64,000 bases of DNA from an uncultured Acidimicrobiales bacterium (GTDB lineage: Bacteria > Actinomycetota > Acidimicrobiia > Acidimicrobiales > SZUA-35), in the NCBI GenBank assembly GCA_937930695.1, contig CALHCB010000061.1:1-64000 (forward strand). The letters run 5' to 3'. This document shows, piece by piece, positions 1 through 64,000 of the stretch. The notes under the pieces were generated by a model, which was not told where the DNA came from, searched no databases, and worked only from the letters and a program-made list of their open reading frames with translations. A program made the position numbers and the translations under genes. The first letter of the stretch is position 1. Every line of letters begins with the position of its first letter.

Positions 1-2
1 CC

Positions 3-320
3 TATGCCGCTGGCTGGCCTCCTGCCTTCATCGGCGATCTGGCGTACTACTGCGAAGAGTTCGACCTTCGAGATCGAGCGAGCGAGATCGACACCGCCAA
101 CATTGGTGTCCACATCCTTTCGGGTGAGTACGACCATTCCGGTTCGGTCGCTCACGGTCGGACAGCACACGAAGCCATCCCAGGATCAACGTTCGCGGAG
201 ATGTCTGGAGTCGGGCACTTCCCGATGTCTGAGAACCCCGAAGCGTTCTTTCCCCACCTGCTTCCCGTTTTGGACCGAATTCGAGGGGAAGCCCCTCACC
301 ACGAAAGAGTGAGCTCATGA
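3..320 (+). CDS. alpha/beta hydrolase, C-terminal fragment (5' end outside window)
   Basis: Frame 3 reads YAAGWPPAFIGDLAYYCEEFDL...GEYDHSGSVAHGRTAHEAIPGSTFAEMSGVGHFPMSENPEAFFPHLLPVL, with a typical catalytic-His region (GVGHFPMSENPE). The stop overlaps the next ATG (ATGA). Confidence 0.7.
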   Translation, partial: YAAGWPPAFIGDLAYYCEEFDLRDRASEIDTANIGVHILSGEYDHSGSVAHGRTAHEAIPGSTFAEMSGVGHFPMSENPEAFFPHLLPVLDRIRGEAPHHERVSS

Positions 321-1084
321 AGTTGGGAGCCTCGATGCCACTGGCGGATCTCACGGGAGGTCCGCTTCAATTCGGGAGCGTCGCACAGAACGCACGCACT
401 ATCGAGGCGATCGGGTTCGAATCGATCTGGGTGTTTGACGCTGTCGGAAGAGGATTCGTGCTCCACGATCCTTTGATGGCACTCGCCGTGGCATCGTCGG
501 CAACCACCACGATCGAACTTGGAACTGGCATCATGCAGCTTCCGATTCGAAACGTTGTTGACGTTGCCCATCGTGCCCTCAGCCTGGCGCAGCTCGCCGG
601 GGATCGCTTTCTGTTCGGAGTCGGTCCAGGATCGACAGCTGCTGACTTCGAACTCTTCGGAACGAACTTCGCCGACCGCTTCGCTACCTTCGATGCGCAG
701 TACGAGCAGCTCGTCGAGTTGATGTCGACCGGGTCTGGTCCGAGCGGCGCCCTCTCACCGTGGCCCGGGGTCGCTGGATCGGTCTCCATGGCACTTGCCG
801 GATGGCGTGGTCGGTGGGTTGAGCGAGCGGCAACCGAGGCATCCGCGTGGATCGCATCAGCAGCGAACGCGGATGATGAAACACTCGCCGCCGCCATCAA
901 GAGGTATCGCGCCGCCGGAGGAACCAGAGCTGTGGTGACGAACGTGCAGGTTGGGCTCGATATCGCTCCTGCGGTCGCCAGAATCGGACGCCTCGCTTCG
1001 ATGGGCTTTGACGATGTGGTGGCGTTCGATCTGACCCCAACCACCGAGCGGCTCACGGCGCTCCGAGCGGAAGTGACGCCATGA
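317..1084 (+). CDS. LLM class (luciferase-like) flavin-dependent oxidoreductase
   Basis: MKLGASMPLADLTGGPLQFGSVAQNARTIEAIGFESIWVFDAVGRG...IELGTGIMQLPIRN...RFLFGVGPGST: luciferase-like monooxygenase fold. Confidence 0.8.
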   Translation: MKLGASMPLADLTGGPLQFGSVAQNARTIEAIGFESIWVFDAVGRGFVLHDPLMALAVASSATTTIELGTGIMQLPIRNVVDVAHRALSLAQLAGDRFLFGVGPGSTAADFELFGTNFADRFATFDAQYEQLVELMSTGSGPSGALSPWPGVAGSVSMALAGWRGRWVERAATEASAWIASAANADDETLAAAIKRYRAAGGTRAVVTNVQVGLDIAPAVARIGRLASMGFDDVVAFDLTPTTERLTALRAEVTP

Positions 1085-2469
1085 CCGAACAAGCCATGAC
1101 CGAACAACTTGCAACGGACCTTTGGGACCGTTTCGGAAAGCTTTCGCTCGACGATGTTCCCGCTTCTGTGCGCCAAGTTGCGCATCAATGCGTCCTCGAC
1201 TGGCTCGGATGCGCTCTCGCCGGAAGCTCCGAACCCCTCGCCGGCATTCTGCGCGACGAGTTCAGCCAGGATGAAGGCGTCGCCACTCTCGTTGGATCGA
1301 ATCGTCGAGCAGGGACGCTTCTTGCCTCGCTGGTCAACGGGGCTACCGGCCATGCGCTCGACTTCGACGACACCCACACACAAATGGGCGGCCATCCGAC
1401 CGCTCCGGTACTCCCCGCCGCGCTGGCCTTGGCGGAGGAACAGGACCGGTCGGGCCGAGACCTTCTGACCGCGCTCATCGTTGGCCTGGAGATCGAATCC
1501 CAGGTGGGGACGGCGTTTGGTCCAGAGCACTACGCAAAAGGGTGGCACCAAACCGCCACTGTTGGAGTATTTGGTGCCGCAGCGGCCGCAAGCTGGCTCC
1601 TCGGTCTGAACCCCGAACAGTTCGGTTGGGCGTTCGGTATCGCCGCGAGCAATGCGGCTGGTCTCAAGGCCAACTTCGGAACAATGACGAAGCCCCTGCA
1701 TGCGGGGAGTGCCGCCGAGCGCGGACTCATGGCAGCTCGATTGGCAGCGAGGGGATTCACCGCGAATCCAGATGCCCTCGGCGGCAACCAGGGGCTCGCC
1801 CAAGCCGCAGGGTCCGGCCAACTCCAGATGGAGCGTTTTGCCCGATGGGCCGACGATTGGCTGACACCGCGAACGCTCTTCAAATATCACGCGGCCTGCT
1901 ACCTCACCCACGCCGGCATCGAGGCCACGACCGCCGCCCTCCAAGCCGGCGGAGTCCTCCGACCCTCTGGGATCGATGCAATCACGCTCACGGTCAGTCC
2001 TGGCATTCTCGACGTCTGCGGCATTCCCGAGCCAACTACCGGCCTGGAGGCGAAGTTCAGCCTCACCGGCACCCAGTCGTTGCTCGTCCATGGTTGCGAC
2101 ACCGGAGCGATCGCGACGTACGAGGACGGTCCAATCAACCGCCCGGAGGTCCAAGCGTTCTTCAAACGAGTGACGGTGGAGACTGATGCCGACCTCACGA
2201 CGACCCAAACCAGAGCCTTCGTTGTGCGCGATGGTCAAACACATCAAGCCGACTATGACTCTGGCCGGCCTTCGGTCGATCTTGATGAGCAAGGACGGAA
2301 ACTTCGACGGAAGTTCGATGCTCTTGCTGGCCCGGTAGTTGGGCGAGGTCAGGCAGATACGATCGCCGAGCTGGTCGGGACACTGCCGGATCTCGCCTCT
2401 GTCGGGACCCTCACGTCGTTGTGTCGACCGGCCGAGCGCACCCAATCGAGAGAATCGGTCGACCTGTGA
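1081..2469 (+). CDS. MmgE/PrpD family protein
   Basis: VLDWLGCALAGSS...LVNGATGHALDFDDTHTQMGGHPTAPVLPAALALAE is the classic MmgE/PrpD signature. 4-bp overlap with upstream gene. Confidence 0.9.
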   Translation: MTEQAMTEQLATDLWDRFGKLSLDDVPASVRQVAHQCVLDWLGCALAGSSEPLAGILRDEFSQDEGVATLVGSNRRAGTLLASLVNGATGHALDFDDTHTQMGGHPTAPVLPAALALAEEQDRSGRDLLTALIVGLEIESQVGTAFGPEHYAKGWHQTATVGVFGAAAAASWLLGLNPEQFGWAFGIAASNAAGLKANFGTMTKPLHAGSAAERGLMAARLAARGFTANPDALGGNQGLAQAAGSGQLQMERFARWADDWLTPRTLFKYHAACYLTHAGIEATTAALQAGGVLRPSGIDAITLTVSPGILDVCGIPEPTTGLEAKFSLTGTQSLLVHGCDTGAIATYEDGPINRPEVQAFFKRVTVETDADLTTTQTRAFVVRDGQTHQADYDSGRPSVDLDEQGRKLRRKFDALAGPVVGRGQADTIAELVGTLPDLASVGTLTSLCRPAERTQSRESVDL

Positions 2470-2482
2470 AGAACCCAACGCG

Positions 2483-3274
2483 GTGAGTTCGTACCCGCCT
2501 CCGAATCAAATCCTGAGCGTCTACGGCATCGATCTCGTGTGGGATGAGGAGGGCAACCTCAGCGGCACATCCTCAGTCGATCCTAAACTTCTTGGCGTCG
2601 ACGGCGAACCGTGTGGAGTCGGAGCACTCGTGCCGCTCGTCGACATCATGGCCGGCACCTTGTCTGCTCGGGCATTCCGACCCGATTGGCAGACCACGAC
2701 CGACGTCTGGATTCACGAAGTCACGCCGTTGCGATCTGGTCCTATCGATGTTTCGATGCGGGTTCTTCGCCAGGGCAAACGGAGCCTGGTGGTGTGTTCC
2801 GACGTCTTCGGCCAGGGCGAGCTCGTCGCCACCTCGACGGTGGAGTTCACCCGCATCTCCCGCTCGGCATCGCCGCACTCGATTGAGCAGGGCCCGGCCG
2901 TTGGGGAGCCGTTCCGACTTGGTTCTGGCCCGTTGCTCGGCCGGCCGCTCGATGAGGCCTGCGGGTTCGAAGTGGTCGCACCCGGGGTCGTCATGGCGGA
3001 CAAGTCGGACTTCGTTCGCAACAGCATGGGAACCCTCCAGGGCGGCGCTGCCACGGTGTTGGCAGATCTGGCGGCTCGCTCAATCGTCGGCGCCGGATCT
3101 CGAGTTGTGGATCTCAACTACCGCTTCTTGTCACAGACGAAAGACGGTCCCGCTCGAGCGACCGCCACCCTGATTCGACGCACTGATGCAACAGCAACCG
3201 TCTCGGTCGAGATCGTCGACACGTCCGCCAACGACGCCATCGTTGGATGGTCGGTTGCTACTGTCGATCGCTAA
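2483..3274 (+). CDS. PaaI-like / hotdog thioesterase family protein
   Basis: Tandem hotdog-like regions, e.g. NSMGTLQGGAATVLADLAARSIVG. GTG start chosen after the PrpD stop. Confidence 0.65.
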   Translation: MSSYPPPNQILSVYGIDLVWDEEGNLSGTSSVDPKLLGVDGEPCGVGALVPLVDIMAGTLSARAFRPDWQTTTDVWIHEVTPLRSGPIDVSMRVLRQGKRSLVVCSDVFGQGELVATSTVEFTRISRSASPHSIEQGPAVGEPFRLGSGPLLGRPLDEACGFEVVAPGVVMADKSDFVRNSMGTLQGGAATVLADLAARSIVGAGSRVVDLNYRFLSQTKDGPARATATLIRRTDATATVSVEIVDTSANDAIVGWSVATVDR

Positions 3275-3690
3275 TGGACTACTCCGAGATCGTCGACCGC
3301 GAAATCGAGCAAGGTCGCCGGCGAGGACTGTTCGACAATCTCCGCGGCCACGGGCTGCCAATCAAGGATCTCGGACAGCAACGTGCCGACGGATGGTGGG
3401 CGGTTCGATTCGTCCGAAACGATCGAGCGCAAGCCCGCAACGATGATCTCGAGCGAGAGCTTGCGATGACCCGACGGCAGATCTGGCGAGCAGAATCTGA
3501 GGCTGACGTTGGCGAACTTGTTGGCTGGATGAACTCACGCATCATCGAGCACAATGGCTTGAGCAGGGGCACAGACATCGAACGGATGGCCGAGATGGAC
3601 CTCCAGGCTGAGATCAATCGCTATCGCACTCGACAGTCACCTGCCGAACAACCACTCCGCACTCGATGGTGGAATCGGCGCTGGTACTGA
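3274..3690 (+). CDS. DUF1992 (DnaJ homologue subfamily C member 28-like) domain protein
   Basis: IVDREIEQGRRRGLFDNLRGHGLPIKDL...WWAVRF matches the DUF1992 pattern. TAATG overlap with upstream gene. Confidence 0.65.
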   Translation: MDYSEIVDREIEQGRRRGLFDNLRGHGLPIKDLGQQRADGWWAVRFVRNDRAQARNDDLERELAMTRRQIWRAESEADVGELVGWMNSRIIEHNGLSRGTDIERMAEMDLQAEINRYRTRQSPAEQPLRTRWWNRRWY

Positions 3691-3705
3691 GGGGTTTGCT
3701 ACTCC

Positions 3706-4890
3706 GTGTCGCAACGCCGCCAACTCACGATCCTTGCAACCGGGCTCGTGATGTCCATGGCCACATGGTTCTCGACTGCCGCCGTACTGAGTCAGTTGCG
3801 CCTGGCGTGGAACCTCACCAATACCCAGGCCAGCTGGCTGACGATCGCGGTGCAAATCGGTTTCGTGGTCGGCGCAGTGATCTCTGCGTTGACGAACCTC
3901 GCGGACCGGCTCTCTCCGTATCGATTGATACTGCTTGGGACCCTCGGTGCAGCGGCCGCGAATTTGGCCTTGGCTTCAGTTGATTCGTTCTCACCGGCTC
4001 TCGGGCTCCGTCTGGTAACCGGAGTGTTCCTGGCCCTCGTGTACCCACCGGCGCTGAAGGCAATGTCCACCTGGTACCAAACAGGCCGCGGCTTTGCCCT
4101 TGGCGTCATGATCGGGGCACTCACGGTCGGATCGGCGCTCCCTCATCTGTTGAATTCATTCGGCGGGCTCGACTGGCGACCGACCCTGATCTTGGCTTCG
4201 GTGCTCACCCTCACGGGCGGCCTGCTTATCGTCGGACTCGGGCGGGAGGGGCCACATTCAGTAGCCGCTGCTCACTTCGACCCGACCCAAATCGGGCGCA
4301 TTGTCGCCAACCGGGAGTTCCGATTGGCAAGCCTCGGCTATTTCGGGCACATGTGGGAGCTGTACGCGATGTGGGCTTGGATCGCCGCCTTCTACGGCGA
4401 AGTCTTCTCCAGCAGGCAGACCGCGAGCCTCGTCGCTTTCTTCGTCATCGCGAGCGGCGCAGCGGGGTCGGTGTATGCCGGTCTGGTGTCTGACCGTCGA
4501 TCTCGTGCCGAGGCGGCCGGATTGGCCATGCGTTGGTCTGCCCTGTTTGCGCTCGTCACCGGATTTCTTGAGGATGCGCCAGCCGTGTTGGTTGTTGGAG
4601 CGGGCCTTGTGTGGGGGTTCTGGGTCGTGGCAGATTCGGCTCAATTCTCAACGATCGTTACTGAAGTCACCGACCGGGCGTACGTCGGAACCGCACTCAC
4701 CCTGCAACTCGCCGCTGGGTTCGTGCTCACCGTGTTCACGATCTTTCTGGTGCCCGTCGTACGCGATGCGTCGAGTTGGGGCTGGGCCTTTGCCATGCTC
4801 GCACCGGGTCCCATTGTGGGAGCGCTGGCCATGCGGACACTTCGGCTGACGCCCGACAGGGTCGGCATCACCACGTCCAGGCCTCGCTGA
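3706..4890 (+). CDS. MFS transporter
   Basis: About 12 hydrophobic segments with MFS-like loops (NLADRLSPYRLILLG, VSDRRSRAEAAG). Confidence 0.85.
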   Translation: MSQRRQLTILATGLVMSMATWFSTAAVLSQLRLAWNLTNTQASWLTIAVQIGFVVGAVISALTNLADRLSPYRLILLGTLGAAAANLALASVDSFSPALGLRLVTGVFLALVYPPALKAMSTWYQTGRGFALGVMIGALTVGSALPHLLNSFGGLDWRPTLILASVLTLTGGLLIVGLGREGPHSVAAAHFDPTQIGRIVANREFRLASLGYFGHMWELYAMWAWIAAFYGEVFSSRQTASLVAFFVIASGAAGSVYAGLVSDRRSRAEAAGLAMRWSALFALVTGFLEDAPAVLVVGAGLVWGFWVVADSAQFSTIVTEVTDRAYVGTALTLQLAAGFVLTVFTIFLVPVVRDASSWGWAFAMLAPGPIVGALAMRTLRLTPDRVGITTSRPR

Positions 4891-4895
4891 CACCC

Positions 4896-5408
4896 TTAGT
4901 TGGCGCTGCGAAGCAACTCCATCAGCAGACCATCGCCCCATGAGCCGTCTGCCTGGCGCTCGTACTCCCGCAGCACGCCAACAGGTCGGAACCCAACGCC
5001 CTGGTAGCACCTGATTGCGGCCTCGTTGTCCGCTGCGGGATCGATGGTGATCCGGTGATGACCCAAGTCGTCGAATAGATGCCGGACTAAACGCCGAATG
5101 GCGTCGGTCGCGATGCCCCGCCGATGGACCTCAGGCGCGACGTAGATGTCAATCGACGCATGGCGGTACTCCGGCTCATCTTCTTCTGCGAATTGAATGA
5201 GGCCAACGATCCTGCCGCTGGCGGCCTCCTCGATTGTCAGGCGGACAGCATCGTCATCTTCCACGTCGGCGAGAAACTCCGCATCAAGATCCTCCCCACG
5301 CCATCGAGCGAACACCTCAGGTGTCTTGCGAATAGCCACGAGCGCTGACTGATCATCATGGGTCACCGGCCGAAGTCGAACCACAGTGCCGACAAGCTCG
5401 CCTGTCAT
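4896..5408 (-). CDS. GNAT family N-acetyltransferase
   Basis: GTVVRLRPVTHDDQSALVAI...IYVAPEVHRRGIATDAIRRLVRHLFDDLGHHRITIDPAADNEAAIRCYQGVGFRPVG. Confidence 0.92.
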   Translation of the reverse strand: MTGELVGTVVRLRPVTHDDQSALVAIRKTPEVFARWRGEDLDAEFLADVEDDDAVRLTIEEAASGRIVGLIQFAEEDEPEYRHASIDIYVAPEVHRRGIATDAIRRLVRHLFDDLGHHRITIDPAADNEAAIRCYQGVGFRPVGVLREYERQADGSWGDGLLMELLRSAN

Positions 5409-6694
5409 TGCCCCGCCCTTTCGAGATCGGCCTCGACCAGCGTGCCAACCTGCAAGGCCAGCGCATCAGCACCCCGCTTGGCATTGATCAGCAGGCCAAG
5501 CGGCATCCCGTTGCAATCTGTCAAACGAGCGTCGCTCCCGAGCGGAACAGTGAGCGATGGCTGACCGGTCATGTCCCAAAGGGAACAGTTGCCGACCCGA
5601 GGTTCGCGATCTTCGGCCGACGCTTCGGTCAGCAGACCGGCCCCCTTGCGAATGGTGGGGCACAACAAGACATCCCACGATTCGAAGGCCTGTTCGACAA
5701 CCCTGGTGACGTGGCTCTTCGCGTCGAGCGCTGCTGCATACATCACGGGATCAACGGACTCAAAGAGATCAAGCCAGTGGCGCAAATCCGCCCCAATTCG
5801 CTCTGGATCTGCGGCTCGAAGTGCTTGGCCGTACTCCTCCATGAGATCGGCGCAGAGCGTGTTCGCATGATCGTCCGTTCCGTCCAAATCGATGCCGAGA
5901 TCAACGCGACCCAACCTCCAACCGGAGGCTTCGAGGACCTCAAGCCCGGCCTCGAACGCGGCGACAACGTCTGGCGTCGCAAGTTCGAGAACGTCACCTT
6001 GCAGCACGCCGACGCGAAGAGCCGAACGCTCGATCGGTCCTGGCCGCAGATCATCCCAGCCCGAATCCTGAATGACCCGCAGCACGTCGATGGCCTCGGT
6101 AACCGAACGGGCGATCGGTCCAACGTGGTCGAGGTGACGCGAGCACACGCTTACTCCGTCAGTGGGTACACGTCCGAAGGTCGGCTTGAATCCGACCACG
6201 CCACACGCGGCAGCTGGTTGGCGAATGGAGCAAGAAGTATCGGAGCCGAGGGCGACGGGCACAAGGCCCGAGGCGACCGCGATTGCTGAGCCGGAGGAAG
6301 AGCCACCCGGGTAGCGCGTCGGGTCGTGGGGATTGCGGGCCTCGCCAAACCAGTCGTTCAGGCCGGTCGTACCACAGCACAACTCGGTGCAGTGTGTCTT
6401 TCCGACAATCACCGCGCCTGCTTCCCGGAGACGAGCGACGACCGTCGCATCAGCCGTCGGAACCCGCTCGGCGAAGACGCCGCTTCCCAACGTCGTGCGC
6501 AATCCGGCCGTGTCAATGCAGTCTTTGATCCCGATCGGCACTCCATCGAGCGGACCGAACGACTCCCCGGCTGAGCGTCGAGCGAGCGAAGCAGAACGGG
6601 CCGCCATCGCACCGTCGCGATCGACGGTGATGAAGGCGTTGTTGGTGTCCTGCTCGATGGCATGAAGAACGGGGGCAACCATGGCCCGGATCAT
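5405..6694 (-). CDS. amidase (amidase signature family)
   Basis: [21 protein letters not shown] and [47 protein letters not shown]. 4-bp overlap with the GNAT gene. Confidence 0.92.
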
Positions 6695-7518
6695 GACATG
6701 CTCAGCAGCTGTCGGGCGGTAATCCGGCGTGCCCGGAGGTCCCGTGCAAGTTCAGGAAACCCTCCAACGAGCACATCGCTGAAGCGACCTGTGGTGTAGT
6801 CATGCAAGATCCCATAGCGAGTCTCGATGGCGTGGTCGTAGGGCTGAAAAGTCCCGAAGAGACGATCCCAGATGATGAAAGACGCTCCAAAGTTCTTGTC
6901 GAGGTATTCGGCGTTCGACGCGTGGTGTGCCCGGTGATTGAGCGGAGTCACGAAGATCTTGTCGAGTATGCCGAGCGAGCCAACGGACTCTGAGTGCTGG
7001 AGCTGGCCGAAGATCAAAGCCAGGGCGCCGAGGGCGGCATACATGACCGGATTGAACCCCAACAGCGGTGCCCACAACACGATGACTGGCTTGTAGAACA
7101 TCTCCATCCAGGGCATGCGAACAGCAGTCGTGTAGTTGAACTCGGTGGAGGAGTGATGAATGGAGTGCGACGCCCAAAGCAAGCGAGTGGTGTGCTCGGC
7201 CCGATGAACCCAGTAGTAGGCGAAGTCGCCAAGGACCCACAGCACGATCCAGGACCACCACGCGAAGACCGGGATGTCGAAGAGGCGAGCGTTCTCCCAG
7301 ATCCACACATAGAGGACGAAGATCGAGAGTTTGGTGCCGAGCACCTTGCCGACCAGGTACGCAAACCCGGCAAAAGCCGACAGCGAGGTTTGGCGACGAT
7401 CGATCGAGCGACCACGGAGAAGAAGGGCCGACGTTTCGAAGACGAAGATGGCCGTGACAGCGCCAACAAGGAGAACGAGGTTGTTCTCGAGGAGCCAGGT
7501 GGTTGCGTTGCGAAGCAT
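6691..7518 (-). CDS. sterol desaturase / fatty acid hydroxylase family protein
   Basis: Histidine boxes YYWVHRAEHTTRLLWASHSIHHSSTEFN and NHRAHHASNAEYLDKNFG. Confidence 0.92.
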   Translation of the reverse strand: MLRNATTWLLENNLVLLVGAVTAIFVFETSALLLRGRSIDRRQTSLSAFAGFAYLVGKVLGTKLSIFVLYVWIWENARLFDIPVFAWWSWIVLWVLGDFAYYWVHRAEHTTRLLWASHSIHHSSTEFNYTTAVRMPWMEMFYKPVIVLWAPLLGFNPVMYAALGALALIFGQLQHSESVGSLGILDKIFVTPLNHRAHHASNAEYLDKNFGASFIIWDRLFGTFQPYDHAIETRYGILHDYTTGRFSDVLVGGFPELARDLRARRITARQLLSMS

Positions 7519-7560
7519 ACGAAAAGCTTCGACTTCCAGTGGCTCCCGAACGATCCGGGG

Positions 7561-7586
7561 AACCCCCCAACGTTTCCTGGGGGTTT
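7561..7586 (-). terminator. terminator-like hairpin just 3' of the dikinase lipoprotein gene
   Basis: AACCCCCC...GGGGGTT inverted repeat next to the stop codon; no strong U tract. Confidence 0.4.
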
Positions 7587-7587
7587 C

Positions 7588-10287
7588 TCAGCCGAGAAGG
7601 CTGCGACGATCAGCAAGACCGAGAATCTCACTCAAATAGCGGTCAGCGGTGGTCAGAAGCACCTCAGGATCACATGACTCGCCAGGTGTGTCAGCAGTCA
7701 GTCGGAATGGGGCGCGAGAGTAGCCAAAGTCGGGCGACGCAGTGGGACTCGTAAAGACCTCGTAGATGTCGCAGTCCAGGCGCTCGATGTGGCTTGCTCT
7801 CGCCAGCACATCTCGAGGAATCGGCAGCTCGCGAACCTCAGCAACAAGACCTCGCAGTCCAGGATCAAGGCTTCTGGCCTGTTTGATCACGAGCCGACCA
7901 GGCAACTGAGCATCCTCTTGCGCGAACGCTGGCCAACCGGCGTCCATGGTCTTGAATTCGAAGTCGAGCGTGACCGTAGAGATCTGGTGGGAAGCGATGA
8001 GCGTTGCATTCTCTTGATCCCGCCAGAGCACCGTGGTTCGTTCGGCGGCGCGCACCAACTCGGCGATCTCGATATCACCGAGCACCGGGCCCTCCCCGTC
8101 GATTGTCGATTCCGAAACACGATCGATCGTGAGCTCGCTGTCTCTCCCAATCGTCACCTCGATCTCCTCAGGCAGATCAAAGGCCTCGGGATCTGGGTTG
8201 GTGACGCTGACGTCACCTCGCTGGACGTTGATCGTGGCCTCGCTCCCACCGTCGGGCAACAAGGTCAGGGTGAGCACGCCGTTGTTGACCTCTAGGGCAT
8301 CGTCGAACCGGGCGTGCACGAGCACACCCATCCCACCGGATCGGTGGTCGACGTTCTCCAGCCGGCGCTCCTCGAACGCTTCGAAGCTCCAGTACGAGGC
8401 CCATGTCTTTTTGATGGTGCGCTCGATGGTCTTCTTGTGATCGTCTTCATCAGGTTGGGCCAGCGGATCCAGGAATCCGGTGTTTGAGTCGTACAGACCG
8501 GCGCCGCTGAAACCCTCGATGTCCTCAACCGAACTGGACGAACGAAATCTCAGGCCCTGTGTTGGCGCATAGTCCCCGAACGTTGCGTCGAGATACTCCT
8601 CCAACGCAACAAGCGTTGCTGGATCCATCGACCGCTCACGGAACAGATCCATGAAGCCCCCGGCTTCAAGGATGTTGCCGATGGGGGTGCCCGGTGGGTA
8701 CGAGGCCTGGAAGGCCTCTGCCGCCGCACCGTCCGATTCAGCGGTGTAGATCTCAGCAAATGCCTCGGGCCCCTCGAGCAGCAGGTAGCGGACCCACCGC
8801 TCCTCCACGAAGCCACTGTTGGACAACATGGCGTCCAGCTCGGTCTTGAGCAGATCGAGGTGTTCGAAGTACGGGCGAACCGTGATTGCCTGGGGAGTCA
8901 GCGGTTCGGTCAGCTCGTCGGTCCCAAGGAGCGCAAGGAAGCCCGCAGACTTGCCGCCGATGACCGGGCGAAGCGCCGCCACATCAGCCGCACTTTGGAT
9001 CGCCAGTTCGGCCTCGGTTAAGTCAATGAAATAGGGGAGTGACTCGACATCAACTGCCGGTACGCCGATGGGCGAGGGTTGGTTCAGGGCCCGCCAACCT
9101 TGGTATTCCTCGTCGGTCAACAACACGAGCGACACCACCGCCTCACCGTCGCTCCCCACCGCAGCGGACAACAAGGCTGGAGCGCGACTCTTCGCGGCCT
9201 GGAGAATGTCCGGATCATCAGTCACGCCCGCAACCGAGGCGTTCGGAATACCGCGGTTTCGGGCCAGAAGATTGACGTGGGCGAGCGGGGTCTGGGGAGC
9301 GGAGGAGATGAGTCCCGTCGCTGGGGGCAAGGTGTCGAGCGGGTTCTCGACCAACAAGATGTCGGTAGCACGAGCGAGAGTCAGATCGAACTCCGACTCG
9401 ATGAGTCGCAGTCGTCCGGCGGCAATTCCCTCGTTGTAGACCGCCGTTTGACCCACCGGAACAAGATCGCGATACGTCGTGATGCGCGCCGCGAGTGGAT
9501 GCCCGGCCTGCTGCATTTCGAGGGCGACCACCTCGTGGCTCGGCGAGCGCACGACCCACTCGAGGGCGTCTCCGATCTCTGGCCCAGCTGATGCCTGGAG
9601 ACGTTCGAAAAACAGCTCCACGTCCTCAACTGTCACCGCATCGGTGTACTCCAACTCGATGAGCCACCGTCCTGCCCTGTCATCGACCGAGTCCGGAAAG
9701 AAGACAAGGGAACCAACGCCAAAGTTCCGAGGATCTGAATGAAGGGCCAAGTCGTAGAACTGAGGCGAGTAGAGACGTTCCGAGGTGCGTTCAGAACCCG
9801 CCCAGGTCAGATCGAGGGGAAGGGCGTCAGCATCGAGGCGCTGCGCCCACGCGTACACCTCAGCGATCGATGTGAACCCCAGATCCTCGACAGGCTCCAC
9901 ATCAGTCCCTGGCACCTCTTCGCCATTGAGCAAACGCCACCAGTACCACTCATCGTGGAGGCTGTAAAAGGACGAGTCCATCCAGAAGACCTCTCCCTGA
10001 TTCGGCATGTCGGGGATCACAAACTTCACTGAGGCAACGCCTTGCTCATCGGTTGCAGCAAGAGAGAAGAAGTCGTCGGCGGATTCAAGCGAGGCCGCAT
10101 CATGAGCGTTGAAGCCGCCAGGAGCGATTGTGGCGGCAACGAATGATGTTGTCGTCGATTCGAACTCGCTGGTTTGCGGATCGGATGTCGTCGTCGGTCG
10201 AGCGCCTGTCGTCGACGACGAACACGCCGTCAGGAACAGCACGAAGATCAGGACTGACAAGATCAGAACTGATAGGCGAGTACGCAT
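7588..10287 (-). CDS. predicted lipoprotein with PEP-utilising phosphohistidine-like domain followed by PEP/pyruvate-binding (PPDK_N-type) nucleotide-binding domain
   Basis: N-term MRTRLSVLILSVLIFVLFLTACSSS (lipobox LTAC). Phosphohistidine-like motif ATGLISSAPQTPLAHVNLLARNRGIPNASVAG. Then IGGKSAGFLALLG and GLRFRSSSSVEDIEGFSGAGLYDS (PPDK_N). Start reassigned from the ORF-track start at 10506. Confidence 0.75.
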   Translation of the reverse strand: MRTRLSVLILSVLIFVLFLTACSSSTTGARPTTTSDPQTSEFESTTTSFVAATIAPGGFNAHDAASLESADDFFSLAATDEQGVASVKFVIPDMPNQGEVFWMDSSFYSLHDEWYWWRLLNGEEVPGTDVEPVEDLGFTSIAEVYAWAQRLDADALPLDLTWAGSERTSERLYSPQFYDLALHSDPRNFGVGSLVFFPDSVDDRAGRWLIELEYTDAVTVEDVELFFERLQASAGPEIGDALEWVVRSPSHEVVALEMQQAGHPLAARITTYRDLVPVGQTAVYNEGIAAGRLRLIESEFDLTLARATDILLVENPLDTLPPATGLISSAPQTPLAHVNLLARNRGIPNASVAGVTDDPDILQAAKSRAPALLSAAVGSDGEAVVSLVLLTDEEYQGWRALNQPSPIGVPAVDVESLPYFIDLTEAELAIQSAADVAALRPVIGGKSAGFLALLGTDELTEPLTPQAITVRPYFEHLDLLKTELDAMLSNSGFVEERWVRYLLLEGPEAFAEIYTAESDGAAAEAFQASYPPGTPIGNILEAGGFMDLFRERSMDPATLVALEEYLDATFGDYAPTQGLRFRSSSSVEDIEGFSGAGLYDSNTGFLDPLAQPDEDDHKKTIERTIKKTWASYWSFEAFEERRLENVDHRSGGMGVLVHARFDDALEVNNGVLTLTLLPDGGSEATINVQRGDVSVTNPDPEAFDLPEEIEVTIGRDSELTIDRVSESTIDGEGPVLGDIEIAELVRAAERTTVLWRDQENATLIASHQISTVTLDFEFKTMDAGWPAFAQEDAQLPGRLVIKQARSLDPGLRGLVAEVRELPIPRDVLARASHIERLDCDIYEVFTSPTASPDFGYSRAPFRLTADTPGESCDPEVLLTTADRYLSEILGLADRRSLLG

Positions 10288-10351
10288 CCACGTCTCCCAA
10301 CGGCGATGTTCAGCTGACGTGTTCCCATCGGCTCTGTGGCAGCATGGGTGA

Positions 10352-11494
10352 GTGGTAGCTGAGCTCATGGACGACCTTCCCGCGATTGCTGATCTCGAAC
10401 GGCGGGCCAAACGGCGAATTCCGCACTTCTCTTGGGAGTATCTGGCCAGCGGCACCGGGACTGAAGAAGCGGTTCGCCACAACCTCGCCGCGCTCGCCGC
10501 GATCAAGTTCGTTCCTCAGCTGATGAAGGGCCCCCTTGAGCCTGTCACTGAAACCGAGATGTTCGGTGTCACCTACGCTGCGCCTATCGGAATCGCCCCC
10601 GTTGGTCTGACGGGTCTCATCTGGCCAGGTGCGGACGAGTTGCTGGCCAAAGCTGCAGCCAGTCGACAGATTCCCTACGTGCTGAGCACCGTCGGCACCG
10701 AGAAGCCCGAAGTCGCTGGGCCGAACGCCGAAGGGATGGGCTGGTTTCAGCTCTACCCACCACGTGATGACGCGCTTCGTAAAGATCTGATCGAACGGGC
10801 TGCGAACTCCGGCTTCACAGCCCTGGTTGTCACTGCAGACGTACCAGCAGCCAGTCGGCGTGAACGTCAACGGAAGGCCCGTGTACGGGTGCCTCCTGTG
10901 ATCGGACCACTACTCGTGGCTCAGTCGGCGATTCGCCCGGCATGGTCGAGAGAGATCCTGCGACGAGGCATGCCCAGATTCCGTGGTCTCGAGCAATACA
11001 TCGATGCCGCCACCATGAAGAACACCGCTGGTTTTGTCGGCGCCAACCTCGGTGGCACGTTGTCGTTCGAGTATCTGGCCAAGGTGCGCGAGCAGTGGGA
11101 AGGGCCACTCGTGGTCAAGGGGATTCTGGATCCGGACGATGCCCAGCGTTGCGTCGACACTGGTGCGGATGCGGTTCAGGTTTCGAATCACGGTGGTCGG
11201 CAGCTCGATGGGTCCATCGCCGCCATAGATGCTCTGCCCGCCATCGTCGACCGCATCGGGGGAGCCGTTCCCGTCTTTTTCGATTCAGGTGTGCGAGATG
11301 GCATCGACGTGGCCCGGGCACTCGCCCTTGGCGCCAGCTTTGTCTTCTGCGGACGGGCCTTCATGTTCGGCTTGGCTGCAATAGGAGACGATGGGGCAAA
11401 ACATGCCTACGACATCCTGCATGAAGGCCTCGTCAACGTGATGGCCCAAACCGGCTGCGCAACACTTTCTGAGCTGGCCGATCGTCTCGTGTGA
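10352..11494 (+). CDS. alpha-hydroxy-acid oxidizing protein (FMN-dependent dehydrogenase)
   Basis: VKGILDPDDAQRCVDTGADAVQVSNHGGRQLDGSIAAIDALP...VFFDSGVRDGIDVARALALGASFVFCGRAF. True start may be ATG at 10367. Confidence 0.92.
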   Translation: MVAELMDDLPAIADLERRAKRRIPHFSWEYLASGTGTEEAVRHNLAALAAIKFVPQLMKGPLEPVTETEMFGVTYAAPIGIAPVGLTGLIWPGADELLAKAAASRQIPYVLSTVGTEKPEVAGPNAEGMGWFQLYPPRDDALRKDLIERAANSGFTALVVTADVPAASRRERQRKARVRVPPVIGPLLVAQSAIRPAWSREILRRGMPRFRGLEQYIDAATMKNTAGFVGANLGGTLSFEYLAKVREQWEGPLVVKGILDPDDAQRCVDTGADAVQVSNHGGRQLDGSIAAIDALPAIVDRIGGAVPVFFDSGVRDGIDVARALALGASFVFCGRAFMFGLAAIGDDGAKHAYDILHEGLVNVMAQTGCATLSELADRLV

Positions 11495-11602
11495 CGTGGT
11501 GACCGATCTTTCGCGAAACGTGTCGCTTGGTTCATTCGACGCTGATGAATGCGGGCGTTGCCTCCCAATGTGGGAGCGATGAGAACGGAACGATCCTCGC
11601 GC

Positions 11603-12649
11603 TCAGCTGACCGAGACCTGCCAGCGCGTTGCTTCGTCGTCCCCGAACAACACCACCTCGTCACCCGCAGCCGTAGTGAGATGTGTTGCAAGGTCCTGAT
11701 CGGTGGACTCGGCCGTGAGCATCAGTCGGTGTTCGCTCGGTTCGACGCCGTACACCGCAGCGCCGTTGGTCGAGGTGAACGCCGCCAGCTGGTCGAGACT
11801 GCCTTCTTGGTGGAAGACATCGGCAACCACCTCGAGTCCGTAGGCGGCGTTGAAAACGCCAGCCTTCGCTACCGGACCGTATTTGGCCGCGGTGGGATGA
11901 GGGGCTGAGTCCGTCCCGAGGAAGAACTTCGGATCGCCCCCCGTGGCGGCAGCAATCAGCTGTGCTTGATCTGCGCTCGAGTTGATCACCGGCTTGCAAT
12001 AGAGATCTGGCTTCATGCCATTGGCCAGTAGATCTGAACGATCTCTGGCGAGATGGTGGGGCGTGATCGACGCAGCGACCTGAGGATGGGCAGAGACGAA
12101 GTCGACGCCGGCACCGGTCGACACGTGTTCGACGGTGACGGCCAACTCGGGAAGTGAGGCACAGAGGGGAGCAAGCTGTCGATCGAGGAACGATGCTTCC
12201 CTGGCAAAGATGTCCACCGTTGGATCGGTGTCTTCGGCGTGGACCAGCAGCCGAATCCCGAGGTCGATCATGGTTTCGTACAGGTTCATGAAATCGGCGA
12301 GCGATGTCCCGCCCGCATCAGAGTTCGTGGTCGCCCCCGCGGGGTAGTACTTGACTGCCGCGATGATGCCCTCCTCGACGCCTCGCCGAAGGTCATCGAG
12401 ATCGATCGCTGGTGAGCAGTACAACGCCATGACCGGACGAAAGTCGGGGGCGTCGGCAGGTGCCACAGCAAGAATCCGCTGGTGATAGGCCCTGGCGTCT
12501 GCCACCGAAGTGATCGGCGGCGCGAGGTTTGGCATCACCATCGCATAGCGAAAACGACGAGCCGTATAGCCGACGACCGCTTCGAGCATCTCGCCGTCGC
12601 GCAGATGTACGTGCCAGTCGTCGGGAAACGGGATCTCGATACTTGTCAC
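11603..12649 (-). CDS. pyrC: dihydroorotase, class II (E. coli-type)
   Basis: IPFPDDWHVHLRDGEMLEAVVGYTARRFRYAMVMPNLAPPITSV, AAVKYYPAGATTNSDAGGTS (carboxylated Lys), VEHVST, FLGTDSAPH. Confidence 0.93.
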   Translation of the reverse strand: MTSIEIPFPDDWHVHLRDGEMLEAVVGYTARRFRYAMVMPNLAPPITSVADARAYHQRILAVAPADAPDFRPVMALYCSPAIDLDDLRRGVEEGIIAAVKYYPAGATTNSDAGGTSLADFMNLYETMIDLGIRLLVHAEDTDPTVDIFAREASFLDRQLAPLCASLPELAVTVEHVSTGAGVDFVSAHPQVAASITPHHLARDRSDLLANGMKPDLYCKPVINSSADQAQLIAAATGGDPKFFLGTDSAPHPTAAKYGPVAKAGVFNAAYGLEVVADVFHQEGSLDQLAAFTSTNGAAVYGVEPSEHRLMLTAESTDQDLATHLTTAAGDEVVLFGDDEATRWQVSVS

Positions 12650-13608
12650 GACTCCAGTAAATCGGCGAGGAGTTCGGCCGCCGCAGCCGTGGGAGAAAGC
12701 TTTCGACTTTGGACGTCGGCAAGCAGCGCAAGACCCTGCTCAGATTCGGCTCGTTTGCGACCCAGACCGCCGAGCAGTTCATCGACCCGACCGAGCATCT
12801 CGAACCGATCGCGGTTCTGGCGTCGCCCAAGGAGCTCACCCGTTTCGGTGAGCCAAGAACGGTGTGCGACGACTTGATCCCAAAGTTCGTCGATTCCTGA
12901 ACCATCCGTCGCAGTTGTCATCAGAATTGGGGCTCGCCAGGTTGGCTTGTTGGGATCTGGGTGGGCTCCGAGATCGAGCATCAGCTCAAGATCGCGGCGA
13001 GCATCCGAGGCCCCGGGGCGCTCGGCCTTGTTGACCACGAAGATGTCTGCCACTTCGAGAAGGCCCGCTTTGTTGGCTTGCACCGCGTCACCCCACCCGG
13101 GTGTGACAACGACAATGGTCGTGTCAGCAGTGCCTGCGATGTCGACCTCTACCTGGCCGACGCCGACGGTCTCGATGATCACGGGGTCATACCCCACAGC
13201 ATCGAGCACTCGAATCGCGCCGGGTACGGCCAGCGCCAAACCGCCTGATGATCCTCGGGTGGCCATCGAACGGACAAAGGTGCCCTCCCGATCAATGACC
13301 TCGTCCATACGGATCCGGTCGCCGAGGATCGCACCACCGGTGATGGGGGAGGAGGGGTCGATCGCGACAACACCCACGCCGCTCTCACTTGCCAGGCCAG
13401 CCGCAGCAGCGAGCCGACCTGTAATCGTGGACTTTCCGGCACCAGGTGCGCCGGTGAGCCCAACGACATGGCTGGATCCAGCAATGGGGTGAGAGATCTC
13501 GGCGACTTTGTCACCGTTCACGCCTCCTCGTTCAACGAGAGTCAACAGACGACCAAGGGCTCGACGTTCGCCGTTTCGAGCAAGCTCGAATACATCAGGT
13601 ACGGGCAT
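12646..13608 (-). CDS. meaB: MeaB/ArgK-type GTPase chaperone of B12-dependent acyl-CoA mutase
   Basis: HVVGLTGAPGAGKSTITGRLAAAA, VVAIDPSSPITGGAILGDRIRM, FVRSMATRGSSGGLA, IIETVGVGQVEVDIAGTADTTIVVVTPGWGDAVQANKAGLLEVADIFVVNKAERPG. Confidence 0.95.
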   Translation of the reverse strand: MPVPDVFELARNGERRALGRLLTLVERGGVNGDKVAEISHPIAGSSHVVGLTGAPGAGKSTITGRLAAAAGLASESGVGVVAIDPSSPITGGAILGDRIRMDEVIDREGTFVRSMATRGSSGGLALAVPGAIRVLDAVGYDPVIIETVGVGQVEVDIAGTADTTIVVVTPGWGDAVQANKAGLLEVADIFVVNKAERPGASDARRDLELMLDLGAHPDPNKPTWRAPILMTTATDGSGIDELWDQVVAHRSWLTETGELLGRRQNRDRFEMLGRVDELLGGLGRKRAESEQGLALLADVQSRKLSPTAAAAELLADLLES

Positions 13609-13630
13609 TCCGCGAAGGCTCACGTGGGAC

Positions 13631-14065
13631 TCAGTTCGAGATGCTTGTGCGAACAGCGGCAACAACGTCATCGGTCGAAGCGCCAGGCCCCAACACCGCA
13701 GCGATGCCCTTGTTCTGGAGTTCGATGACGTCGTCGTCGGGGATGATGCCGCCGACGATCACGGGGATGTCGAGTCCCGCTTCCTTGACGGCTTCCACCA
13801 TGCGTGGTGCCAGCGTGAGGTGGCCTGCGTTGTGCATCGAAAGGCCAATAGCGTCGGCATCTTCCTGCTCAGCTGCGTTGATGATCGTTGCCGTCGTCTG
13901 ACGGATACCGAGATAGATCACTTCAACGCCTGCGTCGCGCAACATTCGGGCGACCACCTTGAGTCCACGGTCGTGACCATCCAGACCGAGCTTGGCGAGG
14001 ATGACACGCAGCGGCTCACCATCTGGTTGGGCTGCGACGTCAGTGGTCGTTGATTCGGTGCTCAT
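13631..14065 (-). CDS. cobalamin-binding small subunit of acyl-CoA mutase
   Basis: RVILAKLGLDGHDRGLKVVARMLRDAGVEVIYLG (DxHxxG B12-binding motif), VGGIIPDDDVIELQNKGIAAVLGPG. Confidence 0.95.
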   Translation of the reverse strand: MSTESTTTDVAAQPDGEPLRVILAKLGLDGHDRGLKVVARMLRDAGVEVIYLGIRQTTATIINAAEQEDADAIGLSMHNAGHLTLAPRMVEAVKEAGLDIPVIVGGIIPDDDVIELQNKGIAAVLGPGASTDDVVAAVRTSISN

Positions 14066-15732
14066 CAGACGATGGCCTGTTCCACGTAGGTGCCGAACAC
14101 GCTCTCCATTGCCATTACTACCTCTTCTTCGGTTGCCATTGTCTTCACCGCATCGATCAACGCCGGCATCATGTTGACGGTCGGATCTTGTGCATCTGCG
14201 GTGACTCTGGCCAGCGCTACGTCGACTGCCGCGCTGTCGCGAGCCTGCTTGACCGTCTCCAAGCGCTTGAGCTGATAGTCCTCGGTCTCGGCATCGATCT
14301 TGAGCAGATTCTGTTCGCCATCGTCGCCTTCAGTGAATTCGTTGACACCCACGATGATGCGACGCCCAGCATTCACCCCACGCTCAAAGCGATACGAAGC
14401 GTCGGCGATCTCGCCGACGAAGTAGCCATTCTCGATGCCTTCGTAGACACCCTCGAGAATCGACCCGTTGCCCATCGCATCGAGGTGTTCGAAGATCTCC
14501 TCGGCCCGCCGCTCCATCTCGTCGGTCATCCACTCGACGTACGGTGCTCCGCCCAGCGGATCGATCACGTTGGTGACGCCCGTTTCGTGAGCCACGATCT
14601 GTTGGGTGCGAAGCGCAACCCTGGCCGACTTCTCGGTCGGGAGCGCCATTGCCTCGTCGTAGGCATCGGTGTGAAGACTCTGGGTTCCGCCAAGGGCACC
14701 AGCGAGTGCTTGGATGGCGACGCGAGCGATGTTGTTCTCCGGCTGTTGCGCCGTGAGCGACACGCCAGCAGTCTGGGTGTGGAATCGACAGAGCATCGAC
14801 TTTTCGTTCTTGGCGCCGTAGCGCTCCTTCATCCACTTGGCCCAGATGCGTCGAGCTGCCCGGAACTTGCCGATCTCTTCGAAGAAGTCGAGGTGGCTGT
14901 TGAAGAAGAACGAAAGCCGTGGTGCAAAGTCGTCGACGTCGAGACCAGCGGCGATCGCGGCTTCGACGTAGGCGAAGCCGTTGGCCAGCGTGAACGCCAG
15001 CTCTTGAGCCGCCGTCGATCCTGCTTCTCGAATGTGGTAGCCAGAGATCGAGACGGGGTGCCACTTGGGCATTTCGGCACTGGTGTACTTCATCATGTCG
15101 GTGATCAGGCGAACGGAAGGCCGCGGCGGATAGATGTACTCCTTCTGGGCCTGATATTCCTTGAAGATGTCGTTCTGAATCGTTCCCGCGAGCTTCGAGC
15201 GCTCGACACCGGTTTTTTCGGCCACCGCGATGTACATCGCCATGATGATCGGGGCAGGGCCGTTGATCGTCATTGATGTCGAGACGCCACCAAGATCAAT
15301 GTCGGCGAAGAGATCTTCCATGTCGCTCAATGTGTCGATCGCGACACCGGCTCGCCCAACCTCACCGAGTGCCCACTCACTGTCTGAGTCACGACCCATC
15401 AGTGTTGGCATGTCAAACGCGGTCGACAGGCCGGTGCCACCAGCTCTCAGAAGCTCTTTGAAGCGACCGTTGGTGTCTTCAGCGGTACCGAAGCCAGCGA
15501 ACATCCGCATCGTCCACAAGCGCGAGCGATACATGGTCGGATACACGCCTCGGGTGAACGGGTACTGGCCGGGGTAGGGACCCTCGCCATAAAGCGGATC
15601 CACGGGAACACCCGACATCGTCTCAAAGTCGGCGTCGCGCAGGGTCTGCGCCGCATAGGCGTTCTCCCACTGTTCGCGGGCTGCCTGATCATCTTCATTG
15701 GCAGTTGGGTCTTGGCTTGCTTCGGCGGTCAT
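14065..15732 (-). CDS. acyl-CoA mutase large subunit; active-site residues suggest isobutyryl-CoA mutase type
   Basis: YPTMYRSRLWTMRMFAGFGTAEDTN (F where MCM has Tyr89) and GTIQNDIFKEYQAQKEYIYPPRPS (Q where MCM has Arg207). Start at ATG 15732 rather than 15777. Confidence 0.85.
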   Translation of the reverse strand: MTAEASQDPTANEDDQAAREQWENAYAAQTLRDADFETMSGVPVDPLYGEGPYPGQYPFTRGVYPTMYRSRLWTMRMFAGFGTAEDTNGRFKELLRAGGTGLSTAFDMPTLMGRDSDSEWALGEVGRAGVAIDTLSDMEDLFADIDLGGVSTSMTINGPAPIIMAMYIAVAEKTGVERSKLAGTIQNDIFKEYQAQKEYIYPPRPSVRLITDMMKYTSAEMPKWHPVSISGYHIREAGSTAAQELAFTLANGFAYVEAAIAAGLDVDDFAPRLSFFFNSHLDFFEEIGKFRAARRIWAKWMKERYGAKNEKSMLCRFHTQTAGVSLTAQQPENNIARVAIQALAGALGGTQSLHTDAYDEAMALPTEKSARVALRTQQIVAHETGVTNVIDPLGGAPYVEWMTDEMERRAEEIFEHLDAMGNGSILEGVYEGIENGYFVGEIADASYRFERGVNAGRRIIVGVNEFTEGDDGEQNLLKIDAETEDYQLKRLETVKQARDSAAVDVALARVTADAQDPTVNMMPALIDAVKTMATEEEVVMAMESVFGTYVEQAIV

Positions 15733-15760
15733 CGAGGAACTCCTGGAGACAGATGCACTT

Positions 15761-15782
15761 TTTACTTGGACGTCCAACTAAA
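15761..15782. promoter_or_regulatory. 22-bp near-perfect palindrome, candidate operator in the mutase/MarR divergent promoter
   Basis: TTTA-c-TTGGACGTCCAA-c-TAAA; perfect 12-bp core at 15766-15777 with matching outer TTTA/TAAA. Confidence 0.6.
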
Positions 15783-15800
15783 TGCTAGCATGAACGACTG

Positions 15801-16328
15801 ATGGGTTTGGAATTCGATCCGATCGAAGAGGCAGCGGGCAACTGGGAGCGGCTGGGTTGGGGCGCGACCAATGCCATGACTGCAGCGACTTCCATCACTC
15901 GAGCTCACCAGATCATCCTCGGTCGCATCAACGATGCACTCGCTCCGAGCGGCTTGACCTTCTCCCGATTCGAGGCGCTTGCCTTGCTGCGATTTGCTCG
16001 CCGGGGAGCCCTGCCACTCGGCAAGATGGGAGCCCGTTTGCAGGTTCATCCTGCCAGCGTGACCAACACCGTCGATCGTTTGGAACGCGACGGTTTGGTG
16101 CGCCGAGTTGCCCATCCGACCGATGGACGAACGACACTCGCAGAGATCACCGACGCTGGCATTGCGCTCGTTGAACAAGCCGCGGCGGCTCTCGGCGAAA
16201 TCCAATTCGGGTTGGGTGCGTTCGAGGCGACGGCCGACGCCCCAACCGGCAGGAGGCTCAGCGATGGAGATCTCACGGCGATCGACTCGAGCCTGTGGCC
16301 CCTACGCAAGCTCGCTGGTGACTTCTAG
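15801..16328 (+). CDS. MarR family transcriptional regulator
   Basis: LTFSRFEALALLRFARRGALPLGKMGARLQVHPASVTNTVDRLERDGLVRRVAHPTDGRTTLAEITDAG: MarR winged helix. Confidence 0.93.
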   Translation: MGLEFDPIEEAAGNWERLGWGATNAMTAATSITRAHQIILGRINDALAPSGLTFSRFEALALLRFARRGALPLGKMGARLQVHPASVTNTVDRLERDGLVRRVAHPTDGRTTLAEITDAGIALVEQAAAALGEIQFGLGAFEATADAPTGRRLSDGDLTAIDSSLWPLRKLAGDF

Positions 16329-16374
16329 CGATGCTGCTCGCGTCGGCCTCGCGACGTAGTGGTCGCCCCCAGGC

Positions 16375-17193
16375 CTAGGCGATATCGCGACGATTGAAGA
16401 TAAACGCAGCACCGAGGACTGCGGCCAATGTCCAGCCAGCGAGGATCAAACCCGCCGTGATGTAGCTGTGACTCACGATGAAGTCGACGTCGCCACCTCC
16501 GAAAATCGACCCTTCCAGGCGCTCAACATCTTCACCAGAGGCGAATGCGTTGGCGTTCTGAATCGGCAGGTAGACCGCGACCTTCGAAAGAAACGCCGTG
16601 ATGAGGTTCTCCACTACGAACCAGTAGATGACGAAGGCGACGATCGATCCCATCGAACTATTGACCATCACCGTGATGCCAAGACCGAATGCACAGAAGA
16701 GACCGGCCGCGACACCAGTCCGAAGAACGAGCTTGGCGACGTTGCCCCAGAACTCGCCGGTTGCACCGTCAACGGTGCCTGCGGCACTTGACAGGCCATA
16801 CGCCAGAGCGACGAAGAAGAGCGCAAGCAGGCCAGCGATGATCGTGGCGGACACAAGGCATGCAATCGCCCGAGCAGAAAGAAGGCGAAGCCTGCGGGGC
16901 TCCCACGTAAGAAGCTGTTCCAACATGCCAGTTTTGATGTCCGCACCCACGTAGGAGGCGCCGATCACGAACGCCATGATCGGCAACAAGACCGTGATCG
17001 GGCCGAGCATCGAGCGAGCATCGACCCCGCCACCGATGTCGTTGACAAAGTCGACCGAGTCGTCGTTGTTCGTGATCACGAAGTACGCAATCACGATCCC
17101 TGCCAGCATCAAGGCGGCAAGGATCAACGGGAAATAGCGGGTCATCCGTCGAGCCCAAAGTCGACTTCCCTCGGCGAGCAGAAGATTCATCAT
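16375..17193 (-). CDS. ABC-2 type transporter permease
   Basis: Six or so TM segments, PITVLLPIMAFVIGASYVGADIKTGMLEQLLTWEPRRLRLLSARAIA. 4-bp overlap with ATPase gene. Confidence 0.85.
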   Translation of the reverse strand: MMNLLLAEGSRLWARRMTRYFPLILAALMLAGIVIAYFVITNNDDSVDFVNDIGGGVDARSMLGPITVLLPIMAFVIGASYVGADIKTGMLEQLLTWEPRRLRLLSARAIACLVSATIIAGLLALFFVALAYGLSSAAGTVDGATGEFWGNVAKLVLRTGVAAGLFCAFGLGITVMVNSSMGSIVAFVIYWFVVENLITAFLSKVAVYLPIQNANAFASGEDVERLEGSIFGGGDVDFIVSHSYITAGLILAGWTLAAVLGAAFIFNRRDIA

Positions 17194-18239
17194 GAGGGCG
17201 CTCCTGGCGAGGGTGGTGCCGGGGGAGGCGGAGCCGTCGGGACAACCCCGTCGGCCAACGCGCCTTGATCGACTGATGGCGCTGCGGTTCCAGCTGCTGG
17301 CGGGCCTGGTGGCGGCGGAGCGTTACCGGTCAGATTGAGAAACGCCTGTTCCAACGTCGCCTGCTCAGCTCGTAGGCCCGAGAGGTACATCCCTGCCTCG
17401 GCCAGATGGCGAGTGATCTCGCTGGATTGATCGACGTCGACATCGACCAGAAGCTCATTGGGCTCGGGGCGGGGTCGGGCCTCGAAGCCTGCGTTGAGGA
17501 TGACCTCCCTCGCTTTGTCTCGATCGGCGATCTGGACGATGACGTTGTCGGCTCCTGCGAATCCTCGGATGTAATCCAAGGTCCCCGTCTTGATAAGGCG
17601 ACCTCGGTCGATGATCGTGACCTCGTCGCAAACCTGTTCGATCTCCGCGAGTTGGTGGCTCGAAACGAGAATGGCCTTGCCCTGTGACGCAATGTCGCGA
17701 ATCAAGATCCGCATCTCAGCGATGCCTGCCGGATCCAGCCCGTTTGCCGGCTCGTCGAGGATCAGAAGATCCGGATTCTTGAGTAGTGCCCCGGCGATCG
17801 CGAGGCGTTGCTTCATACCCAACGAGTAGGACTCGAAACTGTCCTTGTCTCGATCAGCAAGCTGCACGATCTCGAGCACACGATCGATCTCCGACTTTGG
17901 GATCCCTGCCATCTTCGCCAGCAAGCTGAGGTTCTTGCGGGCGCTGAAGTGAGGGAACATCTTTGGGTTCTCGACAATTGCCCCGACGCGCCCGCTCACT
18001 TTGTGGAATGACTCTGTCGAGTTCTCGCCGAACACCTGCGCCACACCAGACGATGGACGGATGAGGCCGAGCAAGCAACGAATCGTCGTGGTCTTGCCTG
18101 ACCCGTTCGGTCCCAGGAACCCGTGCACGGTGCCGGCTCTGCCAAGCGTGAGATCGAGCCCCTCGACTGCAACCACGTCATCGCCCCGTCGACGGGAGTA
18201 GACCTTCCTCAGACCCTGAGTTTCGATGATTGCTGCCAC
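17190..18239 (-). CDS. ABC transporter ATP-binding protein with Pro-rich C-terminal tail
   Basis: FLGPNGSGKTTTIRCLLG (Walker A), SYSLGMKQRLAIAGALLKNPDLLILDEPANGLDP; tail NAPPPPGPPAAGTAAPSVDQ...TAPPPPAPPSPGAPS. Confidence 0.95.
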   Translation of the reverse strand: MAAIIETQGLRKVYSRRRGDDVVAVEGLDLTLGRAGTVHGFLGPNGSGKTTTIRCLLGLIRPSSGVAQVFGENSTESFHKVSGRVGAIVENPKMFPHFSARKNLSLLAKMAGIPKSEIDRVLEIVQLADRDKDSFESYSLGMKQRLAIAGALLKNPDLLILDEPANGLDPAGIAEMRILIRDIASQGKAILVSSHQLAEIEQVCDEVTIIDRGRLIKTGTLDYIRGFAGADNVIVQIADRDKAREVILNAGFEARPRPEPNELLVDVDVDQSSEITRHLAEAGMYLSGLRAEQATLEQAFLNLTGNAPPPPGPPAAGTAAPSVDQGALADGVVPTAPPPPAPPSPGAPS

Positions 18240-18291
18240 GTCAGGACCGTAGTGCCTTGCCGATCATCCCCGCAGCCATCAGACTTCGAGC

Positions 18292-20025
18292 ATGTATGAC
18301 CTCGTGGTGAGAAACGGAACGGTCTATGACGGGCAGGGTGGTGCGCCGTTCTCTGGTGATGTCGCCGTCACCGGCGACCGAGTGGCGGCTGTCGGTGTGA
18401 TTGATGAGGCTCTCGTCGGCCCGGATACCGAGATCGTTGACGCGGCGGGACGAATCGTGACCCCTGGTTTCGTCGACATCCATACGCACTACGACGGACA
18501 GGTCACGTGGGATCCGTACATCCAGCCGTCGACGTTCCACGGAGTCACCACCATCGTCACGGGCAACTGTGGCGTCGGGTTCGCTCCGTGTCGACCGGAC
18601 CAGCGTGACTGGCTCATTGGCTTGATGGAGGGCGTTGAAGATATTCCTGGAACCGCCCTGCACGAAGGAATTCAATGGGACTGGGAGAGCTTTCCCGAGT
18701 ATCTCGATGCCCTCGAACGACGTGATTTGGCCATCGACGTGGGCACGCAGGTTCCCCACGGCGCCGTCCGGGCGTATGTGATGGGCGATCGCGGCCCGGC
18801 TCACGAACCAGCGACGCCTGGTGAGATCACCGAGATGGCAGCCATCGTGCAAGAAGCAGTGGAAGCCGGAGCCCTCGGCTTCTCCACATCGAGAACCGAG
18901 AAGCACAAGGACGTCGACGGTGTCCTTACGCCATCGATCACCGCTGACGAGGACGAGTTGGTTGGGTTGGCTGGCGCCCTGCGGTCCGCGGGGACCGGCG
19001 TTCTGCAGGGGATCTCCGACTTCTACGACTTCGACTCCGAGTTCGCTCTGTTCCGAGCGATGGCCGTGGCCTCGGGCCGTCCAACGTCGATCACCGTGGA
19101 GCAACAAGACGCTCGACCCGACTGGTGGTTGCAGCTTCTGAACGGCATCACCGAGGCCCAGGACGATGGCATCGACATGCGGGGACAGGTTCCGCCGCGG
19201 GCAACAGGTGTGTTGATGGGTTTGACCACGACGTTCAACCCGTTCAGCTTCCATCCGAGCTACAAGGCGATTCATCACCTCCCACTCGAAGAGAAGGTTG
19301 CCGAGCTCAAAAAGCCCGAGATCCGAGCAGCCCTCCTCGCAGAGACGTGCGCCGTCGAGGGACTGGCCGCGGAGATCGTGACCAGCTTCCACAAGATGTT
19401 CCGGCTGGGAAATCCTGCCAACTACGAACCGGCTCCTGAAGATTCCTTCGCTGGACTCGGCGACGCCGACGGTAGACGGCCCGAGGAGATCGCCCTCGAT
19501 GTCCTGGTCGAGAACGATGGAAAGGCACTGATCTACCACCCCTTGTTCAACTACCTTCCGGGCAACCTCGACTACGTCGAGCAGATGATTCACCACCCCC
19601 ACACCGTCATGGGACTCGGCGACGGGGGAGCGCATTGCGGTGTGATCTCTGACGCAAGCTTCCCCACGACGTTGCTCCAACATTGGGGTCGCGATCGCAC
19701 GAGGGGACCTCGTATTCCTCTCGAGGAACTCGTCGCAAAACAGACCATGAAGACTGCTGCGCTCGTTGGTCTCGACGACCGTGGCGTACTAGCGGCTGGC
19801 TACAAGGCCGACATCAACGTCATCGACTTCGAGAATCTGGCACCACTGGAGCCCGAGGTCGCCTATGACCTTCCTGCTGGAGGAAGACGCCTCGTACAGC
19901 GAGCAACCGGGTACGAGGTCACGATCGTGTCGGGGCAGATCGCTTTTCGCGACGGCGAGCCGACGGGCTTACTGAACGGTCGCCTGATCCGTGGGGTTCA
20001 GTCTGCGCCGGCGGCGTCGAGCTGA
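18292..20025 (+). CDS. amidohydrolase family protein (N-acyl-D-amino-acid deacylase-like)
   Basis: MYDLVVRNGTVYDGQGGAPFSGDVAVTGDRVAAVG...VTPGFVDIHTHYDGQVTWDP...TTIVTGNCGVGFAP. Confidence 0.92.
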   Translation: MYDLVVRNGTVYDGQGGAPFSGDVAVTGDRVAAVGVIDEALVGPDTEIVDAAGRIVTPGFVDIHTHYDGQVTWDPYIQPSTFHGVTTIVTGNCGVGFAPCRPDQRDWLIGLMEGVEDIPGTALHEGIQWDWESFPEYLDALERRDLAIDVGTQVPHGAVRAYVMGDRGPAHEPATPGEITEMAAIVQEAVEAGALGFSTSRTEKHKDVDGVLTPSITADEDELVGLAGALRSAGTGVLQGISDFYDFDSEFALFRAMAVASGRPTSITVEQQDARPDWWLQLLNGITEAQDDGIDMRGQVPPRATGVLMGLTTTFNPFSFHPSYKAIHHLPLEEKVAELKKPEIRAALLAETCAVEGLAAEIVTSFHKMFRLGNPANYEPAPEDSFAGLGDADGRRPEEIALDVLVENDGKALIYHPLFNYLPGNLDYVEQMIHHPHTVMGLGDGGAHCGVISDASFPTTLLQHWGRDRTRGPRIPLEELVAKQTMKTAALVGLDDRGVLAAGYKADINVIDFENLAPLEPEVAYDLPAGGRRLVQRATGYEVTIVSGQIAFRDGEPTGLLNGRLIRGVQSAPAASS

Positions 20026-21430
20026 CGATCGCCGCGCCGGCCAACAATCCGATGACGGCAACCCCGAGTCCGACCAAGTAGGTCGCAGCGAAGCGGGCGC
20101 CACTGGCACTGTCGCCAACGAGCACGTTCATCGTTTGGATTCCCGCGAGAATTCCGATGAACGTCACCTGTTGGTTCATGCCGTTGGCAATTCCAATATC
20201 GGACTCATCGACGGAATTCACCGCCAACGCAGCAATCGATGGCTGAGAGATCCCCGACGCGAGGCCAGAAAGCACGAGACCGGCCACAATCAACCCGATG
20301 CCGATCCCGTTGGTGAGCTGAGCCGACACTGCAAACACGGCCATCGATGCGATCATCAGTCCGCCGCCCAAAAGGACCGGCGTCCGGAGTCCGATTCGTG
20401 CTGGCAAGGCGCCACCCAACGGTGAGGCGAGGCTGAACGCTGCCGGCCGAGGGATCATGAGCAAAGCAATCGCTCCCACCGTCCATCCATATCGCTCGGT
20501 GAGCAGCGCCGGTGTAATGATGAAACCGCCCATATACGCAAACTGGACTGCTGCTCCCGAAATCATGGGCAAGGAGAAGTTTCGACGTCCGAAATACTCG
20601 AGCCGAAGCATAGGGAACGTCGTTCGTCGCTCGACGGTGATGAACGCAGTGATTCCAACAACAAAGAGGGCAAAGAAGAGCCAAACCAGCCGGTCTCCCG
20701 GGATGGCTCCTGCGCCGCTGTCTCGAACCAGGGTGGTGATCCTCGTGATGGTGAGGAGGCCGCAGAGCACGCCAAAGGCCAGCGTTGCGGCTCCGGCGAG
20801 ATCCAGCGGGCGTCCTTGTTGGCGAGGCATTGGTCGAAGCAGTCGAACGCCGACGAGGAAGGCCATGAAGTTGAAGGCCGCGAATCCGAAGAAGATCACG
20901 CGCCAGCCCACGACCTGGATGAGGGGGCCACCAACAACGAGACCGATTGTCGGGGCACCGGTCATCGCAAACTGGAACCAACCAATGGCCGTCGCCCGGC
21001 GTTCGATGCCATAGGCATGCATCATCAGCGCCATGGCGTTGGGGTTCACCCCCGCAGCAAACAGGCCGAACATCACTCGGAAGGCAATGAGTGACTCTGC
21101 GTTCCATGCGAAGCCACAGAGCAGTGTGGCGAGCGCCCCTCCCGCAAGACCACCGAGAAAGACCTTTCGGTGCCCGTGCACGTCGCCGAGCGTTCCAGCG
21201 AGCGGAGTGGCCACCGCCATTGCCAGCATCAACCCGGTGATCGCCCAGGTCATCGTTGAACGAGACGATCCCAGTTCCTCGCCGATGTCGCCCAGGGCGA
21301 CTGTCACCAGAGTCATGAGCGAGCCAAACGCCGTCACGGCAAGCATGACAATGCCCAAGAGCGTGCGTTGATACGGACGGTCGTTCGCGAAATCGACGGG
21401 AGGTGCCGTCGTGCCGGGAGGTGCGGTCAC
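19919..21430 (-). CDS. MFS transporter (DHA2-like)
   Basis: Many TM segments, MTWAITGLMLAMAVATPLAGTLGDVHGHRKVFLGG; hydrophilic C-tail overlaps the convergent amidohydrolase. Confidence 0.85.
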   Translation of the reverse strand: MTAPPGTTAPPVDFANDRPYQRTLLGIVMLAVTAFGSLMTLVTVALGDIGEELGSSRSTMTWAITGLMLAMAVATPLAGTLGDVHGHRKVFLGGLAGGALATLLCGFAWNAESLIAFRVMFGLFAAGVNPNAMALMMHAYGIERRATAIGWFQFAMTGAPTIGLVVGGPLIQVVGWRVIFFGFAAFNFMAFLVGVRLLRPMPRQQGRPLDLAGAATLAFGVLCGLLTITRITTLVRDSGAGAIPGDRLVWLFFALFVVGITAFITVERRTTFPMLRLEYFGRRNFSLPMISGAAVQFAYMGGFIITPALLTERYGWTVGAIALLMIPRPAAFSLASPLGGALPARIGLRTPVLLGGGLMIASMAVFAVSAQLTNGIGIGLIVAGLVLSGLASGISQPSIAALAVNSVDESDIGIANGMNQQVTFIGILAGIQTMNVLVGDSASGARFAATYLVGLGVAVIGLLAGAAIVSSTPPAQTEPHGSGDRSVSPSARRREKRSAPTRS

Positions 21431-22285
21431 TCAGAAACTGCCAGTGAGGTGGGCCGCGCCCGTGCCGAGATCAACGTTGAGATTGACTCCATTGATGTAG
21501 CTCGACGCTCCGTTGTCGGCCAGAAACAGCAGTGGTGGAGCCATCTCGGCAGGATCCGCCATTCGACCAACCACAGCGACAGCACGATCCAAGACTGCAT
21601 CGCCGACACCACGACGGAAATCCTCGACGATGGCTGTGTTGGTAACTCCGGGGCAGATGCTGTTCATACGAACGCCCAATTGAAGCGTCTCGAGCGACCG
21701 TTGCAGCGTGTAGAACTGCACAACTTCCTTCGAAAAGGAATAGCCGTCGCCAACAAACTCGGGATGATTCTGGATCCAGTCCAACGCAGGGCCGAATCCT
21801 TCGTCGGGCGTGCCGCAGCCGATCAGTTCCTGGATGGCCTCGACCCGGTCTGGCCAATTGCGACCAGCGGTGGATGCGACGTGCACAACAGCAGCACCGG
21901 GTGGCATATCTGACAGCAACCGTTCGGTCAGATGTCGGAGCCCAAGCCAGTTGATACGCATGACCGCCTCAGCATCGAATCGACCACCATTCGGAACTCC
22001 GGCGCAGTTGAGGAGAACGTCCACGGGACGGTCCAGCCCCTCGACGAACGCATCGATGGCGTTCTCATCTCCGAGATCGCACGTAAAGGCCTGGACTTCT
22101 GCAGCACCCTGGACATGGGCAGCCCCGACGGGACCGTCAATCGGCACAACAGCGATCGGGGCGACATCAACTGCAGACACCGACGCACCATGTTCGAGAA
22201 GCAAACGCAGCGTGGCTGCACCCATTCCTGAGGCTGCGCCCGTCAACACCACGTGGCGATTTGTGAAGTTCAGGAGCTCGGACAA
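21431..22285 (-). CDS. SDR family oxidoreductase
   Basis: NRHVVLTGAASGMGAATLRLLLEHGASVSAVD (TGxxxGxG), GYSFSKEVVQFYTL (YxxxK-like). Start uncertain; TTG at 22285 proposed. Confidence 0.88.
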   Translation of the reverse strand: MSELLNFTNRHVVLTGAASGMGAATLRLLLEHGASVSAVDVAPIAVVPIDGPVGAAHVQGAAEVQAFTCDLGDENAIDAFVEGLDRPVDVLLNCAGVPNGGRFDAEAVMRINWLGLRHLTERLLSDMPPGAAVVHVASTAGRNWPDRVEAIQELIGCGTPDEGFGPALDWIQNHPEFVGDGYSFSKEVVQFYTLQRSLETLQLGVRMNSICPGVTNTAIVEDFRRGVGDAVLDRAVAVVGRMADPAEMAPPLLFLADNGASSYINGVNLNVDLGTGAAHLTGSF

Positions 22286-22369
22286 TGCACACTCATTCTG
22301 CTGCGATGACGGGAGAGTGCTCAATCGCGAGCCTTCTACGACAGACCAGTGTGTCACTAGGATCGCTTC

Positions 22370-23827
22370 GTGCACGCATCGGATCTGACCGCTATTGAGG
22401 CTCGAGAACTTCTCCGGAATGGCCAGCTCTCTTCTGTTGAGCTTGTAGAGGCGTGCGAGGTGCGGATCGATCAGGTCGATCCGTCCCTCAACGCCATGGT
22501 CACGCGCTCGACCGACCGAGCGCTCGTCGAGGCTGCGGCGGCTGACGTCGCGCAGGCCAATGGCATCCCTGGCGGACCGCTACGGGGGCTCCCGGTCGCA
22601 ATCAAAGATCTCCAACCAACCGAAGGTGTGCGCACCACATTTGGCAGCAAGGATTTCGCGAACAACGTCCCGGACCAGGATTGTGGGATCGTGGCTCGCG
22701 TTCGTGCGGCGGGTGGAATCGTTACAGGAAAGACCAACATCCCGGAGTTCAGCATCGGGGCGAACACCGTGAACCCGCTGTTCGGAGGCACGGGCAATCC
22801 GTTCGATCCAGACCTTACGTGCGGCGGATCCTCAGGAGGCTCAGCAGTGGCGGTGGCAACCGGCATGGCCCCACTCGCCACTGGGTCAGATCACGGCGGG
22901 AGTTTGCGAATTCCTGCTTGTTACTGCGGCGTGGTTGGCCATCGCGCCACGCCGGGCATCGTTCCCAACGAAGAACGCTCGATGACTCAGAACTTCTACA
23001 GCGTGCAGGGTCCCGTCGCCCGCAATGTGCGAGACACCGCGTTGTTGCTGTCTGTCGTCGCCAGCCGAACGTTGCTTCCTGCGGGTCCAAACCGCGACGC
23101 GATGATGTTCCCATTCGATTCGACCGTCTTCGAGTCGCTCGAATCCATCGATCTCAACGAGGTGACCATCGGCGTCTCAACTGACCTCGGCGGTGTTCTC
23201 GTCTCGAAGACAATTCGGGAGAGTTTCGAACACAGGCTGGGTCGGTTAGAAGCGCTTGGGCTTCGACTTGTCGAGGTTCCGGTCGATCTCACTCGCGCCC
23301 CCGATGTCGACTGGCGACTGCGAAGCGATGTGTTCGTGACGCAGTGGCACGATCAGGCCAGCGGTTGGAGTCCAGACTTCAACCCCAACATCCAACAGTC
23401 CTACGCCGCTGCCCTCGACATGCAGATGGAGGACATTGCGGTCGCCCGGAAGGTGCAAGCCGAGCTCCTCGATCAATTCCAACGGCATTTCGAGGGACCA
23501 GGCCGAACAGGCGTCGACGTGCTCCTCTGTCCGGGCGTGAGCATTCCTCCATTTCCGTGGATTCAGCGCAACCCCGAGCAGATCGATGGCAAGCCCGTCG
23601 AGAACTACATGGCGTGGCTTGCGCTCACTGCATCCTTGACGGTCGTGGGCCATCCGGTCACCGCAATTCCGTGTGGGCGAGACAGCACCGGTATGCCGTT
23701 CGGTCTTCAGATCGTCGGCCCGATGTACGGCGACCACCGCTCCCTGAGTATCGCCGCTGCCCTCGAGGATCTCTTCGAAACCCAGGACGATCTGGCTCGA
23801 CCGGTTCCCATCCTGCCCCCGAGGTAG
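22370..23827 (+). CDS. amidase
   Basis: GLPVAIKDLQPTEGVRTTFGS, CGGSSGGSAVAVATGMAPLATGSDHGGSLRIPACYCGVVGHRATPG. Confidence 0.93.
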   Translation: MHASDLTAIEARELLRNGQLSSVELVEACEVRIDQVDPSLNAMVTRSTDRALVEAAAADVAQANGIPGGPLRGLPVAIKDLQPTEGVRTTFGSKDFANNVPDQDCGIVARVRAAGGIVTGKTNIPEFSIGANTVNPLFGGTGNPFDPDLTCGGSSGGSAVAVATGMAPLATGSDHGGSLRIPACYCGVVGHRATPGIVPNEERSMTQNFYSVQGPVARNVRDTALLLSVVASRTLLPAGPNRDAMMFPFDSTVFESLESIDLNEVTIGVSTDLGGVLVSKTIRESFEHRLGRLEALGLRLVEVPVDLTRAPDVDWRLRSDVFVTQWHDQASGWSPDFNPNIQQSYAAALDMQMEDIAVARKVQAELLDQFQRHFEGPGRTGVDVLLCPGVSIPPFPWIQRNPEQIDGKPVENYMAWLALTASLTVVGHPVTAIPCGRDSTGMPFGLQIVGPMYGDHRSLSIAAALEDLFETQDDLARPVPILPPR

Positions 23828-23909
23828 ATCGAAACGGCCGGTCGGCGCAATCTGCATTCGAACAGGCGGTCGAACTAGGTTCGAAGCACGAAGATTTCGG
23901 GGGACACAC

Positions 23910-25505
23910 ATGCAGTTTGAACATGGCGGCTTGATGCCGCAGCGGATCGCAACGTTGGCCGAGGAACGTCCTGATGATCCGGTTCTGCTCCACGTCGATG
24001 GCACCCGGCTGAGCTGGAGCTCAGCCCACCAAGGCGCCATGAAATGGGCGAACGGTCTTGATCGTCTGGGCGTGCATCGAGGCGAGGCGGTCGTCACCAT
24101 CTTCGTGAACAACTTCGACTCGCTACAGGCGTGGGTGGGGTGCTCCTGGATTGGGGCGATCGAGTCGCCGATCAACACGAACTACAAGGGCGACTGGCTC
24201 CGGCATGTCATCGACAACACGCGCGCCACGGTCGTCGTCGCACAAGACCGGTTCGTCGAGGCCGTCTTCGACGTGGCGGACCAGCTGCCGCATGTCAAGA
24301 ATCTTGTCGTGTTCGGTGACAACTATGAGACCCGGGAGAAGTTGCCGTTCAACGTCATCGGGGCCGCCGATTTCCTGGCTGATGTGAGCGAGCACGCCCG
24401 GCAAGAACCAGCGCCGTGGGATCCTTCTAATCTCATCTACACATCGGGAACCACCGGGCGCTCCAAGGCCGTCCAAGTGCCGTGGGCTCACTATCGCTCA
24501 TCGCTCGAGAGCGGGTTTCTGCCCAAAGAGCAGCTCGAGACCATTCGCTTGTACGCGCCCTATCCGGTGTTCCACTTGACGGGGAAATCAGCCGGATACA
24601 TGGCGGCGCGATCTGGCGAGCCGGCGATCATCCGTGAGGCCTTTTCGGTGGCGGAGTTTTGGGATGATGTGCGCACGTTCGAGGCCACCGCAGGCGTCGT
24701 GCTGGGGCCGCTCGCTCAGATGCTCTTGAACCAGCCCGAGCGAGACGACGATGCCGTCAATCCGATGACAACGATCGTGATGGCACCGGTGATCCCGAAC
24801 GTGGAAGAGTTCGCAACCCGGTTCGATGTCGAAATTGGCACGACCTACAACATGACCGAGATCAACTGTCCGATCATTCAGCAGAAGCCGATCACGAATG
24901 CGAACTACTCCTGCTGCGGCCAAGTCCGACCAGGTGTTGAGGTTCGCGTGGTCGACGAACACGATCAGATGGTGCCGCCGAACACGCCAGGCGAAATGAT
25001 CATGCGAGCCGAGCCGTGGGAAATCAACTCCGGCTACTTCAACATGCCCGACAAGACGGCCGAGGCATGGGAGAACGGCTGGTTCCATACGGGCGACGCA
25101 TTCACCTATGACGAAGAGGGCAACTTCTACTTCGTTGATCGAGCGAAGGACTACATCCGGCGCAGGGGCGAGAACATCTCGAGCTTTGAAGTCGAGGCCC
25201 TGGTGAATGAGTTCCCACAGATCGCCGAGTGTGGGGCCGTTGCGGTGCCGGCCGAGGAAGGCGAGGACGAGGTCAAGGTCGCAGTGGTACTCGAGGAGGG
25301 CGTCGAGTTCGACCCCGCGGAGCTCGTCGAGTTCCTCGCGCCGAGAATGCCGCGTTTTGCCATTCCCCGCTTTGTCGAGGTGTGGAGCGAGCTTCCCAAG
25401 ACCGAGGCGACCGCTCGGATCCAGAAGGCAAAGATCCGCGATGCCGGAGTTACCGATCGCACCTGGGACCGGGTTGCCGCCGGCGTGAAAATCCCGCGTT
25501 CCTAG
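23910..25505 (+). CDS. AMP-dependent acyl-CoA synthetase (CaiC-like)
   Basis: NLIYTSGTTGRSKAVQVPWAHY, YNMTEINCP, GWFHTGDAFTYDEEGNFYFVDRAKDYIRRRGENISSFEVE. Confidence 0.92.
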   Translation: MQFEHGGLMPQRIATLAEERPDDPVLLHVDGTRLSWSSAHQGAMKWANGLDRLGVHRGEAVVTIFVNNFDSLQAWVGCSWIGAIESPINTNYKGDWLRHVIDNTRATVVVAQDRFVEAVFDVADQLPHVKNLVVFGDNYETREKLPFNVIGAADFLADVSEHARQEPAPWDPSNLIYTSGTTGRSKAVQVPWAHYRSSLESGFLPKEQLETIRLYAPYPVFHLTGKSAGYMAARSGEPAIIREAFSVAEFWDDVRTFEATAGVVLGPLAQMLLNQPERDDDAVNPMTTIVMAPVIPNVEEFATRFDVEIGTTYNMTEINCPIIQQKPITNANYSCCGQVRPGVEVRVVDEHDQMVPPNTPGEMIMRAEPWEINSGYFNMPDKTAEAWENGWFHTGDAFTYDEEGNFYFVDRAKDYIRRRGENISSFEVEALVNEFPQIAECGAVAVPAEEGEDEVKVAVVLEEGVEFDPAELVEFLAPRMPRFAIPRFVEVWSELPKTEATARIQKAKIRDAGVTDRTWDRVAAGVKIPRS

Positions 25506-26995
25506 CTCATGGCGTCAAGAGAGAAGTGGTGATCGAGCTGAGAGACGGCGTCGACGAGCTCTGAGAGTGAGCTCACTTTTGCCGCGACCACACGGTCGGG
25601 CCGAACCAGGAGGGCCTCGTTGTCGCCGAGCAGCTCACCCAACGCCTGTGTCGGCAATTGCAGGACCCTGGTCATCCCCGCCCACCGTCCATCCGCCGGA
25701 AGGATCTCGCTCGAACCCGTAGAGAACTCTGGCCCGGTCAGGAGCGTGAAGAACGGGCCCAGTTCCTCATCGAGGCGCACCGAGCCGAACGCCTGATCAT
25801 CGAGCATCGGCTGGGGAAGGGGACGCCCAATCGATGGGTCATCACCGACCCGGATCCCGTAGTCGAGCATGGGGGTTCCACGGGAACCGCCATATGCAGC
25901 ACCAAGATCCTCAGCAACTCCTCGGCCTGACAACTCGTCGATGAGGCGCCCGGTATCGACAGCGTTGGCAACGGTGGCTTCGGCATGAGGGCGACGCTCA
26001 GCGCTATAGCTGTCCAAGAGTCCGGCGGAGGCGTGGCCAGCTTTGATGAGCGAGATCTTCCAGGCCAGGTCGAAGCCGTCGCGGATCCCGGCAGCCAGCC
26101 CCTGACCGAGGAAGGGCGGCATTTGATGGGCCGCATCTCCCACCAACAGCACTCGTCCGCTTCGCATGGTGTCGGCCACGGTCGCATGGAACCGGTACAC
26201 GACCGCTCGGACCAGACGGGCGTCCTCAGGAGTCAGCCACTGGGACACCAACTCCCAGACTTGCTCGGGGTCCGCCATCGTTAGCCGGTCCTCACCTTCC
26301 TGGAGCTGGAACTCCCAGCGGCGATAGTCACGGTGGCCGGTGACGAAGGTGACCGGCCGATCGGGATCGCAGATCTGCTGGACAACAGTCGGGAGAGTGG
26401 GAACCGGCCGGGTCAACTCGAAGTCGACAACCAGCCAGTCCTGGTCAAAGCCCAGGCTCACAAAGGGGATTCCCAGCGACTTGCGAATCGGACTCGATGC
26501 GCCATCGGCGGCCAGCACCCACGACGCTCGATGAGAACTCTCGCCACTGCCGCTTGCCGTGACGACTGCGTCGGCATCGGTTTGCTCGACCGAGGTGACG
26601 TCCATCCCGAGACGCAGATCGACTCCCGCCTCGATGGCATGGCGGCGCAGGAACTCCTCCAGCTCTGGTTGGTAGTAGGCAACCGACGGATGATGCCCCT
26701 GAGCGGTCCGGGTCCCTGGCGGAAAGTCGATGCCGATGATGCGCTCTCCGCCCGGCTTGACGAACTCCGCCCCAACCATCGGGGTCGTGATGGCGTCGAG
26801 CTCATCGGACAACCCGATGGCTTGGAACAATCGCTGAATCGTGTCGTCCATCACGATCGCTCGAGGCAGGTCATACACCTCGGGCTCGCGCTCGAGGACC
26901 CGCACACTCATCCCGCGTTTGGCCAGGAACAGCGAGGTCGCGACGCCCGCAGGCCCACCGCCGACGATCACCACATCAACGTGCCGAGGGCTCAT
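25502..26995 (-). CDS. FAD-dependent aromatic monooxygenase (MhpA-like 3-(3-hydroxyphenyl)propionate hydroxylase family)
   Basis: VDVVIVGGGPAGVATSLFLAKRGMSVRVLEREPEVYDLPRAIVMDD, GRVLLVGDAAHQMPPFLGQGLAAGIRDGFDLAWK. Confidence 0.92.
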   Translation of the reverse strand: MSPRHVDVVIVGGGPAGVATSLFLAKRGMSVRVLEREPEVYDLPRAIVMDDTIQRLFQAIGLSDELDAITTPMVGAEFVKPGGERIIGIDFPPGTRTAQGHHPSVAYYQPELEEFLRRHAIEAGVDLRLGMDVTSVEQTDADAVVTASGSGESSHRASWVLAADGASSPIRKSLGIPFVSLGFDQDWLVVDFELTRPVPTLPTVVQQICDPDRPVTFVTGHRDYRRWEFQLQEGEDRLTMADPEQVWELVSQWLTPEDARLVRAVVYRFHATVADTMRSGRVLLVGDAAHQMPPFLGQGLAAGIRDGFDLAWKISLIKAGHASAGLLDSYSAERRPHAEATVANAVDTGRLIDELSGRGVAEDLGAAYGGSRGTPMLDYGIRVGDDPSIGRPLPQPMLDDQAFGSVRLDEELGPFFTLLTGPEFSTGSSEILPADGRWAGMTRVLQLPTQALGELLGDNEALLVRPDRVVAAKVSSLSELVDAVSQLDHHFSLDAMS

Positions 26996-28158
26996 CGTTG
27001 CCGGGCGAGCACGCGTCGTCGGCTGTGCACCTCATCTAAGGCCAGATAGCAGCCGATCAACCGTCGCCGTCCGGACGAACCGAGCGCAAAGGCCGTGCGC
27101 CCGTGCAAGAGACGATGATTGTTGAACGCGAGCATCTGGCCCGGCTTCAACCGGATCTGGATCTCGAACGAGGGGTCGTCAACTGTCATGTTCCAGACCC
27201 CTAGGGCTCGATAGAACTCCGGCGTTTGCGCCGGCCCGACGCGGGGCACGCCGACGAGGTCCGGTGCCCGTCGGATCTGGTCGTAGCGACCATCGGACCC
27301 GAGTCCGATGATGGGAGCTCGTCCATGATGCTCGATCTCGGTTCGGACATAGGGATAGGTCAGTTCAACGGTTGTCAGGATGTCCCACGCCGCTCGGTCG
27401 TGATGGCGAATGTGTTCGGCCACGGCGTACCCGTCAACGAAGGTCGAAGCACCACCCTTCACATCGGCATGCACGCACAAGAGGAGTTGTAGACCAGGCG
27501 CGAGCGCTCGATAGGGGAGATCGGTGTGGACCGCGAGCGGACGTTGGCTTTCCACTTCACTGATCGGCTCGAGCGTCGCCTCGATCTGCCATGTGACGCC
27601 ATAGTTGCTGGCTTGGATTTGGCCAATCTGATGGGCGGCAGCAACCAGATGCTCCTCATCAGCAGGCACATCCTCTACGAGGGCAACGCCTACGGACACG
27701 AGCGCATCCAGCCAAGCCGACAAGGCAGGCTGGCTCCCGTCTTCTCCGAAGGCATCACGCCATGTCGCGGAGTGGATGTCACCCAGCGAGGAGGCGTCCC
27801 AAAGAGTGAGGTCGCCTGCCGGTTCGCTTGATTGACCACAAGCGTCGGCATGATCGGCGAGCCACTCCACCGACAGGAGTGAGGTGTGACCATCGCTGAA
27901 CTGGACCTCAATCGCCTCTCCAGCATCGGGCCCACCACAAGCCGCAACGTTGGTGACCTGAAGCGCGGGATCAAAGGTCGTCGGATCTACCAGACGCTCG
28001 TTGGTCGCTGCCCGTCGACAGGTAGTGCACGGGCAGGCATCTCGAAGCAGAAGGGGATGGAACTGGATGATCTCTCCGTCGCCCAAGATCAGCGCGAGGA
28101 ATCCATCATCACCGATCGCAACCGAAGCAAGGTCGTGAGCTCGTCCCGCGACGCTCAT
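26992..28158 (-). CDS. gamma-butyrobetaine hydroxylase-like TauD/TfdA dioxygenase (with Zn-type DUF971 N-domain)
   Basis: N-domain LLRDACPCTTCRRAATNERLVDP and FSDGHTSLLSVEWL; Fe motif LAVHTDLPYRALAPGLQLLLCV and distal NNHRLLHGRTAF. Confidence 0.9.
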   Translation of the reverse strand: MSVAGRAHDLASVAIGDDGFLALILGDGEIIQFHPLLLRDACPCTTCRRAATNERLVDPTTFDPALQVTNVAACGGPDAGEAIEVQFSDGHTSLLSVEWLADHADACGQSSEPAGDLTLWDASSLGDIHSATWRDAFGEDGSQPALSAWLDALVSVGVALVEDVPADEEHLVAAAHQIGQIQASNYGVTWQIEATLEPISEVESQRPLAVHTDLPYRALAPGLQLLLCVHADVKGGASTFVDGYAVAEHIRHHDRAAWDILTTVELTYPYVRTEIEHHGRAPIIGLGSDGRYDQIRRAPDLVGVPRVGPAQTPEFYRALGVWNMTVDDPSFEIQIRLKPGQMLAFNNHRLLHGRTAFALGSSGRRRLIGCYLALDEVHSRRRVLARQR

Positions 28159-28676
28159 GAGTCATCTCGCTGCAAACTCGCTTTCAGGTGATGCTGGAGT
28201 GGTTGTCCGACTGCTGCCATATCGAGGTCATAGCTCATCGATGGGCCCTCGATCGTGAGCGAGCGAGTGACATGGTCAACTGGTCGAGCGGTTGCCGTGA
28301 CCTGCACGGATGTCGTGGCCAACGCAATCGAGTACGAAGCAACACCGTCGACAACCGAACCGGCGAGCACGCCCTCATGCATCTCCACAATGCCGCTGGG
28401 CTGGGTCAGGATGAATTCGAGACCATCGGTGCCAACCGGCCTGATGAACCCCGTTTCTGCATGCAGCGGCAAGTTGGTGCCCGCGTCGCGTGTCTTTTGT
28501 GCGTAGGACAAAAACGGCTTGCCGACGTGACCGATCGTGACCTCTTCGAGATACTCGAATGATTCAATCGTCGGATAGCTGCCAGCACCATGGCCACGCC
28601 AAACACCAAGCAGGAAGGCGAGATGGGCTACGTCGTCATGAAGTGGGGGAAGACTCACGGGTGGAGTCTCGCGCAC
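28155..28676 (-). CDS. FABP/nitrobindin-like heme-binding protein (DUF1794)
   Basis: LLGVWRGHGAGSYPTIESFEYLEEVTIGHVGKPFLSYAQKT (GxWxGxG) and C-terminal HHLKASLQR. Confidence 0.88.
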   Translation of the reverse strand: MRETPPVSLPPLHDDVAHLAFLLGVWRGHGAGSYPTIESFEYLEEVTIGHVGKPFLSYAQKTRDAGTNLPLHAETGFIRPVGTDGLEFILTQPSGIVEMHEGVLAGSVVDGVASYSIALATTSVQVTATARPVDHVTRSLTIEGPSMSYDLDMAAVGQPLQHHLKASLQRDDS

Positions 28677-28710
28677 TGCTCAGCCGTTGATGTGCCTGCT
28701 CGCTCACTGG

Positions 28711-29859
28711 CTAGCGCCACATGTCCTCGAAGTTGGCGCGAAAGAACCGGTCTTGGACATCAGCCGGAAGCGACCCAACCTCGTTGTCGAACCGCCGAAG
28801 CGGATTTCGCCCGCCTTCGACGTGGGGGAAGTCCGAGGAGAACATGGCAACTTCTGGTCCGGCCTGTTCGATGATCCAGCCCGTCGGTTCGGTGGGATAG
28901 GGGGTCACCCGAACCTGACGTCGCACGTACTCAGATGGTCGAATCGACAGATTCTGGAGACGTTGTTCGTGTCGTTCGAACGCATCGAACGCCGACTCGA
29001 GTTGACGCATGAAACCGGGTAGCCACACCGCGCCGAGCTCGATTACGCCAATCTTGAGATTCGGGAAACGTTCGAGGACCCCGTCAAAGATGAGGAGCGA
29101 GAGCGCTTGCACCGGCGCTGAGGAGATCGCCATATAGCTGACCGACCGGAAATTTTCGCCGCCACCGTGGAAGTCAGGCTCGGGCGGCAGCCCGTTGTTG
29201 CGATGCTGAGGCGGCATCACCAAGTCTGGGGTCGCGACATGCATGAGCACCGGGACTCTTGCCTCCTGCGCCAGTGCCCAGACGGGATCGAATCCGACGT
29301 GGCTGGTCGCATGATGCTTGGGCATACGGTTCGGAATCAAGAGCGCCTTCGCTCCATGATTCAGCGCTTCCTCCGCTGCCGCTCTCGCTCCTTCGAAGGT
29401 CTGGAGTGGGATGTAGGCCACCCCGAGAAGGCGTTCGTCGACAGAACAGAAGTCGACGTGCGCCCGGTTTGCTGCGCTCGCGAGTTCATAGGTCATCTGC
29501 GGGTCATCACCATGCTCGATCTCCTCCAACATCGTGTTGAACACGGTCGGAAAAACCAATTGGCTCGCGAACCCCATCTCGTCCAATGCCAGCACCCGAT
29601 CAGCCGGAAGGAACGAACCCGTGGCTCGCCAGTTCTTTCGCAGCATCAGCTCTGATGGGGCAGCCGCTCGATACTCCGGATCTGCATGAAGAGTCCGAGA
29701 TTTCTCGATCTCCGCCAGCGTTGCTGAGATATCGCCGATGTCGAAGTGGTCAAGCGCGTAGCGCTGGACGGCCTCTGAGGCGTACGCCTCGATCCACTCC
29801 GGCGTCTCCATCACATGGGCATCGGCATCGTGGACGACACGGTCTTCTACGTATGGCAT
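28711..29859 (-). CDS. amidohydrolase family protein (amidohydrolase 2)
   Basis: VVHDADAHVMETPEWIE, LKIGVIELGAVWLPGFMRQLE, MFSSDFPHVEGGRNPLRRF. Confidence 0.9.
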   Translation of the reverse strand: MPYVEDRVVHDADAHVMETPEWIEAYASEAVQRYALDHFDIGDISATLAEIEKSRTLHADPEYRAAAPSELMLRKNWRATGSFLPADRVLALDEMGFASQLVFPTVFNTMLEEIEHGDDPQMTYELASAANRAHVDFCSVDERLLGVAYIPLQTFEGARAAAEEALNHGAKALLIPNRMPKHHATSHVGFDPVWALAQEARVPVLMHVATPDLVMPPQHRNNGLPPEPDFHGGGENFRSVSYMAISSAPVQALSLLIFDGVLERFPNLKIGVIELGAVWLPGFMRQLESAFDAFERHEQRLQNLSIRPSEYVRRQVRVTPYPTEPTGWIIEQAGPEVAMFSSDFPHVEGGRNPLRRFDNEVGSLPADVQDRFFRANFEDMWR

Positions 29860-29907
29860 GGAACCGAGCCTGCCATCAGTGCCCGGTGGTGCTCAACTCC
29901 CCGGCAT

Positions 29908-30759
29908 TCACGTCGGCATGTTCGAGGGTGCAAATCGATCGACGTAAGCGAGAAGATCATCACGATTCCGATGAAAACCTGGCTGAAGGATCAGCCGATC
30001 AACACCCATCTCGGCGTATCGCTCATAGTCGCCAGGACCAAGCTTGCGTTGCGGCGTGATGCTGATCTCCAGCGGTCCGAGCTCTGCCGGCCGGTCGACT
30101 TCAGCGCCAATTCGTTGAAGTCTGGCAACATCATCGGCCGCGGTCTCCGGGTCGCGCATGAATCCGTACCAGCCATGGCCCAGTTCGACGGCTCTGCGCA
30201 GCGCACGATCGCTGTGACCGCCGACAACGGTATGGATGCTGCCCTGTGGAGGTTTTGGATTGGCCGTCACCCCAGCGAACGACACGAAGTCGCCGGCAAA
30301 ACTCACGGCGTCGCCGGACCACAACGTCCGCATCGCTCGAAGGTACTCGTCCGAACGCCGGCCACGGTCTCCCATGGGCGTGCTGCACGCCGTCATCTCC
30401 GGTTCGAGGTACCCGACACCCAGGCCGAAGAGCAATCGGCCATTCGAAAGGTGATCAACACTGGCCAAGCTCTTGGCCAGCACCGCCGGTTGCCGTTGGG
30501 GGAGGATGATGATGCCGGTCCCCAGCTTGATGCGGTCGGTGACCGCAGCGAGATAGCTGAGAGCGTTGGTCGAGTCCACAAAGTCGATCTCGGGTGCCGC
30601 TGGCGACGGCGGCGCCTGTGGGTCTGGCAGCACGATGTGTTCGCCCGTCCACACCGACTCATACCCAGCAGCTTCGGCGGCCTGCGCCACCTCGACCATG
30701 ACCGCCGGGTCAGCCAGCGATCCCATGTTGATGTGGAAGATTCCGAGCTGGGGGGCCAT
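29908..30759 (-). CDS. LLM class F420-dependent oxidoreductase
   Basis: AAEAAGYESVWTGEHIVLPD, IKLGTGIIILPQRQPAVLAKSLASVDHLSNGRLLFGLGVGYLEPE. Confidence 0.92.
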   Translation of the reverse strand: MAPQLGIFHINMGSLADPAVMVEVAQAAEAAGYESVWTGEHIVLPDPQAPPSPAAPEIDFVDSTNALSYLAAVTDRIKLGTGIIILPQRQPAVLAKSLASVDHLSNGRLLFGLGVGYLEPEMTACSTPMGDRGRRSDEYLRAMRTLWSGDAVSFAGDFVSFAGVTANPKPPQGSIHTVVGGHSDRALRRAVELGHGWYGFMRDPETAADDVARLQRIGAEVDRPAELGPLEISITPQRKLGPGDYERYAEMGVDRLILQPGFHRNRDDLLAYVDRFAPSNMPT

Positions 30760-30807
30760 GGCGAGATCCTTTGGAGGCGTCCGATATGTCGTTGTGAGCG
30801 AAGGCGC

Positions 30808-31797
30808 TCAGGCCACAAGACCTGTGACGACGTCCCATACTGCCCCGTCCACGGGGACAGGATCGAGTTGACGAACGGACCTCCCAGGAAGCCGGGCCCC
30901 CTCCTGCACCTCGATGGACGCGGCCAGCGCTTCGACTCGTTCGAGGAACACCGGTCCGCTGAACGCCCCCGGGTCGATCAGAAGGTAGAACTGGCCAAGA
31001 TCGTGTGGTGCGCCCTCAGGCGTTTTGAGAGGCGGAACATCAACGCTCAGATTGCCGCCGGTGAGCGCCGCGGCGAGCACCTCGACCAGCAAGCCAATCC
31101 CGTATCCCTTGTACCCTCCGGCCGATTGCAGCGACCCAGCGAGCGCCTCATTCGCGTCCGTCGTTGGTTGACCGTCGGCATCGACAGCCCAGCCGAGTGG
31201 GATCGGTTCGTTCTTCTTCGAAGCCACCAAAATGGTGCCCAACGCGACGGCGCTGGTGGCGAAGTCGAATTGAAAGCTGATGCCACCGTTCCCATCGGGC
31301 ACCGACATTGCAATCGGATTCGTGCCCAGGACAGCAGAAGACCCGCCGGGTGGAGCGACCCGAGGCGTGGCGTTCGTGGTGCCGATCGCGAGCAATCCGT
31401 GTTGAGCCAGACGTTCGGTGAAATAGCCGAGCGAGGTGCACGTATGGCTGTGTTCGATGGCGAATCCGCAGACGCCAACATCTTTCGCTGCCTCAACAGC
31501 GAGGTCCAACCCCGCATCGAAGGCGGGTTGAGCGAAGCCGAACTGAGCGTCGACGCGAATGGCTCCTGGTCGTTCGTGGTGCACGACCGGGACCACGGTT
31601 CCGTCGAGCCGGCCAGATTCCAGTTGCCGGCAATAACTCTCGACGTACGCGAGACCACAGATGATGTTGCCCCGTTCTTCGGCAACACGAACTGCCCGAG
31701 CCACCGCCGTTGCGGTTGGTTCATCGGCCCCGTGGAGTTGCAGCGCGGTGCGCGTCGTTCGCTCGATCTCGTCGAGCGGGATGTCGATGGTGGTCAC
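30808..31797 (-). CDS. Ldh family oxidoreductase (malate/L-lactate dehydrogenase)
   Basis: GFAIEHSHTCTSLGYFTERLAQHGLLAIGTTNATPRVAPPGGSSAVLGTNPIAMSVP, GYKGYGIGLLVEVLAAALTGG. Confidence 0.93.
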   Translation of the reverse strand: MTTIDIPLDEIERTTRTALQLHGADEPTATAVARAVRVAEERGNIICGLAYVESYCRQLESGRLDGTVVPVVHHERPGAIRVDAQFGFAQPAFDAGLDLAVEAAKDVGVCGFAIEHSHTCTSLGYFTERLAQHGLLAIGTTNATPRVAPPGGSSAVLGTNPIAMSVPDGNGGISFQFDFATSAVALGTILVASKKNEPIPLGWAVDADGQPTTDANEALAGSLQSAGGYKGYGIGLLVEVLAAALTGGNLSVDVPPLKTPEGAPHDLGQFYLLIDPGAFSGPVFLERVEALAASIEVQEGARLPGRSVRQLDPVPVDGAVWDVVTGLVA

Positions 31798-31838
31798 AGC
31801 AATCCTCGGGTTGAGCGAATTGGGCGTGCGATGTGTCG

Positions 31839-32906
31839 CTACAGCGTCGCGTGGGGAAGGTTCTCGCGCAGACCGACAGGCGTCACCCGAACAAACTCTG
31901 CGTTGGCCCAGAACTGAGGAATCGTGCGGGCGTCGCTGTAGCTCATGCCGCTCTTCAGGCCGGCCATCAGTGTCCCGACCAAACGTCCGACCTCGCCCTT
32001 GTAGGGAACTGAGCCCTCGACTCCTTCGGGAGCCCGTTGCTCGAAGTACTCGTCGTCGATCTCTTCACCGGCTCGTTCGGCTCGGGCTTCGATGGCTTCG
32101 AAGCTCGCCATACCGCGTACCCGCTTGACCAAACCATTCGCTGAGGACTCGACGTCCCCAGGGCTTTCTTTCGTCCCGGCGAACATTGATCCGATCATCA
32201 CGGTGTCCGCCCCTGCGGCGATGGCCTTGGCGATGTCGCCAGAGGTCTTGATGCCACCGTCAGCGATGACGGGAACCGACACGCCATGCACGTTCGCAAT
32301 CGCCGTGAGCTGCGGCACTCCCACACCGGCAACGATCCGGGTCGTACAAACGCCTCCGGGTCCAACGCCCACCTTGATGGCATCAGCACCGGCGGCAACC
32401 AGATCTTCGGCTCCATCTCGGGTCGCGACGTTGCCAGCGATCAACTGGCACTCGGGCAGGGCGTCCTTGAGCGCCTTGCAGGCGTCAAGGGAATGCTCGG
32501 CGTGACCATGTGCGATGTCGAGGACGAGCACGTCACAGCCTGCGGCGACCAATGCTCGAGCTCGCTCCAAACCGTCGTGGTCGGTACCGATCGCGGCGCC
32601 AACGACAAAATCGGGCGATTCGTTCTTGACCTTCTCGATCATCGCTGCCTGGGCTTCGATAGGGAGGAAGCGATGGATGATGCCGGCGCCGCCAAGGCGA
32701 GCCATCGCGAGCGCCATCTCGTCTTCACACACGGTGTCCATGTTGGCCGCGAGCACCGGCAGACCAATTTCGATCTTCGTCGTCAGCCGAGTACGCAGCG
32801 AGACATCTTGGCGACTTCGGATGGACGACCGCTTCGGGACGAGCAACACGTCGTCAAACGTGAGACCTGTCTGGATCCGGTCGAGAGCACTTTGGGATTC
32901 GGTCAC
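31839..32906 (-). CDS. IMP dehydrogenase / GMP reductase family, lacking CBS domains
   Basis: [125 protein letters not shown]. No CBS insert between NMDT..HR and the catalytic region; GTG start at 32906. Confidence 0.88.
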
Positions 32907-32951
32907 GGGTCGCACTCTATTGGTTCGGCCGGTTCGGGATAGTGTCGCTCC

Positions 32952-33398
32952 ATGGGATTTGATGGCGAGTACGAAGCAAGCACATGGGGTTGGGTTGCCG
33001 ACCAGGTCGAGGCCTACGAGGCTTCCAACGGAGCCGAGGCCAACACGCTCCGTGATACCGGAATACCGATCATGATCATCACGACGGTGGGTCACAAGAG
33101 TGGCAAGGTTCGCAAGGTGCCGCTGATGCGTGTGGAACACGAGGGCGAGTATGCGATCATCGCCTCGAAGGGCGGGGCTCCCGCCCACCCGGGCTGGTAC
33201 CACAACCTCATGGCCGATCCGAACATTCTTGTGCAGGATGGCCCGGCCCCGTTCGAGACCGACGTTCGCATTGTCACTGGTGAGGAGCGTGCCGCATGGT
33301 GGGAGCGCGCCGTTGCCGTATTTCCGCCCTACGCCGAATACCAAGAGAAGACCGACCGAGAGATCCCGGTCTTCGTCTCGAGAGCAGCGGGGCAGTGA
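32952..33398 (+). CDS. nitroreductase/deazaflavin (F420)-dependent DDN-like protein
   Basis: IMIITTVGHKSGKVRKVPLMRVEHEGEYAIIASKGGAPAHPGWYHNLMADPNILVQDG. Confidence 0.93.
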   Translation: MGFDGEYEASTWGWVADQVEAYEASNGAEANTLRDTGIPIMIITTVGHKSGKVRKVPLMRVEHEGEYAIIASKGGAPAHPGWYHNLMADPNILVQDGPAPFETDVRIVTGEERAAWWERAVAVFPPYAEYQEKTDREIPVFVSRAAGQ

Positions 33399-34054
33399 AC
33401 CAGGTGATCCAGAACGAATCTGCCGACGCTCGACGCCTTGTCGTCGAAGCAGTTGCCGCAGCGGCAGAGCTGATGAAGCGACCCGTCGTCGCAGCCAAAT
33501 GGGACGAGCCCTCGGCGCTTGAAGGAATGACCGTCGGCTCACTGGCCGCCCACCTCGTGCGCGCTGCAGGCGCCACCATTGCCTATCTCGACCGCACGGA
33601 CCCGACGGCTCGCCCGGAGAACGAACTGCTCACGCCCATCACGTATTTCCATGCCGCGGTCGACGCACCGATTCATGACCAGATCAAAGATGTTTCGGCG
33701 ACTGAAGCACAGATTGGGCATTCAGCCACGGTCGAGAAGTGCGAGCAGCTGGTGACGACGCTGGCCACTCGATTCGCCGAAGAACCGGTGGAGCGATTGG
33801 TCGGTGCACTCGGAGGCCGCATGTTGACCCTCGATGACTTCTGTCGAACCCGCATGATCGAAGTCTTGATGCACCTCGATGATTTGGCCGCCAGCGTTGG
33901 CGAACCAACGCCGGATACAGACCGGGCGGGCATCGACACCGTCATCGAGATCGTGATGGGTATCGCTCGTCACCAGAAGGGCGATTGGGCTGTAGTGCAT
34001 GCACTCGCCAGAAGCGAGCGCCCCGACGCGGCTGACGTTTTCCCTGTCTTCTGA
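33395..34054 (+). CDS. mycothiol-dependent maleylpyruvate isomerase-type (MDMPI_N) protein
   Basis: EGMTVGSLAAHLVRAAGATIAYLDR...MLTLDDFCRTRMIEVLMHLDDLAASVGEPTPD. GTG start overlapping the DDN-like stop. Confidence 0.75.
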   Translation: MNQVIQNESADARRLVVEAVAAAAELMKRPVVAAKWDEPSALEGMTVGSLAAHLVRAAGATIAYLDRTDPTARPENELLTPITYFHAAVDAPIHDQIKDVSATEAQIGHSATVEKCEQLVTTLATRFAEEPVERLVGALGGRMLTLDDFCRTRMIEVLMHLDDLAASVGEPTPDTDRAGIDTVIEIVMGIARHQKGDWAVVHALARSERPDAADVFPVF

Positions 34055-34100
34055 GCCCAGATCACGTTGAGCCAGATGACGTTGGAAGGGCAATTCGCCT

Positions 34101-34976
34101 GTGTGGGTAGCGATCACGCTCCTCGCGACATGTTTCCAAATACTCCGCACCTCTGAGCAGCACCGACTTCGCGGGCTGCTCGGGGTGGCGGAAGCTGGAT
34201 ACGTTCGCTTCGTCTACGCCCTTCCTGTTGTCGCGACGGCGACGGCACTCTGGATGTCCGCTGGACCAGGAACCCTTCCATCGCTGAACACTAGGTTTTT
34301 CGTATCGCTCCTGGTCGGGGGATCAGCACAGATTCTGGCCACCATGGCGCTGCTTCATGCCTTCCGCATCAGGGACTTCGCGGTGGGCACGTTGTACTCA
34401 AAGACTGAACCCATCTTTGTCGGATCAGGTTCCGCCCTCTTCCTGGGCGAAGCGCTGCCCCTGTGGAGTTGGATCGGGATCGTGATCTGCCTCGCGGGTG
34501 TCGGCTGGCTTGCGAGCGGCGGTCGCCGCGACACGCTGAAGTTCGAGAAGGCCGCCGTGTTTGGCTCCATCGCCGGGCTTGGGTTCGGCACCGCCGCGGT
34601 CGGTATTCGTTCTGCATCGACCGCCATCAATGGAACCGTGGTCGACAGGGCCATGATCACCTTGTGCGTCATGCTGGCGATACAAACCGTGATCCAGGGC
34701 ACTGCGCTCGCCCTCTCGCCCTCGTCGTCCTTGCGCAGAGTCGCTGGTGCGTGGAGAAACGCAATCGGCGTCGCGCTGTTGTCGCTCGCCGGTTCATTCA
34801 GTTGGGCGATCGCCATCACGCTGGAGAACGCCGCCCGGGTTCGAACACTTGCCCAGATCGAGATCGTGATGGCGTTTGCGATCGGGGTGATCGTTCATCG
34901 CGAAACCCATAAGCGAAGTGAATACATCGCCAGCATGGTGGCCGGCGCCGGAATCTTGCTCCTGCTCCTCAGCTGA
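34101..34976 (+). CDS. EamA/DMT-like transporter
   Basis: Ten hydrophobic segments, SKTEPIFVGSGSALFLGEALPLWSWIGIVICLAGVGWLASG. Confidence 0.75.
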   Translation: MWVAITLLATCFQILRTSEQHRLRGLLGVAEAGYVRFVYALPVVATATALWMSAGPGTLPSLNTRFFVSLLVGGSAQILATMALLHAFRIRDFAVGTLYSKTEPIFVGSGSALFLGEALPLWSWIGIVICLAGVGWLASGGRRDTLKFEKAAVFGSIAGLGFGTAAVGIRSASTAINGTVVDRAMITLCVMLAIQTVIQGTALALSPSSSLRRVAGAWRNAIGVALLSLAGSFSWAIAITLENAARVRTLAQIEIVMAFAIGVIVHRETHKRSEYIASMVAGAGILLLLLS

Positions 34977-34979
34977 CGC

Positions 34980-35801
34980 CTAGTGCCGTTCGCGAAGGAG
35001 CACTTCTTGGGCGATCGAAGCAACGTGGGTTCCGTCGGCAGCGAACAAGTTGCCGACCGTCATGCCTCGTGCCCCGCGCAGACCGTGGCAGTCCCATTGG
35101 TAGAGATGCCACTCGTCAGCACGGATTGGCCGATGGAACCACATGGCGTGATCCAGGCTCGCACCCATGAAGGTTTCGTTGTATTTCTCAGGACTGACCT
35201 GGACCGGGTGAATACTGCGAGCTGCGTTGAACTGCACGGTGTCGGAAGTAAACGCCAGTCCGCAGGTGTGAAGCCGGGGGTCATCAGGCAGATCGTCGAT
35301 GATCTTGACCCAACCCATCGATTGTCCGGCACCCGGATAGCTCACAAGTGGACGTCGTTCCATGATCCATGGCCAGTCGTCCGCTCGGGGACTCAAATCG
35401 TTGGGATCTGGGGCGAGGGGCATCCTTGCCGTCTGCACCTCGGCGTCTTCTTCGAACTTCTGAAATGAGCACGACAGGTGCAAGATGGCGCCGCCTGACT
35501 GGCGAGCCACCACGGCTCGTGTGCAGAACGTTCGGCCATCACGCAACCGATCCACTTCGAATCGCACCGGCTCATCGAGTGTCCCGCCTCGGATGAAGTA
35601 GGCATGGAGCGAGTGAGGATGACGATCGCCTTCGACCGTCTTCATGGCCGCCCACAATGCCTGGGCCACCACCTGTCCGCCGTAGATCCTGCCCCACGAG
35701 TACTCAGCGCTCGTTCCGACCCACGTGTCGGGTCCATGATCCTCAAGAGTCATGAGCGAGAGAAAGTCGGTCGGGTGAGTACCCGTGGGATAGGCCGTCA
35801 T
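34980..35801 (-). CDS. acyl-CoA thioesterase II (TesB-like)
   Basis: RIYGGQVVAQALWAAMKTV...HSLHAYFIRGGTLDEPVRFEVDRLRDGRTFCTRAVVARQ; ASLDHAMWFHRPIRADEWHLYQWDCHGLRGARGMTVGNLFAADGTHVASIAQE. Confidence 0.95.
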   Translation of the reverse strand: MTAYPTGTHPTDFLSLMTLEDHGPDTWVGTSAEYSWGRIYGGQVVAQALWAAMKTVEGDRHPHSLHAYFIRGGTLDEPVRFEVDRLRDGRTFCTRAVVARQSGGAILHLSCSFQKFEEDAEVQTARMPLAPDPNDLSPRADDWPWIMERRPLVSYPGAGQSMGWVKIIDDLPDDPRLHTCGLAFTSDTVQFNAARSIHPVQVSPEKYNETFMGASLDHAMWFHRPIRADEWHLYQWDCHGLRGARGMTVGNLFAADGTHVASIAQEVLLRERH

Positions 35802-35809
35802 CTTGGGTC

Positions 35810-39310
<3,501 letters not shown>

Positions 39311-39315
39311 GTTGC

Positions 39316-40197
39316 TTAGGCGGCGTCCCGAGGGCCATGGGTCATCACACGGCTTGGCAGATCGTGTCCCACCGCAGCGGCGAGCGCTGGCCCACACGCC
39401 AGGAGCTTCGTGAGATCAACACCCGTCGCTGTACCTGCATCGTTGAGCACGTGCACGAGGTCTTCCGTCGCAAGGTTTCCGCCGGCGCCCTGTGCAAACG
39501 GGGACCCACCGAGTCCGCCAAGGGCGGTGTCGAAACGGGTCACACCAAGTCCGATGGCGTGCCAAGCGTTGACCAGGGCGGTTCCTCGGGTGTCGTGCAG
39601 ATGCAGACCGACCTCGTTCCCAACTGCGCCGATCACTCGCTCGATCCGCGCCGGCGTCGCCATGCCGGTTGTGTCTGCCAACGTGAAGGTGGCGACACCT
39701 GAAGAGCGCAGCGCCTCCATCAAGTCGGGAACGGTCGCAGTTGGCTGGTCGCCGGTATAGGGAGAGCCAAAGACGCACGACAGCACAGCATCTACGGGTC
39801 GGCCATCGGCAACGGTGATGATCTCGCTGATCGCAGCGATCGACTCGTCGACCGTTCTGTTGATGTTTTTTTCGTTGTAGACCGGACAGGCAGAGATGGT
39901 GACCGTGATCGCATCGACATCCGCCTCAACCGCGAATTCAGCGCCACGCCGGTTCGGAACGAGTCCCCAGTAGGTCACGTCTGAGCGCCGGTCGATCTGG
40001 GCCATGACGGCCCCTGGCTCGGCCATCTGGGGGACCGCTTTGGGCGAGACGAACGACACCGCCTCGATATCGGTGAGCCCCGCATTCGCCAGTCCGTTGA
40101 TCAGCTCGATCCGCTCGGAGATGGAGACCGGGTTCTCCGCTTGGAGTCCGTCTCGAGGGCCGACGTCACGAATTTTCACATTCACCGAGAGCACCAT
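39316..40197 (-). CDS. hydroxymethylglutaryl-CoA lyase-like protein
   Basis: [64 protein letters not shown]-like, [35 protein letters not shown]. Start set at MVLSVNVKI. Confidence 0.92.
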
Positions 40198-40329
40198 AGT
40201 TGGCTGTTTTCCGGGCCGGAACGCTGGTCGGACAACCAACTCTTGCGCGATGGGCATATTTGTTGGTTTGGTGGCCTAGGATGTGGAGTGGGCAAGGCAA
40301 TTGGTCTTGCGCTAAAGGAAAGCAGTACA

Positions 40330-40527
40330 ATGCAGGGAACAGTAAAATTCTTCAACAGTGAAAAAGGCTTCGGCTTCATCTCCCGTGACGGAGGTGACGA
40401 TGTCTTCGTTCACTACTCAAACATTGCTGGCGACGGTTACAAGTCGCTCGACGAGGGCCAGACCGTCGAATTCGACATCGCTCCGGGCCGCAAGGGCGAG
40501 GAAGCTCAGAACGTCCGAGTCATCTGA
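40330..40527 (+). CDS. cold shock protein
   Basis: [65 protein letters not shown], CspA family. Confidence 0.97.
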
Positions 40528-40546
40528 GCGGACACTCTCAATGATT

Positions 40547-40575
40547 GCCGCCGTCCTTCGGGTCGGCGGCTTTCG
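40547..40575 (+). terminator. intrinsic-terminator-like hairpin after csp
   Basis: GCCGCCG-tccttcgggt-CGGCGGC-TTTcg: 7-bp GC stem followed by a short T run. Confidence 0.65.
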
Positions 40576-40603
40576 TCGTTTTGGGGACGTGTCTTCGCCG
40601 CTC

Positions 40604-41815
40604 TCAGCGGCCGAGAGATGGCAATGGGTTCCGGATGGTTGACGCCACAACCGCGAGCGCAAAGGCCACGACAACCATGACGGTCACCGCTGGCCCGAAG
40701 CCGCTCGCATCCGCCACGATGCCGATCATTACGGGACCCGTCACGCCTCCGACCTCTCCCGCGGTGAAGTACAAGGCGGACGCCCCCGCCATGTTGGCGG
40801 GACCGACGTCGTCGGAGTCCATCAAGAAGAGCATCGCGACCGGCAATACCGAGGACCGCATGGCGCCATAGATCAGAATTCCACCGGCAGTGGCTGGCGA
40901 CCACGCGAGGGCCAACGGAACCAAACCGATGCCGAGCAGCGCATATGCCGAGATCAGAAGCAATCGACGGCGCTCGGGCGTCGCGGCGCGGGGTACCAGA
41001 ACTCCTGCCGCGAGGCCAGGGATACTCGTGAAGGCGGCCCACGCTCCCGCCTCGGTGGGCGACAATCCATGGTCCACCAGAACCTCCGGCAACCAGGACC
41101 CGATGCCGTGGTTCACGAAGAATGTGAAAACGGCCAGGACGAGAATGGTTCGGACGAGCGGGACCTGTAAAAGGGCTCGTGAGGAGACTCGACCAATTTG
41201 GGGCCGAGCCCATGGGTCCTGCATGTCGGTCGGAGGTCGATGCGTCACCACCATCCAGATCACGGCAGCGACCAGCGCTCCGCAGGCGTAGGTGGCAACA
41301 ACGAACCTCCATTGATCGCCGAATGCGGGCATCAGGATTGCGTTCGCAGAAAGAAGGGTCACCATCGAGCCCACTACTGGCCCGCTCACGGCGATCCCTG
41401 TCGCCATGCCGCGTTCGGCTCCCGAGAACCATTTGCTCACCAGCGTTGGGGCGCCGATCGATACCAGTGGCCCACCGAGCCCGAAGAGGCCGACTGCCAG
41501 CATCAGCGTGCCCCAGCCGGGGGCCAACGAACGCAGCAGCCCGGATGAGGCGATCAGGAGCGATCCCACGAAGAGGCCGTAGCGAAGGCCAAACCGATCA
41601 AGGAACTTGCCTGCTGGGACCGCGGCGAACAGATACACGAACTGCCAGGTGCCGAGCACAGTTCCCATCTGAGAACGAGTCATCCCGAGGTCGGCGTTGA
41701 TCGTGCCAACCAGGGGCGACAACGATGCTGCGACCAAGCCGAACCCGATGTACATGCTCGCCACCGCGGCGAGTAGCCACCAGCGATACGACGATGTCGG
41801 GCCGGTTTCGGTCAA
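40604..41815 (-). CDS. MFS transporter
   Basis: YLFAAVPAGKFLDRFGLRYGLFVGSLLIASSGLLRSLAPGWGTLM and about 12 TM segments. Confidence 0.88.
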   Translation of the reverse strand: MTETGPTSSYRWWLLAAVASMYIGFGLVAASLSPLVGTINADLGMTRSQMGTVLGTWQFVYLFAAVPAGKFLDRFGLRYGLFVGSLLIASSGLLRSLAPGWGTLMLAVGLFGLGGPLVSIGAPTLVSKWFSGAERGMATGIAVSGPVVGSMVTLLSANAILMPAFGDQWRFVVATYACGALVAAVIWMVVTHRPPTDMQDPWARPQIGRVSSRALLQVPLVRTILVLAVFTFFVNHGIGSWLPEVLVDHGLSPTEAGAWAAFTSIPGLAAGVLVPRAATPERRRLLLISAYALLGIGLVPLALAWSPATAGGILIYGAMRSSVLPVAMLFLMDSDDVGPANMAGASALYFTAGEVGGVTGPVMIGIVADASGFGPAVTVMVVVAFALAVVASTIRNPLPSLGR

Positions 41816-41940
41816 CCGATTCTGCGTTCGAAATGTATGGCTGTCATGGACGGAGTGGACACAACGCCGCGCTCAGAGTCAAAACGGAAGATCGAGTGAC
41901 GTCGCGTTACTGTGGCCGAAAATCGAGAGGACCCTTCCCC

Positions 41941-42795
41941 ATGCCATTTCGCCTTGCCAACGTCGACGGTCGTGCTGCCCTAGCCACCGAGACGCACTAC
42001 TTCGATCTCGAGTCACTCAGCGACGGCGCGTTCAGCAGTGATCCAATGGAGGCAATCAGCCGTTCCGATGAGATGTCCGCTCTCTCCGCTGGGCTGAACG
42101 CAGCGACGCCGACCGGGCCGCTTGACGGTGCAGCGTTGGAAAGTCCTGTGCCCCGACCCCAAAAGGCATTCGGCATCGGACTGAACTATCGAGCGCATGC
42201 AGTCGAGTCGAACATGGACATACCTGACGCTCCACTCATCTTCGCGAAATATCCCTCCTGCATCGTGGGACCTCACGCCACCGTGGAGCTGCGAAGCGAT
42301 GGAGTCGACTATGAAGTGGAACTCGTGGCTGTCATCGGAAAAAGGTGCAAGGACGTCGCTGTTGCCGACGCGTGGAATCATGTTGCCGGTCTCACTGCCG
42401 GTCAGGATATTTCTGATCGACCTGCACAATTCATGGCGAAGCCGCCCCAGTTCGGTGCTGCAAAGTCGATGGACACGTTCGGTCCAATGGGTCCCGTCAT
42501 GGTCTCGACCGACTCCTTCGAGAATCCCGATGACCTCGCGCTCACCTGTGCGATCAACGGGGAGATGCGCCAAGACTCTCGTTCGAACGACCTGATATTC
42601 GACATTCCGAGCCTCATCAGCACGCTGAGTCACATGATGACACTCGAAGTTGGCGACGTGATCTTCACTGGTACACCAGCGGGCGTTGGTTTTGCCCAGG
42701 GCAAGCCGCTCGTCGATGGCGACATCATCACCACCTGGGTCGAAGGAATCGGCACCATGACCAACCCGTGTGTACGGGTGAGTGACTGGCAATAG
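41941..42795 (+). CDS. fumarylacetoacetate hydrolase (FAH) family protein
   Basis: KAFGIGLNYRAHAVESNMDIPDAPLIFAKYPSCIVGP...VDYEVELVAVIGKRCKDV...NGEMRQDSRSNDLIFDIPSLISTLSHMMTLEVGDVIFTGTPAGVGF. Confidence 0.95.
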   Translation: MPFRLANVDGRAALATETHYFDLESLSDGAFSSDPMEAISRSDEMSALSAGLNAATPTGPLDGAALESPVPRPQKAFGIGLNYRAHAVESNMDIPDAPLIFAKYPSCIVGPHATVELRSDGVDYEVELVAVIGKRCKDVAVADAWNHVAGLTAGQDISDRPAQFMAKPPQFGAAKSMDTFGPMGPVMVSTDSFENPDDLALTCAINGEMRQDSRSNDLIFDIPSLISTLSHMMTLEVGDVIFTGTPAGVGFAQGKPLVDGDIITTWVEGIGTMTNPCVRVSDWQ

Positions 42796-43996
42796 CGACG
42801 TGGAGCGGCCTCTGACCCCCGACTTCTACGACTACCCGTGGACGCCGCCATCAGATGTGGTCGTTGATGGTGACTTCCTGAGTATCAGGTGGGCAGACGG
42901 AGCTGAGCTGGTTGCCTACAAGCAATGGCTCCGAGAGAACGAGGTTGGCGGCGGGGGAGTCGACGTTGCGACTCGGGAAGGGCTCATCGATCCAGCGCAC
43001 ATCGACGACACCTTGCAGATCAGGGAGGCCAGAATCGACGCTACCGGCGTCGTCGAAGTCCACTGGTACCCAGATGACGTTCTCGGCCGCTATCACCCTG
43101 GGTGGCTTCGACACATCGCCGATGGCTCTCATCGTCCCGAAAGTTGGCTGTCTGATCCCGTTGCCTGGACATCAGCGGAACTGGCCGAACCTCCAACCCA
43201 TCCTGCCGATGCCTTGGAGTCAGCTCTCCCACGGTTGGCGTTGGTGCAAGATCTCATGCGTTATGGCTTCGTCCGCCTACGGGGCTGCCCAACCGATTCG
43301 GACCACCTCGCCAAACTGGCGGGTCACTTTGGCCCACTGCGCGACACCAACTTCGGTCGGGTCTGGGATGTCAAGGCCGACATCGATCCCACGAGCACTG
43401 CAAACACCGGACTGCGCCTCGGTCCCCACACCGATTTGCCGACGCGCGAGGCGCCACCGGGATTCCAGATGCTCCATTGCGTGATCAACTCGACATCGGG
43501 CGGGTACTCAGAAATGGCTGATGGGCTCGCGGTGGCCAATCGGCTCCGGGCCATGGATCCTGACGCCCACGACATTCTGACTACTCGGCGCTGGATCTTC
43601 TTCAACCGTGGCGCAGAAATCGATCATCGCTGGTCGGGTCCGCTCATCGACCATGGCGTGCCGGGTTCCCCGTTGACGTTTCGAGCGTTCTATCCCGTTC
43701 GAGCCTTTCCGGACATGCCGGCGGACGACGTGCCAAAGGCATACGCAGCGATGCGACAGTTCTCCCACATTGCCGCCAGCCCAGAATTCCAGGTGGCATC
43801 TCGATTCGAACCTGGCGACGTCGTGATGTTCGACAATCGCCGCGTGTTACACGGCCGCGGCGCCTATGACCCGTCTGCCGGATCACGCCATCTTCGCGGT
43901 TGCTATCTGGATCATGATGATGTGAGATCGACCGCCCGCGTCTGGGCTCGACGAGCCACAATCCCCCCAGCAGGAGCCGCTGCCAATGTCATCTGA
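42782..43996 (+). CDS. gamma-butyrobetaine hydroxylase-like / TmpA-like TauD/TfdA Fe(II)/2OG dioxygenase
   Basis: LRLGPHTDLPTREAPPGFQMLHCVINSTSGGYSEMADGLAVANRLR (HxD), DVVMFDNRRVLHGRGAYDPSAGSRHLRGCYLDHDDVRS (distal His and Arg). N-domain lacks the Zn Cys residues. Confidence 0.9.
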   Translation: MTGNSDVERPLTPDFYDYPWTPPSDVVVDGDFLSIRWADGAELVAYKQWLRENEVGGGGVDVATREGLIDPAHIDDTLQIREARIDATGVVEVHWYPDDVLGRYHPGWLRHIADGSHRPESWLSDPVAWTSAELAEPPTHPADALESALPRLALVQDLMRYGFVRLRGCPTDSDHLAKLAGHFGPLRDTNFGRVWDVKADIDPTSTANTGLRLGPHTDLPTREAPPGFQMLHCVINSTSGGYSEMADGLAVANRLRAMDPDAHDILTTRRWIFFNRGAEIDHRWSGPLIDHGVPGSPLTFRAFYPVRAFPDMPADDVPKAYAAMRQFSHIAASPEFQVASRFEPGDVVMFDNRRVLHGRGAYDPSAGSRHLRGCYLDHDDVRSTARVWARRATIPPAGAAANVI

Positions 43997-44591
43997 AGAA
44001 CTACCAGGGACCTACACCGTGTCGTGGACGGACATGGCTTCGGGGACACAGGCCGACTACGAAATGTTGACGCCTGCGTTCGAACACCATGCACGAGCCG
44101 CTCTGGTCCCCAATCTTCTCGGCATGCTTGATCTGCTGAAGGGCCCAACGCTGGGGTACCAGGTGGATCGCTACGAGCACTCGCTCCAGTCGGCGAGCCG
44201 AGCGCTCCGCAACGATGAGTCAGTCGACCTCGTGGTCGGTGCGCTGCTTCACGACGTTGCAGACGGATTTGCACCGGAGAACCACAGCGAAGCCGCCGCT
44301 GCATTGCTCGCTCCGTACGTCGATGAACAAACGCACTGGGTGATCAAGCATCACGGGATCTTTCAGGGGTACTACTACTTCCACCATCTGGGGGGAGACC
44401 GAGATGCCCGAAGTCTCTACGCCGAGTCGCCGCACTTCGACGCGTGTGTCCAGTTCTGCGCGGAGTACGACCAGAACTGCTTTGACCCAAGCTACACATC
44501 GCTCCCCATCGAGGAATTTCGCCCGCTACTCGATGAGGTGTTCAGCCGGCCATCTCGAGTCCCCGGCGTCGCACCTGCTCGGGAGAACTAG
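43986..44591 (+). CDS. HD-domain (PhnZ/TmpB-like) putative mixed-valence diiron oxygenase
   Basis: YEHSLQSASRALRNDESVDLVVGALLHDVADGFAPENHSEAAAALLAPYV...VIKHHGIFQGYYYFHHLGG...FCAEYDQNCFDPSYTSLPIEEFRPLLDEVF. H to HD spacing is 24 residues. Confidence 0.8.
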   Translation: MSSEELPGTYTVSWTDMASGTQADYEMLTPAFEHHARAALVPNLLGMLDLLKGPTLGYQVDRYEHSLQSASRALRNDESVDLVVGALLHDVADGFAPENHSEAAAALLAPYVDEQTHWVIKHHGIFQGYYYFHHLGGDRDARSLYAESPHFDACVQFCAEYDQNCFDPSYTSLPIEEFRPLLDEVFSRPSRVPGVAPAREN

Positions 44592-45529
44592 AAAAGTCGA
44601 TCTTGCACGGCAACCTCTTGCGCCGCGCCTGACTTCGCGCTGAGCCCATGACCGAAGAGTGGCTTGATGTTGACCACGAAGGTGTCTCTGCCAACCTCTA
44701 CCTCACCCGCCTCGTTTTCGCTGAGTCGAACGAACGCGATCGCGGAGCCGCAGACCCCAACGACGCGAAGGTGATGCTGACCGTCCCGCAGGTCGAGGGG
44801 ATATTCATGGACGTCATCCCACAACGCATCAGACGCCGTCGGGTTTCGCCACATTTCGTTTGTCAACGAGATCCCGGCGCGTGTAGCGGCTTCGCGGTCG
44901 GCTTCGATCAATCCGTGGACCAGGCCAACGCATTCCTCGAGCTGTCGAGTCATCTGGTCGTCGGTGATCGGTTGAGCATGACCGGACACCTTTCGGCTCA
45001 TTGAAACCGATTGAGGAATCGAGCATTGCTTGGTCACTAGATCCTCGATGACGCGAATCGTGACGCCGTCGCGAGCATCAGCGACGAACCTTGCCTGCCA
45101 GGCCCCCTGTTCGAGCAGTCGGGTGATCGATCGCGTTGCCGTCGAGGTTCCGACCTTGATCGATCCATCCCGAAAGGCCGCCAGATACAACCGGTTGGGC
45201 TGGTCGAGGTGCCGAACCATCTCGGGATCACTCGTCTCACGCTGGTGCGCGTGGTGAAGGGCGCCTGCGAACAGCGCGTTCTTCACTGAACAACTGGTGC
45301 ACGTCGGACGGTCACGTTCGGGAAGCTCGCGGCACGGTTCATCCGATGAGCCTGGCCCACTCGATCCGAGGCACCAGCGGCGGGCAAGGCGATCGCGATG
45401 AAACGATGCCTGGAATCCAATCAACAGTTCATCGGCTGGCGGAAGTGTGTTCCGACGGACCCGCAGAATCGGTGTAGCCGATGCCCATGTCAGCCCGACA
45501 ATCGTCATGTCACCCGGAACCAACCCCAC
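44588..45529 (-). CDS. DUF2797 domain-containing protein
   Basis: RPTCTSCSVKNALFAGALHHAH...HLDQPNRLYLAAFRDGSIKVGTSTATRSITRLLEQGAWQARFVADARDGVTIRVIEDLV matches the DUF2797 pattern. Confidence 0.75.
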   Translation of the reverse strand: MGLVPGDMTIVGLTWASATPILRVRRNTLPPADELLIGFQASFHRDRLARRWCLGSSGPGSSDEPCRELPERDRPTCTSCSVKNALFAGALHHAHQRETSDPEMVRHLDQPNRLYLAAFRDGSIKVGTSTATRSITRLLEQGAWQARFVADARDGVTIRVIEDLVTKQCSIPQSVSMSRKVSGHAQPITDDQMTRQLEECVGLVHGLIEADREAATRAGISLTNEMWRNPTASDALWDDVHEYPLDLRDGQHHLRVVGVCGSAIAFVRLSENEAGEVEVGRDTFVVNIKPLFGHGLSAKSGAAQEVAVQDRLF

Positions 45530-45665
45530 ATCTTGACTCTACGACGGTCACCTACCGACCCGACGATGTACTGAGACCAACGTCACGCCGCCACTGTTCA
45601 CCAGCCAACGGAGCAATATCTCGTCGATTTCTATTGTGACCTTCACACCGTTCTGAGGAGGACCC

Positions 45666-46484
45666 ATGACCATGACATCGAGCCACACCCCGACCGAAAC
45701 AGCTCGGCCCGCACGAGTCATCACCTCGACACGGGCCCTACTCGGCGGCTGTGTGATTGCGGTCGCCGTCGCCTCAGCATTTGGTCTTCGTTCCATCCAA
45801 GGCAACCCCACGTCCGCGACACCGACCACTGCCGAAGCTTCCGAGAGTGTTCTGGTGGGAGATACACCGACACAAACCCCGAACGCCCAAGGGGACGAGG
45901 TATCTGCTGAGCAGTCGGTTGGTCTCGGGTCGAGCCTCGCTGAGGCGAACACAGGCTCGACAACGACAAGCCAGGAGCCGACTGCCGCCGAAGCCAACCT
46001 CGCTCCAGACACCGACGCTGAGGCGCTCTCCCGACCACCTCAGACCAGCCCCCCGACGCCAAGCGGACACAAGTCAGAGAGCAACCACGCGTCGTCGCCA
46101 GCCGACACTCCCCGGGAAGATGTTGCCACGCCGCCTACCACCGAGCGGGCTGCAGTACCGACAACGCCCCCGACGACGGCATCAGCACCGGAGCCAACGG
46201 TCGCCGAACCAGCAGCCCCCGAATCAAGCGAACCGACTCCTGACACTGCTCCAGAAGACCCGGTCGGTCCCGTCGATGCCTCTCCAGGGCTCACATTGCC
46301 GCCTGGCTTGGTTGAGCCTCCAGTGGTCTCCCTGGACCAAGACCCAGTGCTTCCCCTCACCACTCCCGAAACCATTCCGCTGCCGACCTTGGAGACGATT
46401 CCCGGCCTGAGCCCGATCCCGAGCCTCGTGACCACGCCGGAACTCGGTGGCGGGCTTGGCGGAAACCTCGGCCTGGGAGGCTGA
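45666..46484 (+). CDS. Pro/Thr-rich predicted membrane-anchored or secreted protein, unknown function
   Basis: Single N-terminal hydrophobic segment ALLGGCVIAVAVASAFGL, then ~220 aa low-complexity P/T/E/A-rich sequence ending LGGGLGGNLGLGG. RBS-like GAGGAGG 6 bp upstream of ATG. Confidence 0.6.
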   Translation: MTMTSSHTPTETARPARVITSTRALLGGCVIAVAVASAFGLRSIQGNPTSATPTTAEASESVLVGDTPTQTPNAQGDEVSAEQSVGLGSSLAEANTGSTTTSQEPTAAEANLAPDTDAEALSRPPQTSPPTPSGHKSESNHASSPADTPREDVATPPTTERAAVPTTPPTTASAPEPTVAEPAAPESSEPTPDTAPEDPVGPVDASPGLTLPPGLVEPPVVSLDQDPVLPLTTPETIPLPTLETIPGLSPIPSLVTTPELGGGLGGNLGLGG

Positions 46485-46526
46485 GAAAATTGTCTGAGGG
46501 AGGCAAGAATCTCCTAGCGTCGCCAC

Positions 46527-46997
46527 GTGAATCAAGCCCACCATCCCGACAACCGACCCTCCTGGGTTGACGTTCCCGCAAACCGACTTCTGGCACGAGG
46601 TCACATGGCAGGAGACCTCCTGGAGGCCTACGACTGGGAAGTCACCGAGGAGCGAGCGGGTTTCCTTCGCATCTCGGCCCACCTGCCGGCCCATGTACGG
46701 AACCCGAGAAACCAGCTCTTCGGAGGGTTCACCCCGACCTATGTCGACTTGGTGTCGCTCTTCACTGTTCGAGCCGGGCCTGGTCGGCTCGACCCGAAGG
46801 TTGCCAGGGGCTGGATGGCCACGGTCAACATGCGAATCGACTATTTCGAACCGATCCGAGGACCCAGGTTCGACATCGTGGGCGAACTTGAGCATGTTCG
46901 AGGTCGTACCAGTCTGGTTTCGACCAAGATGTATGACGACGACACACTCGCCGCCCACGCAATCACCACGCTGCGGTCGCTCCCCGAACCGAACTAA
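46527..46997 (+). CDS. PaaI family thioesterase (hotdog fold)
   Basis: HVRNPRNQLFGGFTPTYVDLVSLFTV...ATVNMRIDYFEPIRGPRFDIVGELEHVRGRTSLVSTKMYDDD. Confidence 0.88.
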   Translation: MNQAHHPDNRPSWVDVPANRLLARGHMAGDLLEAYDWEVTEERAGFLRISAHLPAHVRNPRNQLFGGFTPTYVDLVSLFTVRAGPGRLDPKVARGWMATVNMRIDYFEPIRGPRFDIVGELEHVRGRTSLVSTKMYDDDTLAAHAITTLRSLPEPN

Positions 46998-47015
46998 CGC
47001 TGTGGTACCGGGTGC

Positions 47016-48293
47016 TCAGCGAGGGGTGAACGCCGCTGGTAGGTGCTTGACCCCGTGGATGAAGCTCGAAGCGAGCAGATCCGGTTCACCAGTGGCATGA
47101 ATGTCCGGTACGCGATCGAAGAGTTCCTTGAACATCACCATGATCTCTCGACGGGCCAGGTGCGCTCCGAGGCAGAAGTGAGGTCCAGGGCCGCCGAACC
47201 CGCAATGCGGATTCGGGTCCCGACGAACGTCGAATGAGTACGGATCCTCAAACACGTCTTCGTCGCGATTCGCGGCGAGATAGAACATGGCGAGCTTGTC
47301 TCCGGCCTTGATATCGCTGCCGCCAACGTTGACATCCTCGAGCGCAGTTCTGCGCATGTAGGTGACTGGACTCGCCAGGCGAACGATTTCCTCGACTGCG
47401 GTCGGTCCAACGCCCTCGAAATCAGCCTGCCAGATATCGCGTTGTTCCGGGTTCTTCGTCAGGTATTCCAGTCCCCATGAGATGGCGTTACGTGTGGTTT
47501 CGTTTCCTGCCACTACCAAAAGAATGAAGAAGGAGGCGATGTCTCCGTAGCTCAACTTCTCACCGTCGACCTCTGCATTCACGAGAATCGTGGTGAGGTC
47601 ATCGTCTTCGTTTGCCCCGGTGCTGGCCTCGTCTTTGGCCTGCGCCACGGTGGTCATCAACTCAGCGAGGGCCCCGCCAGCCGTGAGGATCGCAGTGAGC
47701 ACGTCGCCCTCATCCGGAACATATTCCGGATCGCCTGCGCCCAGAATCACGTTGGTCTGATCGAACACGAAATCCAGCTCCGACTCAGGAATAGCCATCA
47801 AGTCACACACGATCTTGAGTGGCAATCGGGCTGCGACGTCGACTACGAAGTCGCACTCCTCCTTGGCCATGAGATCGTCGACGATCTTGGCTGCTTGCAC
47901 GTGCACGCCGTCTTCGAGCTGCTTCAACTTTCGGGGCGTGAATCCCGCAGAGACGAGCTTGCGGAGTCGAGCGTGGCGAGGATCGTCCAGTGCAATCATG
48001 GATGAGAAGAACTCGTTGAACTCCGCAGGAGCGTCGAGCATCGTGATTCCTGATGCCGAAGAGAACACCTGAGGGTTCTTCGACGCTTGAAGAATGTCGG
48101 CGTGACGGGTCAGAATCCACCCTCCCGGTCCCGTCGGGATGAGATCAGGAACCTGAGACGGTTCCTCTGCCACGAAGACCGGCGGTTGAGACCGAAGTGT
48201 CGCGAGGTCAGCCTCGATGTCCGCTTGATCTCGAGTCCAGAACGACCTCGGAATCGGGTTCGGTACGGCGTTGGACGTCTCCAGCGTGGTCAT
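47016..48293 (-). CDS. cytochrome P450
   Basis: IDDP-like ALDDPRHARLRKLVSAGFTPR, ILLVVAGNETTRNAISWGLEYL, HCGFGGPGPHFCLGAHLARREIMVMFKELF (heme Cys loop). Start moved to ATG 48293. Confidence 0.96.
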   Translation of the reverse strand: MTTLETSNAVPNPIPRSFWTRDQADIEADLATLRSQPPVFVAEEPSQVPDLIPTGPGGWILTRHADILQASKNPQVFSSASGITMLDAPAEFNEFFSSMIALDDPRHARLRKLVSAGFTPRKLKQLEDGVHVQAAKIVDDLMAKEECDFVVDVAARLPLKIVCDLMAIPESELDFVFDQTNVILGAGDPEYVPDEGDVLTAILTAGGALAELMTTVAQAKDEASTGANEDDDLTTILVNAEVDGEKLSYGDIASFFILLVVAGNETTRNAISWGLEYLTKNPEQRDIWQADFEGVGPTAVEEIVRLASPVTYMRRTALEDVNVGGSDIKAGDKLAMFYLAANRDEDVFEDPYSFDVRRDPNPHCGFGGPGPHFCLGAHLARREIMVMFKELFDRVPDIHATGEPDLLASSFIHGVKHLPAAFTPR

Positions 48294-48441
48294 GGCAAGA
48301 GCGTAAGTGCTCAGCGCAACGAATGGCCAGATGGCCCAGGATCTGCAGAAACAGACCCGCCAGAATGGTTGGTGGCGGCTCAACTGCATCCAGACTTCGT
48401 GTCTGCACGAATAAGACGATGAGCCGTCGATTGGAGGATCC

Positions 48442-49326
48442 GTGGCAACACATACATGGGAACAGCACGACTGGCCATCGAGCCATGAGCCCCTCTTCGG
48501 GATGCACTCCCGGGCGATCGGCCTCATTCCGCTCGATCAGCAACGCCTGTCCGTCGACATCGATCGGGCGCTCACGTTGCCGTTCAACCGCGGCTACTCA
48601 GACTTCGCCCGTGGGAACCCCGGCTGGCAAAACTGTGTTCTGATGAACAACACGGGCGATCCAGCGGATCAGGTCTTCGGCGGCTACGACGGGGCGGCGA
48701 TGCCGACACCGCTGCTCCATGAGCTTCCCTACTTCGCCGAACTCATCCGCACGACCTTCAAACCAGATTTCCTGAAGTGGGCGCGAATCTTTCTCTGCGA
48801 GGACGGAATGCTCATTCCGCACCGCGACTACCTGGATCTTCCCGAGGATGAGTTCACCCGTGTGCACATCGCGCTCAAACTCGGAGCGGCGTCCCTTCAT
48901 TCCGAAGAGGACCGAGTCTTCCGGATGCGCCAGGGTGAGGTGTGGTTCATCGACGGGAAAGTGGCTCACTCTGCTGCGAGCTATGACGGCGAACCACGCA
49001 TCTACCTCACCTGTGACTTCGAGTCTGGTGTGGCGTTCGAAGATCTCTTTGTCGATCCCGCCTACGCCCGCGACGACATCGAGCCAGATTTCGTCCAACG
49101 CCCTCCGCTGCCCGATGACTTCGACACCGTGATCGACGGCATCTCCGCACTCCTCGACGTCGACACCCTCAGTGACACGATCGCAGTGCTCTCCAAGATG
49201 CACTACACCCACGAAGCGGATTGCGCCGACACCTACGAATGGCTCATCGATGCAGCCGTCCGCAGCGGTGACGAACAACTCATCACGGCGGCCGTCGAAC
49301 GTCGGTCGTTCTTCCTCGGCGTGTGA
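48442..49326 (+). CDS. aspartyl/asparaginyl beta-hydroxylase-like (PF05118-type) Fe(II)/2OG hydroxylase
   Basis: IFLCEDGMLIPHRDYLDLPEDEFTRVHIALKLG...FRMRQGEVWFIDGKVAHSAASYDGEPRIYLTCDF: HxD...H facial triad arrangement. Confidence 0.82.
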   Translation: MATHTWEQHDWPSSHEPLFGMHSRAIGLIPLDQQRLSVDIDRALTLPFNRGYSDFARGNPGWQNCVLMNNTGDPADQVFGGYDGAAMPTPLLHELPYFAELIRTTFKPDFLKWARIFLCEDGMLIPHRDYLDLPEDEFTRVHIALKLGAASLHSEEDRVFRMRQGEVWFIDGKVAHSAASYDGEPRIYLTCDFESGVAFEDLFVDPAYARDDIEPDFVQRPPLPDDFDTVIDGISALLDVDTLSDTIAVLSKMHYTHEADCADTYEWLIDAAVRSGDEQLITAAVERRSFFLGV

Positions 49327-50891
49327 ACCGACCTGTGACGTTCTCGCTCATCAGCGACGGCATTGATCACCACGCGGATGTCCGACCCGACCATCCGGCC
49401 GTCCGCTGTGGCGATCGGGCGCTCAGCTATCGAGAGCTACAAAAGGCAACGAACCAGCTCGCCAACACGCTCGTAGCTGCCGACGTTGCCGTCGGCGATC
49501 GAGTGGGGCTGTATCTCCACAAGTCCATCGAGACCGTTGTGAGCGCCTACGGCATCATGAAAGCGGGAGCCGCCTTCGTCCCGATTGATCCGCAGATCCC
49601 AACCGACCGGCTTCGAGCGATCATGAATGATTGCGACGTTTCGGTCGTCGTCACCGAAGATCGCAAGGTTGACCAGCTCATCGAGTTGGCGTCGCTGACT
49701 CCACTCAGGGTGCTGGTCGGGCCCGATGCTTCTGAGCGAGAAGACGCAGAGGTCTCGGATCTCAGCGTCATTTCGTGGACCGATGTCGCAACGCAGCGGG
49801 AGAATGCTCCCGACCTCGAGATCAAGCCAGACGACTTGGCCTATCTCATGTACACCTCGGGCTCAACTGGCGTCCCCAAAGGCATGATGCACTCCCATCG
49901 CACGAGCCTCGGATTCAGCTCATGGGGTGTCGACTACTGCAATCTCATCCCGCATGACCGAGTCGCCAGCCATGGCCCGCTCCACTTCGACATCTCGATC
50001 TTCGACATCTTCTCGACGGGGCTCGCAGGAGCGACCGCAGTGCTGGTGCCCGAACCAGTCACGAAGTTCCCGGCGAGTCTGTCCCAATTCTTGGCCGACG
50101 AGGGCGTGAGCGTGATCTTCACAGTTCCCTTCGCGCTCGCCCAACTGGTTGACAACGGTGCGCTTGAGGACCGTGATCTCTCCGCGCTGCGCTGGGTCTT
50201 GTTCGGGGGCGAATCTTTCACCCCTCGGCAGCTACGTCGACTCATGCTCGCCATCCCTGATGCCGCGTTCGCAAACGTCTACGGCCCAGCCGAAGCCCCT
50301 GCATGCGTCTGCCACGTCGTCGAGCACCCGCCAGACACCGATGCCCCGATTCCAATCGGAACCATCTCGGCAGGCACTGTTGCCGTCGTCACCCGTCCGG
50401 GCAACGATGAGGAGGTCGACGTCGGCGAGGTGGGGGAGTTGGTGATCGATGCGCAGAGCGTGACGCTCGGCTACTGGAATCGTCCTGATCTCAATGCTCG
50501 AAGTCTCAGAGCCGACGGCTCATTTCGAACGGGTGATCTCGTCCGGATCGACCCTGACGGCACCTACCAGTTCCTCGGACGCTCAGATCGAATGGTCAAG
50601 ACTCGAGGCTTCCGGGTTGAACTCGACGAGATCGAGGCCGCTCTCGCTTCGCACCCCGAGGTCACTGAGGCAGCCACCTTCGCCCTGACCGACGACGACG
50701 GAACAACGACGGTGCACTGCGCCTATGTCAGCGTCGCAGAAATCGCACCGGCTTCGTTGCGGAGACACCTGGCGACGAGGCTCCCGAACTACGCGCTTCC
50801 CGTCACTATTCGCCGTGAAGCGACGTTTCCTCGGACGACGAGTGACAAGGTGGATCGGCCTGCTCTTGCTCGGGCGACGGCGATTTCCTGA
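49323..50891 (+). CDS. stand-alone amino-acid adenylation (NRPS A-domain-like) protein
   Basis: LAYLMYTSGSTGVPKGMMHSHRTS, HFDISIFDIFSTGLAGATAVLV, FANVYGPAEAPACVC, FRTGDLVRIDPDGTYQFLGRSDRMVKTRGFRVELDEIEAAL. No C, T or TE domain in the ORF. Confidence 0.92.
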   Translation: MNRPVTFSLISDGIDHHADVRPDHPAVRCGDRALSYRELQKATNQLANTLVAADVAVGDRVGLYLHKSIETVVSAYGIMKAGAAFVPIDPQIPTDRLRAIMNDCDVSVVVTEDRKVDQLIELASLTPLRVLVGPDASEREDAEVSDLSVISWTDVATQRENAPDLEIKPDDLAYLMYTSGSTGVPKGMMHSHRTSLGFSSWGVDYCNLIPHDRVASHGPLHFDISIFDIFSTGLAGATAVLVPEPVTKFPASLSQFLADEGVSVIFTVPFALAQLVDNGALEDRDLSALRWVLFGGESFTPRQLRRLMLAIPDAAFANVYGPAEAPACVCHVVEHPPDTDAPIPIGTISAGTVAVVTRPGNDEEVDVGEVGELVIDAQSVTLGYWNRPDLNARSLRADGSFRTGDLVRIDPDGTYQFLGRSDRMVKTRGFRVELDEIEAALASHPEVTEAATFALTDDDGTTTVHCAYVSVAEIAPASLRRHLATRLPNYALPVTIRREATFPRTTSDKVDRPALARATAIS

Positions 50892-51216
50892 GGTCTCGTA
50901 GATCGTTCGGAACCGCAACGGCGTTCGGATCGCGAGGCTTGCCGAAGTCTTCCATCACCCGTTCAGACATCGGCACCGGGCGACGATGCCGGGTGAGATC
51001 TCGATGGGAAATGTGCAGGCTCGGAGGAACGCGCTTGTCGAACGATCTCGCGTAGTTATCGCCGCCCTGCACTGCTTCGTCCCACACCCGAGAAGTCGCC
51101 CAACCAGTGGCCCCCGTGGCATCTCGAGCAGCCCGAATCCGAGGATCGTCGTTCGGGACGGGGCGCCGCCCTGCCCGGTGTGCCTTCCAGTCAGACCACC
51201 ACGTTCGCACGCCCAT
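50806..51216 (-). CDS. hypothetical protein
   Basis: MGVRTWWSDWKAHRAGRRPVPNDDPRIRAARDATGATGWATSRVWDEAVQ...; fills an otherwise empty interval but overlaps the 3' end of the A-domain gene. Confidence 0.35.
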   Translation of the reverse strand: MGVRTWWSDWKAHRAGRRPVPNDDPRIRAARDATGATGWATSRVWDEAVQGGDNYARSFDKRVPPSLHISHRDLTRHRRPVPMSERVMEDFGKPRDPNAVAVPNDLRDLRKSPSPEQEQADPPCHSSSEETSLHGE

Positions 51217-51275
51217 AAGAATCCCAAGTGTCCCACACTTCGTGTGCGCTTGATCGGCAGAGGTCGGTGGCCGAC

Positions 51276-52970
51276 CTACTTCTTCCGCTTTTGAATGTTG
51301 GCCCATTCGTCGCGCAAACCAACCGTGCGGTGAAAGATGGTCGGATCATCGAGATCGGCCGCGAAATAGCCCAGGCGTTCGAACTGCACCACCTCGCCCC
51401 TCGTCACGTCGCCGAGCGCAGGTTCGAGCTTGGCGGCCGTCGTCTCACGAGACATTGGATTGAGATCGTCGAGCGGATCGCGTTCTGCCCCTTCGACTGA
51501 AGCTCCGGGATGTTCGGCGCTGAAAAGACGGTCATAGAGGTGCACCGTGGCATCCACGGCATGCGGGGCAGACACCCAGTGCATCGTCGACTTCACTTTT
51601 CGACCATCGGGTGACGAACCACCCTCGGTCGCTGGGTCATAGGTCGCAAGCACCTCGATGACGTTGCCATCGTCGTCGAGCACTGCGTCTGTTGCGGTGA
51701 CAAAGAACGCGGCTCGCAATCGCACCTCACGCCCCGGAGTGAGCCGGTAATACTTCGGTGGTGGATCGAGGCGGAAGTCGTCTTCTTCGATCCACAGCTC
51801 GCCACTGAACGGAACCGAACGCGAACCAGCATCGGGATCCTCCGGATTGTTAACGGCGTCAACCATGACCACGTGCCCCTCGGGCCAGTTCGTGATGGTG
51901 AGCTTCAACGGCTTCACAACCGCCATTCGTCGTTGCGACGACCGATTCAACTCGGTCCGAACGAACGATTCGAGAAGTTCGACCTCGACAACGCTATTGA
52001 TTTTGGCCACGCCGATTCGCTCCACGAACGATTCGATCGCCGTCGCCGGATAGCCGCGACGCCGAAGACCACGGATCGTCGGCATTCGGGCATCGTCCCA
52101 TCCGTCGACATGACCCTGTTCGACCAGCGTGCGCAGAACTCGCTTCGACAAGACCGTATGTGTGATGTTCAGCCGGGCAAACTCGGTTTGCTGAGGCTGG
52201 TCCGACGGCAGGTCGAGATGGCTGAGAAACCAGTCATAGAGCGGTCGGTGATCAGCGAATTCGAGCGTGCAGACCGAATGGGTGACTCCTTCGATGGCGT
52301 CGCTCTGACCATGCGCCCAGTCATAGGTCGGATAGAGAACCCAGGCGTCGTCGGTGCGGTGGTGTGCGACATTGCGGATCCGGTACATGACCGGGTCCCG
52401 CAACCACATGTTGTCGGCCTGCATATCGATCTTTGCTCGCAACACACGTGAGCCGTCGTCAAAAGCTCCGTCGCGCATCTGCCTGAACAAGCCAAGGTTC
52501 TCTTCCGATGAACGATTTCGGAATGGGCTCTCGACACCGGGCTGCCCGAACCCTCCCCGTTGTTCGGAGATCGTCTCTGCGTCTTGATCATCGACGTACG
52601 CAAGACCCTTCTCGATCAGCACCTCGGCCCAGACGTACAGCTGCTCGAAGTAATCCGAGGTGAACTTTGGCGGGCCGTCTGCTTTGGCCCCGAGCCACGC
52701 CAGATCTTCCTGTATCGCATTGACGAACGCGACGTCTTCGGTCTCGGGGTTGGTGTCGTCAAAGCGAAGGAAACAAGTCCCGCCGTTCTCTTTCGCCAAC
52801 CCGAAGTTCAAGAAAATCGATTTCGCGTGTCCGATATGCAGGAACCCGTTCGGTTCCGGAGGAAAGCGGGTTTGCACCCGACCGCCGAACGTGCCCGATT
52901 CGTTGTCAGTCCGCACCTTCTCACGGATGAAGTCCGTTGATTCGGTTTCGGCGGTCTCGTCGCTCGACAT
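51276..52970 (-). CDS. glnS: glutaminyl-tRNA synthetase
   Basis: TRFPPEPNGFLHIGHAKSIFLNFGLAKENGGTCFLRFDDTNPETED, THTVLSKR, MPTIRGLRRRGYPATAIESFVERIGVAK, VPFSGELWIEEDDFR, VSAPHAVDATVHLYDRLFSAEHPG. Confidence 0.96.
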   Translation of the reverse strand: MSSDETAETESTDFIREKVRTDNESGTFGGRVQTRFPPEPNGFLHIGHAKSIFLNFGLAKENGGTCFLRFDDTNPETEDVAFVNAIQEDLAWLGAKADGPPKFTSDYFEQLYVWAEVLIEKGLAYVDDQDAETISEQRGGFGQPGVESPFRNRSSEENLGLFRQMRDGAFDDGSRVLRAKIDMQADNMWLRDPVMYRIRNVAHHRTDDAWVLYPTYDWAHGQSDAIEGVTHSVCTLEFADHRPLYDWFLSHLDLPSDQPQQTEFARLNITHTVLSKRVLRTLVEQGHVDGWDDARMPTIRGLRRRGYPATAIESFVERIGVAKINSVVEVELLESFVRTELNRSSQRRMAVVKPLKLTITNWPEGHVVMVDAVNNPEDPDAGSRSVPFSGELWIEEDDFRLDPPPKYYRLTPGREVRLRAAFFVTATDAVLDDDGNVIEVLATYDPATEGGSSPDGRKVKSTMHWVSAPHAVDATVHLYDRLFSAEHPGASVEGAERDPLDDLNPMSRETTAAKLEPALGDVTRGEVVQFERLGYFAADLDDPTIFHRTVGLRDEWANIQKRKK

Positions 52971-53093
52971 CGGCCCAACCGTAGCGGCCAGCGCACGGTG
53001 GCTCGTTGACAGTTTCTCGCCGATCAGCGTTCCAAACGTGAAGACACCGTTCTCAACGTGAAGTCAACGGCTCAGCAGTGATAGACGAAGAAG

Positions 53094-53882
53094 GTGGAAC
53101 TAGAAACGATCACCTACCGAACCGAAGCAAACGTGGCGCACGTGCGCTTCAATCGACCAGAGGGCGCGAATGCGGTGAGTCCTTCGTTCTCGAGAGACTT
53201 GCGGGACGTGATGCTCGAGATCGAATTCGACGACGACGTCAAAGCGGTGTCGGTCACCGCGGAAGGCAAGGTGTTCTGTGCTGGCGGTGACCTGAAGCTC
53301 TTCCACGAAGCAGGGGAGGGGCTACCCCGCTTGGCAACCGACATGCTCATCGACTTCCACGGTGCGATCTACAAGATGAACCGCATTCCGAAACCATTCG
53401 TTGCGGGCATTTCTGGCGCTGCGGGAGGAGCCGGACTCTCCCTCGCCTCGGCATTCGATCTGGTCGTCAGCGCGGAATCGGCCAAGTACACGATGGCCTA
53501 CACCCGTGCCGGGGTGACTCCCGACGGAACTTCCAGCTATTTCGTTGCTCGCCACATCGGGCTTCGTCGGATGCTCGATCTCACGCTCACCAACCGGGTT
53601 CTCTCAGCCCAGGAGGCCGAACAGTGGGGTCTCGTGAACCGAGTCGTCGCTGATGACGAAGTCGATCAGGTGACCGCAGATCTGGCAGCTTCGCTTGCCA
53701 GCGGCCCGTCGTGGGCGTTGGGCATGGCCAAGCGAGTCATCTACAACGGCTATGAACATGACCTTGAGTCAGCAGCCGAGTTCGAAGGTGTCACCATTGC
53801 GGAGTCGATGTCTCGCCACGATGGGCGGGAAGGCATTGCTGCGTTCGTGGAGAAGCGCGCCGCCGACTTCGACGGAAGCTGA
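53094..53882 (+). CDS. enoyl-CoA hydratase/isomerase family protein
   Basis: VAHVRFNRPEGANAVS, GKVFCAGGDLKLFHE, KPFVAGISGAAGGAGLSLASAFDLVVSAESAKYTMAYTRAGVTPDGTSSYFVARHIG. Confidence 0.95.
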   Translation: MELETITYRTEANVAHVRFNRPEGANAVSPSFSRDLRDVMLEIEFDDDVKAVSVTAEGKVFCAGGDLKLFHEAGEGLPRLATDMLIDFHGAIYKMNRIPKPFVAGISGAAGGAGLSLASAFDLVVSAESAKYTMAYTRAGVTPDGTSSYFVARHIGLRRMLDLTLTNRVLSAQEAEQWGLVNRVVADDEVDQVTADLAASLASGPSWALGMAKRVIYNGYEHDLESAAEFEGVTIAESMSRHDGREGIAAFVEKRAADFDGS

Positions 53883-53929
53883 ACGTTCCCCCTGCCACGG
53901 GGCCTTGATTTGAACGGCTCTCCGCCGAT

Positions 53930-55702
53930 TTGAATGCAGTGGAGGCCAACGCGCTCATCACGCTGCTCGTCCTCGTTTTGACGCTCGGCGCCCTTATCGC
54001 TGATCGATTTCCGCCTGCGGGAATCGTTCTTTCGGCGACCATCAGCCTCCTTCTCTTCGATGTCATCACCGCAAAAGAGGCTTTTGCGGGCTTCTCGAAC
54101 CCCGCACCGCTGACGGTCGCCGCCTTGTTTGTTGTTGCCGCTGGCGCCCAACGGACCGGTCTCCTTTCCGCTCCGTTGACCAAGCTGCTGGGTCGCCCTG
54201 GCAAACCAGGCGTTGCCCATGCCCGCCTTTTGCTCCCAACTGCAGTTGCGTCTGCGTTGCTCAACAACACCCCACTCGTTGCCATCGTCATCCCCGACGT
54301 GCTTGCGTGGTGCCGTCGAAACGGCCGCAATGGCTCTCGCTACTTGTTGCCGCTCTCGTACGCCGCGATTCTCGGCGGCACGCTCACCCTGCTCGGTACC
54401 TCGACCAACCTTCTCGTTTCTGGCCTTCTCGAAGAATCCGGAGCAGAGCCACTTGGCGTCTTCGAAGTCACCAAGATCGGTGCTCCCGTTGCCTTCGTTG
54501 GCATGATCGTCCTCTTTGGGTTGTCGATTCCCCTCATCCCCAACCGTCAGACCGCAGCCGACCAGGCGGAGGATGAGGCACGTTCGTTTCTCGTTGAGAT
54601 GCGAGTCACGGGCGATTCGTCCATGAACGGCAAGTCGGTGACCAACGCCGGACTTCGGGCCCTCGACGGTGTGTATCTCGCCCAACTGCGACGCGAGGGC
54701 GGAACGATCGCTCCTGTCGGGCCTGACGAGTTTCTGACTGAGGGTGACATCCTGACCTTCGTTGGCCAGGTCGACAACGTCTTGGACCTTCAACGCATGC
54801 CAGGCTTGAAGTCGGTCGTGCAGGACCAAGTCGCCTCGATCGATTCTGTCGACCGCGGCCTGTTCGAGGTCGTGATCGGTCGTATGTCGCCCGTCGCCGG
54901 ACTCACCCTGCGAGAAGCAGACTTTCGAGCTCGCTATGGCGCTGCTGTTCTCGCCATTCACCGTTCCGGACAGCGACTCGATGAGAAGCTCGGCGAAGTC
55001 AAGCTCCGTCACGGCGACACCCTGGTGCTTGTGGCCGGAGATGCCTTTCAGCGGCGATACGGCCAGAGTCGTGAGTTTCTCGTGGTGGCCGAACTCGACG
55101 CTCCCGCTCCGGTCGCTGACGCCAAGTCGTCGTTCGTCGGCATCGTAATCGTCGGCTTCATCGTGCTTGCCGCCACCGGTCTCGTCAGCACCCTTGAGGG
55201 CGCTCTCCTCGCCGCCGGAGCGATGGTGGCGGCCAGGGTGATGACCTTCTCTGAGGCCAAGCGATCGATCGATCTCGACGTCGTGCTGCTCATCTCGGCA
55301 GCATTCGGTCTCGGCGCAGCCGTTGAGGCCAGCGGACTTGCTGCAGATATCGCCGTTGGTTTCACCAATGCGTTCGAGGGATTCGGGACCTTTGGCCTCG
55401 TTCTTGGAATGGTGTTGGCCACCACCTTGCTGACCGAGATCGTGACCAACAACGCAGCTGCAGTCGTCGTGTTTCCCATCGCGTTGGCCGTCGCCGGACC
55501 AGCTGGCGTTGACCCACGGCTCATGGCCATCGCCCTTGCGGTAGCCGCCTCGACCTCGTTTCTTTCACCGGTCGGCTACCAGACCAACACCATGGTCTAC
55601 GGGCCGGGCGGCTATCGCTTCGTTGACTACTTGCGAGCCGGATTGCCCCTCAGCATCGCGGTCCAGTTGACGATCGCAACAACGGTCACCTTGATGAGCT
55701 GA
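53930..55702 (+). CDS. SLC13 family permease with TrkA-C domains
   Basis: LFDVITAKEAFAGFSNPAPLTVAALFVVAAGAQRTGLL, RLLLPTAVASALLNNTPLVAIVIPDVLAWCRRNG, STFLSPVGYQTNTMVYGPGGY-type end, central RCK_C repeats. Confidence 0.94.
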   Translation: MNAVEANALITLLVLVLTLGALIADRFPPAGIVLSATISLLLFDVITAKEAFAGFSNPAPLTVAALFVVAAGAQRTGLLSAPLTKLLGRPGKPGVAHARLLLPTAVASALLNNTPLVAIVIPDVLAWCRRNGRNGSRYLLPLSYAAILGGTLTLLGTSTNLLVSGLLEESGAEPLGVFEVTKIGAPVAFVGMIVLFGLSIPLIPNRQTAADQAEDEARSFLVEMRVTGDSSMNGKSVTNAGLRALDGVYLAQLRREGGTIAPVGPDEFLTEGDILTFVGQVDNVLDLQRMPGLKSVVQDQVASIDSVDRGLFEVVIGRMSPVAGLTLREADFRARYGAAVLAIHRSGQRLDEKLGEVKLRHGDTLVLVAGDAFQRRYGQSREFLVVAELDAPAPVADAKSSFVGIVIVGFIVLAATGLVSTLEGALLAAGAMVAARVMTFSEAKRSIDLDVVLLISAAFGLGAAVEASGLAADIAVGFTNAFEGFGTFGLVLGMVLATTLLTEIVTNNAAAVVVFPIALAVAGPAGVDPRLMAIALAVAASTSFLSPVGYQTNTMVYGPGGYRFVDYLRAGLPLSIAVQLTIATTVTLMS

Positions 55703-55725
55703 CAAACCAGTGATGAGATATCGAG

Positions 55726-57342
55726 ATGGCCGAACCGACTGTCCTGACCGAATCGCACCTTCTTCCAGACACATCTGAGCCGATTCTCGAGTCGACCGTC
55801 GGAAGCGTGTTGCGTGAGGTCGCCGCAACGTATCCCGACAAGGTCGCGATGATCGGCGGTGGTAATGACCCGACGGAGCGCCGTTCTTGGACATACGCCG
55901 AACTCTTGGCTGACTCCGAGAAGGTCGCCCGAGCGTTCGCGAGTCGCTTCGAGAAAGGCGAGCGGGTCGCCATCTACTCAGCGAACTGTCCAGAGTGGGT
56001 TCTGGTTGAATTCGGTGCGGGATTGGCGGGAATCGTGCTGGTCACCGTCAACCCCGCCCTTCAACCGTCAGAAGTCCACTACGTGTTGAGCCAGTCCCGT
56101 TCGTCCGGTGTGATCTTCCAGCCTTCCTTCCGCGGCAACCCGATGGGTGCCCACCTGGAATCGATCCTTCCCGACCTCCCGGAACTCCGCGAGGTCATCT
56201 CGATCGACGAGTTCGATGAGTTCGTTGCTTCCGCCAAACCCGACATCGAACTGCCGAACGTCGATCCCATGGACCCCGTTCAGATTCAATACACGTCAGG
56301 CACAACCGGCTTCCCCAAGGGTGCGTATCTGCACCACCGCGGCATAACGAACAACGGGCGTTTGTTCGCTGATCGTCTCCAGGTCGATGCAGAAAGCGTG
56401 TACGTCAATCCTATGCCGCTGTTCCACACCGGTGGCTGCGTGCTCGCCATCATGGGAGCTCTGCAGGTCGGCGCAACGCTCGTGCTGATGGAGATGTTCG
56501 AGCCTGCCCTGATGCTCGAACTGTGCGAGACCTACGGGGCGACTCACATGCTCGGTGTGCCCACCATGTTGATCGCCACCATGGAGCATCCCGACTTCGA
56601 TCGCCGTGACATTTCCAGCCTGAAGGCGGTCTGCAGCGGCGGTTCCACCGTGCCCGCCGAGCTCGTCCGAAAGATCGAAGACAAGCTGGGAGTTTTCTTC
56701 TCGATCATCTACGGCCAAACCGAAGCATCGCCCACGATCACGCTGGCCAAGGCAGATGACACCGCGGAAGACAAGGCGAACACCCTCGGACCAGTCTTGC
56801 CACAGACCGAGATCAAGGTCATCGATCCGGACTCCGGCAAGACAGTGCCGATCGGCGAACCAGGAGAGCTGTGCACGCGGGGCTATCACGTCATGCTTGG
56901 CTACTTCGAGATGCCGGATCGGACGGCAGAAACGATCGATGCCGATGGCTGGCTGCGCACCGGCGATCTGGTCACGATGGACAGCCGTGGCTACACCACG
57001 ATCACCGGTCGCCTCAAGGACATGATCATTCGCGGCGGTGAGAACATTTATCCGCGTGAGATCGAAGAGCTTCTCTTCGAACATCCCAAGGTTGCCGACA
57101 TCGCGGTGGTTGGGTTGCCTGACGAGAAGTGGGGCGAGACCGTTGGTGCGTTCATCCGCGACGCCGATCCTTCGAACCCCGCAACCGTGGCTGAGCTGCA
57201 CCAGTACTGCCGGGACCATCTGGCTCCGCACAAGACACCGAAATCGTGGTATCACGTCGAAGAATTCCCGCTCACCGGCTCCGGCAAGGTGCAGAAGTTC
57301 GCCATCGTCGAAAATTGGGAAAAGGGTCTCTACGAAGACTGA
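55726..57342 (+). CDS. AMP-binding acyl-CoA synthetase
   Basis: VQIQYTSGTTGFPKGAYLHHRGITNNG, IYGQTEASPTI, GYHVMLGYFEMPDRTAETIDADGWLRTGDLVTMDSRGYTTITGRLKDMIIRGGENIYPREIEE. Confidence 0.95.
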   Translation: MAEPTVLTESHLLPDTSEPILESTVGSVLREVAATYPDKVAMIGGGNDPTERRSWTYAELLADSEKVARAFASRFEKGERVAIYSANCPEWVLVEFGAGLAGIVLVTVNPALQPSEVHYVLSQSRSSGVIFQPSFRGNPMGAHLESILPDLPELREVISIDEFDEFVASAKPDIELPNVDPMDPVQIQYTSGTTGFPKGAYLHHRGITNNGRLFADRLQVDAESVYVNPMPLFHTGGCVLAIMGALQVGATLVLMEMFEPALMLELCETYGATHMLGVPTMLIATMEHPDFDRRDISSLKAVCSGGSTVPAELVRKIEDKLGVFFSIIYGQTEASPTITLAKADDTAEDKANTLGPVLPQTEIKVIDPDSGKTVPIGEPGELCTRGYHVMLGYFEMPDRTAETIDADGWLRTGDLVTMDSRGYTTITGRLKDMIIRGGENIYPREIEELLFEHPKVADIAVVGLPDEKWGETVGAFIRDADPSNPATVAELHQYCRDHLAPHKTPKSWYHVEEFPLTGSGKVQKFAIVENWEKGLYED

Positions 57343-57366
57343 GCGAGGATCGTCACGGCCGGCTTC

Positions 57367-58500
57367 TTAGGAGCGAAGGCTGGCCGCGATCCGCTCGTTC
57401 ATCATTTCCGTTGACCCGTCGACGAAATTGGCGATTCGAGCAGCAGCCAGGTGCCTGCTCAGCGGATACTCATCGCGGAGCCCTGCCGCGCCCATCGTTT
57501 GAAGACACGCCGCGATTGCTGGCTCGGCGACCTCAGCAGCGAACTTCTTGGCGTAGGCAGCAGGCAAGATTGCAGCCCGAGGATCTCCACCAGGTTGCTC
57601 GCCGGCCACCACCGCAGCAACCGCTGATGCAACGACAAGTCGAGTCGCCTCGAGCTGGGTTGCAACGTCGGCCAGTGACCAGCCAAGACCCTGATGCTCG
57701 ATGATGGAGCGGCCGAATGCCTGGCGAGAATTGCCGTAAGTAACAGCAACGCCCAGTGACGAGCTCATCATGGCTCGACACATCGATGCCACATAGGTCC
57801 GAGCACCATTGATTCCTGTCAACGCGGCGAGAAAGCCCTCTCCTGGCGGAGCGAACATTTCATCTTCAGAGGCCAGATAATTGTCGAGCACGAATCCACC
57901 CGCCCCGATCCCGTGTCCACCCGCCAACTCTTCTGGCGCGGAGCGGACGAAACCCGAACGAGTTCCATCAACAACAAATGAGGCGATGCCCTTGGGGCCA
58001 GCCGTTGGATCGGTCTGGACATAGCAGACGATCACGTTCGATCGCGCCGCATTCGTGATCCACGCCTTGGCTCCGTTCAGCAACCATCCATCATCAACGG
58101 CTTCTGCGCTGGTCACGATCGAACCGAAGTCACTCCCTGCGCCTGGTTCAGTCAGCGCGGTCGATCCCAAGACCTCGCCAGACAACAATCCCGGCAAGAA
58201 TCGCTGCTTGAGCGCCGCTGAGCCTTTGCGGGCAAGGTCGTTGGCGACGTTGTGTGTGTTGATCAAGCTGAACGCCGTCGCCATGGAACTCTCAGTGATT
58301 GCGTCGAAGATCGCCAACTTCTCGTCGAAGCCCAGATCAAGCCCGCCGTCTTGTTCTGGGACCTCCAGCCGGGTCAGTCCCAGCTGCGCGGCGGAGCGGT
58401 AGAACGAAACAGGCGCCATCTGTCGCTCCGCCTCCCAACTCGCGATGTTCGGATCGATGTGCGAAGCACAAAAGTTGGCAACATCTTCGAGAATGCTCAT
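57367..58500 (-). CDS. acyl-CoA dehydrogenase
   Basis: GSTALTEPGAGSDFGSIVTSAEAVDDGWLLNGAKAWITNAARSNVIVCYVQTDP, RQAFGRSIIEHQGLGWSLADVATQLEATRLVV. Confidence 0.96.
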   Translation of the reverse strand: MSILEDVANFCASHIDPNIASWEAERQMAPVSFYRSAAQLGLTRLEVPEQDGGLDLGFDEKLAIFDAITESSMATAFSLINTHNVANDLARKGSAALKQRFLPGLLSGEVLGSTALTEPGAGSDFGSIVTSAEAVDDGWLLNGAKAWITNAARSNVIVCYVQTDPTAGPKGIASFVVDGTRSGFVRSAPEELAGGHGIGAGGFVLDNYLASEDEMFAPPGEGFLAALTGINGARTYVASMCRAMMSSSLGVAVTYGNSRQAFGRSIIEHQGLGWSLADVATQLEATRLVVASAVAAVVAGEQPGGDPRAAILPAAYAKKFAAEVAEPAIAACLQTMGAAGLRDEYPLSRHLAAARIANFVDGSTEMMNERIAASLRS

Positions 58501-58551
58501 CGGAAGAACTTAGTTCGCGCCCGTCAGCCCTCGTGAACCAGACTGACCGCC

Positions 58552-59766
58552 GTGACCCAGACCGACAACGCCGCGGGCTCGGCCCCTCCGAGCTTCGCAA
58601 GGCGCGGACTCTTTGTCACGATTCTCATCTGTCTGACGCCGATCGTCTCCCACTCCTTTGGGCGATCTGTCTACGGCCTCTTGCTGCCAGCAATCGAGGA
58701 TGATCTCGGTCTGAGCCACGCCGAAGCCGGTCTTCCAGGCACCGGCATCTACGTGATGTACATCGCTGGAGTCTTGCTCGTCGCGGTGTTCGCACCCCGC
58801 ACCGAACCCATCAACATCATGCGCTCCGCCTTGGCGCTCGGCGTGGTCGGCTTGGCCATCGCCAGTTTGGCGACCGACATCTTCTGGCTCACGGTCGGCG
58901 TGTCGTTGGTGGGTGGCTCCGGCGCCGGCATCTGGTTGACCGCTCCCGTACTCGTCACCACCTATGTTTCTGCCAGCCGACGGGGCGCGGTGATCGGCTT
59001 GCTCTCCGCCGCGATTGGACTATCGAACATCGTGCTCGGACTCGGGACTGGGCAGCTCCGACGAACGCTCAACGACGAAACTGCGTGGCGCCCCATTTGG
59101 GTCTTCGCGCTCATCTTCACCGCTGGACTCCTGGTGGCACTCATCGGCTTCGCACGCTTCCCCCGTACGGCAAAGGTGTCAGGGGGATTCAACCTGGAGG
59201 CGCTGCGGCGACTCCCCGGGTGGGTGAGGGTCACGGTGGCCTACGCACTGTTCGGCGGGATCTCGGCCGGCTTCAATTCGTTCATCCTGGCGGCCCTCGA
59301 GGATGGTGACCTGTCTCGAAACACGACAACCAGCATCTTCTCGCTGATGGGCGTCGCCATCGTCTTGACGGCACCAACACTCGGGGCGTTGTCCGATCGA
59401 TTCGGTCGGCCAACACTGCTCTCCGCAGCCTCGGGAATCCTCATCGTGTCCAACCTGCTCGTTGCGTTCGGAACAGGTTGGACCGTGGCCGGCGGGGCGA
59501 TCTTGTTCTCCTGTGCATCCGGCTCCGTGCCGGCCCTGATCGCCGCCCACCTTCGAGATCATGTGGACAATCGCCAGTTCAGCAGAGTGCTCGCCACCAT
59601 GACGATTCTGTTCTCGATCGTGGCTTCGATCACACCGGGGGCAGTCGGCTGGCTCGCTGATTCGACCGGGAGCTTTCAGCAGTCTTATCTGCTGCTGGCA
59701 GTCCTTGCCTGTGGTGCGCTCGTGCTCTTCCTCACGTTGCCGAGTAAAACATCTGTTCATGACTGA
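58552..59766 (+). CDS. MFS transporter
   Basis: About 12 TM segments, LLPAIEDDLGLSHAEAGLPGTGIYVMYIAGVLLVAVFAPR, LGALSDRFGRPTLLSAASG. Confidence 0.87.
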   Translation: MTQTDNAAGSAPPSFARRGLFVTILICLTPIVSHSFGRSVYGLLLPAIEDDLGLSHAEAGLPGTGIYVMYIAGVLLVAVFAPRTEPINIMRSALALGVVGLAIASLATDIFWLTVGVSLVGGSGAGIWLTAPVLVTTYVSASRRGAVIGLLSAAIGLSNIVLGLGTGQLRRTLNDETAWRPIWVFALIFTAGLLVALIGFARFPRTAKVSGGFNLEALRRLPGWVRVTVAYALFGGISAGFNSFILAALEDGDLSRNTTTSIFSLMGVAIVLTAPTLGALSDRFGRPTLLSAASGILIVSNLLVAFGTGWTVAGGAILFSCASGSVPALIAAHLRDHVDNRQFSRVLATMTILFSIVASITPGAVGWLADSTGSFQQSYLLLAVLACGALVLFLTLPSKTSVHD

Positions 59767-61225
59767 CGATTCGCTTCAACCGCTCGGCACTTCGAGCGCC
59801 ATCGACCTGGCCTCCATGATCGCGACTCGCGAGATCAGCTCGGTCGAACTGCTCGATCACTACGTCTCGCGGGTCAACCTGATCAATCCCGACCTGAACG
59901 CGGTCGTGACGTTGGACCTCGATCGGGCGAGGGAGGCCGCAGTTGCGGCAGACGCAAAGACTGCCAGCGGCGAACCAACAGGCCCGTTACACGGCCTACC
60001 AATCACCGTGAAGGACGCGATCGCCACCGAAGGAATCCTCAGTACCGGGGGAGCGGAGGAGCTGTCCGATCATGTTCCCACTGAGGACGCTCCGGTTGTC
60101 ACGTCGGTCAAGGACGCCGGCGCCATCGTGTTCGGGAAGACAAATCTGCCGCGGTGGTCCGGAGACGTGCAGGCCTACAACGACATGTTTGGGACGACCG
60201 GCAACCCTTGGGACCTCAGCCGCACTCCAGGCGGATCGAGTGGCGGTGCCTCAGCCGCCGTTTCCGCCGGGCTCACCAGCTTCGAGCTGGGAACCGATAT
60301 CGGAGGCTCGGTCCGGCTTCCCGCTCACTTTGCTGGCGTCTGTGGCCATAAGCCGAGCTTTGGTCTGGTACCGCAGCATGGCTACTTGGATCACCCGACC
60401 GGCGGCACCTCAGAGGCAGACGTCAATGTCTTTGGCCCGCTCGCCCGAACGGTGGCAGACCTGCGCGTCTTGCTCGGCATCATCGCTGGCCCGACACGAG
60501 ACCGCTCCACTGCGTGGCGGCTCGAACTGCCGCCGCCACGATCAACAGATCCCAAGAGTCTTCGAGTCGCAGCGTGGCTGGACGACCCAGGGTGTCCTGT
60601 CGACTCCGAGGTCGGCCGCATTCTCGAGGGTGCTGCAGATGCCCTGAGCGGTGCGGGTGCTTCGATTGATCGCAATGCCAAGCCGGACGTATCGATACAG
60701 GACGTCTGGGACGTCGGGCTTCCGCTGATCTCTGCTGCCACCTCGCCCGGTCGGACCGAAGCCGAGTGGGACGAGCAGGTTCGCCGAGCCAACGATCCCG
60801 ATCTCGACCCCACGGCGGCGATGCGGTACAAGGCCTCAACCCTGTATCACCGCGATTGGCTCCTGCTCACCGAGAAACGCGACACCGCACGCAAGGTTTG
60901 GGCGGACTTCTTCACTCGCTTCGACGTTCTGCTGTGTCCCGTCGCCATGACAGCTGCCTTCCCTCATGTGCATCCCGGAGGTCTCTACAGCCGCACGATC
61001 ACGACAGACGGCGCCGAGCGCCCGTACGCCGACTTGATCGCGTGGACCTCGCTGATCGGGTACGTCTATCTTCCCTCCACCGTCGTACCGGTTGGGTTCA
61101 CCAACGAGGGTTTGCCGGTCGGGGTGCAGATCGTCAGCCCGTACCTCGAGGATCTGAACTCTCTGGCGTTTGCCGAGTTTGTCGAAGAGATCTGCGGTGG
61201 GTATCAGGTTCCGCCGATCGCTTGA
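59759..61225 (+). CDS. amidase
   Basis: LHGLPITVKDAIATEGILSTGGAEEL, TPGGSSGGASAAVSAGLTSFELGTDIGGSVRLPAHFAGVCGHKPSFGLVP. ATG 59759 overlaps the MFS stop. Confidence 0.94.
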   Translation: MTDDSLQPLGTSSAIDLASMIATREISSVELLDHYVSRVNLINPDLNAVVTLDLDRAREAAVAADAKTASGEPTGPLHGLPITVKDAIATEGILSTGGAEELSDHVPTEDAPVVTSVKDAGAIVFGKTNLPRWSGDVQAYNDMFGTTGNPWDLSRTPGGSSGGASAAVSAGLTSFELGTDIGGSVRLPAHFAGVCGHKPSFGLVPQHGYLDHPTGGTSEADVNVFGPLARTVADLRVLLGIIAGPTRDRSTAWRLELPPPRSTDPKSLRVAAWLDDPGCPVDSEVGRILEGAADALSGAGASIDRNAKPDVSIQDVWDVGLPLISAATSPGRTEAEWDEQVRRANDPDLDPTAAMRYKASTLYHRDWLLLTEKRDTARKVWADFFTRFDVLLCPVAMTAAFPHVHPGGLYSRTITTDGAERPYADLIAWTSLIGYVYLPSTVVPVGFTNEGLPVGVQIVSPYLEDLNSLAFAEFVEEICGGYQVPPIA

Positions 61226-61599
61226 CCCGCATCCTGTGGATGGTTGGCGGGTTCATCGGTGTCGCCGTCGGCAGCATCGGCATCGTGCTGCCCGGCCTCC
61301 CGACCACTGGGCCATTCATCTTCGCCGCGTGGTGCTTTTCCAAGTCGAGTCCGCGTTTCGAGCAGTGGATTCTCGATCTGCCAGGCGTCGGTCCGATGGT
61401 CCTGAGCTATCGCGCCGGTCTCGGCATGCCGAGGCGGGCCAAGATCATGGCCCTCGTCATGATGTGGCTCGCCATCGGCATCAGCGCCGGAGTCGTGCTT
61501 GACCTTGTGTGGTTGCGAGGTGTGATCGTCGTACTCGGGTTGATCGGGACGTGGTGGATCCTGGTGCGGACCCCCACATCCAGCCCGATGAATGCCTGA
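61222..61599 (+). CDS. YbaN/DUF454 family membrane protein
   Basis: LWMVGGFIGVAVGSIGIVLPGLPTTGPFIFAAWCFSKSSPRFEQWILDLPGVGPMVLSYRAGLGMPRRAKIMALVMM; TTG start proposed. Confidence 0.85.
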   Translation: MTRILWMVGGFIGVAVGSIGIVLPGLPTTGPFIFAAWCFSKSSPRFEQWILDLPGVGPMVLSYRAGLGMPRRAKIMALVMMWLAIGISAGVVLDLVWLRGVIVVLGLIGTWWILVRTPTSSPMNA

Positions 61600-61602
61600 A
61601 CC

Positions 61603-62331
61603 TCAGCGGCCTCGGAGGCGACGATCAAACAGATCGTGGAGTCGCTCCCAGTGTTGTTCTGACGCCGCCTTCACGTAGGCCGGGCGCTCGGCGTAGGCAA
61701 AGCCGTGCTCGGTTCCCGGGTACCACTCGACCTGCCCGGCCGAGTCGCTGGCGGCCAGCGCCTCTTCGTACATCTCCACCATCTCAGGTGGGGCGTAGCT
61801 ATCTGTCTCTGCACATGCGACGTACACCTCTGCGTTTGTCCCGTTGAGATGCTTGTGGGGCGAATCCTCGGCGTCCACCGCAAGTCGAACACCGTGAATC
61901 GACGCAGCTGCCACCACGTTGTCGATGCCTGCCGCCAGCATGAGGGCGAACGGTCCGCTCATGCATTACCCGACGGTTCCCACCTTCGAGGTGTCGGCTG
62001 CGCCACCATCCGCCTCGGCATGGGCCAGCATTACATTGGAGTCTTCGACCACCATGGCGTTCGAGAGATTGCTCATCAGTTCGAACATGCGATCACGATC
62101 GCCCGTCTCGAAGACGTTGAATTCTCGGACGTCCCGGTAGTAGAGCTGGGAAGTCATCACGTAGTAGCCGGTGGTGGCGAGACGACGAGCCATGTCGCGC
62201 ACTTCCTCTCGCATCCCCGGCGCATCCATCAAGAAGAGAACGACGGGGTACGGGCCGGCACCATCCGGACGAAATGTCCATGTCGGCATCGTTCCTGCAG
62301 GCGTGGTCAGGTCAAAGTGTTCCTCGATCAT
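61603..62331 (-). pseudogene. dienelactone hydrolase family, interrupted by in-frame TAA
   Basis: Same-frame ORFs 61966..62331 (MIEEHFDLTTPAGTMPTWTFRPDG...KVGTVG*) and 61603..61962 (MSGPFALMLAAGIDNVVAAASIHGVRL...TEHGFAYAERP). The junction reads GTVG-TAA-C-MSG where DLH proteins have G-[YF]-C-x-[SG]-G. Confidence 0.8.
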
Positions 62332-62353
62332 GTGGAGAGACTAATTTCTTCGT

Positions 62354-63475
62354 GTGCCGACACCCTCTTCTTCGCCTTCAGCTCTTCGTACCCCGATCTG
62401 TCTTCGGCTCGGCATCGAACATCCGATCTTCGGATTTGCCCACGACATCGCGACCGTCGCCGCTATCACCAACGCTGGCGGGATCGGTATCTACGGCGCG
62501 ACCCGTCGATTCCCTCACGAGATTCGGGCCGAACTCGCAGAGATTCGGCGCCTCGTCGGTGATCGTCCGTTTGGAGTCGACCTCGTGCTCCCGCCAAACA
62601 TGCCAGAACACAACTCTCGGTCCGCGATCGAAGCCCATATCCCCGACGAACACCGATCATTCATCGACGATCTCGTCGAACGGTATGAGATCCCTCCTGC
62701 GTCCGGCCCTGGCATGCGCACCCGGTTCATTCGTTCCACCGAGATCGAACAAGAGCAGCTCCAAGCGGTCATGGAGTCCGATGTCAACCTGTTTGCGTGC
62801 GGCATCGGTGCGCCGAAGGCTTCGGTCGACGAAGCCAAGGAGCTCGGCAAGATGACGGCCGCGCTCATCGGCAGTCCACGGCATGTTCGCAGCGCGCTCG
62901 ACGCTGGCGTCGACCTGGTTGTGGCCCAGGGAACCGAAGCCGGAGCCCACACTGGTGCCATCGGGACGTTCACGTTGGTTCCTCAGATTGTCGACGCCTG
63001 TGGAGACATTCCGGTGCTCGCCGCAGGAGGGGTGGGGACTGGTCGCCAACTCGTTGCCGCCCTCGCCATGGGGGCGCAGGGCGTATGGACCGGAACGATG
63101 TGGCTGACGTCGACCGAGCACGCAGATCACCTGCACCCAAGCGTGGTTCGGCAACTTCTCAACGCCTCTAGCGCCGACACCATCATCACCAGAAGCGAGA
63201 GCGGCAAGACAATGCGACAGGTTCGTTCCGGGTGGAGCGATGAATGGGAGCGCCCGGAAGCTCCAGTTCCGCTGAAGATGCCGTACCAGGACGTGTTGGT
63301 CGGGGACCTGCTCGGGGCGATCGAAGAGCACGACATCGAAGGCCTCATTCACTCTGCGGCTGGTCAGAGCGTTGGATTCTGCAACGAAGTTCGTCCCGTT
63401 GCCACCATCATCGACGAGCTCATGCTGGAAGCCAGCAGAGCCATGGGAACGTTGCAACCTTCATCTATGGAGTGA
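62354..63475 (+). CDS. nitronate monooxygenase / 2-nitropropane dioxygenase-like flavin oxidoreductase
   Basis: LGIEHPIFGFAHDIATVAAITNAGGIGIYGATRRFPHEI, DLVVAQGTEAGAHTGAIGTFTLVPQIVDACGDIPVLAAGGVGTGRQLVAALAMGAQGVWTGTMWL. Confidence 0.93.
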   Translation: MPTPSSSPSALRTPICLRLGIEHPIFGFAHDIATVAAITNAGGIGIYGATRRFPHEIRAELAEIRRLVGDRPFGVDLVLPPNMPEHNSRSAIEAHIPDEHRSFIDDLVERYEIPPASGPGMRTRFIRSTEIEQEQLQAVMESDVNLFACGIGAPKASVDEAKELGKMTAALIGSPRHVRSALDAGVDLVVAQGTEAGAHTGAIGTFTLVPQIVDACGDIPVLAAGGVGTGRQLVAALAMGAQGVWTGTMWLTSTEHADHLHPSVVRQLLNASSADTIITRSESGKTMRQVRSGWSDEWERPEAPVPLKMPYQDVLVGDLLGAIEEHDIEGLIHSAAGQSVGFCNEVRPVATIIDELMLEASRAMGTLQPSSME

Positions 63476-64000
63476 GCTGACCGCCAAGATCAGCGATGCG
63501 GCGTCGAATCCGCTTCGCACTCACCTTTCCGTTCACGCCGAGCTTTACCGCAAACAGCGAAACTCTCAGCTCCTCGATGTCCCAGGCCAGCTCTTCCAGA
63601 TCGGGAGTCAATCCCGCCCTTGCGACCAGCGCGGCGTAGGCCGACTCGACGCTGCGGATCTCCAATGCGCGATCGCGATCGCGACCCGCATTCTCGATGC
63701 CCGCATCGAGCCGCGCCGCGATTGCCTCGAGATAGCGAGCAACGTCCACGAGGCGTGAACTTCCCACACCAGTGGCGACGCCCGGATACAACAACCGAGC
63801 GAGGTGAGCGGTCTCGTCCGCCACCGCAGCGGCGAGGGCCGGAACTGTCTTTCGTTGTTCGATCGCTTCGCCGGCGCGGCGTCCAGCCCGAGCGACGGCA
63901 ACCCCACCGGTCCCGGCCTGACGAAGCGAGGCATCGAGATTCGATCGTGCCGACAACACGAGCGCGTCGAATGCCTCGGCGCTCCAAACGGGCGCGCCGC
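63465..64000 (-). CDS. hrpA: ATP-dependent RNA helicase HrpA-like, C-terminal (DUF3418) fragment; 5' end outside window
   Basis: LDAGIENAGRDRDRALEIRSVESAYAALVARAGLTPDLEELAWDIEELRVSLFAVKLGVNGKVSAKRIRRRIADLGG resembles the HrpA C-terminus (EELRVxLxAQxLGT..PxSxKRI). Confidence 0.65.
   Translation of the reverse strand, partial: GAPVWSAEAFDALVLSARSNLDASLRQAGTGGVAVARAGRRAGEAIEQRKTVPALAAAVADETAHLARLLYPGVATGVGSSRLVDVARYLEAIAARLDAGIENAGRDRDRALEIRSVESAYAALVARAGLTPDLEELAWDIEELRVSLFAVKLGVNGKVSAKRIRRRIADLGGQLTP

Follow-up and report, generated by a model that had tools for sequence, protein, structure and literature searches.

HD-domain oxygenases are a group for which a review lists three activities, those of myo-inositol oxygenase (MIOX), PhnZ and TmpB (PMC8177086). 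The same review describes the H...HD...H...H...D motif and the YxxE loop of these enzymes, the bridging of both irons by the Asp of the HD pair in PhnZ and TmpB, and the cleavage of an alcohol-adjacent C-X bond by all known members. In the TmpA/TmpB system of Leisingera caerulea (PDB 6npb and 6npa), a BBOX-like Fe/2-oxoglutarate (2OG) hydroxylase is combined with an HD oxygenase of the four-His/two-Asp (4H2D) type whose product is glycine betaine; PhnY/PhnZ acts on 2-aminoethylphosphonate (PDB 4mlm and 4n71). PhoF, as far as its citation in PMC10574752 describes it, is a fungal PhnY-PhnZ fusion and would unite a hydroxylase and an HD oxygenase in one chain. BBOX (gamma-butyrobetaine dioxygenase) is also found together with carnitine dehydrogenase (CDH) and BKACE, for example on an Arctic SAR11 island (PMC12421898).

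We analyzed a 64,000-nucleotide stretch of DNA (the window) from an uncultured Acidimicrobiales bacterium, in which genes for an FAH-family protein, a BBOX/TmpA-family oxygenase (OG, P0002) and an HD-domain protein (HD, P0003) follow one another (Table 1). The sequence-only reading of this locus had described three overlapping genes on the same strand, and this layout was borne out. The FAH gene ends 14 bp into the OG reading frame, which opens with GTG, and the OG gene ends 11 bp into that of HD. An alternative GTG at codon 7 of OG would leave a small gap in place of the first overlap; the second one suits co-translation of OG and HD. Pfam matches were obtained with FAA_hydrolase for FAH (PF01557; 212 bits against a gathering score of 23.9, which places it in the FAH superfamily), TauD for OG (171.9 bits) and HD for the HD protein (26.4 bits).

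Table 1. Genes of the locus, residues of the HD protein discussed in the text and loci of the fused protein in relatives
Feature	Position	Strand	Remark
FAH-family (fumarylacetoacetate hydrolase fold) hydrolase/decarboxylase	41941..42795	+	284 aa
OG (P0002), BBOX/TmpA-family Fe(II)/2-oxoglutarate oxygenase	42782..43996	+	404 aa
HD (P0003), HD-domain protein, uncharacterised clade of HD oxygenases	43986..44591	+	201 aa
Y58, aromatic residue where TmpB and PhnZ have the substrate-binding Glu (YxxE loop)	44157..44159	+	Y in 43, F in 9 of 52
R62, candidate carboxylate anchor	44169..44171	+	R in 52/52; M in TmpB, Q in PhnZ
H65, first predicted iron ligand	44178..44180	+	52/52 conserved
H89-D90, HD pair, predicted ligands	44250..44255	+	52/52; function by homology
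H100, predicted ligand	44283..44285	+	52/52 conserved
H123, predicted ligand	44352..44354	+	52/52 conserved
Q127, in place of PhnZ Lys108 (H+4)	44364..44366	+	Q in 52/52
D162, predicted last ligand	44469..44471	+	52/52 conserved
Fused protein	L131:9759-11903, L071:5834-7966, L132:8792-11143, L133:8381-10963, L134:334-2760		
Fused protein, continued	L135:2980-5202, L136:7484-9784, L137:3050-5326, L138:280-2577, L139:7117-9126		

The HD protein: metal site and substrate site

Matches of the single HD sequence to NCBIfam models were weak and restricted to TmpB (NF049941; 20.7 bits for a cut-off of 300), Phn-HD (20.2 bits for a cut-off of 214.6) and PhnZ. A profile was built on 52 relatives, which also served for all residue counts. 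Compared with the PDB, this profile retrieved PhnZ (E-value 1.5e-11) and TmpB (6.3e-9), all later matches having E-values of 0.5 or above. An AlphaFold2 model computed from the 52-relative alignment reached a pLDDT of 93.7. When it was submitted to Foldseek against the PDB, the ten best matches were all PhnZ or TmpB structures (2.8e-6, obtained with PhnZ, to 8e-5); the next E-value was 0.036 and no phosphohydrolase scored better than 0.001. An ordinary phosphohydrolase is ruled out by these profile and fold searches, in agreement with the previous assignment of the protein to the HD oxygenases. MIOX, a C-C bond-cleaving HD diiron oxygenase, ranked only 15th in the fold search (E-value 0.2). 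The Pfam MIOX model gave weak matches in 8 of the 52 clade members and one relative is labelled "inositol oxygenase family protein" by NCBI; no inositol gene context was recognised.

The motifs YEHSLQSA, LLHDVAD, ENHSE, IKHHG and YDQNCFDP, from which a 4H2D arrangement had been proposed, were all found in the translation, and the first His (H65) precedes H89-D90 by 24 residues as noted earlier. Each of the six ligands is conserved in all 52 distant relatives, so the pattern is real and not an artefact of reading. By analogy with PhnZ and TmpB, HD is predicted to be a mixed-valent diiron oxygenase, the diiron cofactor being part of this prediction.

The substrate site differs from those of both enzymes, PhnZ sharing about 21% identity with HD. 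In 52/52 sequences, Tyr or Phe occupies the position of the Glu that binds substrate in the YxxE loop (Glu27 in PhnZ, Tyr58 in HD), and Gln that of the Lys located four residues past the fourth His. This Lys (Lys108 in PhnZ), a phosphonate-binding residue, is retained in the HD domains of a fused, TmpB-type protein described below. Judged from conserved residues, the HD clade is one in which the oxygenase metal site has been kept and the substrate site changed. The Glu to Tyr/Phe and Lys to Gln replacements and the new Arg would fit a trimethylammonium/carboxylate compound better than a phosphonate.

The hydroxylase, its branch and its pairing with HD

OG had been described as a BBOX-like 2OG oxygenase, and its closest PDB matches in a phmmer search were indeed TmpA (6npb, 1.3e-45) and then human BBOX (3.5e-38). 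It scored 257.5 bits with the TmpA model NF049936 (equivalog cut-off 400) and 255.8 bits with the gamma-butyrobetaine dioxygenase model TIGR02409 (cut-off 414.75). The iron ligands HxD...H and the 2OG-binding Arg are present (equivalents of H202, D204, H347 and R360). We compared the pocket at BBOX positions 177, 181, 191, 194, 205 and 292, which read F W S N L F in OG, Y F N Y N N in TmpA and Y W N Y Y N in BBOX; OG differs from TmpA at all six. The cut-offs and pocket residues rule out that OG and HD are members of the TmpA and TmpB families. In BBOX, Y177, W181, Y194 and Y366 form an aromatic cage, Asn191 and Asn292 being further pocket residues, the latter assigned to the carboxylate. OG carries F, W, N and Y at the cage positions (three of the four aromatic), and both Asn are lost, Phe replacing Asn292. 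Because Y194, N191 and N292 are missing, gamma-butyrobetaine is not assured as the OG substrate.

The F W S N L F pocket is common to nearly all OG homologues linked to BKACE and CDH. Homologues from the same bacterial family (48-61% identity) are mostly encoded in operons with BKACE and carnitine-dehydrogenase-like genes, often with a divergent IclR regulator, as are the OG orthologues of G001 and G003, two relatives of the window genome in the same genus. In the tree, P0002 lies inside this BKACE/CDH-linked branch (support 100/100), away from TmpA, which groups with the fused bacterial protein (95/92). With their counterparts in a Pseudotabrizicola carnitine operon (L224), the BKACE of the branch shares about 60% identity and its CDH about 57%; the CDH of that operon scores above the carnitine 3-dehydrogenase cut-off (762.9 bits for 592). 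Given this resemblance, the most likely product of the OG branch is carnitine or a closely analogous compound. In contrast to these operons, the window has HD in place of the BKACE-CDH pair. Only more distant BKACE and CDH homologues (47% and 43%, contig C213) were found in the window genome, and since the assembly is 86% complete the lack of orthologues is not certain.

It had been expected that OG and HD would be conserved as neighbours. This failed within the genus and held in other lineages. In G001 and G003, the two same-genus genomes that could be inspected, the same MFS gene directly adjoins HD in divergent orientation, with no FAH-OG between them; the FAH-OG segment therefore looks like an insertion in the window lineage, and within this genus the OG-HD adjacency is seen in the window genome only. 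Elsewhere, OG was found beside HD in 13 examined loci and came first in 10 of them, with stop/start offsets of -13 to +9 bp (-11 in the window). The paired OGs belong to three separate supported branches, that of the window and two more; that one HD family has acquired such different OG partners speaks for a common pathway. The idea that OG and HD are unlinked, as their separation in close relatives would have it, is weakened by such recurrent pairs in other phyla. Among 296 genomes of the same phylum, HD was present in 18 overall and in 5 of the 6 with a BBOX-like gene (Fisher p 2.7e-6, kinship ignored). The majority of HD genes stand without an adjacent OG.

The HD clade extends over Acidimicrobiia, Alpha- and Gammaproteobacteria, SAR11, SAR86, Chloroflexota, Gemmatimonadota, relatives of Rhodococcus and further groups. 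Its neighbourhoods were surveyed in the 80 best-scoring loci of HD relatives, a non-random set; about one third of it comes from SAR11 and has a single gene order in common. In 19 of these 80, the locus included carnitine, betaine or OG genes. Recurrent neighbours were CDH/BKACE, dimethylglycine and sarcosine oxidases, and BCCT or choline uptake genes, as in the orders BKACE-HD-carnitine 3-dehydrogenase (L224, also L214 and L223), RamA-HD-DMGDH-SoxB-SoxA (L201), SoxB-HD-OG (L203), BCCT transporter-OG-HD with MttB nearby (L225) and, on the Pseudomonas aeruginosa plasmid pF045_1 (L231), OG-HD-choline binding protein-choline dehydrogenase-ALDH. HD also adjoins DMGDH/SoxB and RamA in the absence of OG (L201, L152, L219 and L213). 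Since annotated plasmid loci of Phaeobacter and Sphingobium hold HD and no recognised betaine gene, the betaine linkage is frequent and not general. No phosphonate uptake or C-P gene was recognised beside HD when the loci were inspected, this being no systematic scan.

The FAH gene had been thought to add a substrate or product beyond the known pathway, an extension that is unsupported. The nearest solved structures of FAH include a putative HpcE, HpcE and maleylpyruvate hydrolase; no NCBIfam equivalog cut-off was reached, the best score being 159 of 500 bits for 2,4-didehydro-3-deoxy-L-rhamnonate hydrolase. Its orthologues in relatives sit away from OG and HD and adjoin FAD monooxygenases, SDRs or luciferase-like genes, so FAH is probably an incidental, later neighbour of OG-HD. 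In the annotated loci, none of the four genes to either side of HD was tagged as FAH. This absence and the other neighbours of the orthologues led us to reject FAH as a conserved pathway partner.

Proposed reaction and rival explanations

With moderate confidence, and by analogy with TmpA/TmpB, we propose that OG and HD would form a similar two-oxygenase relay acting on a quaternary-ammonium carboxylate rather than a phosphonate, with O2-dependent C-C cleavage to glycine betaine, the product of TmpB. In this scheme OG, with Fe(II) and 2OG, would hydroxylate a betaine-type acid, and HD would use O2 to cleave the C-C bond beside the new alcohol. A hydroxylated HD substrate is favoured because the known HD oxygenases cleave next to an alcohol. 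The best guess for the first step is gamma-butyrobetaine to L-carnitine, because the OG branch otherwise feeds CDH and BKACE; the choice of carnitine also follows, as we infer, from the presence of HD in carnitine operons. The general scheme, modelled on TmpB, would be R-CH(OH)-X + O2 -> R-COO- + X-OH. For R = (CH3)3N+CH2, X = PO3 gives the TmpB reaction, X = CH2COO- that of carnitine (L-carnitine + O2 -> glycine betaine + glycolate) and X = COO- a close alternative (2-hydroxy-3-trimethylammoniopropanoate + O2 -> glycine betaine + bicarbonate); both carboxylate versions balance. Glycolate release is chemically less favourable than phosphate release, which counts against carnitine cleavage, and because the adjoining CDH and BKACE (L224, L214 and L223) already degrade carnitine, HD may act on another compound.

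The sequence-only reading had favoured C-P cleavage by a pair of the TmpA/TmpB or PhnY/PhnZ type, in which OG would hydroxylate a phosphonate and HD free phosphate. The nearest solved homologues of OG and HD are indeed TmpA and TmpB/PhnZ, and TMAEP is itself a quaternary-ammonium compound that yields glycine betaine through TmpB. However, both proteins score far below the family cut-offs, the Glu and Lys are missing throughout the 52 relatives, the OG pocket is unlike that of TmpA, which groups with a different, fused protein, and the recognised neighbours are carnitine and betaine genes rather than phosphonate ones. The pairing idea was therefore right in kind, and a phosphonate substrate is unlikely; we regard this form of the pathway as highly improbable. 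A fortuitous neighbourhood, with FAH and OG inserted beside HD in the window lineage and no common pathway, would account for the arrangement in G001 and G003, where HD lacks FAH-OG, the OG orthologues lie in OG-BKACE-CDH operons and the FAH orthologues elsewhere. It is at odds with the same-order, overlapping coupling of OGs from unrelated branches in ten other loci, with the overlap in the window itself and with the chance of about 6e-11 of finding 7 adjacent OG-HD pairs in about 47 non-SAR11 loci (assuming 0.27% per locus), and we consider it improbable.

Closer to the proposed relay is the view that HD serves quaternary-ammonium metabolism through another reaction, for instance one that oxidises intermediates of the betaine aldehyde type or demethylated ones, or that OG-HD acts on homocholine or beta-alanine betaine instead of carnitine. 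The loci in which HD adjoins DMGDH/SoxB and RamA and no OG speak for it, as does the choline dehydrogenase-ALDH pair beside OG-HD in pF045_1. Against it stand the carnitine operons that also hold HD and the alcohol-adjacent C-X cleavage common to all known HD oxygenases (PMC8177086). We judge it rather unlikely, although clearly less so than the two preceding alternatives.

Returning to the proposed C-C cleaving relay, its interest lies in the HD clade. This is a large, coherent clade with oxygenase ligands kept, a different substrate site and neighbourhoods that point to carnitine and betaine; a literature search yielded no biochemical description of it and none linking it to these compounds. 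More tentatively than for the relay, and as a possibility only, the clade (H65, the HD pair, H100, H123, D162, aromatic residue 58, Q127 and R62) might be a further functional class that cleaves C2-C3 of L-carnitine, or C1-C2 of a 2-hydroxy-betaine, with O2 to glycine betaine without CoA, widespread including SAR11 and often paired with recruited BBOX-like hydroxylases. Carnitine and betaine are abundant nitrogen osmolytes. If HD cleaves C-C bonds of hydroxy-betaines, soil and marine bacteria would possess an O2-dependent route to glycine betaine, and the TmpA/TmpB logic would extend from C-P to C-C bonds. Genes of this clade would tend to be mislabelled in databases as phosphohydrolases or phosphonate genes.

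Related oxygenases and other HD loci

In SAR11 (L159 and about 30 other loci), HD lies between purF and, by eye, a glutamate-cysteine ligase-like gene with no betaine gene nearby, an order that says nothing on betaine. Prescottella agglutinans has two tandem HD-clade proteins (L154:7299-8558; 49% and 55% to P0003). In another genus (L073, L074, L077, L080 and L081), a conserved series of genes beside monomeric isocitrate dehydrogenase starts with the HD orthologue: HD-SDR-class III aminotransferase-alanine racemase-like-acyl-CoA ligase-enoyl-CoA hydratase, with members varying by genome.

On its minus strand, the window carries a second gene for a BBOX-like 2OG oxygenase (26992-28158), whose product is 31% identical to P0002 and has Y W S E L A at the pocket positions. 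It is coupled to the gene of an FAD monooxygenase (25502-28158 for both), and monooxygenases of this type are the ones that adjoin FAH orthologues in relatives. A third 2OG gene of the window genome (L130:9379-10449, G000:C194) belongs to the branch most often found beside HD elsewhere; its contig also carries a sarcosine/dimethylglycine dehydrogenase-like gene, and its product is a possible HD partner in trans.

The fused protein of relatives (670-860 aa; Table 1) combines an N-terminal alkaline-phosphatase-superfamily domain (PF01663 in L071) with HD and 2OG domains. Its HD domain has TmpB-type residues (YGE loop, HVxAKR, LRxxDDxGK) and its 2OG domain those of TmpA (Y F N Y N N). The protein appears to be an entire TmpA/TmpB phosphonate pathway on a single polypeptide, possibly with a hydrolase as third enzyme. 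Fungal PhoF was the only such fusion found described in our literature search. As far as PhoF is characterised by its citation, the bacterial fused protein appears closer to it than OG and HD, which are separate chains with a non-phosphonate pocket. The window genome also has a second HD-clade protein (L129:8919-9461, G000:C41; 42%), whose counterpart in G001 and G003 adjoins the fused phosphodiesterase-HD-2OG protein, missing at this place in the window genome.
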